Assembly (NCBI GenBank): GCA_040218145.1
Contig: JAVJQK010000087.1
Span: forward strand, 1-55,383
Source: Sandaracinaceae bacterium
GTDB lineage: Bacteria; Myxococcota_A; Polyangia; Polyangiales; Sandaracinaceae
Direction: 5' to 3'
DNA: 55,383 nucleotides
Each line of letters starts with the position of its first letter. The first letter of the stretch is position 1. A model generated the notes under the pieces. The model made no database searches, was not told the DNA's origin, and saw nothing but the letters and a program-made list of their open reading frames with translations. Below, piece by piece: positions 1 through 55,383 of the stretch. Position numbers and translations under genes: made by a program.

Positions 1-143
1 GCGCGCGCCTCGTCGGCGGGACGCCGCGCCCAGCGCGCCAGTCGCTCCTCCGAAATGCTGAAGCATTTCGTCGTCGGCCCGCCGCGCTGGACGCGACGTC
101 GCGCTCGCCGATCCATCACGCGCATCTTCGCCGCGCGCTGCTA
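1..143. repeat. Dispersed palindromic repeat, copy 1 (left end cut by window)
   Basis: A near-perfect palindrome, CGAAATGCTGAAGCATTTCG, lies at 54-73. The flanks match, on the opposite strand, the element at 26879-27045: CCTC before the core, TCGTCG after it, a further CCTCGT...GGCGGGACG block to the left, and an end reading CTGCTAG at 137-143. The distance from core to right end (about 70 bases) agrees with the other copy (about 76). By that comparison the left end would lie about 20 bases outside the window. It carries no reading frame of its own. It is probably a non-autonomous, MITE-like repeat; this is inference from two copies only. Confidence 0.6.
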
Positions 144-314
144 GTGCGAGATCCATCCCGGTAGAAGGGGACCTGGCTTGTCCCGACGCTCCAGGGCGGC
201 GTTGCGCTTCCTCGCCGATGCGGTGCATCGACTCGTCGTCGCGCCTTGCCCTGAATCGCCGGTCCGGCGCCATCTCCCCTTCCACCGGTCGGCTCTCTGC
301 ACTAACTCGGGGCC
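144..314. other. Leader region upstream of glucokinase, no gene seen
   Basis: This stretch between the repeat and glk holds no convincing reading frame, although long high-G+C shadow frames run through it. I see no clear promoter hexamers or ribosome binding site of unusual form. It presumably contains the glk promoter. Confidence 0.4.
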
Positions 315-1292
315 ATGCGGATCCTGGCGGCCGACGTCGGCGGCACGAAGACGATCGTCTCTCTCTTCGAGGGCGCCCCCGGCGGGTGGCGCGAGCTCGC
401 CACGCGCACGGTGGTCAGCGCTGCGTACCCGGGCCTCGCGCCCATCCTCACGGAGCTGCTCGAGGGGCACGACGGGGACGTCGACGCGGGCGCATTCGGC
501 ATCGCGGGCCCCGTCGCGGACGATCACTGCGAGGCGACGAACCTCCCCTGGATCGTCGACGCGCGCGCCCTCGAGCGCGACGTGCCGCGGCTCGGGCGCG
601 CGCGCCTGCTCAACGACTTCGAGGCCGTCGCGCTCGGCCTCGGCGTGCTCGGCGACGATCAGCTGGCCGTGCTCCAGGACCGCCCCGCGCGGGCCGACCA
701 GCCGGCCGCCGTCCTGGGCGCGGGCACGGGGCTGGGCGAAGCGATCTTGCTGCCGGGCGACGGGGCGATGCCGCGCGTCTTCCCGACCGAAGGCGGCCAC
801 ACGGACTTCCCGCCGCGGGACGAGTGGGAGATCGACCTGCTCCGGTTCCTGCAGGCGCGCCACGGCCGCGTGTCCATCGAGCGGGTGGTCTCCGGGCCAG
901 GGCTCGCGGCCATCTACGACTTCCTGGTCGAGACGGGCCGGGGGGCGCGCGTCCCCGAGGTCGACGACGCCCCGGACCGCTCGGCCGCGATCGGCCTCCG
1001 CGGCGCGGAAGGCGCCGACGAGACGTGCGCCATCGCGGTGCGCCGCTTCCTCGGCCTCTACGGCGCCGAGGCGGGGAACCTCGCGCTGAAGTGCCTGCCG
1101 TTCGGCGGGCTCTATGTGGCGGGAGGCATCGCGCCCAAGCTGCTCGGCGCGATCCGGGAGGGGGACTTCATGAAGTCCTTCCTGAACAAGGGCCGCATGG
1201 AGAAGGTCCTCGATCAGCTGCGGGTGATGGTCGTCACGGAGCCCCGCGTGGGGCTGCTCGGGAGCCGACGCGCGGCCAGCGCGCTCCTCTGA
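315..1292 (+). CDS. glk: Glucokinase (Glk family)
   Basis: The 325-residue product matches the bacterial glucokinase family, which phosphorylates glucose with ATP to glucose 6-phosphate in the cytoplasm. Visible landmarks are the N-terminal phosphate loop DVGGTKT (7-13), the catalytic segment N100-D101-F, a GAGTGLGEA loop, the EGGH motif (159-162), and the SGPGLAAIYDFL segment typical of E. coli-type Glk rather than ROK-family sugar kinases. Length is normal (E. coli Glk is 321). The ATG at 315 places the phosphate loop at the usual distance from the N-terminus. It stands alone, 61 bases before the receptor gene, with nothing in the context to suggest a sugar operon. Confidence 0.93.
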   Translation: MRILAADVGGTKTIVSLFEGAPGGWRELATRTVVSAAYPGLAPILTELLEGHDGDVDAGAFGIAGPVADDHCEATNLPWIVDARALERDVPRLGRARLLNDFEAVALGLGVLGDDQLAVLQDRPARADQPAAVLGAGTGLGEAILLPGDGAMPRVFPTEGGHTDFPPRDEWEIDLLRFLQARHGRVSIERVVSGPGLAAIYDFLVETGRGARVPEVDDAPDRSAAIGLRGAEGADETCAIAVRRFLGLYGAEAGNLALKCLPFGGLYVAGGIAPKLLGAIREGDFMKSFLNKGRMEKVLDQLRVMVVTEPRVGLLGSRRAASALL

Positions 1293-1353
1293 TTTCGGGG
1301 ATTTTCTCTCGTTTCTGCTTGCCGAAGCGGCCGAACCGACCATCGTTCTCGCC

Positions 1354-3921
1354 GTGGTGGGACGCTACGCGTGTGGGCTGGCGGCGGTGATGTGTGCGCT
1401 GGCGCCGGTCGCGTCGGCGCAGGAGCCCGTGCTCACCCCTCCCGAGCTGGAGACCTACGCCGCGGCCGAGCCCCCCGAGGGTGAGCTCGAGGAGCCGGTG
1501 GAGGTGGTCCTCACGCTGACCATCGCGGCGGACGGCACCGTGACCGAGGTGGAGGTCTTCTCGTCGGGCGGCGAGGCGTACGACGCGGCGGCCACCGAGG
1601 CGGGGCGGCGCCTCGTCTTCCAGCCGGCCACGCGCGACGGCGAGGCCATCCCGGCGCGCATCCGCTTCCGCTACACCTTCGAGCCGCCGCCGCCGCCGCC
1701 CGAGCCGGAGGAGCCGCCGCCCCGCGTGGACGGCACCTTCGAGGGGCAGGTCCTCGACGGCGAGGGCGTCCCGGTCGAGGGCGCGCGTCTCTTCCTCGAC
1801 GCCACCGAAGGGAGCGTCAGCCGCCAGGCCACGACCGACGTCGAGGGTCGCTTCACGCTGCCCGCGCTGCCCGCGGGCCAGTATCTCGTCGCGGTCGAGG
1901 CGCCCGAGTTCGCGACCTTCGACGCGACCGAGACGGTCACCGCGGGCGAGGCGCTCAGCGTGACCTATCGGCTGACGCCGGCCGAGGCCGCCGAGGAGGC
2001 CGACGAGGGCCCGGAGCTGGGCGTGACGGCGCAGTTCGAGCGGCCGCGCCGGGAGGCCACGCGTCGCACCATCCCGCGCGAGGCGCTGACCTCGATCCCC
2101 GGGACGCGCGGGGACGCGCTGCGGGTGGTGGAGCTGTTGCCCGGCGTGGCGCGGCCGCCGTTCCTCGCGGGCCTGCTCATCATCCGCGGTGCGGCCCCGC
2201 AGGACAGCGAGGTCTACCTCAACGGCAGCGCGGTCCCGCTCCTCTACCACTTCGGTGGGCTGACGAGCTTCTACAACTCGCGGCTCCTCGAGCGCATCGA
2301 CTTCTACCCGGGCAACTTCGGCGTCCGCTACGGCCGCCGCATCGGCGGCATCCTCGAGGTCGAGCCACGCGACCCCGCGACCGATCGCGTGCACGGCATC
2401 CTGGACATCAACCTCATCGACAGCTCGCTCCTGATCGAGACCCCGCTGGGCGACAACGCCGGCATCGCGATCGCCGCGCGCCGCAGCTACATCGACTTCT
2501 TCTTCTCGGAGGTGGTGCCCGACGACGTCTTCGACGTGCTCGCGGCGCCCGTCTACTACGACTACCAGCTCATCTTCAGCTGGAAGCCGACCCGGCAGGA
2601 CCGCATCCGCGCGCTCGTCTACGGCAGCAGCGACGAGTTCCGCACCATCTTCAACGGCGACGAGTTCTCGCGCCCCTTCGGCCTGAACCTCTCCACCCAG
2701 TTCCACCGCGGTCAGCTCGAGTGGCGCCACGTCTACGACGACGTCTTCCAGCAGGACGTGATGGTCTCCGCCGGCTGGACGGGGCTGGTCATCCAGGCGG
2801 GCGAGGCGTTCGGCTTCGACGCGGACTTCGTGCCGGTCACCGTGCGCACCGAGTGGCAGCTCGCGCTCGCCGACGAGGTGAAGCTGCGCTGGGGCTTCGA
2901 CTGGCTCTTCACCCCGAGCAGCCTCGCCATCCGCGCGGGCACGCCGACCCAGTCCGAGGGCCAGCCGCAGAGCACCGACCCCAACGCGCCGCGCAGCCAG
3001 GAGAACTTCCGGGCCGACGCGTACCGCCCGGCCGTCTACGTGGAGTCCACGCTGCAGCCCTTCGAGCCGCTCACCGTCGTGCTCGGCCTTCGCCTCGACT
3101 ACTACCGCGACATCTCCGACTGGAGCTTCGACCCGCGCATGACCTTCCGCCTCGCGGTCGATCCCCAGTGGACGATCAAGGGCGGCGTGGGCCTCTTCAG
3201 CCAGCCCCCCCAGTTCCAGGAGACCGCGCCCGGGCTCGGCAACCCGGACCTCGACCCGATCACCTCGCTCCACAACAGCCTCGGGGTCGAGTTTCGCTAC
3301 GACCAGACGTGGCGCTTCGAGCTCGACACCTACTACAAGCACATCTTCGATCGCGTGGTCGGCACCGAAGGCGGCCTACCGCCGTTCTTCTCCAACGAGG
3401 GCGTCGGCCGGATCTACGGCGCGGAGCTCGGCGTGCGCGCGGACCCGACCCCGGGCTACCCGATCTACGGCTTCGCCAGCTACACGCTCAGCCGCTCGGA
3501 GCGCCAGGACCGCGGCGGCGACTGGCGGCCGTTCGACTTCGACCAGACCCACATCTTCACCATCGCGCTCGTCTGGCGCATCGGCGACGGCTGGGAGGCA
3601 GGCGGCACCTTCCGGCTGGTCAGCGGCAACCCGTTCACGCCCGTCACCGGCTCGATCTACGACGTCGCGGCCGACACCTACCGCCCGCTCTACGGCGCGG
3701 TGAACAGCGAGCGGAACCCCTTCTTCCACCGCCTGGATCTGCGGATCGAGAAGGTCTTCAACATCGAGAACGTGATGCGGCTCGCCATCTACCTGGACGT
3801 GCAGAACGTCTACAACCAGCAGAACCGCGAGGCGACGACCTACAGCTTCGACTACACCCGGAGCGCGGAGATCCCCGGCCTGCCCATCCTGCCGTCGCTC
3901 GGCATCCGGGGGGAGCTGTGA
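1354..3921 (+). CDS. TonB-dependent receptor with N-terminal TonB-like domain
   Basis: An 855-residue outer-membrane receptor. From a GTG start there is a signal peptide (about 1-22, ending VASA), then a TonB C-terminal-like domain (about 45-110, with ADGTVTEVEV and GRRLVFQPAT), a proline run (111-123), a carboxypeptidase-regulatory-like beta domain (about 127-210), a plug domain (about 230-335, with IRGAAPQDSEVYLNG and FGVRYGRRIGGI), and a long beta-barrel rich in aromatic strands to the C-terminus. Receptors of this kind import siderophores, sugars or other large substrates using energy passed on by TonB; the substrate cannot be read here. A TonB-like domain on the receptor itself is unusual. 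The stop overlaps the next gene's GTG, so the two are probably co-translated. Confidence 0.85.
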   Translation: MVGRYACGLAAVMCALAPVASAQEPVLTPPELETYAAAEPPEGELEEPVEVVLTLTIAADGTVTEVEVFSSGGEAYDAAATEAGRRLVFQPATRDGEAIPARIRFRYTFEPPPPPPEPEEPPPRVDGTFEGQVLDGEGVPVEGARLFLDATEGSVSRQATTDVEGRFTLPALPAGQYLVAVEAPEFATFDATETVTAGEALSVTYRLTPAEAAEEADEGPELGVTAQFERPRREATRRTIPREALTSIPGTRGDALRVVELLPGVARPPFLAGLLIIRGAAPQDSEVYLNGSAVPLLYHFGGLTSFYNSRLLERIDFYPGNFGVRYGRRIGGILEVEPRDPATDRVHGILDINLIDSSLLIETPLGDNAGIAIAARRSYIDFFFSEVVPDDVFDVLAAPVYYDYQLIFSWKPTRQDRIRALVYGSSDEFRTIFNGDEFSRPFGLNLSTQFHRGQLEWRHVYDDVFQQDVMVSAGWTGLVIQAGEAFGFDADFVPVTVRTEWQLALADEVKLRWGFDWLFTPSSLAIRAGTPTQSEGQPQSTDPNAPRSQENFRADAYRPAVYVESTLQPFEPLTVVLGLRLDYYRDISDWSFDPRMTFRLAVDPQWTIKGGVGLFSQPPQFQETAPGLGNPDLDPITSLHNSLGVEFRYDQTWRFELDTYYKHIFDRVVGTEGGLPPFFSNEGVGRIYGAELGVRADPTPGYPIYGFASYTLSRSERQDRGGDWRPFDFDQTHIFTIALVWRIGDGWEAGGTFRLVSGNPFTPVTGSIYDVAADTYRPLYGAVNSERNPFFHRLDLRIEKVFNIENVMRLAIYLDVQNVYNQQNREATTYSFDYTRSAEIPGLPILPSLGIRGEL

Positions 3922-4865
3922 AGAAGCTCTCCCTGCTCCTGGCGCTCCTCGCGGGCGGCTGCGTGATGGACCTGCCCACCGGCGTGCGGGTCGACCGGCC
4001 GCGCGTGCTCGGCGTGCGCGTGGACATCGACGGCGATCCGGAGCGGGCCGCGGCGCGCCCGGGCGACGCGCTGACCCTCCGCTGGCTCGTGGTCGGGCAC
4101 GAGGGCGATCCCCCCGAGTGGTCGAGCGCGATGGCCGCGTGCGTCGCCCGGCCGAGCAACCTCGGCATCCCCACCTGCGACGGCGCCCCCTTCGCGTTTC
4201 AGCTCCCCACCGAGCCGACGGCCGCGCCGAGCTTCGCGTTCGAGATCCCGGGCGACGTCCCGGTCGAAGGGCGGGAGACCGAGATCCTGGTGATCGGCGT
4301 GCTCTGCGCGGGCGGCACGCCGGTGTTCTCGATGGACGATCTCCCGAGCTGCGAAGAAGAGGAGGCGGTCGCCGAGCGATTGATCTTCGCCTTCCCCTTG
4401 GTCGAGACCGACGCCGAGGACGACGCCAACCAGCACCCGAGCCTGGGCGACGAGACCCTCACCATCGACGACACGCCGTGGCCCGCGTCCGACGTGGTGC
4501 CGGAGAGCGGCTGCGCAGGAGGCGACCTCGTGCAGATCCGCGCGCGGGTGGAGGACGAGCCGAGCTTCGTGCGCCTCACCACGTCGCCCTCGGACCGCGA
4601 GATGTACGACGAGGTCGTGCTCGGCGAGATGCCGCGCGTGGTCGAGACCCGAGAGGAGCTGCTCGTGACGCACGTGGCCACGGCCGGGCTCTTCACGCGC
4701 CTGCAGACCGAGGTCTTCGACGACCCTCCGCTCGAGGTCCCATGGCGCCACCCCGAGCCGGAGGAGATCCCGGACGACGGCCTGACGGTGCGCTTCTGGT
4801 TCGTGGCCCGCGATCAGCGCGGCGGCATGGACTGGGTCGAGCGCGCCCTCTGCGTCGTGCCCTGA
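3918..4865 (+). CDS. Putative lipoprotein coupled to the TonB-dependent receptor
   Basis: 315 residues. The GTG at 3918 overlaps the receptor stop (GTGA). The start is followed directly by a charged-hydrophobic signal and the lipobox LLAGGC, with the lipidated Cys at about 15. The mature part is acidic, Cys-containing and predicted soluble, with Ig-like or beta features; I recognise no catalytic motif. The tight coupling suggests it works with the receptor at the outer membrane, perhaps as a surface or periplasmic partner of the imported substrate. That role is inferred from position only. Longer upstream extensions in the same frame run inside the receptor gene and are not credible starts. 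Confidence 0.75.
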   Translation: MKKLSLLLALLAGGCVMDLPTGVRVDRPRVLGVRVDIDGDPERAAARPGDALTLRWLVVGHEGDPPEWSSAMAACVARPSNLGIPTCDGAPFAFQLPTEPTAAPSFAFEIPGDVPVEGRETEILVIGVLCAGGTPVFSMDDLPSCEEEEAVAERLIFAFPLVETDAEDDANQHPSLGDETLTIDDTPWPASDVVPESGCAGGDLVQIRARVEDEPSFVRLTTSPSDREMYDEVVLGEMPRVVETREELLVTHVATAGLFTRLQTEVFDDPPLEVPWRHPEPEEIPDDGLTVRFWFVARDQRGGMDWVERALCVVP

Positions 4866-4871
4866 CAGGCT

Positions 4872-5780
4872 CTATTGCGGACGAGGCGCAGCGGCGCGGA
4901 GGAGGCGGTCGGCGACGGCGCGGCCGAGGCCGCTCGGGTCCGGGAGCGCGACCACGGCGACGTCCACGCCGACCTCGTCCAGCTCCCGGAGCGCGGCGTA
5001 GAGCGCGCGGGCCGCGGCCGCGGGATCGGCGGGCAGCGCGAGCTCTCGCACCACGGCCCCCGAGGCCGCCTCGCGGGCCAGGGTCGATTGCAGATCTTCG
5101 GCCGCCACCGCGAGGACCCGCGCGCGCGGCGCGTAGTGCGAGGGCAGCGTGCCGGGCGCGGCCGTGTCGCCCCCGATCGAGACGGGCCGCCCCAGCGTGG
5201 CCTCCAGCGCCTCGAGCGAGACGCCGCCCGGCCGCAAGAGCCGCGGGGTCTCGCCGCTCAGGTCGACGATGGTCGACTCGACGCCGACCCGGCACGCGCC
5301 GCCGTCGAGGATCAGGTCGACGCGATCCGCGAGCTCGATCGCGACGTGCGCCGCGGTGGTCGGGCTGACCTGCCCGAAGCGGTTCGCGCTCGGCGCCGCG
5401 AGCCCGCCTTCGAAGGCTCGCAAGAGAGATTGCGCCACGGGGTGGTCCGGCACGCGCACGCCCACCGTGGAATGCCCCCCGGTGACCACGTCCGAGACGT
5501 GCGCCGCCTTGGGCACGATGAGGGTCAGCGGGCCGGGCCAGAAGGCGGCGGCGAGCTTCTCCGCATCGTCGCTCCATCGGGCCGCCCAGCGCGCCGCGTC
5601 CTCGGGCGCGGCGAAGTGCACGATGAGCGGGTGGTCGGCCGGCCGGCCCTTGGCGGCGAAGACGCGCCGCACCGCCTCGTCGTTCGCCGCGTCCGCGCCG
5701 AGGCCATAGACGGTCTCGGTCGGGAAGGCGACGAGCCCTCCCGACCGCAGGATCCGCGCGGCTTGCTCGACGGGTCGCAC
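4872..5780 (-). CDS. L-threonylcarbamoyladenylate synthase (Sua5/YwlC type)
   Basis: 302 residues from a GTG start. The N-terminal YrdC domain (about 1-190) shows GGLVAFPTETVYGLGADA and KGRPADHPLIVH, the ATP/threonine/bicarbonate-binding core. The C-terminal 100 residues form the extra Sua5 domain, so this is the long Sua5/YwlC form rather than short TsaC. The enzyme makes threonylcarbamoyl-AMP, the first step of the t6A modification at position 37 of tRNAs reading ANN codons. It lies 31 bases downstream of the AgmX-like gene and is probably transcribed with it. It converges with the receptor-lipoprotein pair (6-base gap). Confidence 0.9.
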   Translation of the reverse strand: MRPVEQAARILRSGGLVAFPTETVYGLGADAANDEAVRRVFAAKGRPADHPLIVHFAAPEDAARWAARWSDDAEKLAAAFWPGPLTLIVPKAAHVSDVVTGGHSTVGVRVPDHPVAQSLLRAFEGGLAAPSANRFGQVSPTTAAHVAIELADRVDLILDGGACRVGVESTIVDLSGETPRLLRPGGVSLEALEATLGRPVSIGGDTAAPGTLPSHYAPRARVLAVAAEDLQSTLAREAASGAVVRELALPADPAAAARALYAALRELDEVGVDVAVVALPDPSGLGRAVADRLLRAAAPRPQ

Positions 5781-5811
5781 CGCCGAGGCTTGCCGCGCGA
5801 GCCAGGGGCCG

Positions 5812-7260
5812 TCAATCCTGGCGCGCGAACACCATCGGGTACTCGGCCTGGAGCGGGCTCGACGGCCCGCGCCGCAGGCGCACCCGGCTCACCGCGCGGA
5901 CGACGCAGGCGCCGAGCGACTCGGAGCCCGTCGAGTTCTCGACCACGCGCACGCCCGAGAGGTTGCCCATCGGCTGCACGGTCAGGCCGACCTGGATGCG
6001 CCCGGAGAGGTTGGGGTTGCCACGCGTCAGCTCGCCTTCGTAGCAAGCACGCACCGCGCCCATGCGAGCCCGCAGCGCGCGATGCAGCTCGCGCGGGTCG
6101 AAGGTCGGGTCGATGGGGTCCGGGATCCAGCCCGGGCCGCTCGGAGGCCGGACGACGGTGACCACCCGCTCGGGCAGCGGATCGCTCGGCCCCTGCTCTT
6201 CGATGGCGCCCCGGCGAAGGCCGCTCAGCGGCTGCGGGCCCAGGCCACCGCCGGGCGGGCCGCGGCCTTCGCGCTCGTCGATCTGGCCGACGCTGTTGCT
6301 CGCCACGGTGGTGCCCCCGCCCTGCGCGAAGACGTCCTCGGCGCGTTCGGTCGGCGCTCCGTTCTGCAGCACGTTCGCGAACGCACCCGCGATCTCGCTC
6401 TCCGCGCCGATCAACAGGCTCTGAACGTCATCGGCCGCCGCGCGGGCGATCGCGTCGTGGTCCACGGTCGGGCGCGTGTCGGCGGAGCCCTCGCGCAGCG
6501 AGGACGGCGCGCTCGCGTGACGGGGCCGGTCGACCGTCTCCGTCGGCTCCGACGGGAGGTCATCGGCCACCTCGGGCGCGTCGTCGGCGACCGGGTCGTC
6601 CGCGTCCGCGATCGTCGGCGCGTCGTCCGGCGGCGGCGGCGGGGCGATGATCCACTCGACGTGGCGGCTGGGGATCAGCTGCCGCTCCACGGGCCAGTCC
6701 GCTTCGACGACGAACACCACGAGCGCGAAGTGGAGCAGGAACGACGCCGCGACGAAGCTCGAGAAGGTCCAGTCGGTGCCGCCCATCAGCCCGCGCTTGA
6801 GCGACGACGGGAGCTGCGGCTTCGAGCGGGCCGGCGGCCGATCCACGAGCTGGACGAGCACGGAGACGTCGCCGATGACGACCTTCGCCCTCCCCTCGCC
6901 TTCGAGCTTCAGCTCGCGGAAGCCGCCTCGCGCCTCCGCGTCGGCGAGGTCGCCTCGCGACGTGCGACCCGTCCACGCCTCGCGCACCTTCAGGCGCCAC
7001 GCGCCATCCCGGAACGACAGCAGCGGCAGGGGCGGCCCGGCCTTCGACACCGCGAGGGGCACCTCCCCCTCGGGCCCCACGATCACCTCCTGGTCGGGGC
7101 CGCGCACCCCCTCGAGCTCGATGCGACCGTCTCGGACGACGGCGAAGCGGACCCAGCGCGGGCCGCTGGCGACGGGTTGGACGGCGCGCATGACCGCGGT
7201 CATGGCGCCAGGACGGACGGGAACCCTCCCGCCCTGCTCGACGGGCGTCGGCTCGGGCAC
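5812..7260 (-). CDS. AgmX/PglI C-terminal domain protein (TonB-like, membrane-anchored)
   Basis: 482 residues with one membrane segment. Residues 1-150 form a soluble N-terminal domain, possibly FHA-like or beta-rich. A single transmembrane helix (about 166-187) is followed by a proline-rich acidic linker. The C-terminal 100 residues carry the AgmX/PglI-type signature: MGAVRACYEGELTRGNPNLS, then GRIQVGLTVQPMGNLSGVRV. In myxobacteria this domain occurs in proteins linked to adventurous gliding and in other envelope-spanning proteins resembling TonB. The GTG start is supported by GGAGG just upstream. It lies between UbiB-like and Sua5 genes on the same strand. Its specific partner cannot be seen from this locus. 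Confidence 0.75.
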   Translation of the reverse strand: MPEPTPVEQGGRVPVRPGAMTAVMRAVQPVASGPRWVRFAVVRDGRIELEGVRGPDQEVIVGPEGEVPLAVSKAGPPLPLLSFRDGAWRLKVREAWTGRTSRGDLADAEARGGFRELKLEGEGRAKVVIGDVSVLVQLVDRPPARSKPQLPSSLKRGLMGGTDWTFSSFVAASFLLHFALVVFVVEADWPVERQLIPSRHVEWIIAPPPPPDDAPTIADADDPVADDAPEVADDLPSEPTETVDRPRHASAPSSLREGSADTRPTVDHDAIARAAADDVQSLLIGAESEIAGAFANVLQNGAPTERAEDVFAQGGGTTVASNSVGQIDEREGRGPPGGGLGPQPLSGLRRGAIEEQGPSDPLPERVVTVVRPPSGPGWIPDPIDPTFDPRELHRALRARMGAVRACYEGELTRGNPNLSGRIQVGLTVQPMGNLSGVRVVENSTGSESLGACVVRAVSRVRLRRGPSSPLQAEYPMVFARQD

Positions 7261-7322
7261 GGTACCTCCAAGGCATCGGCGCGGCGTGCCGAAAGGGCTC
7301 GCCTGTCGCCTCGCGTGCCGGG

Positions 7323-8762
7323 TCAGACAGCGGGTGCGGCGAGGGGTTCCGGCGCCGCGGACTTTTCTTCCGCCGCCTCGCGCGAGCGCTTCTGCATCAC
7401 GAGCGGCATCACGTACGGGAAGCCGATGCGCATCGCGTCGACGTCGGCGTCGATCTGACCGACGAGCCAGAACATCAGCACCGACGCGCGCTCGACGTAG
7501 AACCAGCCGTCGGGGTAGTCGACCGAGCGCATCAGCTCGCGCAGCTCTTCACGGGCCACCTCGGGATCGGCCAGCTGCTCGAGGTCCTCCTGGCTCGCCC
7601 GCATCAGCGCGCCGGGCGTCCGGTCCTGGATGCGCATGAGCTTCTCGAAGTAGCTGTAGACCGTCTTCTCGAGCAGCTCCCGGTTGGCCTCGCGCGACGC
7701 GAAGCCCATCTGATAGAAGCCGCGCAAGAGACGCTCCCCGTCCTCGTCGAACAGCCCCTGCAGGATCTCGATCATCCCGTCGACGAGCTCCTGGCGCACC
7801 TCGCTGATCGCGCCGAAGTCGAGCACCACGATCTTCGGCCGGTTGGGCTTGCGGCCCGCCTGCACCAGGAAGTTTCCGGGGTGCGGATCGGCGTGGAAGA
7901 GGCGGTGCACGAAGAGCTGCTCGTAGAACGACTCGACCAGACGGATCGCGACCGAGTGCGGGTCGATGCCGAGCGCAGGCATCTCCTCGACCCGGTTGAT
8001 CTTGAGCCCCTCCATGAACGTCATCGTCAGGACGTTGCGCGTGGTCAGCTCGTGCACGACCTCGGGGAAGAGGATGTCCTTCGCGTGGGCGAAGTTCGCG
8101 CTCATGCGCTCCATCATCTGCGCCTCGTGCAGGTAGTCGGTCTCGCGCTCGAGGAGATCGACCAGCGCGTCGCCGACCCGCTCGATGTTCTGCACCGGGA
8201 CGAACCACTTGTAGACGACGATGGCGAGCCGGAGCACGCGCATGTCGACCTTGATGACCTCGCGGATGCCCGGGTAGAGCACCTTCACCGCGACCCGCGT
8301 CCCGTCGTGCAGCGTCGCCTCGTGCACCTGCCCCAGGCTCGCGGCCGCGATCGGCTGCTCGGCGATGACCTGGTAGAGCTCGTCCGGCTCCTCGCCGAAG
8401 TCCTCGAAGAAGGTCGGCTCGAGCTCGTGGAACGGCCGCGGCGGCACCGCGTCCTGGAGCTGCTCCAGCTCCTTCGTGTACACGCGCGGCAGGAACCCGC
8501 CCATGATCGACAGCACCTGGCCGAGCTTGATGTAGACGCCGCGGAGCCGGAGCGTCGCCTGTAGGAGCCGCTTCGCGTTCACCTCGTCGACGCGCTTGCG
8601 GCGGCGGTGCAGCCAGTTGGGCAGGCGCTTCTTGTCGCGGCCCGTCTCCGGATCGCGCTCCCAGCGGTGCAACAGGCCGCCCAGCCCGAGCTGCAGCATG
8701 TAGCTCAGGAAGATGAGCCCGAAGACCCAGAGCGCCCGGACGAGTCGGAGGAAGAGCTGCAT
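7323..8762 (-). CDS. ABC1/UbiB/AarF family kinase-like protein
   Basis: 479 residues. The N-terminus has a hydrophobic helix (about 8-30), followed by the family hallmark KLGQ (79-82) in place of a normal glycine-rich entry. Further on are AAASLGQVHEA, VAVKVLYPGI, HADPHPGN and LDFGAISEV, which are the nucleotide-binding and catalytic-loop motifs of UbiB-type atypical kinases. Members support ubiquinone or other quinone biosynthesis and handling, at the membrane, probably as ATPases. No quinone genes are nearby, so the exact role is open. It is first in a likely three-gene minus-strand unit and is divergent (74 bases) from the CNB-domain gene. Confidence 0.85.
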   Translation of the reverse strand: MQLFLRLVRALWVFGLIFLSYMLQLGLGGLLHRWERDPETGRDKKRLPNWLHRRRKRVDEVNAKRLLQATLRLRGVYIKLGQVLSIMGGFLPRVYTKELEQLQDAVPPRPFHELEPTFFEDFGEEPDELYQVIAEQPIAAASLGQVHEATLHDGTRVAVKVLYPGIREVIKVDMRVLRLAIVVYKWFVPVQNIERVGDALVDLLERETDYLHEAQMMERMSANFAHAKDILFPEVVHELTTRNVLTMTFMEGLKINRVEEMPALGIDPHSVAIRLVESFYEQLFVHRLFHADPHPGNFLVQAGRKPNRPKIVVLDFGAISEVRQELVDGMIEILQGLFDEDGERLLRGFYQMGFASREANRELLEKTVYSYFEKLMRIQDRTPGALMRASQEDLEQLADPEVAREELRELMRSVDYPDGWFYVERASVLMFWLVGQIDADVDAMRIGFPYVMPLVMQKRSREAAEEKSAAPEPLAAPAV

Positions 8763-8836
8763 CGAGAGGCCGGAGGCGGGGCGACGTTATCACGCATCGC
8801 GCGCGCTTCACGCCGCGCCAACGTAGACTCAGCAGG

Positions 8837-10204
8837 GTGAGCCGGAAAGAACGGATCTACTCCCTGCGCGACGAGTACAACGCCGCGCGTCGCAAGGGGA
8901 AGACGAGCGCGGCGCTGAAGGCCCTGAGCGAGCTGGAGAAGCTCGAGCCAGAGGAGCCCCGCTGGCCGCACCAGCGCGGCGAGATGCTGCGGCGCGAGGG
9001 CGACGCCGCCGAGGCCGCCGACGCCTTCGAGCGCGCCACGGATCTCTATGCGGCCGAGGGCTTCGTCGCCCGCGCGGTCGCGATGGCCAAGACCCTCCTC
9101 CAGGTCGACCCCAGCCGCACCGAGGTGCTCGACCGCGTCGACCCCAGCGTGGCCCGCAAGGCCCACCGCGAGGCGCGCCCGCACTCGGGGGAGCTGCGCG
9201 CCGTCGGACGCAGCATGGTCGAGGAGGCGCCGAAGCTGAAGCCCTCGCCGACCGCGTCCGCCGACGAGATCCGCTTCCTCGACATCGAGCTGGTCGAGGA
9301 GGACGAGATCATGGAGCTCGACGTCTCCGAGCTCGAGCTGATCGAGGACGAGCCGCCGGTCACCCTGAGCCTGATCCCCGACGCGCCCGAGCCGCCCGCG
9401 AGCGCGCGCCTCGATCGGCTCGCGCTGATGCCGAGCTTCCCGCTCTTCTCGGAGCTGCCGCCCTCGCGGCTGCGCCGCCTCGCCCAGGGCGCCGAGCTCG
9501 TCGAGCTCCCCGCGGGGGCGACGGTCATGCGCAAGGGCGATCCCGCCGACGCGCTCTACTGCATCGTCGACGGCCGCGTGCGCGTGGAGGTCGCGGGCCT
9601 CCCCCCCGAGCAGCGCCCGCGCCTCGGCGAAGGAGACGTCTTCGGCGAGTCGGTCCTGCTCGAGCACGCGGTGCGCCAGACGGACGTCGTGGCGATCGAT
9701 CCGCTGACCGCGCTGCGCGTGCCCCGCGCGGTGCTCGACGAGATCGTCGAGGGTGTCCCGATGCTGGACGACCTCCTCTTCGAGCTCCTCGCGCGCCGCC
9801 TGCTGGCGAACTTCCTCGGCACCTCGCCGCTCTTCACCCCGTTCTCTCCGAGCGATCGACGCGAGCTGGCCAAGCGCTTCGAGGTCCGCCGCGCCGATCC
9901 CGGCACGACGCTGCTCGCCGAGGGCAAGCGCTGCGACGGGCTCTACGTGCTCGTGCAGGGCCGGCTCTCGCTCAGCCGGCCGGGCGGGGTCGAGGATCGC
10001 GGCCCGGGCTCGATCCTCGGGATCCGGGCGCTGATCCACCGCGCCCCCGCCACCGCGACCGCGACCACGCTCACCGAGTGCGTGCTCCTGCGTTTGCCGG
10101 AGGCGCGCTTCACCGCCTTCGTCGCCACCTACCCGCCCGCGCTCGCCCACCTGGCCGAGATCGCGGCCGGCGCTCGCGCGCTCGACGGCGACACGCTCTC
10201 CTGA
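8837..10204 (+). CDS. TPR-like protein with two cyclic-nucleotide-binding domains
   Basis: 455 residues from GTG. Residues 1-100 are helical and TPR-like (YNAARRKGKTSAALKALSELEKLEP, then RGEMLRREGDAAEAADAFERA). An acidic linker follows. The first CNB domain (about 205-320) has GDVFGESVLL, the phosphate-binding cassette, with an Arg shortly after. The second (about 325-450) has LGIRALIHRAPATAT where FGE is expected, so its Glu is missing and ligand binding there is doubtful. No DNA-binding domain is visible, so this is not a CRP-type regulator; it may be a cAMP- or c-di-GMP-responsive scaffold. It converges with the amidohydrolase gene two bases downstream. Confidence 0.8.
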   Translation: MSRKERIYSLRDEYNAARRKGKTSAALKALSELEKLEPEEPRWPHQRGEMLRREGDAAEAADAFERATDLYAAEGFVARAVAMAKTLLQVDPSRTEVLDRVDPSVARKAHREARPHSGELRAVGRSMVEEAPKLKPSPTASADEIRFLDIELVEEDEIMELDVSELELIEDEPPVTLSLIPDAPEPPASARLDRLALMPSFPLFSELPPSRLRRLAQGAELVELPAGATVMRKGDPADALYCIVDGRVRVEVAGLPPEQRPRLGEGDVFGESVLLEHAVRQTDVVAIDPLTALRVPRAVLDEIVEGVPMLDDLLFELLARRLLANFLGTSPLFTPFSPSDRRELAKRFEVRRADPGTTLLAEGKRCDGLYVLVQGRLSLSRPGGVEDRGPGSILGIRALIHRAPATATATTLTECVLLRLPEARFTAFVATYPPALAHLAEIAAGARALDGDTLS

Positions 10205-10206
10205 CC

Positions 10207-11436
10207 TCAGCCGGCGCGCTCGAGCATCGCCTGGAGGAGGACCTGGCAGCCGGCGGCGCAGTCCTCCTTCGTGGCGCTCTCGATCTCGTTGTGGCTGATG
10301 CCGTCCTCGCAGGGGATGAACACCATCGCGGTGGGCGCGACGCGCGAGATGTAGCAGGCGTCGTGGCCCGCCCCCGAGACGATGTCGCGGTGGGACAGGC
10401 CGTTGGCCTCCGCGGCGCGTCGGACCGCGGCGACGCACTCCGGGTCGAACGGCACGGGCGGCGAGTACCAGATCTCCTCGAGCGCGACCTCGAGCTTCAG
10501 CGTCTCGGCCGTCTCGGCGATGACCGCGCGCACCTGCGCGTCCATGCGCGAGAGCGTCGCGTCATCGGGGTGTCGCAGGTCGATGGCGAAGAAGACCTTG
10601 CCCGGGATCGTGTTGCGCGAGTTCGGCGTGACTTGCACGAGGCCCACCGTCGCGCAGGCGAGCGGCGCGTGCTCGAGCCCGACGCGGTTGACGGCGTCGA
10701 TCACCCGCGCCGCGCCGACCAGCGCGTCCCGCCGCGTCTTCATCGGCGTGGGGCCGGCGTGCGCCTCCTGGCCAGTGAAGGTGCACTCGTACCAGCGCTG
10801 CCCCTGCGCGTCGGTGACGACGCCGATGGTGCGCTCCTCGGCCTCGAGGATGGGCCCCTGCTCGATGTGCGCCTCGAAGAACGCCTTGACGGGCTTGCCC
10901 ACGGGGGCCTCGCCCGCGTAGCCGATCCGTTTCAGCTCTTCGCCCATCGTCTTGCCGTCGAGATCCGCGCGGCTCAGCCCGTACTCGAGGTCGAAGACCC
11001 CCGCGAAGACGCCGCTCGAGACCATCGCGGGCGCGAAGCGCGAGCCCTCCTCGTTGGTCCACGCGGAGACCTCGATCGCGGCCTGGGTCTCGGCGCCCGC
11101 GTCGTTGAGCGCGCGGATCACCTCGAGGCCGCTGAGCACGCCGTAGATGCCGTCGAACTTGCCGCCGGTGGGCTGGCTGTCGATGTGGCTCCCGGTCATC
11201 ACGGGCGGCAGCGATGGGTCCTTGCCCTCGCGGCGGCCGAAGATGTTGCCCATGCGGTCGATGGTCACCGCGCAGCCGGCCTCCTCACACCAGCGCACGA
11301 ACAGATCTCGCGCCGCCTTGTCGACGTCGGTCAGCGCCAGCCGGCAGACCCCGCCCTTCTCGGTCGCGCCGATCTTCGCCATCTCCATCAGGCTGTCCCA
11401 CAGCCGGTCCCCGTCGATTCGGATCTCGCTCGTCAT
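10207..11436 (-). CDS. M20-family Zn-dependent amidohydrolase (N-carbamoyl-L-amino acid hydrolase/allantoate type)
   Basis: 409 residues starting at ATG 11436; an upstream extension lacks family similarity. Metal ligands are seen in TGSHIDSQPTGGKFDG (H84, D95) and in WTNEEGSRF, as in HyuC/AllC/beta-ureidopropionase enzymes with two zinc ions. These cleave the carbamoyl group from N-carbamoyl amino acids, allantoate or ureidopropionate in the cytoplasm. No hydantoinase, allantoinase or dihydropyrimidinase gene is near, so the substrate is not decided by context. The region to cysH is a 173-base divergent promoter region with an A+T-rich core. Confidence 0.85.
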   Translation of the reverse strand: MTSEIRIDGDRLWDSLMEMAKIGATEKGGVCRLALTDVDKAARDLFVRWCEEAGCAVTIDRMGNIFGRREGKDPSLPPVMTGSHIDSQPTGGKFDGIYGVLSGLEVIRALNDAGAETQAAIEVSAWTNEEGSRFAPAMVSSGVFAGVFDLEYGLSRADLDGKTMGEELKRIGYAGEAPVGKPVKAFFEAHIEQGPILEAEERTIGVVTDAQGQRWYECTFTGQEAHAGPTPMKTRRDALVGAARVIDAVNRVGLEHAPLACATVGLVQVTPNSRNTIPGKVFFAIDLRHPDDATLSRMDAQVRAVIAETAETLKLEVALEEIWYSPPVPFDPECVAAVRRAAEANGLSHRDIVSGAGHDACYISRVAPTAMVFIPCEDGISHNEIESATKEDCAAGCQVLLQAMLERAG

Positions 11437-11560
11437 GACCCGGGAGGCTACCGCGCGACGCTCGCCCCTCGAAGCCAAACCGATTCCACACCGAAACAGT
11501 CAAGTACTTACGCCTGAAATCACTATACAATCACCGATTCACGGCAGTTTCCCGAGTGAT

Positions 11561-11577
11561 CCGATTGACAATATCGG
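11561..11577 (+). promoter_or_regulatory. Candidate cysH promoter with inverted repeat CCGAT-N7-ATCGG
   Basis: The divergent gap between the amidohydrolase and cysH has an A+T-rich core, rare in this window. It includes a perfect TTGACA (11565-11570) inside an inverted repeat CCGAT-TGACAAT-ATCGG, 33 bases before the cysH ATG. This is compatible with a -35 box under repressor control. The regulator is unknown. Confidence 0.4.
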
Positions 11578-11609
11578 GGACGTCGCCCAAGACTGACTCG
11601 GCGAGGACG

Positions 11610-12371
11610 ATGGAAGCGCTTCAGCTGGTTCGCCCGGGAGAGGGGCTCGATCTCGACGCGGTCAACGCCTCGCTCGAGGGGGCCGACGCCGAAGAGGTGA
11701 TCCGCTGGGCGGCGGGCTCGTTCGGCGAGCGCCTGGTGATGACCTCGAGCTTCGGCGCGCACTCCGCGCTGATGCTGCACCTCGCCTCGCGGGTGGTGCC
11801 GAAGATCCCCGTGATCTTCCTCGACACGGGCTACCTGTTCCCCGAGACGTACCAGTTCGCCGAGCAGCTCCGAGCGCGCTTCGGGCTGCGGGTGGAGGTG
11901 TTCTCCCCGCGCATGACGGCCGCGCGTCAGGAGGCGCTCTACGGGCGGCTCTACGACGGCGACGAGGCCGAGCTGCAGCGCTACCAGGAGATCAACAAGA
12001 TCGAGCCGATGCAGCGGGCGCTCGAGGAGCTGGGCGCGGCGGCGTGGCTCGCCGGGCTGCGCGGGCAGCAGACCGAGTTCCGCGCGGGGCTCCGTCGGGT
12101 CGAGGTGCAGAACGGCACCTACAAGGTCCACCCCATCCTCGACTGGTCGAAGGCGGACGTGCTGGCGTACTTCGAGAAGCACGACCTGCCGGTCCATCCC
12201 CTCTACCCGTGGGGCTACCGCTCCATCGGGGACGTGCACTCGACGGTGCCGGTGGACCCGAGCAGCGACGACGACCGCTCCGGTCGGCTCCTCGGCGAGA
12301 AGCGCGAGTGCGGCATCCACCTGCCGAGCTCGCCGGAGGAAGACGCGAGCCGCCGCTCATCTGGGCTATGA
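11610..12371 (+). CDS. cysH: Phosphoadenylyl-sulfate (PAPS) reductase
   Basis: 253 residues from ATG 11610, which is preceded by GCGAGGAC; an upstream in-frame ATG at 11556 falls in the promoter palindrome and is less likely. Motifs of the PP-loop reductase family are TSSFGAHSALML, FLDTGYLFPET, HPILDW and the C-terminal K-R-ECGIH with the redox-active C234. The paired cysteines (CC and CxxC) that hold the [4Fe-4S] cluster of APS reductases are absent, so it should be the thioredoxin-dependent PAPS type of assimilatory sulfate reduction. The sulfurylase, APS kinase and sulfite reductase genes are not in the window. It is probably first in a unit with the two following genes. Confidence 0.9.
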   Translation: MEALQLVRPGEGLDLDAVNASLEGADAEEVIRWAAGSFGERLVMTSSFGAHSALMLHLASRVVPKIPVIFLDTGYLFPETYQFAEQLRARFGLRVEVFSPRMTAARQEALYGRLYDGDEAELQRYQEINKIEPMQRALEELGAAAWLAGLRGQQTEFRAGLRRVEVQNGTYKVHPILDWSKADVLAYFEKHDLPVHPLYPWGYRSIGDVHSTVPVDPSSDDDRSGRLLGEKRECGIHLPSSPEEDASRRSSGL

Positions 12372-12380
12372 CGGCGGGGC

Positions 12381-13373
12381 GTGCCCCCCGCGACCAGCGT
12401 CATCCTCCCCTACCGCGACGCGGTCTCGACGATCGAGATCGCGATCCGCTCGGTGCTGCAGGGCGAGTCCGCGGACGAGGTGGAGCTGCTCGCCATCGAC
12501 GACGGCTCGCGGGACGACGGCCCCGCCCGCGTCGCGGCGCTCGGAGATCCGCGCGTCCGCAGGCTCGACGGCGGCGGCCGCGGCCTGGTCGCGGCGCTAG
12601 AGCAGGGGCGCGCCGAGGCCCGTGGCGCGTGGATCGCGCGCATGGACGCCGACGACGTCAGCCTCCCCGGGCGCCTCGCCGCCCAGCGGGCCGGACTCGC
12701 CGCGGCGCCGTCCGTCGGCGTGATCGGCTGCCGGGTGAGCTGCCCGGGCGCGGACGAGGGCATGCAGACCTACGTGCGATGGCAGAACGGCCTCGTCACC
12801 CCCGAGGACCACGCGCGCGACCTCTTCGTGGAGGCGCCGCTCTGCCACCCCTCGGTGATGCTGCGCCGGGAGGCGCTCGACGCGGTGGGGGGCTGGCGCG
12901 ACGTGCCCTGGCCCGAGGACTACGATCTCTGGCTGCGCCTCGACGCGGCGGGCTGGGGGCTCGGCAAGCTGCCAAAGGTGCTGCTGGAATGGCACCACAC
13001 GCCCGGCCGCGCGACGTTCTCGCATCCGCGCTACTCGGCCGCGCGGTTTCGCGAAGCGCGCGCCGCCTTCCTCGCCCCGAAGCTCGGCGACCGCCCCTTC
13101 GCCATCTGGGGCGCGGGCCGGACGGGGCGTCGCCTCGCGCGCGCGCTCGAGGCGCACGGGCTGCGCGCGAGCGCGTGGATCGACATCGACCCGGACAAGG
13201 TCGGCCGCGCCGCGCGGGGCGCGCCCATTCACGGCCCGGACGCGGTCACCGGCGCGCTCGCGGGGACGTACCTGATCGTCGCGGTGGGGGCGCGAGGCGC
13301 GCGGGCCGAGGTGCGCGCGCGCCTCGGGGCGCTCGGTCTCCGAGACCCGCGCGACTTCCGCTGCGCCGCTTGA
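12381..13373 (+). CDS. Glycosyltransferase family 2 fused to a Rossmann-like domain
   Basis: 330 residues from GTG, 9 bases after cysH. The GT-A fold motifs are plain: TSVILPYRDAVSTIEIAIRSVL, DDGS (40-43) and the metal-binding DADD (89-92), then an acceptor-side WPEDYDLWLRL segment. From about 235 on, after the GT domain ends, AIWGAGRTGRRLARALEAHG begins a nucleotide-binding Rossmann-like domain of about 95 residues, with GxGxxG and an acidic residue after the second strand (WIDIDPDKVG). It resembles the N-terminal domain of PglD-like proteins. It may couple sugar transfer to recognition of a nucleotide or sugar. The acceptor is not identifiable. Confidence 0.8.
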   Translation: MPPATSVILPYRDAVSTIEIAIRSVLQGESADEVELLAIDDGSRDDGPARVAALGDPRVRRLDGGGRGLVAALEQGRAEARGAWIARMDADDVSLPGRLAAQRAGLAAAPSVGVIGCRVSCPGADEGMQTYVRWQNGLVTPEDHARDLFVEAPLCHPSVMLRREALDAVGGWRDVPWPEDYDLWLRLDAAGWGLGKLPKVLLEWHHTPGRATFSHPRYSAARFREARAAFLAPKLGDRPFAIWGAGRTGRRLARALEAHGLRASAWIDIDPDKVGRAARGAPIHGPDAVTGALAGTYLIVAVGARGARAEVRARLGALGLRDPRDFRCAA

Positions 13374-13387
13374 GGTAGAGTGCCGCC

Positions 13388-14992
13388 GTGAGCCGCCGAC
13401 TGAGCCACTGGGGATGGGGCTACGAAGACCGCTTCCCCGATCGAGAGACGCGCCGCCTCTTCGCGCAGCAGCTGCAGATGCTCGCGCAGTTCCCGGAGGT
13501 GGTCGACCCGCGCGAGCCCGTCCCGCTCGAGGAGGCGCGTGTCCCCACGCCGCGCATCCAGGCGCCGGACACGCTGGCCGAGATCACGTCCACCACGATC
13601 CGCGACCGGGCCACCCGAGCGCATGGCCGCGCGTACCGAGACATCGCGCGCGGCTTCGCGGGCGACTTCGAGAGCGCGCCCGACCTGGTGCTGTCCCCGA
13701 AGACCGAGGAGCACGTCCGGGTCGCGCTCGACTGGGCCTCGGACGCGGGCGTCGCGGTGGTGCCCTACGGCGGCGGCACGTCCGTCGTGGGCGGCGTCGA
13801 GGTGGAGGCGCGCGACCGCCCTGTCGCGTGCCTCGATCTGCGCGGGATGGACGAGGTCCTCGAGCTGGACCCGGTGTCCCGGTCGGCGCGCATCCAGGCG
13901 GGCGCGACGGGCCCGCGCCTCGAGGCGCAGCTCAAGAAGCAGGGCCTCACGCTGCGCTTCTTCCCGCAGAGCTTCGAGCTGTCGACGCTGGGCGGCTGGA
14001 TCGCGACGCGCGCCGGCGGGCACTTCGCGACGCGCGACACCCACATCGACGACCTCGTCGAGTCCACCCGCATGCTCACGCCGCGCGGCGTGTTCGAGTC
14101 GCGGCGCCTCCCCGCGTCGGGCGCGGGCCCGAGCCCGGACCGCCTGGTGCTGGGCTCGGAGGGCGCGCTCGGCGTGATCACCGAGGCGTGGCTCCGCGTC
14201 CGGCCGCGCCCGATCTGGCGCGCCAGCGCGTCGGTGCGCTTCACCAGCTGGAAGGACGCCGTCGCGGCGACCCGCGCCGTCGCGCAGAGCGGGCTCTACC
14301 CCTCGAACTGTCGGCTGCTCGACAAGCGCGAGGCGCTGCTGAACCGCGTGGCCACCGACGGCACGCACGTCCTCTTGCTCGGGTTCGAGTCGGCCGAGCA
14401 CGGCGTGGAGAGCTGGATGGAGCGCGCGCTCGAGATCGCGCTCGGGCTCGGCGGCGCCTGCAAGGACGGTCCGGTCTACCGCATCAAGAAGCCAGAGGAG
14501 GCCGCCGCGCCGCGCGACGAGGCCGAAGAGCGCTGGCGGACCGCGTTCCTCGACGCTCCCTACATCGTCAACTCGATGGTCAGCCTCGGCGTGATCGCCG
14601 ACACCTTCGAGACCGCGTGCACCTGGGACCGACTCGACGCGATGCACGGCGCGATCGTGCACGACGTGCGGGACGCCATGAAGCGCGTGGCCGGCGCGGG
14701 CATGATCAGCTGCCGCTTCACCCACGTCTACCCGGACGGGGCGGCGCCTTACTTCACCTTCCTCGCGCCGGCCAAGCGCGGCTCGGAGCTCTCGCAGTGG
14801 AGCGAGATCAAGAGCGCGGCGAGCGAGGCGATCCTCAAGCACGGCGGCACGATCACGCACCACCACGCGGTCGGGCGCATGCACGCGCCGTGGGCCCGGC
14901 GGCAGCGCCCCGCGCTCTTCGGCGAGGCGCTCCAGGCCATCAAGGAGCGCTGGGACCCGGCGGGGATCCTCAACCCGGGCGTCCTGATCTGA
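13388..14992 (+). CDS. FAD-binding oxidoreductase, alkyl-dihydroxyacetonephosphate synthase-like
   Basis: 534 residues from GTG. It is a VAO/PCMH-type flavoprotein: FAD loop VVPYGGGTSVVGG (about 123-135), and the run FFPQSFELSTLGGWIATRAGGHFATRDTH in separated blocks, IDDLVESTRMLTPRG, LGSEGALGVITEAWLRVRP and the C-terminal HHHAVGRMHAPW. These blocks match alkyl-DHAP synthase (AGPS) better than glycolate oxidase subunit GlcD. AGPS swaps the acyl group of acyl-DHAP for a fatty alcohol, forming the ether bond of ether lipids, known in myxobacteria. The acyltransferase and reductase partners are not seen. It follows the glycosyltransferase by 14 bases. Confidence 0.82.
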   Translation: MSRRLSHWGWGYEDRFPDRETRRLFAQQLQMLAQFPEVVDPREPVPLEEARVPTPRIQAPDTLAEITSTTIRDRATRAHGRAYRDIARGFAGDFESAPDLVLSPKTEEHVRVALDWASDAGVAVVPYGGGTSVVGGVEVEARDRPVACLDLRGMDEVLELDPVSRSARIQAGATGPRLEAQLKKQGLTLRFFPQSFELSTLGGWIATRAGGHFATRDTHIDDLVESTRMLTPRGVFESRRLPASGAGPSPDRLVLGSEGALGVITEAWLRVRPRPIWRASASVRFTSWKDAVAATRAVAQSGLYPSNCRLLDKREALLNRVATDGTHVLLLGFESAEHGVESWMERALEIALGLGGACKDGPVYRIKKPEEAAAPRDEAEERWRTAFLDAPYIVNSMVSLGVIADTFETACTWDRLDAMHGAIVHDVRDAMKRVAGAGMISCRFTHVYPDGAAPYFTFLAPAKRGSELSQWSEIKSAASEAILKHGGTITHHHAVGRMHAPWARRQRPALFGEALQAIKERWDPAGILNPGVLI

Positions 14993-14993
14993 C

Positions 14994-15248
14994 TCAGAGC
15001 CGCTGCAGCGCGGCGCGCTCGGCCTTCCGGAGGCTGAGCATGCGGAGGCGCACGTCGAAGCGGCCGTCTTCGCGGCGCTTGCTGCCGAGCGCCTTGCCCC
15101 GCAGCGACCGCGCTTCCCCCTCGAGGGTGAGGGTCAGCTCGGTCGGCTTGCCGGGCGCGAAGGCGCGGTCGAGCACCACGTGCAGCACCTCGCCCTCGAA
15201 GCGAAGCGCCTCGCCGCGCGCCTCGCCCGCCTCGACCGCGGCGCTCAC
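14994..15248 (-). CDS. Small PilZ-like beta-barrel protein overlapping smpB
   Basis: 84 residues from a GTG (15246-15248) that overlaps the smpB stop as GTGA, so translation is probably coupled. The sequence reads as a short all-beta domain (VLHVVLDRAFAPGKPTELTLTLEGEARSLRGKALGSKRREDGRFDVRLRMLSL in pieces), with the hydrophobic/charged pattern of PilZ domains. The diagnostic N-terminal RxxxR c-di-GMP arm and D/NxSxxG are not visible, so ligand binding is unlikely or unproven. Upstream extensions in this frame lie inside smpB and are rejected. Confidence 0.5.
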   Translation of the reverse strand: MSAAVEAGEARGEALRFEGEVLHVVLDRAFAPGKPTELTLTLEGEARSLRGKALGSKRREDGRFDVRLRMLSLRKAERAALQRL

Positions 15249-15727
15249 TCCCGCCCCCGGCGCGCCGCGTCGCGGGCCTCGCGGAGGTCCTGCTTCTCCT
15301 TGATGTCCTCGCGCTTGTCCCCGACCTTTCGGCCCTTGCCCAGGCCGAGCTCGACCTTCGCGTAGCCGCCCTTGAAGTAGACCGCGAGCGGGACCACCGT
15401 GTAGCCGCGGGTCGTCAACCGACCTTCCCACTTCTCGATCTGGGAGCGCTTCAGCAGGAGCTTCCGCACCCGCCTCGGCTCGTGCTGGAAGAAGGGCCCG
15501 GCCTGCTCGTAGGGCGCGATGTGCATCTTGTGCAGGAACACCTCGCCGTGATCGAAGAGCGCGTAGCTGCCGTCCAGGTCGGCGCGGCGCTGCCGGAGGC
15601 TCTTCACCTCCGAGCCGGTGAGCACCATGCCGGCCTCGAGGCGCTCCTCGATGACGTACGTCTTCGTCGCCTTCGGGTTGCGACAGACGAGCAGCTCACC
15701 GGGGACGTCTTTCTTCTTCTTCGCCAT
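15245..15727 (-). CDS. smpB: SsrA-binding protein SmpB
   Basis: 160 residues from the ATG at 15727 (AKKKKD...); an upstream in-frame ATG lies in the neighbouring gene. SmpB binds tmRNA and brings it to stalled ribosomes for trans-translation. The family pattern is full-length: N-terminal basic start, RNPKATKTYVIEERLEAGMVLTGSEVKSLR, the YALF/HIAPYEQ central part, and a basic C-terminal tail (VGDKREDIKEKQDLREARDAARRGRE) that becomes helical in the decoding channel. It overlaps the preceding lipoprotein gene by 32 bases and the PilZ-like gene by 4. No tmRNA gene is in the window. Confidence 0.94.
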   Translation of the reverse strand: MAKKKKDVPGELLVCRNPKATKTYVIEERLEAGMVLTGSEVKSLRQRRADLDGSYALFDHGEVFLHKMHIAPYEQAGPFFQHEPRRVRKLLLKRSQIEKWEGRLTTRGYTVVPLAVYFKGGYAKVELGLGKGRKVGDKREDIKEKQDLREARDAARRGRE

Positions 15728-16646
15728 CGCAGGAGCCGCTCTCTGTAGCACAGGCGCCGTCCGGGGCTCGCCACCCGAGCGCGATGGCGGCCCGGATCTC
15801 GGCCACCCGGGCCGCGTCGGCCTCCTCGAGCACCAGCCCCTCGAGCGCCGCGTCGAAGCGCTCCACCTGCGCGCTCATCGCCGCGCCCGAGAGGTGCGCG
15901 AGCGCGGCCAGCTCCACCCCGAGCCGCACCGAGACGCCCACGTCCAGCCCCTCACGCGCGGCCTCGAGGGCGGCGCGGCGCGCCTCGGTCTCGGACGCCT
16001 CGTGGGAGGCGGGGAGCCCATCGGGTCGCCACCCCTCCGCCGTCAGCACCAGGGGCGCGTCGACGCCCGGCACCTCACCGCGCACGGCGAGCTGCGGCCA
16101 GCGCAGCGAGACCATCGCCTCGAGCCGTCCGTCCCCGTCGACGTCGGTGAGCGCCGACGCGCAGGCCCCCGTGGCGAGCGCGTCGCCCGCGATGGGGAGC
16201 GCCTCCGCGCGGCCCTCCGGATCGACGCGCACCACCGCGAGGCAGCGCTCCCCCGCGTCGTCGTCGCGCGCCACGAGCACATCTTCCCTGCCGTCCCCGT
16301 CGAGATCGGAGCGCGGCGGCTCCGGCAGCGACACGCGCCCATGGCGCTCCCGGAGCCCGTCGGGCTCGTGCGAGTCGAGGGCCACGACCACGCCACGCCG
16401 AGACACCACTCGCACGGCGTATTGCTCGCCTCGCTCGAACGCGAGCGCCACGAAGCCGTCCCCGGTCCGCCGCTGGGTGCGCGTCCACCCCGCCTCGCGC
16501 AGGGCCGCCTCGACCTCGACCGCCTCCTCCTCGGGCTCGACCCCGACCCGCATCCAGTCCTCCGGGCGCGGCCCCTCGAGCGCGCCGGCGCAGGCGGCTG
16601 CGAGGGCCGCGAGCCCCACGTAGAGGTGCGTGACGGAGCGTCTCAT
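15696..16646 (-). CDS. Putative lipoprotein with FG-GAP/VCBS-like segments
   Basis: 316 residues. It begins with MRRSVTHLYVGLAALAAAC, a signal peptide with a lipobox (Cys at 19). In the middle are two stretches of D-x-D-G-D-G-x type (SDLDGDGREDVLVARDDD and DVDGDGRLEAMVSL), the calcium-binding and blade motif of FG-GAP/VCBS repeats. The rest is Ala/Glu-rich helical sequence. It is probably an outer-membrane or periplasmic protein of unknown function. Its last 32 bases overlap the smpB start in another frame, so it is first in a minus-strand unit with smpB. The smpB association looks organisational, not functional. Confidence 0.7.
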   Translation of the reverse strand: MRRSVTHLYVGLAALAAACAGALEGPRPEDWMRVGVEPEEEAVEVEAALREAGWTRTQRRTGDGFVALAFERGEQYAVRVVSRRGVVVALDSHEPDGLRERHGRVSLPEPPRSDLDGDGREDVLVARDDDAGERCLAVVRVDPEGRAEALPIAGDALATGACASALTDVDGDGRLEAMVSLRWPQLAVRGEVPGVDAPLVLTAEGWRPDGLPASHEASETEARRAALEAAREGLDVGVSVRLGVELAALAHLSGAAMSAQVERFDAALEGLVLEEADAARVAEIRAAIALGWRAPDGACATESGSCDGEEEERRPR

Positions 16647-16712
16647 CCAGGTGCAGGTGTGGCACGGCGCGGCCGATGGACCAATGGGCTATGGTGGCGC
16701 GGGAGGGGGACC

Positions 16713-19202
16713 GTGAGCGCTGGTTCGACGAGGAGGTCTTCGCCGGGAGACGAGACCGTCCGTGGAGTCGGGGCGCGCGTGGGTCTCGGACGCGTCGCTG
16801 CCTTCGTGGCCGTGGCGGGCGCCTACGCGGTGGTGACGGGAGCGAGCCTCGCGAGCCAGTTCCAGCTGGGCATGCCCGCCCCCTTCTGGCCGGCCTCCGG
16901 GCTCGGCTTCGGGCTGCTGGCGATGCGCCCGCGGAGCGACTGGCGATGGCTCGTCCCCGCGATCTTCGTGGGCGCGAGCCTGTCCGACATCCTCTTCGGG
17001 TACCCCTTTGCACAGTCGCTGGGCTTGGCGGGAGTCAACGCGATCGAGCCAGTGGTCGCCGTCCTCGTCTGGCAGAGGATCGTCGGCGTCGAGAGGCAGC
17101 AGCTGCGCTCCGCCAAGGACGTCCTCGCCATGGTGGCCAGCGCGGGCGCGGGCGCGCTCGTCGGGGCGGGCCTGGGCGTGCCCATCCTCCAGACCCTCGT
17201 CGACGCGCCGTTCGTCAGCACCTTCGCGCACTGGGCGGTCGACGACTTCCTGGGCGTCATCGTCGTCGGTCCGGTCGTCCTCGCGTGGTGGCCTGGTGCG
17301 CCGGCTTCCAGCTCGCGCCGGTCCGCCGAGTCCGCGCTGATCGTCGCGCTGCTGGTGGGCGTGTCGCTCACCGCGCTCGCGCGGGCCGCGGACCTCACGG
17401 GCCTCGCCCTCCTCTACCTGACGGTCCCGCTCCTCGTCTGGGCGGCCCTGCGGACCGGTCCCCGCGGCACCTCGCTGGCGTGCCTCACGCTGTCGGGCGT
17501 CGCGGTCTGGGCCACGCTCAGCGGCGCGGGCCCACTCGCCCAGGTGGAGATCGCCGAGCGGTCGATGGCAATACAATTCTTCCTGTCACTCAATCTGCTC
17601 CCGGTCTACGTGCTGATGGGGGTCGTTCAGAGCCGCGACGGGCTGACCGAGACCCTCGCCACGCGGGAGGCCCAGTACGCGCGCATCCTCGAGTCGACGT
17701 ACGAGGGGGTGTGGGAGATCGACGCGCAGGGGATCACCCTCTACGCGAACACGAGGATGGCGGAGATGCTGCGCCGCCCCGTCGAGGAGGTGCTCGGCCG
17801 GTCGATCTTCGAGCTGATCCACGAGGACGATCGCGCCACCCTCGAGAGCAGCCTCGCCCAGCTCGAGCGCACGGCCGAGTACGAGCTGCGGCTCCGAACC
17901 CAGGACGGCGGCGCGCTCGAGGTCTCGATCACGGCCGACGCGATGCTCGACGAGAGCGGCGCGTACCGCGGCGCCGTCGGCCTGTTCCGCGACGTCAGCG
18001 AACGGCGCCGCGAGGAGGAGCGCCGGGAGGCGCTCGAGGCGCAGCTCCAGCAAGCACAGAGGCTCGAGGCGATCGGCATGCTCGCGAGCGGGATCGCGCA
18101 CGACTTCAACAACCTCCTCACCTCGATCCTCGCGTACTCGGACATGCTGGTCAGCACCTTGCCGGAGGGCACCGACGAGGCGGACTTCGCAGCGCAGATC
18201 CTCGACGCCGCGGAGCGGGGGAGCGAGCTGACGGCGCGCGTGCTCGCGTTCAGCCGCAAGCAGGTCTTGTCGCTCCAGCCCCTGGACCTCGGCGTCCAGG
18301 TCGAGCGGAGCCTGGCGATGGCGAGGCGACTGCTGGGCGAGCAGATCGAAGTGGATCTCACCCTGCCCCGTGACCCGGTCCCGGTAGAGGCCGATCCGGG
18401 TCAGGTCGACCAGGTGCTGCTCAACCTGCTCGTCAACGCCCGCGACGCGATGCCGGACGGCGGGCGCATCGAGCTCACCGTGGACACCGTCGAGAGCCAT
18501 CGCTTCTCGGGGTCGGGCCCCGAGCTGCCGGTGGCGCGGCTCACGGTTCGCGACCACGGGTGCGGCATCACCCCCGAGGATCTGGCCCACATCTTCGACC
18601 CCTTCTTCACCACCAAGGAAGCGGGGATCGGCACCGGGCTCGGCCTGGCCACGTCACGCGGCATCATCGAGCAGCACGGGGGTCACATCTCCGCCCGGTC
18701 GGTGGTGGACGAGGGGACCACCTTCGAGGTGCTGCTGCCGCTGCGCCCGGAGCTCTCCCCCACCCAGGACCGCACCCGCCGCGAGCTCGACCGAGCCGCC
18801 CTCCACGCGAGGCCCGGCGAGACCCTCCTGCTGGTGGAAGACGACCCACAGATCTTCCGCATGGCTCACAAGATCCTGACCGACGCCGGCTTCCTCGTGC
18901 TCGGCCGCACGTCGCCGGCCGGCGCGGTCCAGCTCATGAAGGAGTCGCCGACCCAGCTCGATCTCCTGGTGTCGGACGTGGTCATGCCCGAGATGTCGGG
19001 GCCCCAGCTGTACGCGCGCCTGCGCGAGGCCCAGCCGGATCTGCGCGCGCTCTTCGTCTCCGGCTACCCCAAGGACTTCCTCGGCGCGGGCGGGCGCGTC
19101 ACCGAGAGCGTGGAGCTGCTCTTGAAGCCCTTCACGCCGGTCGATCTGCTGCAGCGCGTGCGTCAGATGCTCGACGCGGGCAAGCGCATCGCGCCCCGCT
19201 GA
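16713..19202 (+). CDS. MASE1-PAS hybrid histidine kinase with receiver domain
   Basis: 829 residues from GTG 16713, preceded by a strong GGGAGGGGG. About residues 20-300 hold a multi-pass MASE1 sensor (PFWPASGLGFGLL and VGASLSDILFG blocks). A PAS domain follows (about 310-430). The dimerisation/phosphoacceptor helix has H463 in IAHDFNNLLT, then HATPase boxes: NLLVNARDAMPDGG, DHGCGI, FDPFFTTK and GTGLGLA. The C-terminal receiver has D755 in SDVVMPEMSG, an upstream acidic pair EDD, and K in LLKPF. It is a complete phosphorelay-type hybrid kinase. No partner output gene is adjacent; the converging comF is unrelated. Confidence 0.9.
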   Translation: MSAGSTRRSSPGDETVRGVGARVGLGRVAAFVAVAGAYAVVTGASLASQFQLGMPAPFWPASGLGFGLLAMRPRSDWRWLVPAIFVGASLSDILFGYPFAQSLGLAGVNAIEPVVAVLVWQRIVGVERQQLRSAKDVLAMVASAGAGALVGAGLGVPILQTLVDAPFVSTFAHWAVDDFLGVIVVGPVVLAWWPGAPASSSRRSAESALIVALLVGVSLTALARAADLTGLALLYLTVPLLVWAALRTGPRGTSLACLTLSGVAVWATLSGAGPLAQVEIAERSMAIQFFLSLNLLPVYVLMGVVQSRDGLTETLATREAQYARILESTYEGVWEIDAQGITLYANTRMAEMLRRPVEEVLGRSIFELIHEDDRATLESSLAQLERTAEYELRLRTQDGGALEVSITADAMLDESGAYRGAVGLFRDVSERRREEERREALEAQLQQAQRLEAIGMLASGIAHDFNNLLTSILAYSDMLVSTLPEGTDEADFAAQILDAAERGSELTARVLAFSRKQVLSLQPLDLGVQVERSLAMARRLLGEQIEVDLTLPRDPVPVEADPGQVDQVLLNLLVNARDAMPDGGRIELTVDTVESHRFSGSGPELPVARLTVRDHGCGITPEDLAHIFDPFFTTKEAGIGTGLGLATSRGIIEQHGGHISARSVVDEGTTFEVLLPLRPELSPTQDRTRRELDRAALHARPGETLLLVEDDPQIFRMAHKILTDAGFLVLGRTSPAGAVQLMKESPTQLDLLVSDVVMPEMSGPQLYARLREAQPDLRALFVSGYPKDFLGAGGRVTESVELLLKPFTPVDLLQRVRQMLDAGKRIAPR

Positions 19203-19210
19203 ACGAGGGA

Positions 19211-19834
19211 TCACTCGACCCGCGCGAGGACGCGACCGTGCACGCGCTCCGCGCCGGCCTCCCGGAGCGCCTCCGAGCAGGCCGCGAGGGTGGCGCCGGT
19301 CGTGCGCACGTCGTCGATCAGGAGCACGCGCCCGCGGATGGGCTTGGCCACGAACGCGCCCCGCACGTTCTCCGCGCGGCCCGGCTCGTCGAGGCCCGCC
19401 TGGGGAGGCGTGTCCCGCGTGCGGCGGAGCAAGCGCGGGCGGTGGGGGACGCCGAGGGCGCGAGCCACGCGTCGGGCGAGCAGCGCGGACTGGTTGAACC
19501 CGCGCTCCGCGAGGCGACGCCGATGCAGGGGCACGGGGACGACGAGGTCCACTTCGCCCGCGAGAGACCTGCACGCCCGCGCGAGCCTCGCGCCGAGCGG
19601 CTCGGCGAGCTCGGACCGGCCCCGGTACTTCAGGCGCCGGATCGCCTCCGACATCGGCCCTCCGTACAGATACGCGGCCTGCTCGCCCGCCGCGGGCTCC
19701 AGCAGCGAGGCGCAGACCTCGCAGAAGCCGACCACGCCGGGCGGCAGCTCGAGATCACAGCCGCCGCAGCGCCGCGGCGCGACCAGCTCCAGCACACCGC
19801 CCAGGATGCTTCGTACCCACATGCGCGCGGCCAT
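19211..19834 (-). CDS. ComF family phosphoribosyltransferase-like protein
   Basis: 207 residues. The N-terminal zinc-finger-like part has CGGC (about 23-26) and CEVC, then YLYGGPMSEAIRRLKYRGR. A PRTase domain follows with VPVPLHRRRLAERGFNQS and the PRPP loop VLLIDDVRTTGAT (about 170-182). ComF/GntX proteins are linked to DNA uptake and natural transformation in several bacteria, though the reaction is uncertain. It lies alone on this strand, converging with the kinase and divergent by 35 bases from a small conserved gene. Confidence 0.88.
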   Translation of the reverse strand: MAARMWVRSILGGVLELVAPRRCGGCDLELPPGVVGFCEVCASLLEPAAGEQAAYLYGGPMSEAIRRLKYRGRSELAEPLGARLARACRSLAGEVDLVVPVPLHRRRLAERGFNQSALLARRVARALGVPHRPRLLRRTRDTPPQAGLDEPGRAENVRGAFVAKPIRGRVLLIDDVRTTGATLAACSEALREAGAERVHGRVLARVE

Positions 19835-19869
19835 CGGCCGATCCCGGCCGCGGTTGCTATCGTTCTTCG

Positions 19870-20184
19870 GTGCCCATCCCCGAAGAGGTCGCGAGCCGCG
19901 TCGCGGCGACCGCGCGCGAGCTGGCCGACACCCCCGAAGTCGAGAGCTTCCTGCTCGGGCTCGCCACCGAGTCGGTCCGCGAGTCGGCCGGGCTGGGCGC
20001 GGACGCGGTGGTCGACGTCTTCCGCACCGACGACGAGGAGGAGGCGCGTGAGGTCCTCTCCCACCTCGAGCGCGAGCTGGCCGCGCACCCCAAGCGCCGC
20101 ACCCTGCACGTGGACGCGGGGACGGCGCCGCTCGGTGGCCTCGTCCGGGTGTACGTGGCCCTCTGGGCGACGCCCTCGGTCTGA
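19870..20184 (+). CDS. Conserved-looking hypothetical protein (104 aa)
   Basis: 104 residues from GTG. It is a small, soluble, Glu/Ala-rich protein with N-terminal helices (EEVASRVAATARELADTPEVESFLLGLATESVRESA) and a C-terminal beta part (RRTLHVDAGTAPLGGLVRVYVALW). It has no signal peptide, membrane segment or recognisable motif. Codon usage follows the neighbours, and the frame is the only uninterrupted one with a plausible composition. It is in a divergent pair with comF and converges with rlmH. I do not recognise the family. Confidence 0.6.
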   Translation: MPIPEEVASRVAATARELADTPEVESFLLGLATESVRESAGLGADAVVDVFRTDDEEEAREVLSHLERELAAHPKRRTLHVDAGTAPLGGLVRVYVALWATPSV

Positions 20185-20195
20185 GGCGCGGCCCG

Positions 20196-20636
20196 TCAGT
20201 GCGAGTAGGGCTCGCCCCGCAAGATCGTGTACGCGCGATAGACCTGCTCGGCCAGGAAGACGCGGGCGAGTCGGTGGGGCAGCGTCATCGCGCTGAGCGA
20301 GAGCCGCACGTCGGCCGCGCGGCTGACCTCGGGAGGCAGACCGTACGAGCCGCCGATCAGGAAGGTGATCGACGGCACGCTGCGGACCTCGCACTCGCCC
20401 ACGAAGCTGGCGAGCTTCTGGCTGCTCCACGCGTCGCCCTCGACCTCGAGCGCGACGACCTTGCCGCGCGCGTCGAGGGCCTTCTCGAACTTCGCCTGGA
20501 CCTGGTCGATCGGCCCATCCTTGAGCTCGATCTCCTCGAGCTTCACGTAGCGGCCGATGCGCCCGAGGTAGTCGTCGAGCACCTTGCGGAGCGGCTTCTC
20601 TTTGACCTTGCCGACGGCGACGATCGTGACGCGCAC
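20196..20636 (-). CDS. rlmH: 23S rRNA pseudouridine(1915)-N3 methyltransferase RlmH
   Basis: 146 residues, typical for the family (about 155). RlmH is a SPOUT-type methyltransferase with a knotted fold that methylates pseudouridine 1915 in helix 69 of 23S rRNA on the 70S ribosome. Seen here are MRVTIVAVGKVKEK, FLIGGSYGLP (the SAM-binding knot) and a C-terminal LSLSAMTLPHRLARVFLAEQVYRAYTILRGEPYSH (two blocks), which is a strong family match. It follows rsfS with a 1-base gap, the conserved order rsfS-rlmH, so the two are probably cotranscribed. Confidence 0.95.
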   Translation of the reverse strand: MRVTIVAVGKVKEKPLRKVLDDYLGRIGRYVKLEEIELKDGPIDQVQAKFEKALDARGKVVALEVEGDAWSSQKLASFVGECEVRSVPSITFLIGGSYGLPPEVSRAADVRLSLSAMTLPHRLARVFLAEQVYRAYTILRGEPYSH

Positions 20637-20637
20637 G

Positions 20638-21075
20638 TCAGTCGGGGGTCGATACGCGCGGCGCGTCCATCCAGAGCGACTCGAGGTCGTAGTAGCCCCG
20701 CGTGTCCTCGTGGAAGATGTGGACGATGACGTCGCCGAAGTCCATCAGGACCCAGGCCGCCTGCGGCAGGCCCTCGACGCTGAGGCAGCGCTGGCCCGTC
20801 TTCTTCTTCACGTCGTCCTGGACGTTCTTCGCGAGCGCGGAGACCTGACGGTCGCTCCGGCCGCTCATCACGATGACGAAGTCGGCGTAGTCGACCTTGC
20901 CCGCGACATCGATGATCTCGACGTTCAGCGCCTTGCGGTCGAGCCCCGCCTCCGCGATCGCGAGGGCCAGCTTGCGCGCGGAGCTCAGCTGCTCCTCACG
21001 CCGCTGGAGCCGCGCCGCCGCCTGCTCTTCGCTCTCCACCACCGGCTCGGCGGCCTTGCCTGACTTCTTCGCCAT
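20638..21075 (-). CDS. rsfS: Ribosomal silencing factor RsfS
   Basis: 145 residues. The RsfS/Iojap family binds ribosomal protein uL14 and blocks subunit joining during starvation. The core motifs VEIIDVAGKVDYADFVIVMSGRSDRQVSALA, LSVEGLPQAAWVLMDFGDVIVHIF and YYDLESLW are all present, and the N-terminal extension is Lys/Glu-rich. It sits between proA and rlmH. In many genomes nadD lies between proA and rsfS; here it is absent and the 74-base gap carries two short palindromes. Confidence 0.94.
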   Translation of the reverse strand: MAKKSGKAAEPVVESEEQAAARLQRREEQLSSARKLALAIAEAGLDRKALNVEIIDVAGKVDYADFVIVMSGRSDRQVSALAKNVQDDVKKKTGQRCLSVEGLPQAAWVLMDFGDVIVHIFHEDTRGYYDLESLWMDAPRVSTPD

Positions 21076-21093
21076 CTACGTTTCCGTTCGATT

Positions 21094-21127
21094 CCCCGCG
21101 CGGGGGCCGGAGGGTGTACAGCTCCGG
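21094..21127. other. Two adjacent palindromes between proA and rsfS
   Basis: CCCCGCGCGGGG (21094-21105) and CCGGAG-N9-CTCCGG (21107-21127) follow each other in the 74-base gap downstream of proA on the minus strand. They could form stem-loops in the transcript (processing, attenuation or partial termination). There is no U-tract, so an intrinsic terminator is unlikely. Confidence 0.35.
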
Positions 21128-21149
21128 AGGGGAGCGCGCAAACGGACCC

Positions 21150-22415
21150 TCACGCCCGGATCTGCCCGTCGCCGCGCGCCACCCACTTGAGGGTGCACAG
21201 CTCCGCGAGCCCCATCGGGCCGTAGGCGTGGAGCTTGGTGGTGGAGATGCCGACCTCGGCGCCGAGGCCGAGCTGCCCTCCGTCGTTGAAGCGCGTCGAG
21301 GCGTTGACCAGCACGAGCGAGGCGTCGACCTCGCGGAGCCAGCGCTGGGCCTTGCCGTAGCTCTCGGTGACGATGGCCTCCGTGTGGAGGCTCCCGTGCG
21401 CGGCGACGTGCTCCATCGCCGCGTCGATCCCGTCGACCACGCGCACGGCCAAGATCAGGTCGAGGTACTCCTCGTCCCAGTCGGCGTCGGTGGCCGGCTT
21501 CGCGTGGGGCACCAGCGCGCAGGTGCGCGCGTCGCCCCGCAGCTCCACCCCCGCGTCCTTCATCGCCTCCCCGATGCGCGGCAGGAACGGGTCGGCCACC
21601 GCCGCGTCGACGAGCAGGGTCTCCATCGCATTGCAGACGCCCGGCCGATGGGTCTTGGCGTTGAGCGCGATGGCCGCCGCCTTCTCGAGGTCCGCGTCGG
21701 CGTCGACGTACACGTGGCAGACGCCCTTGTAGTGCCGGATCACGGGCACGCGCGCGTTCTCGGCCACGAACCGGATCAGCCCCTCGCCGCCGCGCGGGAT
21801 CACGAGGTCGAGCACGTCGTCGAGCCCGATCATGACCAGCGTCGCCTCGCGCTCCAGGGTGGGCAGCAGGCTCACCGTCGCCGGGTCGAAGCCCTCCGCC
21901 TCGAGGGCCTGGGCGAAGATCGAAGCCAGCGCCTGGTTGGTCCGGAACGCCTCCTTGCCGCCCCGCAGCAGGCAGGCGTTGCCCGCCTTGAAGCAGAGCG
22001 CCGCCGCGTCGACGGTGACGTTCGGGCGGGACTCGTAGATGATCCCGATGAGACCCAGCGGGGCCCGCATGCGCGCGACCTCGAGCCCGTTGGGGAGCCG
22101 GCGGCTCTGGGTGATCTCGCCCACCGGGTCGGGCAGGCGCACCACGTCGTCCACCGCCGCGGCCACGCCGTCGAGTCGCGCGCGGTCGAGCTTCAGCCGG
22201 TCGAGCAGCGCGGCGCTCAGCCCCGACGCCTCGCCCGCCTGCACGTCCGCGACGTTCGCCTCGAGCACGGCCTCGGAGGCGGGGGCGCGCAGCGCGGCGG
22301 CGACCCGGCGCAACACGGCGTCCTTGCGCGCGGTCGGCGCGGCGGCGAGCTTCTTCGCGGCGGCCTTGGCGCGTCGCGCGAGGGTCTCGACCTGGGTTCG
22401 TAGCTCTTCGGTCAC
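21150..22415 (-). CDS. proA: Glutamate-5-semialdehyde dehydrogenase (gamma-glutamyl phosphate reductase)
   Basis: 421 residues from GTG 22415. ProA reduces gamma-glutamyl phosphate with NADPH to glutamate semialdehyde, the second step of proline synthesis. Motifs: GLIGIIYESRPNVTVDAAALCFKAGNACLLRGGKEA in consecutive blocks, KTHRPGVCNAMETLLVD with the catalytic Cys, and ARVPVIRHYKGVCH. Length is normal (E. coli 417). An upstream ATG would add residues unlike the family. It follows proB by 79 bases, which hold a tandem repeat. The pair makes a standard proBA unit. Confidence 0.95.
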   Translation of the reverse strand: MTEELRTQVETLARRAKAAAKKLAAAPTARKDAVLRRVAAALRAPASEAVLEANVADVQAGEASGLSAALLDRLKLDRARLDGVAAAVDDVVRLPDPVGEITQSRRLPNGLEVARMRAPLGLIGIIYESRPNVTVDAAALCFKAGNACLLRGGKEAFRTNQALASIFAQALEAEGFDPATVSLLPTLEREATLVMIGLDDVLDLVIPRGGEGLIRFVAENARVPVIRHYKGVCHVYVDADADLEKAAAIALNAKTHRPGVCNAMETLLVDAAVADPFLPRIGEAMKDAGVELRGDARTCALVPHAKPATDADWDEEYLDLILAVRVVDGIDAAMEHVAAHGSLHTEAIVTESYGKAQRWLREVDASLVLVNASTRFNDGGQLGLGAEVGISTTKLHAYGPMGLAELCTLKWVARGDGQIRA

Positions 22416-22444
22416 GGCACCCGAGATACTAGCGCCGGGCGCCC

Positions 22445-22508
22445 TGCGACTCCACGACGGGCTCACTCCACTACATGGTCACTCGACGACCTGCTCACTC
22501 GACGACGA
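22445..22508. repeat. Degenerate 16-bp tandem repeat at the 3' end of proB
   Basis: Four 16-base units run head to tail: 22445-22460, 22461-22476, 22477-22492 and 22493-22508, sharing the core (A/T)CACTC(C/G)AC(T/G)AC. The last unit contains the proB stop codon and its final codons; the others lie in the proB-proA gap. It looks like local duplication of the gene end. Confidence 0.6.
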
Positions 22509-23616
22509 GGTCGTCGCGGTGCACGACCTCGTCCCCGCCGTGGTAGCCGAGCCGGCGCTCGATGTCCTCGGTGCGGACCCCGGCCAGCTTCGCGACGTCC
22601 TCGGTCCCGTAGCGCGTCAGCCCGCGGCCCACCTCGGCGCCCGAGGCGTCTCGGAGGATCACCAGGTCGCCCGGCGCGAAGTGCCCGCGCACGCCGATGA
22701 TGCCCGCCGGCAGGAGCGAGCGGCCGCCGGAGCGCACCGCGTCGACCGCCCCCGCGTCGAGCAGCAGATCTCCGCGCGGCCGCAGGGTGTAGGCGATCCA
22801 GTGCTTGCGGCTCGAGAGCCGCGCGCCGTGCGGCAGCACGAGCGTGCCGACGTCCTCCCCCGCCAGCACGCGAGGCAGGGTGTCGTCCGCGCGCGCGTCA
22901 CCGATCACGACCGGGACCCCGTGTCGCGCCGCGCGGCGGGCGGCCTCCAGCTTGCTCCCCATGCCGCCGCTGCCGACCCCGGCGGCCCCGAGGTCGGAGG
23001 AGACCAGCGCGCGCGCGGAGTCGACGTCGGCCACCGTCGGCACGCGCTCGCCGCCGTCGAGCACCCCCTCGACGTCCGTGAGCAGCACCAGGAGGTCCGC
23101 GCCCGCGAGCGTGCAGACCATCGCGGCGAGCTGATCGTTGTCCCCGAAGCGGATCTCGTCGACCGCAACCGTGTCGTTCTCGTTGATGATCGGCACCGCT
23201 CCGAGGCCGAGCAGCGCGTCGAGCGCCGCCCGCGCGTTCAGGTAGCGCTCGCGGTCGGTCAGATCCGCGTGGCTGAGGAGGAGCTGGGCCGCGGTGAGCC
23301 CGTGCGGCGAGAACGCGCGCTCCCAGCCGTGCATGAGCAGCGACTGCCCCACCGCGGCGCACGCCTGCAGCTCCGCGATGGCCCGGGGCTTGGCGGTGAA
23401 GCCGAGCCGCCCGCGCCCCATGGCGACCGCGCCGCTCGAGACCACGACCACCGCGCGCCCCTCGTCGCGGAGCGCGGCCACCTGCTTCGCGATCGCCGCG
23501 AAGCGCCCCCCGCCGGGTCTCGCGCCCTCGTGCAGCGAGGCCCCGACGATGGACCGGCTGCCGATCTTGACGACGACCCGGCGCGCGGCGGCGAGCGTCG
23601 CGCGGACCTCGCTCAC
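22495..23616 (-). CDS. proB: Glutamate 5-kinase with C-terminal PUA domain
   Basis: 373 residues from GTG 23616, which overlaps the upstream gene's stop (GTGA); much longer open frames upstream lie antisense to other genes. ProB phosphorylates glutamate with ATP, the proline-feedback-controlled first step. The amino-acid kinase domain (about 1-255) shows VVVKIGSRSIVG, VVVSSGAVAMGRGRLG, NENDTVAVDEIRFGDNDQLAAMV and GVGSGGMGSKLEAARRA. The PUA domain (about 275-360) has RGDLLLDAGAVDAVRSGGRSLLPAGI in two blocks. Length agrees with E. coli ProB (367). Confidence 0.95.
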   Translation of the reverse strand: MSEVRATLAAARRVVVKIGSRSIVGASLHEGARPGGGRFAAIAKQVAALRDEGRAVVVVSSGAVAMGRGRLGFTAKPRAIAELQACAAVGQSLLMHGWERAFSPHGLTAAQLLLSHADLTDRERYLNARAALDALLGLGAVPIINENDTVAVDEIRFGDNDQLAAMVCTLAGADLLVLLTDVEGVLDGGERVPTVADVDSARALVSSDLGAAGVGSGGMGSKLEAARRAARHGVPVVIGDARADDTLPRVLAGEDVGTLVLPHGARLSSRKHWIAYTLRPRGDLLLDAGAVDAVRSGGRSLLPAGIIGVRGHFAPGDLVILRDASGAEVGRGLTRYGTEDVAKLAGVRTEDIERRLGYHGGDEVVHRDDLVVE

Positions 23617-24302
23617 GGCGTGCCCCCGCCCCGCTCCAGGACCTGATCGAAGTGGTGCGTGAGGGTGTCGACGAGGTCGTTCGGCGCGTCCGCGAGCCCG
23701 TCGAGGATCGCGTCGACGAAGCGCTCCACCACCGAGCGGCCCTCCTGGTCGGCCTGCACGATGGCGTCGAACCCGCGCCGGAAGATGCCCCAGAGGCCGA
23801 ACGGCACCGTGCGCAGCGCGTCGATCCCCGCGTCGGCCACCGCCCCGTCCATCGCGGCGCGGATGCGGTGCGCCTCGGCCTCGGTGAGCGCAGCCCCGCT
23901 CGGTCGGCCCGGCTTGCGGAGGAAGTGGTCGAGCATGATCGCGGCCGAGAGCGTCCCGAGCGCGTCCTCCGCGCGGGCCGCGACCCGGAACGGCGCCACG
24001 AACGACGCCACCGCGGCCTTCAGCAGCCGACCGCGCTCCGACGACGTCGCCTTCAGCATGCCCGGCCCCGACAGGATCGCGCGGGCCCCGGGCGTCAGCG
24101 CGACGCCGTGCCGTCGGGCCACGCGCCGCATGGCCGCCCCGCGCGACAGCTCGCTCAGCAGCCCGTCGAGCATCGGGATCGGCACGGCCCCCGCGAGCCC
24201 CGTCACCATCGCGTAGACCGCGGTCGAAGCGCCCGCCTGCCGCGCGAGCGGCGTCGCGCGCCGCTCCTCCAGCGCCCCCGTGTCCACGCTCGATTCGCCC
24301 AT
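23613..24302 (-). CDS. Hypothetical protein translationally coupled to proB
   Basis: 229 residues starting with ATG at 24302; its stop overlaps the proB GTG by 4 bases, implying coupling. It has hydrophobic stretches (AVYAMVTGLAGAVPIPMLDGLL and LRTVPFGLWGIFRRGF) that could be membrane-associated, perhaps a small EcsC-like or membrane-associated helical protein, but no definite motif is visible. No signal peptide is clear. I do not recognise the family; the link to proline synthesis may be transcriptional only. Confidence 0.6.
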   Translation of the reverse strand: MGESSVDTGALEERRATPLARQAGASTAVYAMVTGLAGAVPIPMLDGLLSELSRGAAMRRVARRHGVALTPGARAILSGPGMLKATSSERGRLLKAAVASFVAPFRVAARAEDALGTLSAAIMLDHFLRKPGRPSGAALTEAEAHRIRAAMDGAVADAGIDALRTVPFGLWGIFRRGFDAIVQADQEGRSVVERFVDAILDGLADAPNDLVDTLTHHFDQVLERGGGTP

Positions 24303-24432
24303 GGCCGCCGATGATAGCGCAGCCCCTCCCCGCGCCCACTCTCCTTCCCAGCCGCCGGCTCGAAGGCGGGAACAGGGCGCCGCTCACGGCGCGTTGTTCG
24401 CCGCGCTCCCGCGCTCTGGATAAGATGCCGCC

Positions 24433-25503
24433 GTGCTCGTCAGCGACTTCCCGCCCGCCATGATCCGCGCCTTCGGGTTCCTCTTCGGAGCGCTCTGGGG
24501 GAGCTTCTTCAACGTCGCGATCTACCGCTGGCCACGCGAGATGAGCGTGGTCAGCCCGCCGAGTCACTGCCCGAGCTGCGGCGCCGCCGTGCCCTGGTAC
24601 CGGAACCTGCCCATCCTGGGCTACGTCCTCCTGCGAGGCAAGGCCGCTTGCTGCGGCGCGCAGCTCACGCCGCGCTATTTCCTGGTGGAGCTGCTGAGCG
24701 GCGCGCTCGGCCTCGCGCTCGCCGAGCGCTTCATCGTGGACATGGGGCCGACCGCGTCGTTGAGCGAGAGCGCCGTCTCGGCCGGGCTCTTCTTCGCGTT
24801 CGTGGGCGGCCTCGTCGTGGCGACGTTCGTGGATCTCGAGTGGATGGAGATCCCCGACGAGGTGTCGATCGGCGGCACCGCGCTCGGGCTCGCCACCGTC
24901 ACCCTGCGCGAGCCGGGCCCCGACGCGGTGGAGGCGGCGCTCGGCGCGGGCGGCGGCTTCCTGATGGTGCAGCTGCTCCTGGTCTGGGCCTGGGAGCGCC
25001 TCACCGGCCGGCGCGGCATGGGCGAAGGCGACAGCAAGCTCCTCATGTTCATCGGCGCCTTCCTCGGCTGGAAAGGCGCGCTCTTCGCGCTCGTCGGCGG
25101 CGCCTTTCAGGGTGTGATCGTCAGCGCGATCGTCGTCGGCGCGGGGGGCCGCATGAAGGGCGGCGAGCACAGCCAGCCCGCGGCGGAGGGAGACCCGGAT
25201 CCGGACGCGCCCGAAGCGGAAGAAGACGACCAGGAAGACGGCGAAGAAGGAGACGATCCGGAGGGCGCGTCGAACGATCTCCTCGTCGCGGACGGCACCC
25301 GCGCCGTGCTCGACTCGGGCGGCTCACGTCTGATCATCCAGGACGATCGCGGGCGCCTCCTCTGGGAGTACATCGCGGCCAGCGAGGACGACTCTCCGCT
25401 CCGCCGCCCCGTCCCGTTCGGCCCGTTCCTCGCGCTCGGCGCGCTCGAGTTCCTCTTCTTCGGCGAGCCGCTGATCGACCTCTACCTGCGGCTCTTCGAC
25501 TGA
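24433..25503 (+). CDS. Prepilin peptidase / N-methyltransferase (PilD-like) with acidic insert
   Basis: 356 residues from GTG; an ATG at 24460 (MIRAFGFLFGALWGSFFNVAIYR) is the alternative. A24-type aspartyl peptidase at the inner membrane, cleaving type IV pilin and pseudopilin leaders. The catalytic aspartates are in FVDLEWMEIPD and GMGEGDSKLL. In the zinc-binding domain the first CPSC is intact, but the second pair reads AACCGA instead of CxxCGA. Between the last two membrane regions is a long acidic stretch (about 250-290: EEDDQEDGEEGDDPEG), followed by a beta-like domain and a final helix. Both are unusual for PilD. No other pilus genes are in the window. Confidence 0.82.
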   Translation: MLVSDFPPAMIRAFGFLFGALWGSFFNVAIYRWPREMSVVSPPSHCPSCGAAVPWYRNLPILGYVLLRGKAACCGAQLTPRYFLVELLSGALGLALAERFIVDMGPTASLSESAVSAGLFFAFVGGLVVATFVDLEWMEIPDEVSIGGTALGLATVTLREPGPDAVEAALGAGGGFLMVQLLLVWAWERLTGRRGMGEGDSKLLMFIGAFLGWKGALFALVGGAFQGVIVSAIVVGAGGRMKGGEHSQPAAEGDPDPDAPEAEEDDQEDGEEGDDPEGASNDLLVADGTRAVLDSGGSRLIIQDDRGRLLWEYIAASEDDSPLRRPVPFGPFLALGALEFLFFGEPLIDLYLRLFD

Positions 25504-25504
25504 G

Positions 25505-26869
25505 TCAGCCGTCCTCCGGATCCCGGACCTCGTCGATCAGCGTCGGCGGATCGAACTCGTCGTCGGCGAGCGACGGATGGTCCCGGTCCGGGTGGGGCAG
25601 GCGCACGTTGGGTTTGGTCGGCACCGCCTTGGCCTGTAGATCGCGCAGGTCGTGCCGCCGCGTCACCTCGGCCGCGTTGGTCGTCAGCCGCTGCGCGATC
25701 ATCGCCTCGATCTCCGCGATGCGCTTCCGGTAGCTCTGCTGGTTCGGGTGCCGGATCGCCAGCAGCCGGTACATGCTCAGGGCCTGATCGGCGCGCCCCA
25801 GCTTGAGCAGCAGCTCCGCCTCCTGTGACGCCATCAGCACGTCGGTCGAGTCCTCGGACGCGTCCTCGAAGCGCGGGTTGCGCTGCGTCCCCGACGCGCC
25901 GCCCGCCGACCAGCCGCCCGCCGACCAGCCCGTGCTCTTGCGCGGCGCCTTCTTGCTCAGCCACTCCACGGACGCGCGCCGGGGCGGCACGGGGTCGGAC
26001 GTCTCCCCGATCGCCTCGCGCACCGCGATCACGTCGGCCAGCATCGCCCGCGCTCGCTCGTCCTCCGGGCGCTCCCGCAAGATCGCGCGGTAGCCGCGGT
26101 CGGCCTGCGACAGCACCCCCATCCGGATCTGGAGCTCGCACAGACCGTGGCCCTCCATGGGGACCGTCTCGGGATCGCTCGAGTCGGGCGCCTGGTCCGC
26201 GAGGATGCGCTCGGTCGCCTCCACCAGGCGCCGGAGCACCGCGGCCAGCTCACGCGCGTGCGCCGTCTCCGCCGCCTCGAGCGCCCCCGGAAGATCGCGC
26301 GCCTTCAACCGCGCGATCACCGTATCGCGGGTCACCTGAGGGACCGGGGCCCGCCGCCACTCCCCGCGGACCAGCGCCGCCAGCGCGCGGTGCCGAGACG
26401 CGAGCCACGGCGCGGGCCGCCCCCCGTGCTGGACCACCTCGTCGAGGGCCCGCAGCGCGCTCGGCCCCTGGCCCGCGTGGATCAGGTTCAGCGCGGCGTT
26501 GAAGCTCGGGTCGGCCTCGGGCGGGAACGGCGCGAGCGCCTCCGACAGGGCGCGGTCGAGCTGCCCGCCGATCGGCGTCGGCGCCAGCCCGAGCGCGCGG
26601 AGCAGCACGTGCGCTTCGCCGTAGCGATGGCGATCCACGAGCCGGCCCACCAGCGGCAGATCGAGCTGCGCGTCGCCCTCCCCTGCGAGCGGCTGGCCCA
26701 TCTCGAGCAGCCCGAGCAGCTCGCGCACGCGCACGCTCCTGCGGTCGTGGCGCAGCAACGCGGCCCGCGCGAACGCCGCCGCGGACGCCGGGTCACCCCG
26801 TCGCCAGAGCGCGATGACCAGCTCGTCGACCGGGGGGAGCGCCGAAGCGGACTGCGCGGGGGTGTTCAT
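25505..26869 (-). CDS. TPR-like helical repeat protein
   Basis: 454 residues. It consists of helical pairs in TPR style (ALWRRGDPASAAAFARAALL, ILRERPEDERARAMLADVIAV, AELLLKLGRADQALSMYRLLAIRHPNQ in pieces) with no signal peptide or membrane segment. A linker at about 318-332 carries a 15-base tandem duplication giving GWSAGGWSAGG. The C-terminal tail is acidic. It is presumably a cytoplasmic scaffold; the partner is unknown. It converges with pilD (1-base gap), so the two are unlikely to be one operon. Its start is 9 bases from the palindromic element. Confidence 0.65.
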   Translation of the reverse strand: MNTPAQSASALPPVDELVIALWRRGDPASAAAFARAALLRHDRRSVRVRELLGLLEMGQPLAGEGDAQLDLPLVGRLVDRHRYGEAHVLLRALGLAPTPIGGQLDRALSEALAPFPPEADPSFNAALNLIHAGQGPSALRALDEVVQHGGRPAPWLASRHRALAALVRGEWRRAPVPQVTRDTVIARLKARDLPGALEAAETAHARELAAVLRRLVEATERILADQAPDSSDPETVPMEGHGLCELQIRMGVLSQADRGYRAILRERPEDERARAMLADVIAVREAIGETSDPVPPRRASVEWLSKKAPRKSTGWSAGGWSAGGASGTQRNPRFEDASEDSTDVLMASQEAELLLKLGRADQALSMYRLLAIRHPNQQSYRKRIAEIEAMIAQRLTTNAAEVTRRHDLRDLQAKAVPTKPNVRLPHPDRDHPSLADDEFDPPTLIDEVRDPEDG

Positions 26870-26878
26870 GCGCGAGCC

Positions 26879-27045
26879 CTAACAGGCCGTTGAAGTACCG
26901 AGCCCGAAGGATGTCGGAGCGCGACGGCCCGGTTCTCGGTTCGCGGCGACGAGGGAATGCTTCAGCATTTTCGAGGAGACACGGGCCGAGAGACGGGTCG
27001 TCCCGCCCGAGAGACGAGGAGCGAGGTTCTTCAACGGACTGCTAG
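26879..27045. repeat. 167-bp element with 21-bp terminal inverted repeats, copy 2
   Basis: Left end 26879-26899 and right end 27025-27045 are inverted copies matching at 18 of 21 positions, both containing CCGTTGAAG and starting CTA(A/G)CAG. At the centre is the palindromic core AATGCTTCAGCATTTT (26955-26970). A related copy lies at 1-143. It has no coding capacity. The right end supplies the stop codon TAG for the gene on its left-transcribed side. Structure and copy number suggest a MITE- or REP-like element mobilised in trans; no source transposase is in the window. Confidence 0.7.
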
Positions 27046-27689
27046 GCCTCGGCGGTCTCGACCGCGAGGGCGCCGTCCCGGATCGGCCGGAACCAGCGGA
27101 AGAAGAGGAACAGGTCGATCGCGATCGCGAGCAGACAGAGGAGCGAGAGGAGGAGCGCCCACGCCGAGCTGGAGGGGCCCTTCTCGGCCATCAGCAGGAA
27201 CGACTCGCTCGTGACGGGCAGACCCATGTCCCGATCGAGGTGCTCGGCCGCGGCGCCGATGCGCCCCCCGAGCTGACCGAAGGTGACGAGCCGGCCGCTG
27301 AACTCGTGGCGGGCGAGATCGGCGTCAGCGGCCACCTGGACGTAGACCGTGCGCTGGCCCGCGAGCGGGAACACGACGTATTCGGTGCCGCTCAGCACCC
27401 GCCGATACCGTACCGCGCGGCTCATCATGGGCGTCCCGGCCACCCGGACCATCGAGTTCGAGCGCAGATCCGCCGGGTCCAGCTCCGTGACGTCGCCCAG
27501 ATCGGTCGTCTCCGGATCGGAGAGGAAGAAGGCGACCTCGTGCCGCAGCGAGAGCGCCAGCGTCGCCGCCCCGACCACGACCAGCGCCATCAGCACCAGG
27601 GTCAGGGCGCGGCGCGAGCGCGGCGGCTCCGGGAGCATCAGCAGCTCCGGATCCACCCCATCGTCACGCGTGTCTTCGGCCTCGGTCAC
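27042..27689 (-). CDS. Membrane protein with two transmembrane helices, unknown function
   Basis: 215 residues from GTG 27689, which has GAGGAG immediately upstream; the alternative TTG at 27764 lies just below a terminator-like hairpin. It begins with a short acidic cytoplasmic part, then a membrane helix (ALTLVLMALVVVGAATLAL), a soluble loop of about 115 residues likely outside the cytoplasm, and a second helix (AWALLLSLLCLLAIAIDLFLFF). No catalytic motif is visible. The TAG stop is inside the terminal repeat of the palindromic element, so the C-terminus may have been altered by insertion. Confidence 0.6.
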   Translation of the reverse strand: MTEAEDTRDDGVDPELLMLPEPPRSRRALTLVLMALVVVGAATLALSLRHEVAFFLSDPETTDLGDVTELDPADLRSNSMVRVAGTPMMSRAVRYRRVLSGTEYVVFPLAGQRTVYVQVAADADLARHEFSGRLVTFGQLGGRIGAAAEHLDRDMGLPVTSESFLLMAEKGPSSSAWALLLSLLCLLAIAIDLFLFFRWFRPIRDGALAVETAEA

Positions 27690-27771
27690 GTCTCCTCGGA
27701 CAATCTTCGGGCCCGGATGTTCGGGCGGCCTGAAGGGTAGCGCCGCAAAAGGCTCGGGATCCAACGCAAAG

Positions 27772-27806
27772 AGCCCCGACCCGCTCCATCAGGGAGGGCC
27801 GAGGCT
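27772..27806 (-). terminator. Hairpin terminator after the 27828-28157 gene
   Basis: On the minus strand an 11-base-pair stem (27796-27806 with 27772-27782, two G-U pairs) encloses a 13-base loop and is followed by CTTTGCG. It lies 22 bases downstream of the stop of the 27828-28157 gene. The T-run is short, so termination may be partial. Confidence 0.5.
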
Positions 27807-27827
27807 CGTGGCTGGCGCCGGGCGCGC

Positions 27828-28157
27828 TCAGGCCGTGGCGCGGCGCTTGGCCGCCTTGTACCAGTCGAGCAGACGCGGGGTCGGCCAGCGGCCGAGGCGC
27901 TCCTTGTAGCCCTCGTCCTTGCGGTTCTCGACGTCGCAGATCTCGCCGATCAGCTTGTCGCGGCCGCCCATCTCCTTCACCTCGGTCAGCACCGCGTGGA
28001 GGTGGAGCAGCTTCTTGTTGGAGACCCGCTCGAGGCCCTTGTCTTCGTTGACGCGGTCGAGGAAGAGGTCGTCGTTGGCGAGGTCCTGGACCGCCTTGAC
28101 GAGGTCGGCCTTGGAACCGAACTGGTCCTTGACCTGTGCGAGGGGGGAAGCCTTCAT
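27828..28157 (-). CDS. Small conserved-looking hypothetical protein (109 aa)
   Basis: 109 residues from ATG 28157, preceded by CAGGAGTAGAACG, the best ribosome binding site in this region; a longer upstream frame is rejected. It is soluble and helical (MKASPLAQVKDQFGSKADLV then KAVQDLANDDLFLDRVNEDKGLERVSNKKLLHLHAV in blocks), with many Lys/Asp/Glu residues, and ends RRATA. No motif is recognised. The strong RBS, a terminator downstream and a divergent palindromic promoter region suggest a well-expressed single gene. Confidence 0.7.
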   Translation of the reverse strand: MKASPLAQVKDQFGSKADLVKAVQDLANDDLFLDRVNEDKGLERVSNKKLLHLHAVLTEVKEMGGRDKLIGEICDVENRKDEGYKERLGRWPTPRLLDWYKAAKRRATA

Positions 28158-28264
28158 CGTTCTACTCCTGAGGGCGCTCGTCTTGCGCCGGGCCGGGCTA
28201 ACTAGCACGCCCTGCGAGGGAGGCGCAAGGCGGGCCCGAGATCGGCCCCCAGCCTGGGCGCCGC

Positions 28265-28289
28265 CGCGGAATTCTGCATGATTTCCGCG
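28265..28289. promoter_or_regulatory. Palindrome CGCGGAA-N11-TTCCGCG in the dnaE divergent region
   Basis: A perfect inverted repeat with 7-base arms sits between the small gene at 28157 and dnaE at 28379, 108 bases from one start and 90 from the other. It could be an operator for either or both genes, or a cruciform-forming spacer. No regulator can be assigned. Confidence 0.4.
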
Positions 28290-28378
28290 ACCGGATCACG
28301 GATGCGCCCTCTGCCTCACAGCGTCCATTGCCGGGACCTGCTCGCTCGTTCACCATGGGCCCCTTCCCCCGGCCGCCC

Positions 28379-32005
<3,627 letters not shown>

Positions 32006-32017
32006 CCACAACGGATC

Positions 32018-32047
32018 GGGGACGATCCTACCCATCTACCCAAACTC
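32018..32047 (-). repeat. Left inverted repeat of RAYT element (30 bp)
   Basis: Perfect inverse of 33025-33054. Read on the minus strand, GTAG is followed by GGATCG-TCCC-CGATCC, a perfect 6-base-pair hairpin that extends to the flank. The last 20 bases of the transposase gene, including its TAG stop, lie within this repeat. Confidence 0.85.
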
Positions 32048-32954
32048 TCGAAGCCCTCACCGCGTCGTCGAGCACGCTCGTCAACACAGCGTACATCTCA
32101 CCGATCCTCGGGTCAGCTGCCTTGCGCGCCAGCAAGTTCGACACGCCGCTTGGGCTCATCCCTATCGCACGGGCGACGCTGGGATAGCTCTGCTGAAGCC
32201 GCCTCGTCCCCACCAGCCCGACCAACGTACGCGCATTCACCGTCGCGGGCCGTCGCGACGAGAGAGGTTCGCCATCCGGCACCCCCGCCACGCGACGGGC
32301 GAGCTCGATCAGCCGCGCCCAGTCCACGTCGCGCGCGCCCGACCTCCCGCACGTCTCGCGCACCTTCGCCGCCTCGTGCGCGTCCTCCAGGAAGTCGGAG
32401 AGGTCGACCTCGTTCACGAACTCGTCGAAGCGCCGGCGGCCGGCCGCCGTGTCGTGGAAGCCCAGGAGCTCGAGCCCTCGCTCCACGTCGAGCCATGGGG
32501 GCGCGGGGTCCAGGCGAAGATAGGCACGGTGGCTGGTACGCCTCGAGTCCCGCGCCAGGTCGACCATCCCTGCCTCGACGACGTTCCGATGATGATAGGC
32601 GACCATGCGGGGGAGCATCGACTCCTTGACCGCGTGGATGACCGGTCGCCCCGCGAAGACGGGCCCGAGCGTTTCGCGCCCGGGTCGTCGATGATACCGA
32701 ACGGCAAACCGAGTGTTCACCGAGCGAAAGAACGGGTCCGGGTCGCGCTCACCCGCGAGATGCCCGTAGTGGATGTGGCTGGACATCGCGGCGAACGATA
32801 GGCAGGTCCAGTCCCACCGGTCGTCAGCTCGCTCGATGGCGTCGATCAACGAAGACAGGTCCTCGTCGTCGACGATGTGGAATCGCCGGTCGACGAACCG
32901 TGAGATGGTATGGGCGCCCGCTCCGGGCACCCACGCGCGTTGTCCGCGGGGCAT
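32028..32954 (-). CDS. REP-associated tyrosine transposase (RAYT)-like protein with C-terminal HTH
   Basis: 308 residues. The N-terminal domain is of the Y1/HUH type: GAGAHTISRFVDRRFHIVDD, the metal-binding H60-I-H62 in MSSHIHYGH, RFAVRYHRRPGRETLGPVFAGR, and the catalytic Y120 in MVAYHHRNVVEAGM. This is the same order as in RAYTs (TxR..N/DR, HxH, YIHRNPV-like). The C-terminal part carries a helix-turn-helix (YPSVARAIGMSPSGVSNLLAR) similar to the DnaA-type domain often fused in these proteins. RAYTs cut single-stranded REP hairpins through a tyrosine-DNA link. Base composition looks less G+C-rich than neighbours. Its final codons GTT TGG GTA GAT GGG TAG are formed by the end repeat. Confidence 0.85.
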   Translation of the reverse strand: MPRGQRAWVPGAGAHTISRFVDRRFHIVDDEDLSSLIDAIERADDRWDWTCLSFAAMSSHIHYGHLAGERDPDPFFRSVNTRFAVRYHRRPGRETLGPVFAGRPVIHAVKESMLPRMVAYHHRNVVEAGMVDLARDSRRTSHRAYLRLDPAPPWLDVERGLELLGFHDTAAGRRRFDEFVNEVDLSDFLEDAHEAAKVRETCGRSGARDVDWARLIELARRVAGVPDGEPLSSRRPATVNARTLVGLVGTRRLQQSYPSVARAIGMSPSGVSNLLARKAADPRIGEMYAVLTSVLDDAVRASRVWVDG

Positions 32955-33024
32955 GCCCCCTGTTCGACCCGGCGCGCTGCCGGTTGCGCGCCGATCGCAC
33001 GATCACATGGAATGGCGCGGTCAC

Positions 33025-33054
33025 GAGTTTGGGTAGATGGGTAGGATCGTCCCC
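33025..33054 (+). repeat. Right inverted repeat of RAYT element (30 bp)
   Basis: Perfect inverse of 32018-32047, lying 70 bases upstream of the transposase start. Here GTAGGATCGTCCCC is followed by GGATC, so the perfect hairpin of the left end is not formed; one flanking base is shifted. Confidence 0.85.
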
Positions 33055-33094
33055 GGATCGCTTCTTCTGCTCGGGGGCGGGCTGGCGTGAGGGC

Positions 33095-34669
33095 TCAGCT
33101 GCGCTCGCCGAGGTCGACGGCCAGCTGCGTGTTCCCGACCGACCCAGCGTCGGCGGCGAGCTGCGTGGGGGCCGTTGCGACGTCGTCACTCGTCTCCCGG
33201 GACGAGAACCCGTCCCACCACGCGCGCGCGTCCTCCACCGTCCAGCCCGGGAGCTGCAGCCTCTCGATCGCGTCGGCCAGCTCCGCGCCGTCCCGCGGGC
33301 GCACCGCCGGATCCTTCTCCAGGCAGTCCGCGATCAGCGCCTCGTAGTCCGGATCCACCGCGCGCCCGAGCACGTCCGAGGGCCGCTCGGGGGTCGCGCT
33401 GAGGTGCTGCGCGCAGATCTCGACCACGGACTTCCCGGTGAAGACGTGCCGCCCCGTGACGAGGAAGAAGCCCACCGCGCCCAGCGCGTAGACGTCCGAC
33501 GCGGGGCCGACCGCGTCCGCGTCCCGGATGGCCTCGGGCGCGAGGTACTGCGGCGTGCCGACGATGGTGTTCGCGTGCGTGATGTCGAGACCCTGCTCCG
33601 GCTCGTCGGTCAGCTTCACCAGGCCGAAGTCGAGCACCTTGACCGTGTCCGGGATACGCCCCCGGTCGCAGATCATCAGGTTGGCGGGCTTGATGTCCCG
33701 GTGCACCAGGCCGAGGTCGTGGGCCTCCGCGAGCGCGTGCGCGGCCTGCGCGAGGATGTGCGCCGCGCGCGCCTCGGGGAGCGGGCCCTCGCGCGCTACG
33801 AGCTGCTCGAGGGTCACGCCGTCGAGGTACTCCATCGCGTAGTAGAACTGCCCGTCCGGCGTCCGCCCGTAGTCGTAGATGCGCACGCTGTTCGGGTGCT
33901 CGAGCCGGCTCGTCTGCTGCACCTCGCGCTCGAAGCGCGCCACCGTGCGCTCGCCCACCTTCTCGACCGGCAGGAGCTTCACCGCGGTCGGGCGCCGCAA
34001 CATGAGGTGCGTCGCTTCATACACGATGCCCATGCCGCCCTCCCCCAGCTTGCGGCCGAGCTGGTACTGGCCGAGGCGCATCGCGGTCCGCACCTGACGG
34101 CGCAGCCCGTAGATGACGTGCGAGGTGACCGCGGTCGCGACGACGAAGGCGCCGCTCATGAAGACCATGCCCTCGCGGGACACCGCGTCCACGCTCATGA
34201 GCGAAGCGCGCGCCACCGCGAAGGCGCAGCCGAACGACGCCACGCCGACGGCGACCGTGCGCAGGATGGGGCTGGGCACGAGCGCCGCCCGCACGACGAG
34301 CAAGAGGACGACGCCCAGCACCGAGAACGCCACCCCCGAGACCGCGGGCCCGACCCGGGTGATCTCCAGGGACAGATAGCCATAGACGACCGCCAGACCC
34401 ACCGTCATCACGCTCTCGAGTGACTCCAGCAGCCACCGGCGGGGCTGTGTGAACCGCGTCACCGCCCAGCCCGTGACCAGCAGGCTGCTCACGATCCACC
34501 GGAGCGACGTGTAGGAGCCGGTCAGCCCCTCGGAGCCCCACCCCACCAGCGGCGGCATCACCAGGTCGCTGACGTGGGCCGCGACGTCGATGGCCAGGAC
34601 CACCTGCAGGTAGAGCAACACGCGCCCCTGCAGGTGCTCGGCCTCATATGGCGTCGTCATCAAGGACAT
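33095..34669 (-). CDS. Serine/threonine protein kinase with N-terminal six-helix membrane domain
   Basis: 524 residues from ATG 34669, preceded by GGGGGGACC. Residues about 15-190 hold six predicted membrane helices with short loops and no large extracellular domain. The kinase domain follows (about 205-470): LGEGGMGIVYEA, AVKLLPVEKVGERT, HRDIKPANLMICD, LDFGLVKLTD and GTPQYLAPEA, all intact for Hanks-type catalysis. The C-terminal tail is low-complexity. Most bacterial STPKs carry the membrane helix after the kinase; here the order is reversed, suggesting a membrane-embedded sensor driving the kinase. It is divergent from the glutathione transferase gene (38 bases) and converges with dnaE. 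Confidence 0.88.
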   Translation of the reverse strand: MSLMTTPYEAEHLQGRVLLYLQVVLAIDVAAHVSDLVMPPLVGWGSEGLTGSYTSLRWIVSSLLVTGWAVTRFTQPRRWLLESLESVMTVGLAVVYGYLSLEITRVGPAVSGVAFSVLGVVLLLVVRAALVPSPILRTVAVGVASFGCAFAVARASLMSVDAVSREGMVFMSGAFVVATAVTSHVIYGLRRQVRTAMRLGQYQLGRKLGEGGMGIVYEATHLMLRRPTAVKLLPVEKVGERTVARFEREVQQTSRLEHPNSVRIYDYGRTPDGQFYYAMEYLDGVTLEQLVAREGPLPEARAAHILAQAAHALAEAHDLGLVHRDIKPANLMICDRGRIPDTVKVLDFGLVKLTDEPEQGLDITHANTIVGTPQYLAPEAIRDADAVGPASDVYALGAVGFFLVTGRHVFTGKSVVEICAQHLSATPERPSDVLGRAVDPDYEALIADCLEKDPAVRPRDGAELADAIERLQLPGWTVEDARAWWDGFSSRETSDDVATAPTQLAADAGSVGNTQLAVDLGERS

Positions 34670-34707
34670 CGGTCCCCCCTTGTACACGCTGAGGTAGGCT
34701 CCGGCCC

Positions 34708-35334
34708 ATGACGCTGACCCTTCACCACCACCCGTTCACCCGCGCGGCGGGCGTCCTCTGGATGCTCGAGGAGGTCGGGTGCGAGTACACGCTCGAGCAC
34801 CTCGACATCATGACCGGCGCGCACAAGCGGCCCGAGTTCAAGGGGGTCAACCCGATGGGTAAGATCCCCACCCTCGTCGACGGCGACACCGTCGTGACCG
34901 AGGCGGCCGCGATCGGGCTCTACCTCGCCGACCGCTACGCCCTCGGGCGCCTCGCGCCACCGCCCGACAGCCCCGAGCGCGGCACCTACCTGCGCTGGTC
35001 GTTCTACGCGCCATCCGTGATCGAGCCGGGGTGCCTGGCCAAGGCCGCCAAGTGGGACTTCAAGCCCAGCCAGGCCGGCTGGGGCAGCTACGAGGAGATG
35101 CTCGACACCATCAGCGCGGCCATCGGCGACGGCCCCTGGCTGCTCGGTGAGCAGTTCACGATGGCCGACGTCGTCTTCGGCGGCACCGTCCGCTGGATGA
35201 CGATGTTCGGCATGCTCGACGAGCGCCCCGAGTACGTGGCCTACGTCGAGCGCCTCGCCGCGCGCACCGCCTACCAGCGATCGACCGAGATCAACGAGCG
35301 CATCATCGAGGAGCGCGGCCTGAAGCGAGGTTGA
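34708..35334 (+). CDS. Glutathione S-transferase family protein
   Basis: 208 residues. The thioredoxin-like N-terminal domain (1-80) has LTLHHHPFTRAAGVLWMLEEVG and the cis-proline/Ser-type NPMGKIPTLVDGDTVVTEAAAIGLYLADRY glutathione-binding region (in blocks); the helical C-terminal domain shows WLLGEQFTMADVVFGG, the N-capping box. It should conjugate glutathione to electrophiles or act in reductive repair in the cytoplasm. The last 32 bases overlap the opposite-strand nitronate monooxygenase gene. Divergent from the kinase. Confidence 0.88.
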   Translation: MTLTLHHHPFTRAAGVLWMLEEVGCEYTLEHLDIMTGAHKRPEFKGVNPMGKIPTLVDGDTVVTEAAAIGLYLADRYALGRLAPPPDSPERGTYLRWSFYAPSVIEPGCLAKAAKWDFKPSQAGWGSYEEMLDTISAAIGDGPWLLGEQFTMADVVFGGTVRWMTMFGMLDERPEYVAYVERLAARTAYQRSTEINERIIEERGLKRG

Positions 35335-36286
35335 TGCGCGCGCGGGCCGCCTCGTACTCCTCGGTGAGCCGCGCGACGTAATCGGCGGTCGACTGCACCG
35401 CGTCGATGGCGCCGATGCCCTGGCCCGAGCCCCAGATGTCCTTCCAGGCCTTGGCGTCGGTGTTGCCGCCCGAGCCGAAGTTCATCTTGCTCGGGTCTGC
35501 CTCGGGCAGGTTCGCCGGATCGAGGCCCGCGTTCTCGATCGAGCCGCGAAGGTAGTTGCCGTGCACGCCGGTGAAGAGGTTCGTATAGACGATGTCCTCC
35601 GCCCGGCCGTCGACGATGGCGCGCTTGTAGTCCTCGGACGCTCTGGCCTCTTCCATCGCGATGAAGGCGGAGCCGATGTACGCGTAGTCAGCGCCGATGG
35701 CCTGCGCCGCGAGCACCGCGTCGCCCGTGCCGATGGCGCCCGACAGCGCGATGGGCCCGTCGAAGAACTGCCGCAGCTCCGGCACCAGCGCGAACGGCGA
35801 GAGCGTGCCCGCGTGCCCGCCCGCGCCGGCGCAGACCGGGATCAGTCCGTCGGCGCCCTTCTCGAGCGCCTTGTGGGCGAAGCGGAGGTTGATGACGTCG
35901 TGGAGCGTCTTGCCGCCCCAGCCGTGCACCGCGTCGTTCAGCTCCGCGCGCGCGCCGAGCGAGGTGATCACGATCGGCACCCGGTACTTCTCGCAGACGG
36001 CGAGGTCGGCCTCGAGCCGGTCGTTCGAGCGGTGCACGATCTGGTTGACCGCGAAGGGCGCCGAGGGCGCGTCCGGGTGCGCGGCGTCGTGCGCGGCGAG
36101 CGCGGACGTGATCTCGTCGAGCCACTCATCGAGCTGACTCTGTGGCCGCGCGTTCAGCGCGGGGAACGAGCCGACGATGCCGGCCGTGCACTGCGCGATC
36201 ACGAGCTTGGGGTTCGAGATGATGAAGAGCGGCGCGCCGATCACCGGCAGGCGCATTCTTCCGCGGGTCACGTCCAGCTGGGCCAT
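35303..36286 (-). CDS. Nitronate monooxygenase (2-nitropropane dioxygenase family)
   Basis: 327 residues. FMN-dependent TIM-barrel enzyme that oxidises alkyl nitronates. Motifs: LPVIGAPLFIISNPKLVIAQC, VPIVITSLGA, GLIPVCAGAGGHAGTLSPFALVPEL (with the catalytic-type His in GGHAG), IALSGAIGTGDAVLAAQAIGADYAYIGSAF for the phosphate cleft in blocks. The C-terminal NFGSGGNTDAKAWKDIWGSGQGIGAI and DYVARLTEEYEAA are typical. It may protect against propionate-3-nitronate. It overlaps the 3' end of the GST gene on the opposite strand by 32 bases. The upstream lipoprotein gene reads the same way, 40 bases away. Confidence 0.88.
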   Translation of the reverse strand: MAQLDVTRGRMRLPVIGAPLFIISNPKLVIAQCTAGIVGSFPALNARPQSQLDEWLDEITSALAAHDAAHPDAPSAPFAVNQIVHRSNDRLEADLAVCEKYRVPIVITSLGARAELNDAVHGWGGKTLHDVINLRFAHKALEKGADGLIPVCAGAGGHAGTLSPFALVPELRQFFDGPIALSGAIGTGDAVLAAQAIGADYAYIGSAFIAMEEARASEDYKRAIVDGRAEDIVYTNLFTGVHGNYLRGSIENAGLDPANLPEADPSKMNFGSGGNTDAKAWKDIWGSGQGIGAIDAVQSTADYVARLTEEYEAARARINLASGRAPR

Positions 36287-36326
36287 CGCGCGCAGTCATA
36301 GCGCAGCCGGGCCCAACCGGTATCCC

Positions 36327-37322
36327 TCACTCGGCCGGGTCGTAGAGCCAGGCGGGCCCGGCGCAGAGCGAGGAGCTCCCCTCGCAGGCCGAGACCACGC
36401 CCTCGTCGCGGAAGCGCGCGAAGAGCTCCGCCTGCAGGAGCGCGTCGTTGTTGCAGACGTGGTAGTCGGCGAGCGTCTCGCTCGTGGCGGCCGCGACGGC
36501 GGCGAGCGCGTCGTCGAGCCCGTCCTCCCAGCTCGCGCCGGACGCCCACGTGCACGCGCCGATGTTGGCGAGCACGAAGTCCACGTCGCCCATCGAGAGG
36601 GCCGACACGATGGCGTCCGTCCCGCCGATGTCCTCCGAACAGATCAAGTGCTCCTGCGCATAGCCGGCCAGCTCTCCGACCAGCTCCTGCACCAGCCCGT
36701 CCTCGAGCTCGTCCATGCTCAGGAACGTGGTGCCGCACTCACAGCCCTCGAACGCGTCGGCCAGCGCCGTCAGCTCCGCGCGCGAGCCGCTCACCTCCTC
36801 GGCGTACACCTCGACGAGGATGGGCGTGCCCTCCGCGTCCACGGCGTCGACGGTGGTCCCGTGGTTGGCCGCCTCCGCCTCGCGCACGACCTCGCCGCCG
36901 CACTCCACGACGAGCTGCATGGTCGTGTGCGGCGGCCAGAACGGTCGGCTCCGCCCCGCCGCGCTCACGTACGCGTCCTTCTGGAGCCAGCGCAGCTGCG
37001 CCGTGCACGCGCCCGTCACCGCGCAGGCGCCCGCCTCGCAGAGGACCGCCGCGCAATCCCCATCGCCGCAGAAGATCGGCGGGCAGTCCGCGTCGACCTC
37101 GCACGCGGCCTCACAGTCCGGGTCGCGCCGCGGGCAGAACTCGTCGCAGTAGGCGCCGTCTCCGTACCAGCCGTAGACCTCGCAGAGATCCCGCGCCCCG
37201 TCGGCCGAGCCGCCGCCCATCGCGCGGGCCTCCTCCCGGCTCAGCGCGCCCTCCGGCTCGTTCGTGCAGCCGGCGGCGAGAGAGAATGAAACGAGGCAAA
37301 GCGCGAGGGTCCGAAAGGTCAT
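36327..37322 (-). CDS. Cysteine-rich lipoprotein, unknown function
   Basis: 331 residues from ATG 37322, which gives MTFRTLALCLVSFSLAAGC, a lipoprotein signal; a longer upstream frame runs into the TetR operator and is rejected. After a short linker comes a Cys-dense stretch (CEVYGWYGDGAYCDEFCP then RRDPDCEAACEVDADCPPIFCGDGDC in blocks) like the small Cys-rich leader of many myxobacterial secreted proteins. Further Cys pairs recur to the C-terminus, consistent with a disulfide-bonded extracytoplasmic protein. It is divergent from the TetR gene, so the shared operator might also control it. Confidence 0.7.
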   Translation of the reverse strand: MTFRTLALCLVSFSLAAGCTNEPEGALSREEARAMGGGSADGARDLCEVYGWYGDGAYCDEFCPRRDPDCEAACEVDADCPPIFCGDGDCAAVLCEAGACAVTGACTAQLRWLQKDAYVSAAGRSRPFWPPHTTMQLVVECGGEVVREAEAANHGTTVDAVDAEGTPILVEVYAEEVSGSRAELTALADAFEGCECGTTFLSMDELEDGLVQELVGELAGYAQEHLICSEDIGGTDAIVSALSMGDVDFVLANIGACTWASGASWEDGLDDALAAVAAATSETLADYHVCNNDALLQAELFARFRDEGVVSACEGSSSLCAGPAWLYDPAE

Positions 37323-37363
37323 CCGCCGACCATACCCGCTCCCCCGCCGATGTCGCCAGGCAC

Positions 37364-37389
37364 TGCAACAACGCACCCAACTTGTTGCA
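37364..37389. promoter_or_regulatory. Palindromic operator TGCAACAA-N10-TTGTTGCA
   Basis: A perfect 8-base-arm inverted repeat lies in the 94-base divergent gap, 27 bases before the TetR GTG and 41 bases before the lipoprotein ATG. The size and symmetry fit a TetR-family site, so autoregulation of TetR and the coupled diiron gene is the simplest reading. Confidence 0.65.
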
Positions 37390-37416
37390 TCGCGCGGAGA
37401 GTGCCAGACTCGCCGC

Positions 37417-38055
37417 GTGGCCTCGACGATCCCCACGCTCCTGGCCGACGCGGTCGAGGGCGGCGGCCTCCCGCCCCGCCCCGACGCGTCGCTGGCGCCC
37501 TACCTCGACGCGGCGGAGCGCTGCGTGCGGCGCTACGGCTGGTCGCGCACGTCGCCCAAGGACATCGCCCGCGAGGCCGGCGTGGAGCGCACCACGCTCT
37601 ACCGCCACCTCGGCAAGAAGGAGCAGATCTTCCGTCTGCTCATCGCGCGAGAGGTCCACCGGATCATCGATCGCGCGAGCGAGGTCGGCCTCACCGCGGG
37701 GGGCGGCCCCGAGGTCGTCATCGAGCTCGTCGCGTCCACGGTCGAGCACGTCCTGGCGAACCCCGTGTTCGCGAAGCTCCTCGACGACGAGCCAGAGCTG
37801 GTCGGGGGCTTCCTCGAGCGAGGCCTGCCCGACCTCATCGACCGCTTCACGCGCGCGCTCTCACCCGCGGTGGAGGCCGCCATGCGCGCCGGCTTGCTGG
37901 CCGAGCGCGATCCCGTGGCGCTGACCCAGTGGGTGGTCCGCGTGGCGCTCTCGCTCGTCTTCGCGCCCGCGCCGGGCCCGCTCCGGCCGTTCCTGGCCAC
38001 CCTGCTCGAGCCGGCGCTGACCGTGGCTCCGAAACCCGGGCGGAGGAAGCGATGA
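37417..38055 (+). CDS. TetR family transcriptional regulator
   Basis: 212 residues from GTG 37417, which lies just downstream of the operator; upstream extensions include the operator and are not credible. The N-terminal HTH reads RYGWSRTSPKDIAREAGVERTTLYRHLGKKEQIFRLLI in blocks (about 40-75), a typical TetR fold. The rest is a helical ligand-binding and dimerisation domain with no clear ligand clue. The stop overlaps the ATG of the next gene (ATGA). Neighbours suggest it controls the diiron enzyme and itself. Confidence 0.9.
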   Translation: MASTIPTLLADAVEGGGLPPRPDASLAPYLDAAERCVRRYGWSRTSPKDIAREAGVERTTLYRHLGKKEQIFRLLIAREVHRIIDRASEVGLTAGGGPEVVIELVASTVEHVLANPVFAKLLDDEPELVGGFLERGLPDLIDRFTRALSPAVEAAMRAGLLAERDPVALTQWVVRVALSLVFAPAPGPLRPFLATLLEPALTVAPKPGRRKR

Positions 38056-38969
38056 AGCTCGACCTCGACGAGATGCTCCAGAAGGTGCAGGCCGGCCGCT
38101 GGGAGCTTCGGGCCATCGACTGGGACGCCCCCGGCGCGGACCGCGTCCGGCCCGAGCAGCGCGAGCAGCTCCGCGACTTCATGTGCGACCTCGTCTGGAT
38201 CGAGCACGTCGGCGCCCGGGGCTTCGCCGCCCTCGCCGACAAGGCGCCCGATTCGCGACTGCGCGCCATCTACCGATGCTTCGAGCGCGAGGAGGAGCAG
38301 CACGCGCGCGCGGAGCTCGCCCTGATGCGCCGCTGGGGCATGGTGCGCCCGGGCGAGATCCCGGACGCGAACATCAACGTCCGCCTCGTCGTCGCCTGGC
38401 TCGACCGCCACGCCGACGACATCGACTTCGCGACCCTCACCTGCGTGATCGCCATGCTCGAGGTGGCGCTCGACGGGGCGCTCGTGAAGTTCCTGCTCGA
38501 CGAGGTGCACGACCCCGTCTGTCACGCGGTCTTCGCGCACATCAACCGGGACGAGGCGCGTCACCTGGCGGTCGACTTCCACGTGATGGAGCAGAACGGC
38601 ATGCGACCGCAGACGCGCGCCACGCTCCGCATGCTCGCGCGCGCGCTCCACCCGACGGCGGCGCTGGGGCTCCTCGTCTACGTCCCGCTCCTCTCCCGGA
38701 TGCGCGACAACCCGGTCCGCATGGGCTTCGACGAGGAGCGCCTCTATCGCGCCATCCGCCGCTTCGATCAGGTCGGCAGCCGGAGCCCACACACCCGCAA
38801 CTCGGTCGCCTACCGCGCCATCCGCGCGCACGGGCGCATGGTCGTGCGACGCGACCACCCCTACCACTACTTCGGCGACGCGATGGTCGCGCTGACGCGC
38901 CACATCCCGCCACGCCTGCTGGGCCCGCTGCCCGCCTGGGCCCGCGCCCTCTCGGAGCGGCGCGGCTGA
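38052..38969 (+). CDS. Ferritin-like diiron enzyme coupled to TetR
   Basis: 305 residues from ATG 38052, overlapping the TetR stop. Four-helix diiron carboxylate ligands are visible in order: E51 (WIEHVG), E81-x-x-H84 (EEEQH), E137 (AMLEVALDG), E168-x-x-H171 (DEARH). This pattern is shared by diiron desaturases, AurF-type N-oxygenases and related oxidases. The C-terminal third (about 205-305) has amphipathic helices (ALGLLVYVPLL) that could approach the membrane. A TetR-diiron pair often regulates fatty-acid or lipid modification, but the substrate is not shown here. Translational coupling implies control by the TetR protein. Confidence 0.78.
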   Translation: MKLDLDEMLQKVQAGRWELRAIDWDAPGADRVRPEQREQLRDFMCDLVWIEHVGARGFAALADKAPDSRLRAIYRCFEREEEQHARAELALMRRWGMVRPGEIPDANINVRLVVAWLDRHADDIDFATLTCVIAMLEVALDGALVKFLLDEVHDPVCHAVFAHINRDEARHLAVDFHVMEQNGMRPQTRATLRMLARALHPTAALGLLVYVPLLSRMRDNPVRMGFDEERLYRAIRRFDQVGSRSPHTRNSVAYRAIRAHGRMVVRRDHPYHYFGDAMVALTRHIPPRLLGPLPAWARALSERRG

Positions 38970-38990
38970 CGTCAAAGGGCCGGTCGAGCG

Positions 38991-40946
<1,956 letters not shown>

Positions 40947-41108
40947 CTCGCCATCGTACCGCGTCTGGCAACCCGTCATCCATCCCGCGGTGCGTAGGGG
41001 ACGTCCCGCACGCCCCGGGAGGCGCTCGATCGCGGCCCCTCGTCACAGCCCGCGAGGCTGGTCGCGAGCAACACGCCTCGTTTCGCCGTGCGTCCGCGCC
41101 ATCCTACC

Positions 41109-41129
41109 GAGACGATCCGTACGGGTCTC
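41109..41129 (-). other. Palindrome just downstream of ADP-ribosylglycohydrolase
   Basis: GAGAC-GAT-CCGTACGG-GTCTC is flanked on both sides by GTAGG-type tetranucleotides on the minus strand (CGGTAG before, CGGTAGG after). It starts one base after the gene's stop. It could be a transcript-end hairpin or a diverged REP-like sequence; no T-run. Confidence 0.4.
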
Positions 41130-41130
41130 C

Positions 41131-42027
41131 CTACCGCGCGTCCGAGAGCGCGGCCGCCAGCTCACGCGCCTGTCGCCGTGCGGGCGGCTCGAGCGCGTCG
41201 ATCCACGCGCGAGGGATGGCAGAGGCGCCGTGGCTCGCCCCGGCGATGGCGCCGGTCATGGCGCCGATGGAGTCGGTGTCCCCGCCCGACGAGACGGCGT
41301 CGAGCAGCGCCGGCTCGAACGCGTCGTTCCGGCAATGCGCCCAGACCGCGAGCGGCACGGACTCGATCGCGAGCACGCCGTGGCCGAGCGTCCGCGCCGC
41401 CTCCTCAGGCGGCAGCGCGACGTCCACGCGACGCAGCGGCGCTTCGAGCGGCCCTCCGCGGGCGTAGCCCTGCAGCGACTCGAGGAGGGCGCGCGGGCCA
41501 GTCCCGTTCAGCGCCATCCAGACGGCGAGCGCGACCAGCGCGGCGCCCTCCTGGGCCTCCTCGTGCGCGTGGGTCGGGGCGGCGCTCCGGCGCGCGGCCT
41601 CGCGGACCTCCTCCGCGGACCCCGCGCGATGCCGGATGGCCACCGCTGCGACGCGCACCGCGGCGCCGTTGCCGCGCGAGCCCTCCTCCCAGAGCGCCCG
41701 GGACGCGCGCCGCCAGGAGCCAGTCGCACGCCACACGCGGAACGCGGCCCGGGCGCCCTTGCCGTAGCCGCGCGCCGGATCGTGGCTCGACGCGAGGCTC
41801 TCGAGCATGTGCGCCTCGTCGACCTCGCCCCGCGCCGCGATCGACGCGGCCACCGCGAGCATCATCTCCGCGTCGTCCGAGTGGCCCCACGCGCGAGGCG
41901 CCCGCGCACGCCGCTCGACCGCGCGCCGCAGTGGCTCCATCTCCGCCCGCGGCGCGCCCTCGAAGGGGCGACCGAGCGCGTCCCCGATCATCGTGCCCAG
42001 CAGCGCGCCTTCGATGCGGTCGTCCAT
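41131..42027 (-). CDS. ADP-ribosylglycohydrolase family protein
   Basis: 298 residues. Two-metal ADP-ribosyl hydrolase fold: MDDRIEGALLGTMIGDALGRPFEG, GHSDDAEMMLAVA (the family motif SDDTxM has an Ala in place of Thr), and the C-terminal SGGDTDSIGAMTGAIAGASHG, which binds the second metal. Such enzymes remove ADP-ribose from modified proteins or nucleic acids, or act on related N-glycosides. No ADP-ribosyltransferase is nearby, so a modification-reversal pair is not evident. Divergent from the bestrophin gene (134 bases). Confidence 0.85.
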   Translation of the reverse strand: MDDRIEGALLGTMIGDALGRPFEGAPRAEMEPLRRAVERRARAPRAWGHSDDAEMMLAVAASIAARGEVDEAHMLESLASSHDPARGYGKGARAAFRVWRATGSWRRASRALWEEGSRGNGAAVRVAAVAIRHRAGSAEEVREAARRSAAPTHAHEEAQEGAALVALAVWMALNGTGPRALLESLQGYARGGPLEAPLRRVDVALPPEEAARTLGHGVLAIESVPLAVWAHCRNDAFEPALLDAVSSGGDTDSIGAMTGAIAGASHGASAIPRAWIDALEPPARRQARELAAALSDAR

Positions 42028-42161
42028 CTGGCCAGCTCCGACGAGTGGGCGGCCCGCGGCGATTCCCGGAGCGGGGCTCGCTGGCGAATCGGGGTCGCGA
42101 CGCTACGAGCCGTTACGATGCGCTGCCGGTCGAGGTCGCGAACCACCCGAGGTCCCACGTC

Positions 42162-43097
42162 ATGATCCGCTACGAACCCCAGCCGCGCTGGCTGCCCGAC
42201 ATCGTCCGCCTCCCGCTCAGCTACGCCCTCGTGCGCGCGCTGCGCGGCACGTTCGGGATGGGCGTCTACGCGGGGCTGCTCGTGTACCTCCTCGAGATGC
42301 AGGTGAGGATCGAGCTCCCGCACGGGGCGCTCGCCTTCAGCGCGCTCGGCGGCGTGGTGAGCCTCGCGCTCGCGTTCCGTGTGAACAACGCCTACGCACG
42401 CTGGTGGGAGGCGCGCCAGCACTGGGGCCTCCTCGTGAACCACTCGCGCAACCTGGCCGCCCTCGGGCGCACGCTGTGGCGGCCGGACGACGAACCGGGG
42501 CGGCGGCGCCTGGCGGGCCTGATCGGCGACTTCGCGGTCGGCCTCTCGCTCCACCTCCGCGGCGAGCTGACCCCGGCCGAGCTGCCAACCTTGAGCGACG
42601 CGGAGCGGGAGGAGGCGGGCGCGCGCGAGCACCCGCTCTCCTTCGTCAGCCAGCTCCTCTGGGCCGAGGTGGACCGGCGCCGCGCGGAGGGGCTCCTCGA
42701 CACGGCGCAGCTGTTGACGCTCCAGCCCCATCTCCGCGCGCCCCTCGACGTGCTCGGCGCGTGCGAGCGGATCCGCAGCACGCCGATCCCCTTCGCCGTC
42801 ACCTCGGCCGCGCGCCTCTTCCTGCTCCTCTTCGCGCTCTTCGTGCCCATCGGATTGCACGGCGAGTTCAGCTGGGCGGCGATCCCGATCGGCATGGCGG
42901 CCTACTTCGCGGTAGCCGTGATGGACGTGCTCGCGGCGGAGCTCGAGAACCCGTTCGGGATCGACTGCAACGACCTGCCGACCCGCTCGATCGGCGAGAT
43001 GATCCGGCGCCAGGCGCACGAGATCCTCGGCGTCGAGCGCGAGGGCCCCGCGGACACGCAGCCGACGAAGCCCGCGCTCTACACCAAGATCCGCTGA
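42162..43097 (+). CDS. Bestrophin-like/UPF0187 family membrane protein
   Basis: 311 residues from ATG 42162. Family motifs: LPLSYALVRALRGTFGMGVYAGLLV, RVNNAYARWWEARQHWGLLVNHSRNLA (characteristic RxxAYxRWWEAR) in blocks, and the C-terminal ENPFGIDCNDLPTRSI (the ExPFG.D..DLP motif). About four to six membrane segments. Homologues form pentameric anion or cation channels in the inner membrane. No regulatory partner is seen. Codon usage is typical of the host. Confidence 0.88.
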   Translation: MIRYEPQPRWLPDIVRLPLSYALVRALRGTFGMGVYAGLLVYLLEMQVRIELPHGALAFSALGGVVSLALAFRVNNAYARWWEARQHWGLLVNHSRNLAALGRTLWRPDDEPGRRRLAGLIGDFAVGLSLHLRGELTPAELPTLSDAEREEAGAREHPLSFVSQLLWAEVDRRRAEGLLDTAQLLTLQPHLRAPLDVLGACERIRSTPIPFAVTSAARLFLLLFALFVPIGLHGEFSWAAIPIGMAAYFAVAVMDVLAAELENPFGIDCNDLPTRSIGEMIRRQAHEILGVEREGPADTQPTKPALYTKIR

Positions 43098-43101
43098 GCC
43101 C

Positions 43102-43250
43102 TCAGCGCGAGAGGTAGCGGTGCAGGCCCGAGATCACGACCGAGCCCTCGCCGACGCTCGAGGCCACCCGCTCCACGGAGCCGGAGCGCACGTCGCCGAC
43201 CGCCACGATGCCGGGCCGGCTCGTGCCGAAGAGCAGCGAGCTGTCGGCGG
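43102..43250 (-). pseudogene. Remnant of a thioredoxin reductase-like C-terminus
   Basis: Reading the minus strand into a stop at 43102, about 45 codons spell LLFGTSRPGIVAVGDV then RSGSVERVASSVGEGSVVI and SGLHRYLSR. This is the family-typical C-terminal FAD-binding segment (SRPGVFAVGDVRAGSVKRVA-like) of thioredoxin reductase-type flavoproteins. Upstream of about 43250 the similarity stops and there is no start codon, N-terminal Rossmann motif or CxxC. It lies between the bestrophin and a DUF1801 gene, so the rest has been deleted. A full-length related enzyme is at 45733-46644. Confidence 0.7.
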
Positions 43251-43307
43251 ACGCGCGCGTCGACCTTGCTATGCTCCATCCTTTCGCTGCACGACCGAGC
43301 CCGGACC

Positions 43308-43883
43308 ATGACCAGACGAACCGACGACTTCTTCGCCGAGTCCGCGCGCTGGCGGGACGAAGCCCTCCGCCTCCGCGGGATCTTGCTCGACCAGGGGCTC
43401 GAGGAGGAGCTGAAGTGGGGCAAGCCCTGCTACACCCACGATGGCCAGAACATCGCGATTCTTCAGAAGATGAAGGCCTTCCTCGCGCTCCTGTTCTTCA
43501 AGGGCGCGCTCATGGACGACCCCGAGGGGCTCCTGCGGGAGCAGGGGAAGAACACCCGCTCCGCCCGCCGCCTCTGCTTCACCAGCGTCGAACAGGTCGA
43601 CCGCGAGGAGGCCGCCATTCGAGCTCTGATCCGCAGCGCCGTCGCGGTCGAGGAGGCGGGGCTCGAGCTGCCCCCGGCCCCCGCGCCCGAGCTCGCCGAA
43701 GAGCTCCAGGCACGCCTCGACGCCGACCCCGCCCTGAAGCGGGCGTTCGAGGCGTTGACGCCCGGGCGGCAGCGCGCCTACGACCTCCACATCTCGGGCG
43801 CCAAGCGCTCCGAGACCCGCGCCCGCCGCGTCGAGCAGCACGTGCCCCGCATCCTGGCCGGCAAGGGCCTGCGCGATCCCTGA
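43308..43883 (+). CDS. YdeI/DUF1801 family protein
   Basis: 191 residues from ATG 43308; the longer frame from 43266 is less likely since it begins inside the remnant region. The DUF1801-like domain (about 10-110) has EELKWGKPCYTHDGQNIAILQKMKAFLALLFFKGALM in blocks, with the hydrophobic groove pattern of the YdhG/YdeI family. The C-terminal part (about 130-190) has LEALTPGRQRAYDLHISGAKRSETRARRVEQ-type sequence as in the OmpD-associated subgroup. Function is not established; related proteins have been linked to peptide resistance. Confidence 0.78.
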   Translation: MTRRTDDFFAESARWRDEALRLRGILLDQGLEEELKWGKPCYTHDGQNIAILQKMKAFLALLFFKGALMDDPEGLLREQGKNTRSARRLCFTSVEQVDREEAAIRALIRSAVAVEEAGLELPPAPAPELAEELQARLDADPALKRAFEALTPGRQRAYDLHISGAKRSETRARRVEQHVPRILAGKGLRDP

Positions 43884-43893
43884 GCGAAGCGGG

Positions 43894-44385
43894 ATGAGTG
43901 AGCGCCACGCACGAGCCAGGGCGGCCCTGCTGGACGCGCTCTGTGTGCGCCTGGGCTTCTGTCTGGCGCCCGCGGCGCGCGACGCGATCATCGGAGCGCC
44001 GCCTCCGAGCGTGGAGACGCTCGCCCGGCGCGTGTGGAGCGCCGAAGGCATGGCCGAGCCCGCCGAGGCCGCCCCGCTCTTCCGCCAGCTCTGCCGGGCC
44101 ATCGCCGAATTCCCCCGGACGGGCTCCATGCAGCTCCGTTGGCCGGACGGTGGAGTCGTCGCCGACGTCGACGTCGCCGCCGACTGCCGTCCGCTGGAGA
44201 CGGGGCTGGTGGTCGGGACGTTCGAGGCGGGCCCCGACTTCCACCGGCTGGCGGACGCGCGCTTCGACGGCCTCACGGCGAGCGACGAGCTGGGCCGCAC
44301 CTATCTCGTCGCAGACCTGGTCCTCGATGGACCACGGCTCTCCTTCGCGGCCTACCCATCTCGAGAGCGCGCCTCGCTCGAGTGA
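43894..44385 (+). CDS. Hypothetical protein (163 aa)
   Basis: 163 residues. Soluble, with an N-terminal helical stretch (MSERHARARAALLDALCVRL) and a beta-rich C-terminal half (GVVADVDVAADCRPLETGLVVGTFEAG, ELGRTYLVADLVLDGPRLSFAAYPS). No signal peptide or known motif. It follows the DUF1801 gene by 10 bases and so is probably in the same transcript. It converges with the HEAT-like gene at 44387. Confidence 0.55.
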   Translation: MSERHARARAALLDALCVRLGFCLAPAARDAIIGAPPPSVETLARRVWSAEGMAEPAEAAPLFRQLCRAIAEFPRTGSMQLRWPDGGVVADVDVAADCRPLETGLVVGTFEAGPDFHRLADARFDGLTASDELGRTYLVADLVLDGPRLSFAAYPSRERASLE

Positions 44386-44386
44386 C

Positions 44387-45091
44387 TCAGCCCCGCGGCG
44401 GCTCGACCCAGCGCGTCAACCCACGGCGGAGCGGTCCATCGAGGCCGGACTCTCGGGCCAAGAGCGCCTCCACGTGTGGGCGCCACCGATCGACGAGCGC
44501 GTCATCCGGGGCGGCTCGCCATCGGGCCAGCGCGGCCTCGGCGCCCGTGCGCCAGCGCCGCGGATCGGCCGATTCGAGCAGCTCCACCACCAGCTCGTCC
44601 GCGCCGCTCGCCATCCTACCGAGCAGCTGCCCGGCGAGCAGCGTCCCCACCCGCTCACTCGCCGCACCCAGCGCGATCTCGGCCGCAGCTTCGCGTGTGC
44701 CGATCGCCGTCAGGCCCACCGCGGCGACGCCCCGAAGGTGCAGCGACGGTTCATCGCGCAGCCACCGCGCGAGCTCTTCGAGCGCCTCGGCGGGGTGCGC
44801 TCGCGCCATGCCGCGAGCCGCCTCGTTGGCGTACACGACGTTGCCGAGATCGCGCGCGAAGCCCCGAAGCGCGTCGTACGCGATCCCATGTGGACTCGCA
44901 GCGAGGATGGGGATGAGCGTCCAGGCGGGGAGCGGCGCCTCGAGGAGCACGCGTGTGGCCGCCTCGTCCGGCGGGCGTCGCGCGAGCTCTGCGCAGAGGG
45001 GCTTCCACTGCAACACGTCGCCGTCGACCACGAGCCGGACGAGCGCCTCCGAGGGCAGCGACTCCCAGCCCCGCTCGGGGGTGCCCCTCAC
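44387..45091 (-). CDS. HEAT-repeat-like protein coupled to methyltransferase
   Basis: 234 residues from GTG 45091, which overlaps the methyltransferase stop (GTGA). Most of the sequence is helical repeats (RPPDEAATRVLLEAPLPAW, FARDLGNVVYANEAARGMARAHP, LARWLRDEPSLHLRGVAAVGLTAIGTREAAAEI) resembling HEAT/ARM units. No catalytic motif. It is likely an adaptor or scaffold, translated together with the methyltransferase. A longer upstream frame lies antisense in the methyltransferase and is rejected. Confidence 0.65.
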   Translation of the reverse strand: MRGTPERGWESLPSEALVRLVVDGDVLQWKPLCAELARRPPDEAATRVLLEAPLPAWTLIPILAASPHGIAYDALRGFARDLGNVVYANEAARGMARAHPAEALEELARWLRDEPSLHLRGVAAVGLTAIGTREAAAEIALGAASERVGTLLAGQLLGRMASGADELVVELLESADPRRWRTGAEAALARWRAAPDDALVDRWRPHVEALLARESGLDGPLRRGLTRWVEPPRG

Positions 45092-45717
45092 CGGATCCGC
45101 CTCGCGCGGATCACCGCGTCGACCCCCGTGCCGGCCGCGGCGCGAGGGCGCTCTTCCGCGAGGAGGTCCCAGTCGGCGCGGTCCAGGGCGGCCACCGCGG
45201 CTTCGACGGAGACCTGGTTCTGGCCCGCCGCGGCCGTCTCGGCGCCGGTGGACGGATCGATGGGGCGGTGACCGACCATGAGCAGGGTGCCTCCGGGCGC
45301 GACTCCCTCGGCCAGGCGCTCCACGGCCGCTTCGACGGAACCTGCCATGTGATCGTACATACACGAGATGAGGTCGTAGCGCCTCGGGTCGGGCGTCCAC
45401 GCGCCGAGGTCGGCCTGCGCCCACTCGACGCGCGCCGCGATCTCCGGGTCGAGTGACTCGGCGCGCGCGCGGGCGTAGGCGAGCGCGGCGTCCGAGAAGT
45501 CCAGCCCCGTGACGCGCCAGCCGTGCGCCGCGAGCCAGAGCGCGTCGGTCCCGTGGCCGCAGCCGGCGTCCACGGCGCGCCCGGGGGCCAGCCCCGCGAC
45601 CTCCTTCAGGAGGTGGGGAGTCGGCGGGCGCTCGGCCAGCACGCCCGCGTGCTCGCGCACGGTCTTGGCCCAGAGGGCCTCCCAGAAGGTCTGGTCGTAG
45701 GTCGGTCCGTCAACCAT
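45088..45717 (-). CDS. Class I SAM-dependent methyltransferase
   Basis: 209 residues. SAM-binding motif I is VDAGCGHGTDALWLAAHG (about 50-67), motif II acidic in VTGLDFSDAALAYAR (D loop), then DLGAWTPDPRRYDLISCMYDHMAG. It resembles small-molecule or tellurite-type (TehB-like) methyltransferases. The preceding gene, 15 bases upstream, is a thioredoxin reductase-like flavoprotein on the same strand, and the HEAT-like gene follows, so the three may be one operon. The substrate is not known. Confidence 0.82.
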   Translation of the reverse strand: MVDGPTYDQTFWEALWAKTVREHAGVLAERPPTPHLLKEVAGLAPGRAVDAGCGHGTDALWLAAHGWRVTGLDFSDAALAYARARAESLDPEIAARVEWAQADLGAWTPDPRRYDLISCMYDHMAGSVEAAVERLAEGVAPGGTLLMVGHRPIDPSTGAETAAAGQNQVSVEAAVAALDRADWDLLAEERPRAAAGTGVDAVIRARRIR

Positions 45718-45732
45718 GCTCGCTCCAGCCCA

Positions 45733-46644
45733 TCAGCCTGGCTCCATCGCCAGATCCACGTTGATCATCGCCGCGGCGCGGGTGCCGTGGGCGGCTGCGA
45801 GGATGGCCCCCTGCATGCGCGTCGTGAGGTCTCCGGCCGCGAAGATGCCGGGCGTCGAGGTCTCGCACCGCATCTCGTCCACGCGCACGTAGCCGTGCTC
45901 GTCGAGCTCGAGGCCGAGCCCGGCCACCAGCGGCACCTGGCGCTGCGGGGGGTGCGCGAAGAGCGCCTCGCACGCGAGCTCGGTTCCATCCTCGAGCTCC
46001 ACCCGCGCGAGCGAGCGACCCGGTCCCGCGAGCCGACGCACCGGGGACGTCTCCACCCGGATCCCCCGGCCGCGGAGCCGGCCCGCGTCCTCGTCGGAGA
46101 TCTCCACCGCCCCGTGCGTGAACACCGTGACCGAGTCGGTCCACTGGAGCGCCTTGAGGGCGAACGGCACCACGTGGCTCGCGTTCGTCGCGCTCACCAG
46201 GAAGCCCCACGGCCGGTCCCGGACCTCCCACCCGTGACAGTACGGGCACTGGTAGATCGCGTGCCCCCAGCGCTCCTCGAAGCCCTCGATGGGGAGCAGC
46301 TCGTCGATCATCCCCGTGCCGAGCAGGACCCGCCGCGCCGTCACCGACCCGCCGGCCAGCTCCACCTCGAACGCGCCGCGCTCGCCGCCGATGGCGCGCA
46401 CCGCCTCGTCGCGGACCTCGACCGAGCCGTAGCGCTGGAGCTGCTCGCGGCCGAGCCGCCGCATCTCGTCCGGCGGCGTGCCGTCGCGCGTCAGGAAGTT
46501 GTTCACGTGTGTCGCCGCGGCGTTGCGCCGCGGCCCCGCGTCCGCGAGGAGCACCCGCCGGCGCGCCCTCCCGAGCGCGAGCGCGGCGGAGAGGTTCGCG
46601 GGACCGCCGCCGACGAGCACGGCATCGAAGGTCGTTTGCTTCAT
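45733..46644 (-). CDS. Thioredoxin reductase-like NAD(P)/FAD oxidoreductase
   Basis: 303 residues. N-terminal FAD motif VGGGPANLSAALALGRARRRVLLAD (about 11-35), redox pair C133-PY-C136 in YQCPYCHGWEVRD, NAD(P) binding in FLVSATNASHV, and the C-terminal FAD loop TPGIFAAGDLTTRMQGAILAAAHG. All features of low-molecular-weight thioredoxin reductases or AhpF-like relatives, in the correct order. The second Rossmann GxGxxG is degenerate. No thioredoxin gene is nearby, so it may reduce another small protein or act alone, as in holomycin-type dithiol oxidases. Confidence 0.82.
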   Translation of the reverse strand: MKQTTFDAVLVGGGPANLSAALALGRARRRVLLADAGPRRNAAATHVNNFLTRDGTPPDEMRRLGREQLQRYGSVEVRDEAVRAIGGERGAFEVELAGGSVTARRVLLGTGMIDELLPIEGFEERWGHAIYQCPYCHGWEVRDRPWGFLVSATNASHVVPFALKALQWTDSVTVFTHGAVEISDEDAGRLRGRGIRVETSPVRRLAGPGRSLARVELEDGTELACEALFAHPPQRQVPLVAGLGLELDEHGYVRVDEMRCETSTPGIFAAGDLTTRMQGAILAAAHGTRAAAMINVDLAMEPG

Positions 46645-46690
46645 GCGTGCATCGTGTGGCGGCGCGTCGCGAGCGGGTAGTGCCGCGTTT

Positions 46691-46703
46691 CCGATTCGAT
46701 CGG
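46691..46703. promoter_or_regulatory. Palindrome CCGAT-TCG-ATCGG in divergent region
   Basis: A perfect 13-base palindrome lies in the 109-base gap between the reductase-like gene (minus) and a small lipoprotein gene (plus). The arms match those of the palindrome upstream of cysH (11561-11577), with a shorter spacer. It could be an operator or coincidence. Confidence 0.3.
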
Positions 46704-46753
46704 CGGATGTTTCGATCCGTCTTTTCTATGCGGCGCTGCGATACCCTGAGCCC

Positions 46754-47119
46754 ATGCGGTCCGCCGCGTGTTCACTCTTCGTGCTCGCCGCCATCGGCTG
46801 CGGCGGCGCGCAACCTGTCGAGCCCGCCGAGCTCGCTTGCACGGACTCCTATCCGACCTCCGTGGTCCGCGACGTCCTGGGGCCAGCGCTCCGGCGGACC
46901 GCCGCCCGCCCCGAATGCGAGAGCCCCGACGTCTGGATGGACCGGAGGCTGCGCGTCGGGGCCGACGGGTACGTGGATCGCGCAAGTCTCGGCACGGGCT
47001 GCGCGCAGGAGCTCGCCGTCGCGTCAGCCTGCCTGAACGACGTGGTCGCGTCGGTTCGCTTTCCGCCGCTCGCGTCGGGACGCTGCGCGTGGGTCTCCCT
47101 GAGGGACGCGACCCCGTGA
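46754..47119 (+). CDS. Small lipoprotein (121 aa)
   Basis: 121 residues from ATG 46754. MRSAACSLFVLAAIGCGG is a signal peptide with a lipobox (Cys at 16). The mature part has several Cys (ACTDSYPTSVV, RPECESPDV, GTGCAQEL, SACLNDV) and a TonB-like strand pattern (RVGADGYVDRASLGTGC then VASVRFPPLASGRC). It may be a disulfide-bonded envelope protein. The longer upstream frame is antisense to the reductase gene and rejected. No function assigned. Confidence 0.65.
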   Translation: MRSAACSLFVLAAIGCGGAQPVEPAELACTDSYPTSVVRDVLGPALRRTAARPECESPDVWMDRRLRVGADGYVDRASLGTGCAQELAVASACLNDVVASVRFPPLASGRCAWVSLRDATP

Positions 47120-47197
47120 CCGGCGCTCGCGCGGAGGTGGGCGTCTTGGGCTCGACGTTGGCGCGGTGCCGTCGTGCTCGGTGGTCCTACTGAGCCC

Positions 47198-47818
47198 TCA
47201 CCGCGTTCCCGGGCGGCGCACGGCTCCGGACGTGCCCTCGATGAAGCGGTCACGGAGCGCGTCGGTCGTGAGCTGGACCTCCAGGCGTCCGTCGGTGATC
47301 GCCACGGGCCCGCCGTCGTCGGGATGGGCGGTCCCGGAGAACGTGCAGCGGAGGAGCAGGCTCTCGAGGCTCTGGCACGTGAGCGAGTCGTCGTTGAACA
47401 CCACGGGGTGGCCCTCGCCTTCGGCGTCCCAGTAGTTCATCCCCGCCATCTGCATCCGGCGGACGTTGCTGCGGATGGACGTCGGGAAGTCCATCTCGCG
47501 GACGTCGAGGTTGACGAGCGCGAACTTGAAGCTCTCTTCGCTCTCCGCGCTGGGCCTCGCCTCCAGGAACGTGCCGTTCGCGGCCGCGGTGTTGTGAGCC
47601 GCCTCGAGGTACTCGAAGCGTTTCAGCTCGCCGCCGACGCTCGCCTCGATGAAGCCCGTGGTCGTCGCCACCGCGGGGGCCGTCGGCGCCTCGTCGGCCG
47701 CGGGCTCGACCTCGGCCGTCTCGGCGATCGTGACGGACTCGGACGGTTCGGTCTCCGTGGAGCCGTCGTCGCATGCGACGGCGACACACAGGGGCACGAC
47801 GATCAGGACGGTGCGCAT
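47198..47818 (-). CDS. Putative lipoprotein, acidic
   Basis: 206 residues from ATG 47818. MRTVLIVVPLCVAVACDD is a lipoprotein signal (Cys at 16). After a Glu/Thr/Ala-rich linker (about 20-50), there is a beta-rich domain (FIEASVGGELKRFEYLEAAHNTAAANGTFLEAR in blocks; SLTCQSLESLLLRCTFSGT) with a likely disulfide. The Asp at +2 after Cys would suggest inner-membrane retention by the E. coli rule, which may not apply here. It lies 12 bases downstream of the LysR gene on the same strand. Confidence 0.65.
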   Translation of the reverse strand: MRTVLIVVPLCVAVACDDGSTETEPSESVTIAETAEVEPAADEAPTAPAVATTTGFIEASVGGELKRFEYLEAAHNTAAANGTFLEARPSAESEESFKFALVNLDVREMDFPTSIRSNVRRMQMAGMNYWDAEGEGHPVVFNDDSLTCQSLESLLLRCTFSGTAHPDDGGPVAITDGRLEVQLTTDALRDRFIEGTSGAVRRPGTR

Positions 47819-47830
47819 GACCTGAGGGTC

Positions 47831-48763
47831 TCACACCCGTCCCCGAGCCGGCCGCCCGTCGGGCCCGAGCGCCCAGGGGGCCCGGCTGATCCGCTCGCTC
47901 ACGTGCTCGACGAACGTCTGCACCTTCGACGACAGATGGCGCCGGCTCGGGTACACGGCGTGGATCCACACGGGCGGCGACGCGTAGCCCTCGAGCAGGA
48001 CCTGGAGCCGCCCGGACTCGACGTGCTCGTGCACGTAGAACGCGGGCGTCGACATGATCCCCGCGTCCGCGAGCAGCGCGTCGCGCAGCGCGAGGCTGTT
48101 GTCGGCGGACAGCCGGGGCTCGGGGCGCACGGCGAACGTCTCGCCGTCACGCGCATAGACCCACGGCTCACGCGTGCGGCCGTGGGTCAGGCAGCGGTGC
48201 GCGGCGAGGTCAGCCGGCGCGCGCGGGGTCCCGTGCTCGGCGAGGTAACGCGGGGTCGCGCAGGTGAGCTGGTCGGCGCCCGCGAGCCGTCGGGCCACGA
48301 GCGTCGTCGAGTCGGGGAGCGCCGACGCGATCCGGATCGCGACGTCGACGCCCTCGTCCACGAGGTCGACGAAGCGATCGGTCATCGACATGTCCACCGA
48401 CAGCTCCGGCCAGCGCGCGAGCAGCGCGGGGATCATCGGAGAGATGTAGAGCACACCGAACGCGTTGGGGACGTTGACGCGGAGCGCGCCGCGGACCTCG
48501 GTCGTGGACCGGGTGACCGACCGGTCGAGCTCGTCCAGCTCGTCGAGGAGCCGCGCGCTCCGCTCGAGGTACGCCTCGCCGATGGCGGTCGGAGACACCT
48601 TGCGCGTGGTGCGATGCAGGAGCCGCGCGCCGAGCTCCTCCTCGAGGTGGCTGACGTGCTTGCTCACCGCGGCGTTCGACAAGCGGAGCTCGCGCGCCGC
48701 CGCGCTGAAGCTCTGCAGCTCGGCCACGCGCCGGAAGATCCTCAGAGTCAGGAGGCGGTCCAT
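47831..48763 (-). CDS. LysR family transcriptional regulator
   Basis: 310 residues. N-terminal winged HTH: MDRLLTLRIFRRVAELQSFSAAARELRLSNAAVSKHVSHLEEELGARLLHRTTR in blocks. The effector-binding domain follows, with GALRVNVPNAFGVLYISPM and DEGVDVAIRIASALPDSTTLVARRL. It resembles the AaeR/CrgA-like subgroup that regulates redox or aromatic-compound genes. It is divergent from the DUF1330 gene; a T-N11-A palindrome lies 7 bases before its start codon. Likely targets are that gene and itself. Confidence 0.92.
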   Translation of the reverse strand: MDRLLTLRIFRRVAELQSFSAAARELRLSNAAVSKHVSHLEEELGARLLHRTTRKVSPTAIGEAYLERSARLLDELDELDRSVTRSTTEVRGALRVNVPNAFGVLYISPMIPALLARWPELSVDMSMTDRFVDLVDEGVDVAIRIASALPDSTTLVARRLAGADQLTCATPRYLAEHGTPRAPADLAAHRCLTHGRTREPWVYARDGETFAVRPEPRLSADNSLALRDALLADAGIMSTPAFYVHEHVESGRLQVLLEGYASPPVWIHAVYPSRRHLSSKVQTFVEHVSERISRAPWALGPDGRPARGRV

Positions 48764-48770
48764 CGATCAT

Positions 48771-48783
48771 TCACCGTCCGTGA
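48771..48783. promoter_or_regulatory. Candidate LysR box TCAC-N5-GTGA
   Basis: A perfect palindrome of 13 bases with the T-N11-A form typical of LysR-type sites lies 7 bases upstream of the LysR gene, in the divergent region with the DUF1330 gene. Confidence 0.5.
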
Positions 48784-48850
48784 GAGGTGCAGTCACGAGC
48801 CGACCCATTATGTCCCGGCCGCGGAGACCACACAGTCCCCTTCATCGAAG

Positions 48851-48871
48851 CGACCGCCGTCACGTCGGTCG
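48851..48871. promoter_or_regulatory. Inverted repeat CGACCG-N9-CGGTCG before the DUF1330 RBS
   Basis: A 6-base-arm inverted repeat ends just before GAGGAGGAG, the ribosome binding site of the DUF1330 gene. It may form a leader stem-loop or be a second regulator site. Confidence 0.35.
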
Positions 48872-48887
48872 AGGAGGAGCGAGAACC

Positions 48888-49232
48888 ATGACTGCCTACT
48901 GCCTCTGGAACGTCCGCGCGGTGCACGACCCCGCAGCGATGGCCGACTACGTCGCCAAGGTGCCGCCCACCGTCGCGCAGTTCGGCGGCGAATACCTCGT
49001 CGTCGGAGGACCGCTCGAGCCGGTCGAAGGGGAGTGGCGCCCGGACTACCCCGTGCTCATCCGCTTCCCGTCGATGGCGTCGGCGCGCGCCTGGTACGAC
49101 TCGCCCGAGTACCGCGCGCTCAGGGAGCAGCGCCTGCGCGCCACCAGCGGCGACGCCGTCTTCATGGACTCGTCGGGCTTGACCGAGCACCTGGCCCCAC
49201 GGCCCGATGCGCCGAGCGGCCGCGCCCACTGA
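48888..49232 (+). CDS. DUF1330 family protein (dimeric alpha-beta barrel)
   Basis: 114 residues from ATG 48888, preceded by the strong GAGGAGGAGC. The DUF1330 pattern (YCLWNVRAVHDPAAMADYVAKVPPTVAQFGGEYLVVGGP in blocks; PVLIRFPSMASARAWYDSPEYRAL) is a ferredoxin-like dimeric barrel fold. The family is linked to small-molecule handling; the reaction is unknown. The divergent LysR gene and palindromes in between suggest inducible expression. It is followed by a lipoprotein gene 45 bases on. Confidence 0.85.
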   Translation: MTAYCLWNVRAVHDPAAMADYVAKVPPTVAQFGGEYLVVGGPLEPVEGEWRPDYPVLIRFPSMASARAWYDSPEYRALREQRLRATSGDAVFMDSSGLTEHLAPRPDAPSGRAH

Positions 49233-49277
49233 GCGCGACGCCTCCCACGCTCCCGGCGAGGGTGCTATCGATGGAGG

Positions 49278-50183
49278 ATGCGCACCCTCTTGCCCCTGCT
49301 GCTCGTGCTCACGGCGTGTGGCGGCGCCGCGACGCCGCCCGCTGCCCAGCCGACGCAGGACGAGACGTACCTCGTCTTGTTCGAGCGGCCGCTGCGCCCC
49401 GGGACTCGGTTCACCGAGAGCACCGAGCTGCACGAGATCCAGCGATCCGTCGTGAGGGCCCCGGGCCAGCCGGCGGAGGAGCAGACCGAGGACACGGTCT
49501 CCCGGCTCCGGGCCTCGGTGCTGGTGCTCGACGTCGACGCGCACGGCCAGGTGCTCCGGAGCGAGCTGACGGTGAAGCACGCCACCCGCAGCGAGGGCGG
49601 CGTCGAGGAGACGGTCTTCCCGACGGGCGCGGTGCTGCGCGTGACCCGCGGCACGCAGCATGACGATGACGGACGCATCGAGTGGGTGGGCGGCGAGCTG
49701 ACCGAGGCGCAGTCCGACTGGCTGCGCGGAATCGTCACCATGCGGATGCCCTCGTCGCGGGTCGACGAGATGGTCGGCACACGCGCGCGGCAGCCTGTCG
49801 GCGGCTCCTGGCCCATCGACGCGTCGCTCACCGCGCGTGACCTGAACAAGATCCGCATGATCCGCGTCCCCGTGGATCAGGTGCGGGGTCGGAGCACGCT
49901 CGTCGCCGTCACGGACGTCGAAGGGACGCCGTGCCTGGAGCTCGCGACCGAGATCGAGGTGGGCGACGTGCGGCTCGGAGTGCTGCCGCCCCGCATGCAC
50001 GTCCAGGCGGCGACCGCGACCGTGCGTGAGCGGCGGTGGCTCCCGGTCGAGCTCGCCCGGCCGGCGCTCCGGACCGAGAGCGCCCTCGAGGTGCGCTTCC
50101 GCGCCGACCTGCGCGCGCCCGAGGGTCGGAGCGAGGTCGAGGTCGTCAACACCAGCACCGCGCGCACGACCTACTCGTACTGA
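49278..50183 (+). CDS. Lipoprotein, unknown function
   Basis: 301 residues from ATG 49278. MRTLLPLLLVLTACGG is a lipoprotein signal (Cys at 14). The mature part is beta-rich (TYLVLFERPLRPGTRFTESTELHE, TVSRLRASVLVLDVDAHGQVLRSELTVKHATRSEGG in blocks) and has no membrane segment. It reads like a periplasmic beta-sandwich lipoprotein. It converges with the MscS gene at 50203. No function assigned. Confidence 0.65.
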   Translation: MRTLLPLLLVLTACGGAATPPAAQPTQDETYLVLFERPLRPGTRFTESTELHEIQRSVVRAPGQPAEEQTEDTVSRLRASVLVLDVDAHGQVLRSELTVKHATRSEGGVEETVFPTGAVLRVTRGTQHDDDGRIEWVGGELTEAQSDWLRGIVTMRMPSSRVDEMVGTRARQPVGGSWPIDASLTARDLNKIRMIRVPVDQVRGRSTLVAVTDVEGTPCLELATEIEVGDVRLGVLPPRMHVQAATATVRERRWLPVELARPALRTESALEVRFRADLRAPEGRSEVEVVNTSTARTTYSY

Positions 50184-50202
50184 CCACTCCCCGCGACTCC
50201 TC

Positions 50203-51351
50203 CTATTGAAGCTGTGGAGAGGAGGCCTCGCCCCGAGACGAGCGCGCGGCCGCCCCGTTGTCGCCCGACTTCGATCGCGTGACGGCTGACGCCGCGGCGT
50301 CCTTGGGCTCGAGGTGGATCGTGCGGGTGGGGAACGCGAAGCGCAGGCCCGCGTCCTCGAAGCGACGCAGGAGCCCGAAGCTGATCGTCTGCTGCACGTC
50401 CATGTACGTGTCGTAGTCCGGGCCGAGCACCCAGTAGACGAGCTCGAGCATCAGCGCGGAGTCGCCGAAGCCCTTGAAGTGGGCGCGATCGAAGCGCGCG
50501 TTCTCGGCGCTCTCGACCGCCTCGCGCATCAGGCGAGGCGCCTGCTCGAGCGTGTCGGCGGCGGTGTCGTACTGCACACCGATCTCCACCACCACGCGGC
50601 GCTCTCGCATGCGCTTGTAGTTCCGGATGCGGCTCTCGATCAGATCCTTGTTGGCGAAGATCAGCTGCTCGCCGCCGAGCGCCCGGACCCGCGTGGAGCG
50701 CAGCCCGATCTTGTCGACGGTGCCCATCTCGTCACCGACGATGATGAAGTCGCCGAGGTCGAAGGGGCGGTCGAAGTAGATCGACAGCGACGCGAAGAGA
50801 TCCCCGAGGATGTTCTGCACCGCGAGCGCGGCGGCGATGCCGCCCATGCCCAACCCCGCGATGAGCGTCGTGATCTCGACCCCGAGGTTGGACAGCGCCA
50901 TCAGGAGCACGACCGTCCAGAGCACGAGCTGGCCGACGAACGCGATGCCCGCCGCCATCGTCGACCGGCCGTGGGCGCCGTCGGGCCCGTGCCGACTCTG
51001 CCACGCCTCCACCGTCGCGCGGATGGCGCGGGTTCCCCAGACGCCGACCTGGAGCAGCAGCACCATCGTCTCGACGAGCAGGATGACGTCCCGCACCGAC
51101 TCCTCGAGCTCCAGCAGCCGAGAGCCGAGGAAGACGCCGAGACCCACGTAGAAGAACCAGCGCGTGCTCTCGAGGATCTCGATGGCCACGTCATCGGCGC
51201 GCGTCTCGGTGTGCTCCGCGACCTTCGCGAGCCGGCTCCGCACCACCGCGAGCAGCGCCCGCACGAGCACCACCGTGCCCACGGCGACCCCCAGCGCCGC
51301 GAGCCAGCGCCACGCCTCGTTGTCCGCGATCTCGAACGACATCCAGTCCAT
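50203..51351 (-). CDS. MscS-family mechanosensitive ion channel
   Basis: 382 residues from ATG 51351 (an in-frame GTG at 51381 is possible). Four hydrophobic helices lie before the pore. The pore helix and beta domain read TTLIAGLGMGGIAAALAVQNILGDLFASLSIYFDRPFDLGDFIIVG in blocks, then MGTVDKIGLRSTRVRALGGEQLIFANKDLIESRIRNY, which are the MscS pore and cytoplasmic-vestibule signatures. It gates on membrane tension to release osmolytes. The C-terminal 30 residues are Ser/Ala-rich. Monocistronic in appearance. Confidence 0.92.
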   Translation of the reverse strand: MDWMSFEIADNEAWRWLAALGVAVGTVVLVRALLAVVRSRLAKVAEHTETRADDVAIEILESTRWFFYVGLGVFLGSRLLELEESVRDVILLVETMVLLLQVGVWGTRAIRATVEAWQSRHGPDGAHGRSTMAAGIAFVGQLVLWTVVLLMALSNLGVEITTLIAGLGMGGIAAALAVQNILGDLFASLSIYFDRPFDLGDFIIVGDEMGTVDKIGLRSTRVRALGGEQLIFANKDLIESRIRNYKRMRERRVVVEIGVQYDTAADTLEQAPRLMREAVESAENARFDRAHFKGFGDSALMLELVYWVLGPDYDTYMDVQQTISFGLLRRFEDAGLRFAFPTRTIHLEPKDAAASAVTRSKSGDNGAAARSSRGEASSPQLQ

Positions 51352-51491
51352 GCGGGGGCCGTTTGCAGCTCGCGTACCCACTCACGCGGGCAGCTCATCC
51401 GCGGAGAGCGTGACTACTTGCCGCGACCGTGGCGCCCTGGTCGACCACGAACGCTCCCCGACTCTTGCGACGTATAGGTCCGAGACGGACC

Positions 51492-52556
51492 ATGCGAGGC
51501 ATGCAAGCCGAAGAGCTCGCCAGGATCCGCTTCCGAGGCACCCATCGCGTGACCGTGGTCCCTTTGCCGACAGGGGAGCTCATTCTCCTCGAGGGGACCT
51601 CCTGCAGAGTCCTCGACGACGAGCTGAGGCAGACGGCGGTCTTCGAGGTCGGAGCGCTCGGCTACGATCTCACAGTCATCGCCCTCGACGGCGCCGTCTT
51701 GCTCGGGACCGAGGACGCCCTGCGCCTCTGGTCGTTCGGCGGGAAGGAGATCGCGCGCCTCCCGCTCGAGCCGTGGGGAGGCGGCCTGCGAGGCTCGGTG
51801 GCCTCCATCTCGGGCGCGATCTGGTCGGTCCACTTCCCCCAGGAGCCGGGAGACGCCCAGCTCCGCTGGGTGCTGGCCCGTCTCAGCGCGAACGACCTCA
51901 CGATCACGCACCAGGCGGATCTGTCCCACCTCGGAGCGCACCAATTCGGCCTGTTCGACCTCGGGCAGGGTCGCGTCGGCGTGGACCTGTTTCGAGCGCC
52001 TGACTACCTCGGGACGCTCTGCGCCCATCTGGACGGTGCAGCCCTCGCGTTGTCGGAGGTGACCGCAAGCCCACCGGAGCTCGACGCGGTCGTCGGGAGC
52101 GCGCACGGCAAGCTCCTCGCGCGGACGTACGACGACGTGATCCTCGCGGACGCGCTGACCCTCGACGTCGTCGCCAGGAGCGCGCGAGCGGAGACCTTCG
52201 GTACCGACGAGAGCGGCGGAAGTCGAGACGATCCCGCGTGTCTCTTGCAGGGCCCCGGAGGAAGACTCCTGCTCTACACCACCCTCGGGCACCTCGGGGA
52301 GCTGCGCGTCGTCGACGGACGCCTGCGCTTCGATCGCCTGGTGCTTCCCGACGTGGAGATCGAACGAGCGACGATGCGCATGAGCGACGTGACCACGGGT
52401 TTCGAGGGCGTCGTCACAACCGAGCAGACCAACGTGAACCGAGTCCTGGAGTGGGGAGACCGCTACCTCACGGTCCACTCGGGCAAGCCGTCCACGGACG
52501 CCGAGCTTCGGGTGTGGAAGCTCAGCGATGGACCTGCCCCGGCAGGAAGAACGTGA
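51492..52556 (+). CDS. Hypothetical protein, beta-propeller-like
   Basis: 354 residues from ATG 51492 (ATG 51501 is equally possible). No signal peptide. The sequence alternates short strands and loops (GELILLEGTSCRVLDDELR, TVIALDGAVLLGTEDALRLWSFGG, GRLLLYTTLGHLGELRVVDGRL, VNRVLEWGDRYLTVHSG), a pattern like beta-propeller blades, though no named repeat is recognised. Codon usage looks less G+C-biased than upstream housekeeping genes, suggesting accessory content. No partner is obvious. Confidence 0.6.
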   Translation: MRGMQAEELARIRFRGTHRVTVVPLPTGELILLEGTSCRVLDDELRQTAVFEVGALGYDLTVIALDGAVLLGTEDALRLWSFGGKEIARLPLEPWGGGLRGSVASISGAIWSVHFPQEPGDAQLRWVLARLSANDLTITHQADLSHLGAHQFGLFDLGQGRVGVDLFRAPDYLGTLCAHLDGAALALSEVTASPPELDAVVGSAHGKLLARTYDDVILADALTLDVVARSARAETFGTDESGGSRDDPACLLQGPGGRLLLYTTLGHLGELRVVDGRLRFDRLVLPDVEIERATMRMSDVTTGFEGVVTTEQTNVNRVLEWGDRYLTVHSGKPSTDAELRVWKLSDGPAPAGRT

Positions 52557-52904
52557 CCGGGCGCGTGACGCGCTTCGCGAGTGGGCGCCTCTGCGATCGC
52601 GGCGTGTGGTCCACTCCGCTCCGACGAGCCACGCACGGGCCGCCACCGACGCGTGTTCGCCAAGGACTTGTGCGCCTACCGCGAGCTGCGGCGCGAAGAG
52701 AGCCGTGAGGCGTTCGAGGAGCTGGCCGCTGCGTCCCAGGACCACGATCTCGGATATCGAGTCTGGTGGCGAGCTTCCGCGCCGTCTACGACTGACGACC
52801 AGAGCGGCGGCGTCGAGCAGGTGGTCCGGGACGCGCTTCACGGAGCGTGACCGTGCTCGGCTCGCTTGGTCAGCCTGGTCCACGAGGGGCGTGGCGTCCG
52901 ACGC
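52557..52904. other. Gene-poor interval
   Basis: No gene is convincing here except a possible short frame noted separately (52653-52850). No terminator or repeat was seen. It may contain decayed coding sequence between two accessory genes. Confidence 0.4.
52653..52850 (+). CDS. Possible small protein or gene remnant (65 aa)
   Basis: A frame from GTG 52653 (also open from 52581) gives a Glu/Arg-rich helical peptide (VFAKDLCAYRELRREESREAF, then EELAAASQDHDLGYRVWWR). Its composition is plausibly coding but there is no RBS or family match. It may be the end of a broken gene. Confidence 0.25.
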   Translation: MFAKDLCAYRELRREESREAFEELAAASQDHDLGYRVWWRASAPSTTDDQSGGVEQVVRDALHGA

Positions 52905-53870
52905 TCAGAGGGTCTGTCGGACGACCTGCCACTGCTCCCACGCGAGCTCCGGCTCGATGTCCGCGTAGCCGCGGCTGCGCTCCATCTCCCGGATATGGCG
53001 AGGCTCCAGCGCGATCGCGGAGGCCTCACTGACGAGGGCGGCGACCTCTTCTCGGGTGAGCGCTCGCTCCGCGGATCGTTCGGCGGCCGTCAGCATCGCC
53101 ACGAGCGGCGGCACGATCGTCGGGACGTGGGCGCGCGCCTCGAGCCGCGAGACGCCCTCGGGCAGCAACCGCCAAACGCCGTATGGGTTGTAGCGGCCAT
53201 CTTCGGGGTGGTGGCGGTGGTCCGGCCAGCGCTCGAGCACACGCGGAGCTGCCTCGGCGTACGGACGGAACGTGTGACCCGACGCCAACGCGGGTTGCTC
53301 GGCGAGCTGATAGACAGAGAGCGCGTCGAGCCAGTCGATCGCGATCTCCGCGTCCGCGGCGATGATCTCCGCGTCCGGCAGGTCGAAGCCGTGCATGCCG
53401 CAGGTGAAGAACGCGTCGTTCTCGTCGCGCACGAAGCACACCGAAAGCTCGCAGAGCTCTGAAGCGCCCCCGGAGGAGAGAAGCTCGAGCCACGGCTTCC
53501 ACGGTGAGGCCACACCGGAGGCTTCCAGTCGGACCGCGAGCCCACCAGCGTCCCGCAGTGCTCGACCGACCTCGGCCACCCTCGTCGGATCGGCGTCGAG
53601 GGTCTGGCCGATCTCGACCAGCGCCGCGTGCCGGCACGCGGCGACTCGCTCGACGAGCTCGCTCGGCAGCGGACCGCTCCGTCCGCGGGCGAAAGCGGAG
53701 CCGAGGCGTTCGTCCTCGATCACGTCCACGCGGACCTGCCCCGCCGCGATGGGCTCGTCCCAGGCAGCGTGGGCGTCGACGCCCCGCGCCTTCAGGGCTT
53801 CGACGACCTCTCCGGGGCGGCGCCACGGCCCGGGGACGAGCAGGAAGTTGGAAGGCACGCGCGCTGACAC
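52905..53870 (-). CDS. DUF4261-like protein, unknown function
   Basis: 321 residues from a GTG start. The central part has FFTCGMHGFDLPDAEI (about 160-175), reminiscent of the DUF4261-type GMHxxGLPDAE pattern, and the N-terminal half has PSNFLLVPGPWRRPGEVVEALKARG. The C-terminal region is helical. No signal peptide or membrane helix. The role is unknown. It is followed, 121 bases upstream on the same strand, by a LysR gene. Base composition looks lower in G+C than the chromosome average seen in the window. Confidence 0.6.
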   Translation of the reverse strand: MSARVPSNFLLVPGPWRRPGEVVEALKARGVDAHAAWDEPIAAGQVRVDVIEDERLGSAFARGRSGPLPSELVERVAACRHAALVEIGQTLDADPTRVAEVGRALRDAGGLAVRLEASGVASPWKPWLELLSSGGASELCELSVCFVRDENDAFFTCGMHGFDLPDAEIIAADAEIAIDWLDALSVYQLAEQPALASGHTFRPYAEAAPRVLERWPDHRHHPEDGRYNPYGVWRLLPEGVSRLEARAHVPTIVPPLVAMLTAAERSAERALTREEVAALVSEASAIALEPRHIREMERSRGYADIEPELAWEQWQVVRQTL

Positions 53871-53991
53871 GGGCCGAGCATACGATCGATGGCGACAACG
53901 TCGTCCACGGCGTGAGTCATGATCAGCTCTCTCTCATACACGCCCCCGACGCCCCGATCACGGGTGCCGCGCGTCCATGAAGTCGCGGAGC

Positions 53992-54936
53992 TCAGCCCTC
54001 CAAGAACGCCTCCATGCACCGATGGACGGTCGCGCGAAGCCAGCGGTGGCCCGCGTCGGCTTGATGCGCGGTGTGCCAGGTGCTGCGGAGGTCTAGCTCT
54101 CCGAGCTCGTCCGCGAGTGGATGTGGCACGACTCGGAGCCGATGGCCGCGCGCGATCCAGTGACACGCCGGGGTCGGAAGCGACGTCACGAGGCGGCTTC
54201 GTTCGAGCATCGGGCCCACCGCTGCGAGGTACGCGACCCGCGCCACGACGCGGCGCGAATCGCCGCGGGCCGTGAGGAGGGTGTCGAGATGTCCCGGAGC
54301 CTCGGCTCGGCCACCGGGGATGAGCTGCAGGTGCGCGGACGAGAGCCACGACTGCCTCGTGAGCCCGTCTCGCCACGCTGGATGGCGGCGGCCGAACATC
54401 GCGCTCCACTTCATCCCGTGCGCGAAGCGGCGCACCATCAGCTCGGGGTGGTCGAGGGCCGGGACGCCCACCATGAGATCCACCTCGCCTCGGAGCAGCC
54501 CGTCGAGCGCCTCCCGCTCGGAGCCGTGCACCTCGAACGTGACCGCGGGCGCGCCGTCGAGCGCGGTGAGGAGGGCCGGGACCAGCGACGAGCCGATCAC
54601 ATCGGGGATCAAGAGCCGAAAGTGCCGCTCATCCCGCTTCGGGTCGAACGCTCCGACCGTGCGGAGGCGGTCGACGGCGCCCAGCGTGCGTTCCAGTGGC
54701 TCGCGCAGCGCCTTGGCGAACGGGGTCAGCGCCATGCCGCGGCCCGAGCGAACCAACAGCGGATCGCCGAAGACATGCCGCAGCGTCCCGAGCGCGCGAC
54801 TCACGGTCGGCTGCGTCGTGCCCAGCTCGTTCGCCGCCACGGTGACGCTGCTCGCCTCCACGAGCGCGCGAAGCGTGACGAGCAGGTTCAGATCGATGCC
54901 GTCGAGGGGTCGCGAGGTCGACACCCATTCATTCAT
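53992..54936 (-). CDS. LysR family transcriptional regulator
   Basis: 314 residues. HTH: LDGIDLNLLVTLRALVEASSVTVAANELGTTQPTVSRALGTLRHVFGDPLLVRSGRGMALT in blocks, as in the NodD/PcaQ-like subgroup with a GDPLLVR wing. The effector domain follows (FRLLIPDVIGSSLVPALLTAL, GEVDLMVGVPALDHPELMVRRFAHG). Divergent from the lipoprotein gene at 55015, with a T-N11-A palindrome overlapping its own start codon. The likely target is that lipoprotein gene plus autoregulation. Confidence 0.9.
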   Translation of the reverse strand: MNEWVSTSRPLDGIDLNLLVTLRALVEASSVTVAANELGTTQPTVSRALGTLRHVFGDPLLVRSGRGMALTPFAKALREPLERTLGAVDRLRTVGAFDPKRDERHFRLLIPDVIGSSLVPALLTALDGAPAVTFEVHGSEREALDGLLRGEVDLMVGVPALDHPELMVRRFAHGMKWSAMFGRRHPAWRDGLTRQSWLSSAHLQLIPGGRAEAPGHLDTLLTARGDSRRVVARVAYLAAVGPMLERSRLVTSLPTPACHWIARGHRLRVVPHPLADELGELDLRSTWHTAHQADAGHRWLRATVHRCMEAFLEG

Positions 54937-54945
54937 GCACGGAAT
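54931..54945. promoter_or_regulatory. Candidate LysR box ATTC-N7-GAAT over the LysR start
   Basis: A perfect palindrome, extendable to CATTC-N7-GAATG (54930-54946), with the T-N11-A form, covers the LysR start codon (54934-54936). It is a candidate autoregulatory and divergent-activation site. Confidence 0.45.
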
Positions 54946-55014
54946 GACTCCATGCGAAACCCAACATGGAAGACATGACTCGTCAGGGCCACTGTCAGCG
55001 CACGGAGGTTATCG

Positions 55015-55383
55015 ATGAACCGCGCGACCATTCTTCTCGTTCAGGCTTCGCTCCTCGGCGCGTGCGGCGGAGGGGCGCCCGCCGCGGCGCATCCAGAGCC
55101 GGCCGCCGAGTGCGTCGCCGTCGACACCAGCGTTCCGCTCGCGGTCTCGCGCATCGAGGGCGATGGCGTGGTGGTGCACACCTTGGTCGCCCCCGACTCG
55201 AGCGCCGCCGTCACCTCCCACGTGGTCGAGACCGAGGGCCACCTGTCGCCACCGGCGACGAAGCGCACCACCTCCACCGATATCACCGGTCTCCATGAGA
55301 CCACCGGTGGCACTGCGGACGGATCTCGGCGCGCGCCACGCTCGCGAGACGGTCGCGAGGGCGCTGCTCGGCACGAGCGCCGA
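55015..55383 (+). CDS. Lipoprotein, truncated by window end
   Basis: At least 123 residues with no stop before the end of the window. The ATG at 55015 has ACGGAGG 5 bases upstream. The start gives MNRATILLVQASLLGACGGG, a lipoprotein signal (Cys at 17). The following residues (ECVAVDTSVPLAVSRIEGDG, VVVHTLVAPDSSAAVTSHVV) are beta-rich. The last 35 codons (RTTSTDITGLHETTGG, RRAPRSRDGREGAARHERR) look less protein-like, so a frame error or a low-complexity tail is possible. Divergent from a LysR gene. Confidence 0.6.
   Translation, partial: MNRATILLVQASLLGACGGGAPAAAHPEPAAECVAVDTSVPLAVSRIEGDGVVVHTLVAPDSSAAVTSHVVETEGHLSPPATKRTTSTDITGLHETTGGTADGSRRAPRSRDGREGAARHERR

Follow-up and report, generated by a model that had tools for sequence, protein, structure and literature searches.

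Why should a TonB-dependent receptor carry, near its own N-terminus, a domain of the type found at the C-terminus of TonB? The question is raised by a gene in a 55,383-nucleotide stretch of a contig from a Sandaracinaceae bacterium (hereafter the window). Codon use (third-position G+C 0.97) and homology show the open reading frame to be real, and its 855-residue product has both the plug (PF07715) and the barrel (PF00593) of a TonB-dependent receptor, with PF13620 ahead of the plug as in Oar-type receptors (Table 1). The protein is an Oar/SusC-like TonB-dependent outer-membrane transporter belonging to a Myxococcota-wide family. In Pfam scans the carboxypeptidase-regulatory domain (CarboxypepD_reg, PF13620) matched residues 129–207 (59.5 bits; cut-off 32.3) and the barrel residues 430–819 (88.9 bits; cut-off 27), while the plug, at 241–332, scored just below its cut-off of 23.9 when the whole protein was scanned (23.1 bits) but above it when the N-terminal 345 residues were scanned alone (25.0 bits). 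Nearer the N-terminus, the Pfam family TonB_C (PF03544) matched residues 51–109 (34.9 bits; cut-off 24.6) and the NCBIfam model tonB_Cterm (TIGR01352) residues 50–111 (37.8 bits; cut-off 27.1). The run PPPPPP follows this domain directly, within a linker that is fast-changing between the window and its relative at locus L108, and the segment just ahead of the plug keeps its RE in 81 of 81 alignment rows.

Table 1. Features of the receptor gene and its neighbours, in window coordinates
Feature	Position	Strand	Basis or remark
Glucokinase	315–1292		PF02685; ends 61 nt upstream of the receptor
TonB-dependent receptor	1354–3921	+	855 aa, GTG start
Signal peptide, residues 1–23 (...ASAQ)	1354–1422	+	by eye from sequence; no S-x3-H motif
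TonB C-terminal-type domain, residues about 26–112	1429–1689	+	PF03544 and TIGR01352 above cut-offs; structure match
Proline-rich linker, residues 113–127	1690–1734	+	sequence
Carboxypeptidase-regulatory/transthyretin-like domain, residues about 128–212	1735–1989	+	PF13620; match to 5aq0_A
Candidate TonB box ELGVTAQ, residues 221–227	2014–2034	+	position and pattern only
Conserved pre-plug segment, residues 231–239, consensus PPREVTRRT	2044–2070	+	alignment columns
Plug domain, residues 241–345	2074–2388	+	PF07715
Beta barrel, residues 346–855	2389–3918	+	PF00593
Partner lipoprotein	3918–4865	+	315 aa, GTG start; 4-nt overlap with receptor stop; lipobox AGGC, residues 12–15

We modelled residues 24–240 with AlphaFold2 from an alignment of the window protein and 80 relatives, the plug lying outside the model (mean pLDDT 92.6, pTM 0.57). 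Residues about 26–112 adopt the beta-beta-alpha-beta fold of the TonB C-terminal domain (CTD) in this model, which superimposed on the TonB CTD of Neisseria (9ddz; Z 11.4, 2.1 A, 80 of 83 residues), on TonB bound to FoxA (6i97_D; Z 11.2, 2.1 A, 87 of 90 residues) and on 1u07 (E. coli TonB; Z 10.4). A sequence search of the PDB with residues 1–114 gave weak matches only, among them TonB 5lw8 at E 0.91. Model residues 104–187 matched the transthyretin-like domain of carboxypeptidase D (5aq0_A; Z 11.5, 1.3 A) and, since alignments to transthyretin extend as far as the model goes (104..217 on chain 10..125), a strand modelled at residues 233–239 may complete that domain. The candidate TonB box was modelled as a low-confidence loop (pLDDT 67–68 by block). 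The combination of a high pLDDT and a low pTM is consistent with two domains that would be loosely joined by the proline linker.

The preliminary description of this gene had placed a TonB C-terminal-like domain at about residues 45–110 and had set it apart from the STN domain usual on such receptors. Both profiles and the match to solved TonB CTDs bear out the domain, although its N-side limit had been drawn slightly short of the modelled 26–112. An STN-type N-terminal domain was rejected, as the Pfam scan of the window receptor gave no STN match (PF07660) at E-values up to 1 and the structure prediction that had been proposed as a check yielded a TonB fold, neither an STN nor an unrelated domain. 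Sequence and Pfam uphold the order of signal peptide, TonB_C, proline run, carboxypeptidase-regulatory domain and plug, and the suggested survey of myxobacterial receptors found the same order recurring in relatives, with 29–52% identity over the N-terminal part, which excludes a chance match.

How common is this design? Eleven plugs were found in the genome of the window itself (one below cut-off), and four of these ORFs carry TonB_C, namely C87 (the window receptor), C109, C82 and C122. Of 140 genomes sampled from Myxococcota, 96 had a match to the TonB_C domain on its own and, among the matches listed, most sit in ORFs of more than 800 residues. In 54 N-termini of the main type, the window's included, TonB_C was present in 54, the plug in 52 and CarboxypepD_reg in 50; this set was fetched by TonB_C selection, and a less biased count comes from a whole-receptor profile, which matched 35 of 42 Myxococcota genomes. 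Its 84 rows represent 78 receptors, six rows being N-terminal pieces of receptors already listed. At least 46 of the 78 match from model position 34 or earlier, and thus through the TonB domain; six further receptors have a separate N-terminal row (one in another ORF), and the remaining 26 include C109, C82 and C122, which have TonB_C by Pfam, and L190, which does not. The relatives obtained from one contig scan, the best 80 of 329, bear labels that include myxobacterial, deltaproteobacterial and Proteobacteria. TonB_C also occurs on other receptor types, both at L072, which exceeds the cut-off of the MxcH model, and at L039, L055 and L083, whose similarity to the MxcH and ZnuD models is weak and far below cut-off. 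It is absent from L187 (7210–9594) and L190 (3533–5989), receptors of the same family that keep the lipoprotein described below. A free TonB-like frame (L106) was left out of the receptor sets, two receptors cut by contig ends (L088 and L095) out of alignment A2, seven with other plug types out of alignment A3 (54 of 61 rows kept) and 13 such out of alignment A4; L193, a receptor with lipoprotein, is interrupted by a contig end.

The receptor-borne domain keeps the hallmarks of the TonB CTD. Across 133 receptor domains the Y and P of the YP motif have frequencies of 0.80 and 0.94, G61 of 1.0, V63 of 0.97, and F89, P91, A92 and F109 of 0.98 each. Its last strand follows a pattern of its own, R-I-x-Y-R-Y-x-F, which differs from the one in 41 free TonB-type domains; the last strand of TonB is the one that pairs with TonB boxes, as stated for FhuA in PMC11658791. 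An S-x3-H motif in a hydrophobic segment before the domain occurs in 2 of 133 receptors versus 22 of 37 free TonB-type proteins, and the window protein has a signal peptide, recognized by eye, where an energy transducer would have an uncleaved anchor with S-x3-H; nothing in the receptor domain therefore points to a motor link. Purifying selection acts on TonB_C as it does on plug and barrel: the dN/dS of TonB_C between the window and L108 is 0.37, against 0.33 and 0.44 for those domains, and between the window and L107 it is 0.12, a value resting on four differences. The kept core and motifs, the distinctive last strand and the dN/dS favour what would be a functional domain for docking peptides, with a specificity of its own.

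The receptor gene overlaps that of a lipoprotein, which was modelled (pLDDT 92.4, pTM 0.90) as all beta with two Ig-like domains. The model matched many Ig-like sandwiches, with Z up to 8.8; the predicted arrangement is a common one and says nothing on the function of the lipoprotein. None of 69 family members matched Pfam or NCBIfam at E-values up to 0.01, and there was accordingly no SusD/RagB match among them (alignment A6, which leaves out proteins that are shorter than 270 residues, cut, or outside the window and L107–L186). Among 134 receptor loci long enough downstream to contain it, redundant loci included, an HMM of the lipoprotein found a homologue immediately after the receptor in 105, and 55 of the 105 share the 4-nt overlap. 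After clustering at 90% identity, a family lipoprotein adjoins 107 of 133 TonB_C receptors on the same strand, 98 of them downstream, all within 300 nt, and nine upstream; at L109 it lies downstream. Thirteen receptor loci among L187–L206 came from regions picked by lipoprotein matches, and the count is 97 of 123 once representatives from such regions are removed. The window's own genome has just three places that match the lipoprotein profile, each behind a TonB_C receptor; the gene that follows the fourth TonB_C receptor is lipoprotein-like but does not belong to the family.

The family lipoprotein was found at none of 37 control loci of receptors without TonB_C, a set that contains one receptor twice (L045 and L221) and in which most loci come with no more than 1.5 kb of flanking DNA. 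Having some lipoprotein as a neighbour does not by itself set these receptors apart: the same caller places a lipoprotein gene of any kind directly downstream of 81 of 114 receptors in the TonB_C set, but also of 18 of 36 that lack TonB_C. We therefore discarded the idea that any lipoprotein neighbour marks TonB_C receptors, only the particular family being specific. For 26 of the 133 TonB_C receptors, the stretch examined contains no same-strand lipoprotein of the family. Six of the 26 are at a contig edge, seven belong to other receptor types (a different lipoprotein-like gene follows six of these seven), and 13 are left. Nor is TonB_C needed for the link, as L187 and L190 keep the lipoprotein without it. 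Compared with the receptor, the lipoprotein changes more quickly (dN/dS 0.73 and 0.43). Receptor and lipoprotein may well form a two-part transporter.

The order glucokinase, receptor, lipoprotein and opposite-strand pair is kept at L107, from a Sandaracinaceae genome (99% over the receptor N-terminus), and at L108 (47–59% identity). The remaining loci of that search, many with little upstream DNA, gave no glucokinase match; as a neighbour the kinase could hint, weakly, at sugar. By eye, the minus-strand frame at 4872–5780 resembles a Sua5/YrdC threonylcarbamoyl-AMP synthase. A TonB-like protein (5812–7260), about 1 kb past the lipoprotein, also on the minus strand and with synteny kept in L107 and L108, has an AgmX/PglI C-terminal domain (54.5 bits; NCBIfam cut-off 40), TonB_C at 21.4 bits, below cut-off, a membrane segment with SFLLHF and a proline-rich stretch. 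It is a candidate energiser.

Elsewhere, a free TonB-type gene lies upstream and on the same strand at 24 of the 133 non-redundant TonB_C receptors, adjoining the receptor in 20 and standing about 1 kb away in four. At those loci the receptor domain is no substitute for TonB, since a TonB gene stands beside it. Six free TonBs inspected by eye each have a membrane segment, a proline-rich stretch and the C-terminal domain; that of L078 lies downstream of its receptor and that of L079 on the other strand. L078 has a receptor, an ExbB-like frame (by eye) and then TonB (6124–6942), a Ton cluster around a TonB_C receptor. At L197–L203 a TonB-type gene is directly followed by the lipoprotein, and the profiles found no receptor in about 12 kb. 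Recent copying of the domain from a neighbouring TonB was set aside on weak grounds, with six label changes versus 37 by shuffling on a domain tree that has few columns, an unsettled bootstrap and poor resolution.

What, then, does a TonB-type domain do on a receptor? We give roughly even chances to the reading that it is a motorless, tethered peptide-docking domain on a receptor–lipoprotein transporter still driven by ordinary TonB. Inner-membrane TonB–ExbBD would act on the TonB box ahead of the plug, and the pore would open as usual. The receptor's own domain, passive and held in the periplasm on a flexible proline arm, would capture a beta-strand peptide, either a TonB box in cis or in trans or another envelope protein, and this capture would set when and where TonB engages the receptor. 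Passive docking is the most likely role because the domain gives no indication of a motor link, yet keeps the TonB fold and its last strand. The earlier suggestion that the domain recruits plug segments or envelope proteins is likewise plausible, given that the fold, the YP motif and the last strand have been kept. Against docking we count that the window domain lacks the usual Tyr of YP, reading EPP, that TonB_C can be absent (L187 and L190), and that the N-terminal model, at its pTM, neither reveals nor excludes docking in cis. More tentatively, and with some doubt, we propose a self-gating class in which motorless TonB CTDs on receptors across the phylum would serve as outer-membrane-anchored strand hooks that compete with, or hand over to, true TonB, within a three-part Ton module (TonB, TonB_C receptor and lipoprotein of an unnamed family). 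We came across no description of TonB-access control by a receptor-borne strand hook in the literature searched.

It is unlikely, in our judgement, that the domain grips its own or a neighbouring receptor's TonB box at rest and so blocks TonB until substrate binds. TonB domain and candidate TonB box do share a single chain, with some 110 residues between them, and the domain's last strand is conserved, while the candidate box is modelled as a loop; but that loop is of low confidence and contains no strand, and the sole nearby strand (233–239) would sooner complete the transthyretin-like domain than pair with the TonB domain. Less probable again is that the domain raises the local concentration of TonB at the receptor. 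The TonB-type genes upstream in the subset of 24 of 133 would suit this, but in the stretch examined most receptors, that of the window among them, lack such a gene, and receptor and neighbouring TonB domains are not sisters in the pairs visible on the poorly resolved tree. We think it slightly more doubtful still that the domain is a hook for cargo, binding either a protein substrate or the lipoprotein and aiding its movement, by analogy with the TonB homologue FusB, which binds ferredoxin. FusB (PMC7593965) and Oar (PMC6434023) are precedents, and the linked lipoprotein gene offers a possible cargo; against this, lipoprotein pairing persists where the domain is missing (L187 and L190), and Oar without its N-terminal extension still supported PopC secretion, according to PMC6434023. 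An inert relic or spacer is very improbable for, although the domain can be absent (L187 and L190) and eight of 11 matches to the MxcH model begin at model position 91 or later, purifying selection and the core and last strand conserved over 133 domains oppose it.

How receptors gain access to scarce TonB, and how force is transferred to the plug, are open questions for which TonB_C receptors, with ligand and gripper in one chain, are a natural and testable case. The combination of TonB_C receptor and lipoprotein is common in Myxococcota, and the linked lipoprotein family suggests that SusCD is not the only kind of receptor–lipoprotein transporter and that a second kind is common in myxobacteria. 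TonB_C receptors may also be mistaken for TonB proteins by automatic annotation. Four points go beyond the preliminary description: the lipoprotein, how widely the family is spread, the presence of TonB genes next to some relatives, and the MxcH model discussed below.

Among known systems, the STN transducers FpvA and FoxA share a periplasmic N-terminal domain on the receptor, but of another fold. The TonB CTD (PF03544) shares with the receptor domain its fold, its YP, DGxV and FxPA motifs and its last strand; the receptor domain differs in having no inner-membrane anchor or motor motif, and it is N-terminal and tethered by its C-terminal side. In the open-access literature as far as consulted, PMC12204202, PMC11658791, PMC6434023 and PMC9738627 among it, we found no description of a TonB CTD on a receptor or of its lipoprotein. 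Oar of Myxococcus xanthus has the carboxypeptidase-regulatory domain, plug and barrel of the window receptor, but the accessible text of PMC6434023 describes its extension as PF13620 only, unlike the added TonB_C here. The same part of that paper surveys 34,893 receptors with Pfam 31, recognizing five N-terminal architectures built from PF13620/PF13715, STN and AMIN, and TonB_C is not among the domains named there. The design is nevertheless already inside a public model, as the NCBIfam MxcH family (NF038079) begins with a TonB-type domain. Model positions 2–97 match residues 30–123 of the window protein, which with 62.5 bits over this N-terminal stretch only stays far below the MxcH cut-off of 925. 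L072, at 1098.6 bits, is above that cut-off and carries TonB_C at 60.8 bits; it has no carboxypeptidase-regulatory domain in the Pfam listing, and its plug type differs from that of the window protein. The MxcH model gave 11 matches in nine of 282 genomes, one starting at position 2, one at 22 and nine at 52 or later, and from these nine late starts the TonB-type domain appears to come and go in MxcH (L072 only in the Pfam scan). A parallel in gene arrangement is SusCD, in which, as in the window pair, a receptor with a carboxypeptidase-regulatory-type extension is encoded with a lipoprotein. SusD is mostly helical, whereas the partner lipoprotein here is predicted to consist of two Ig-like beta domains.
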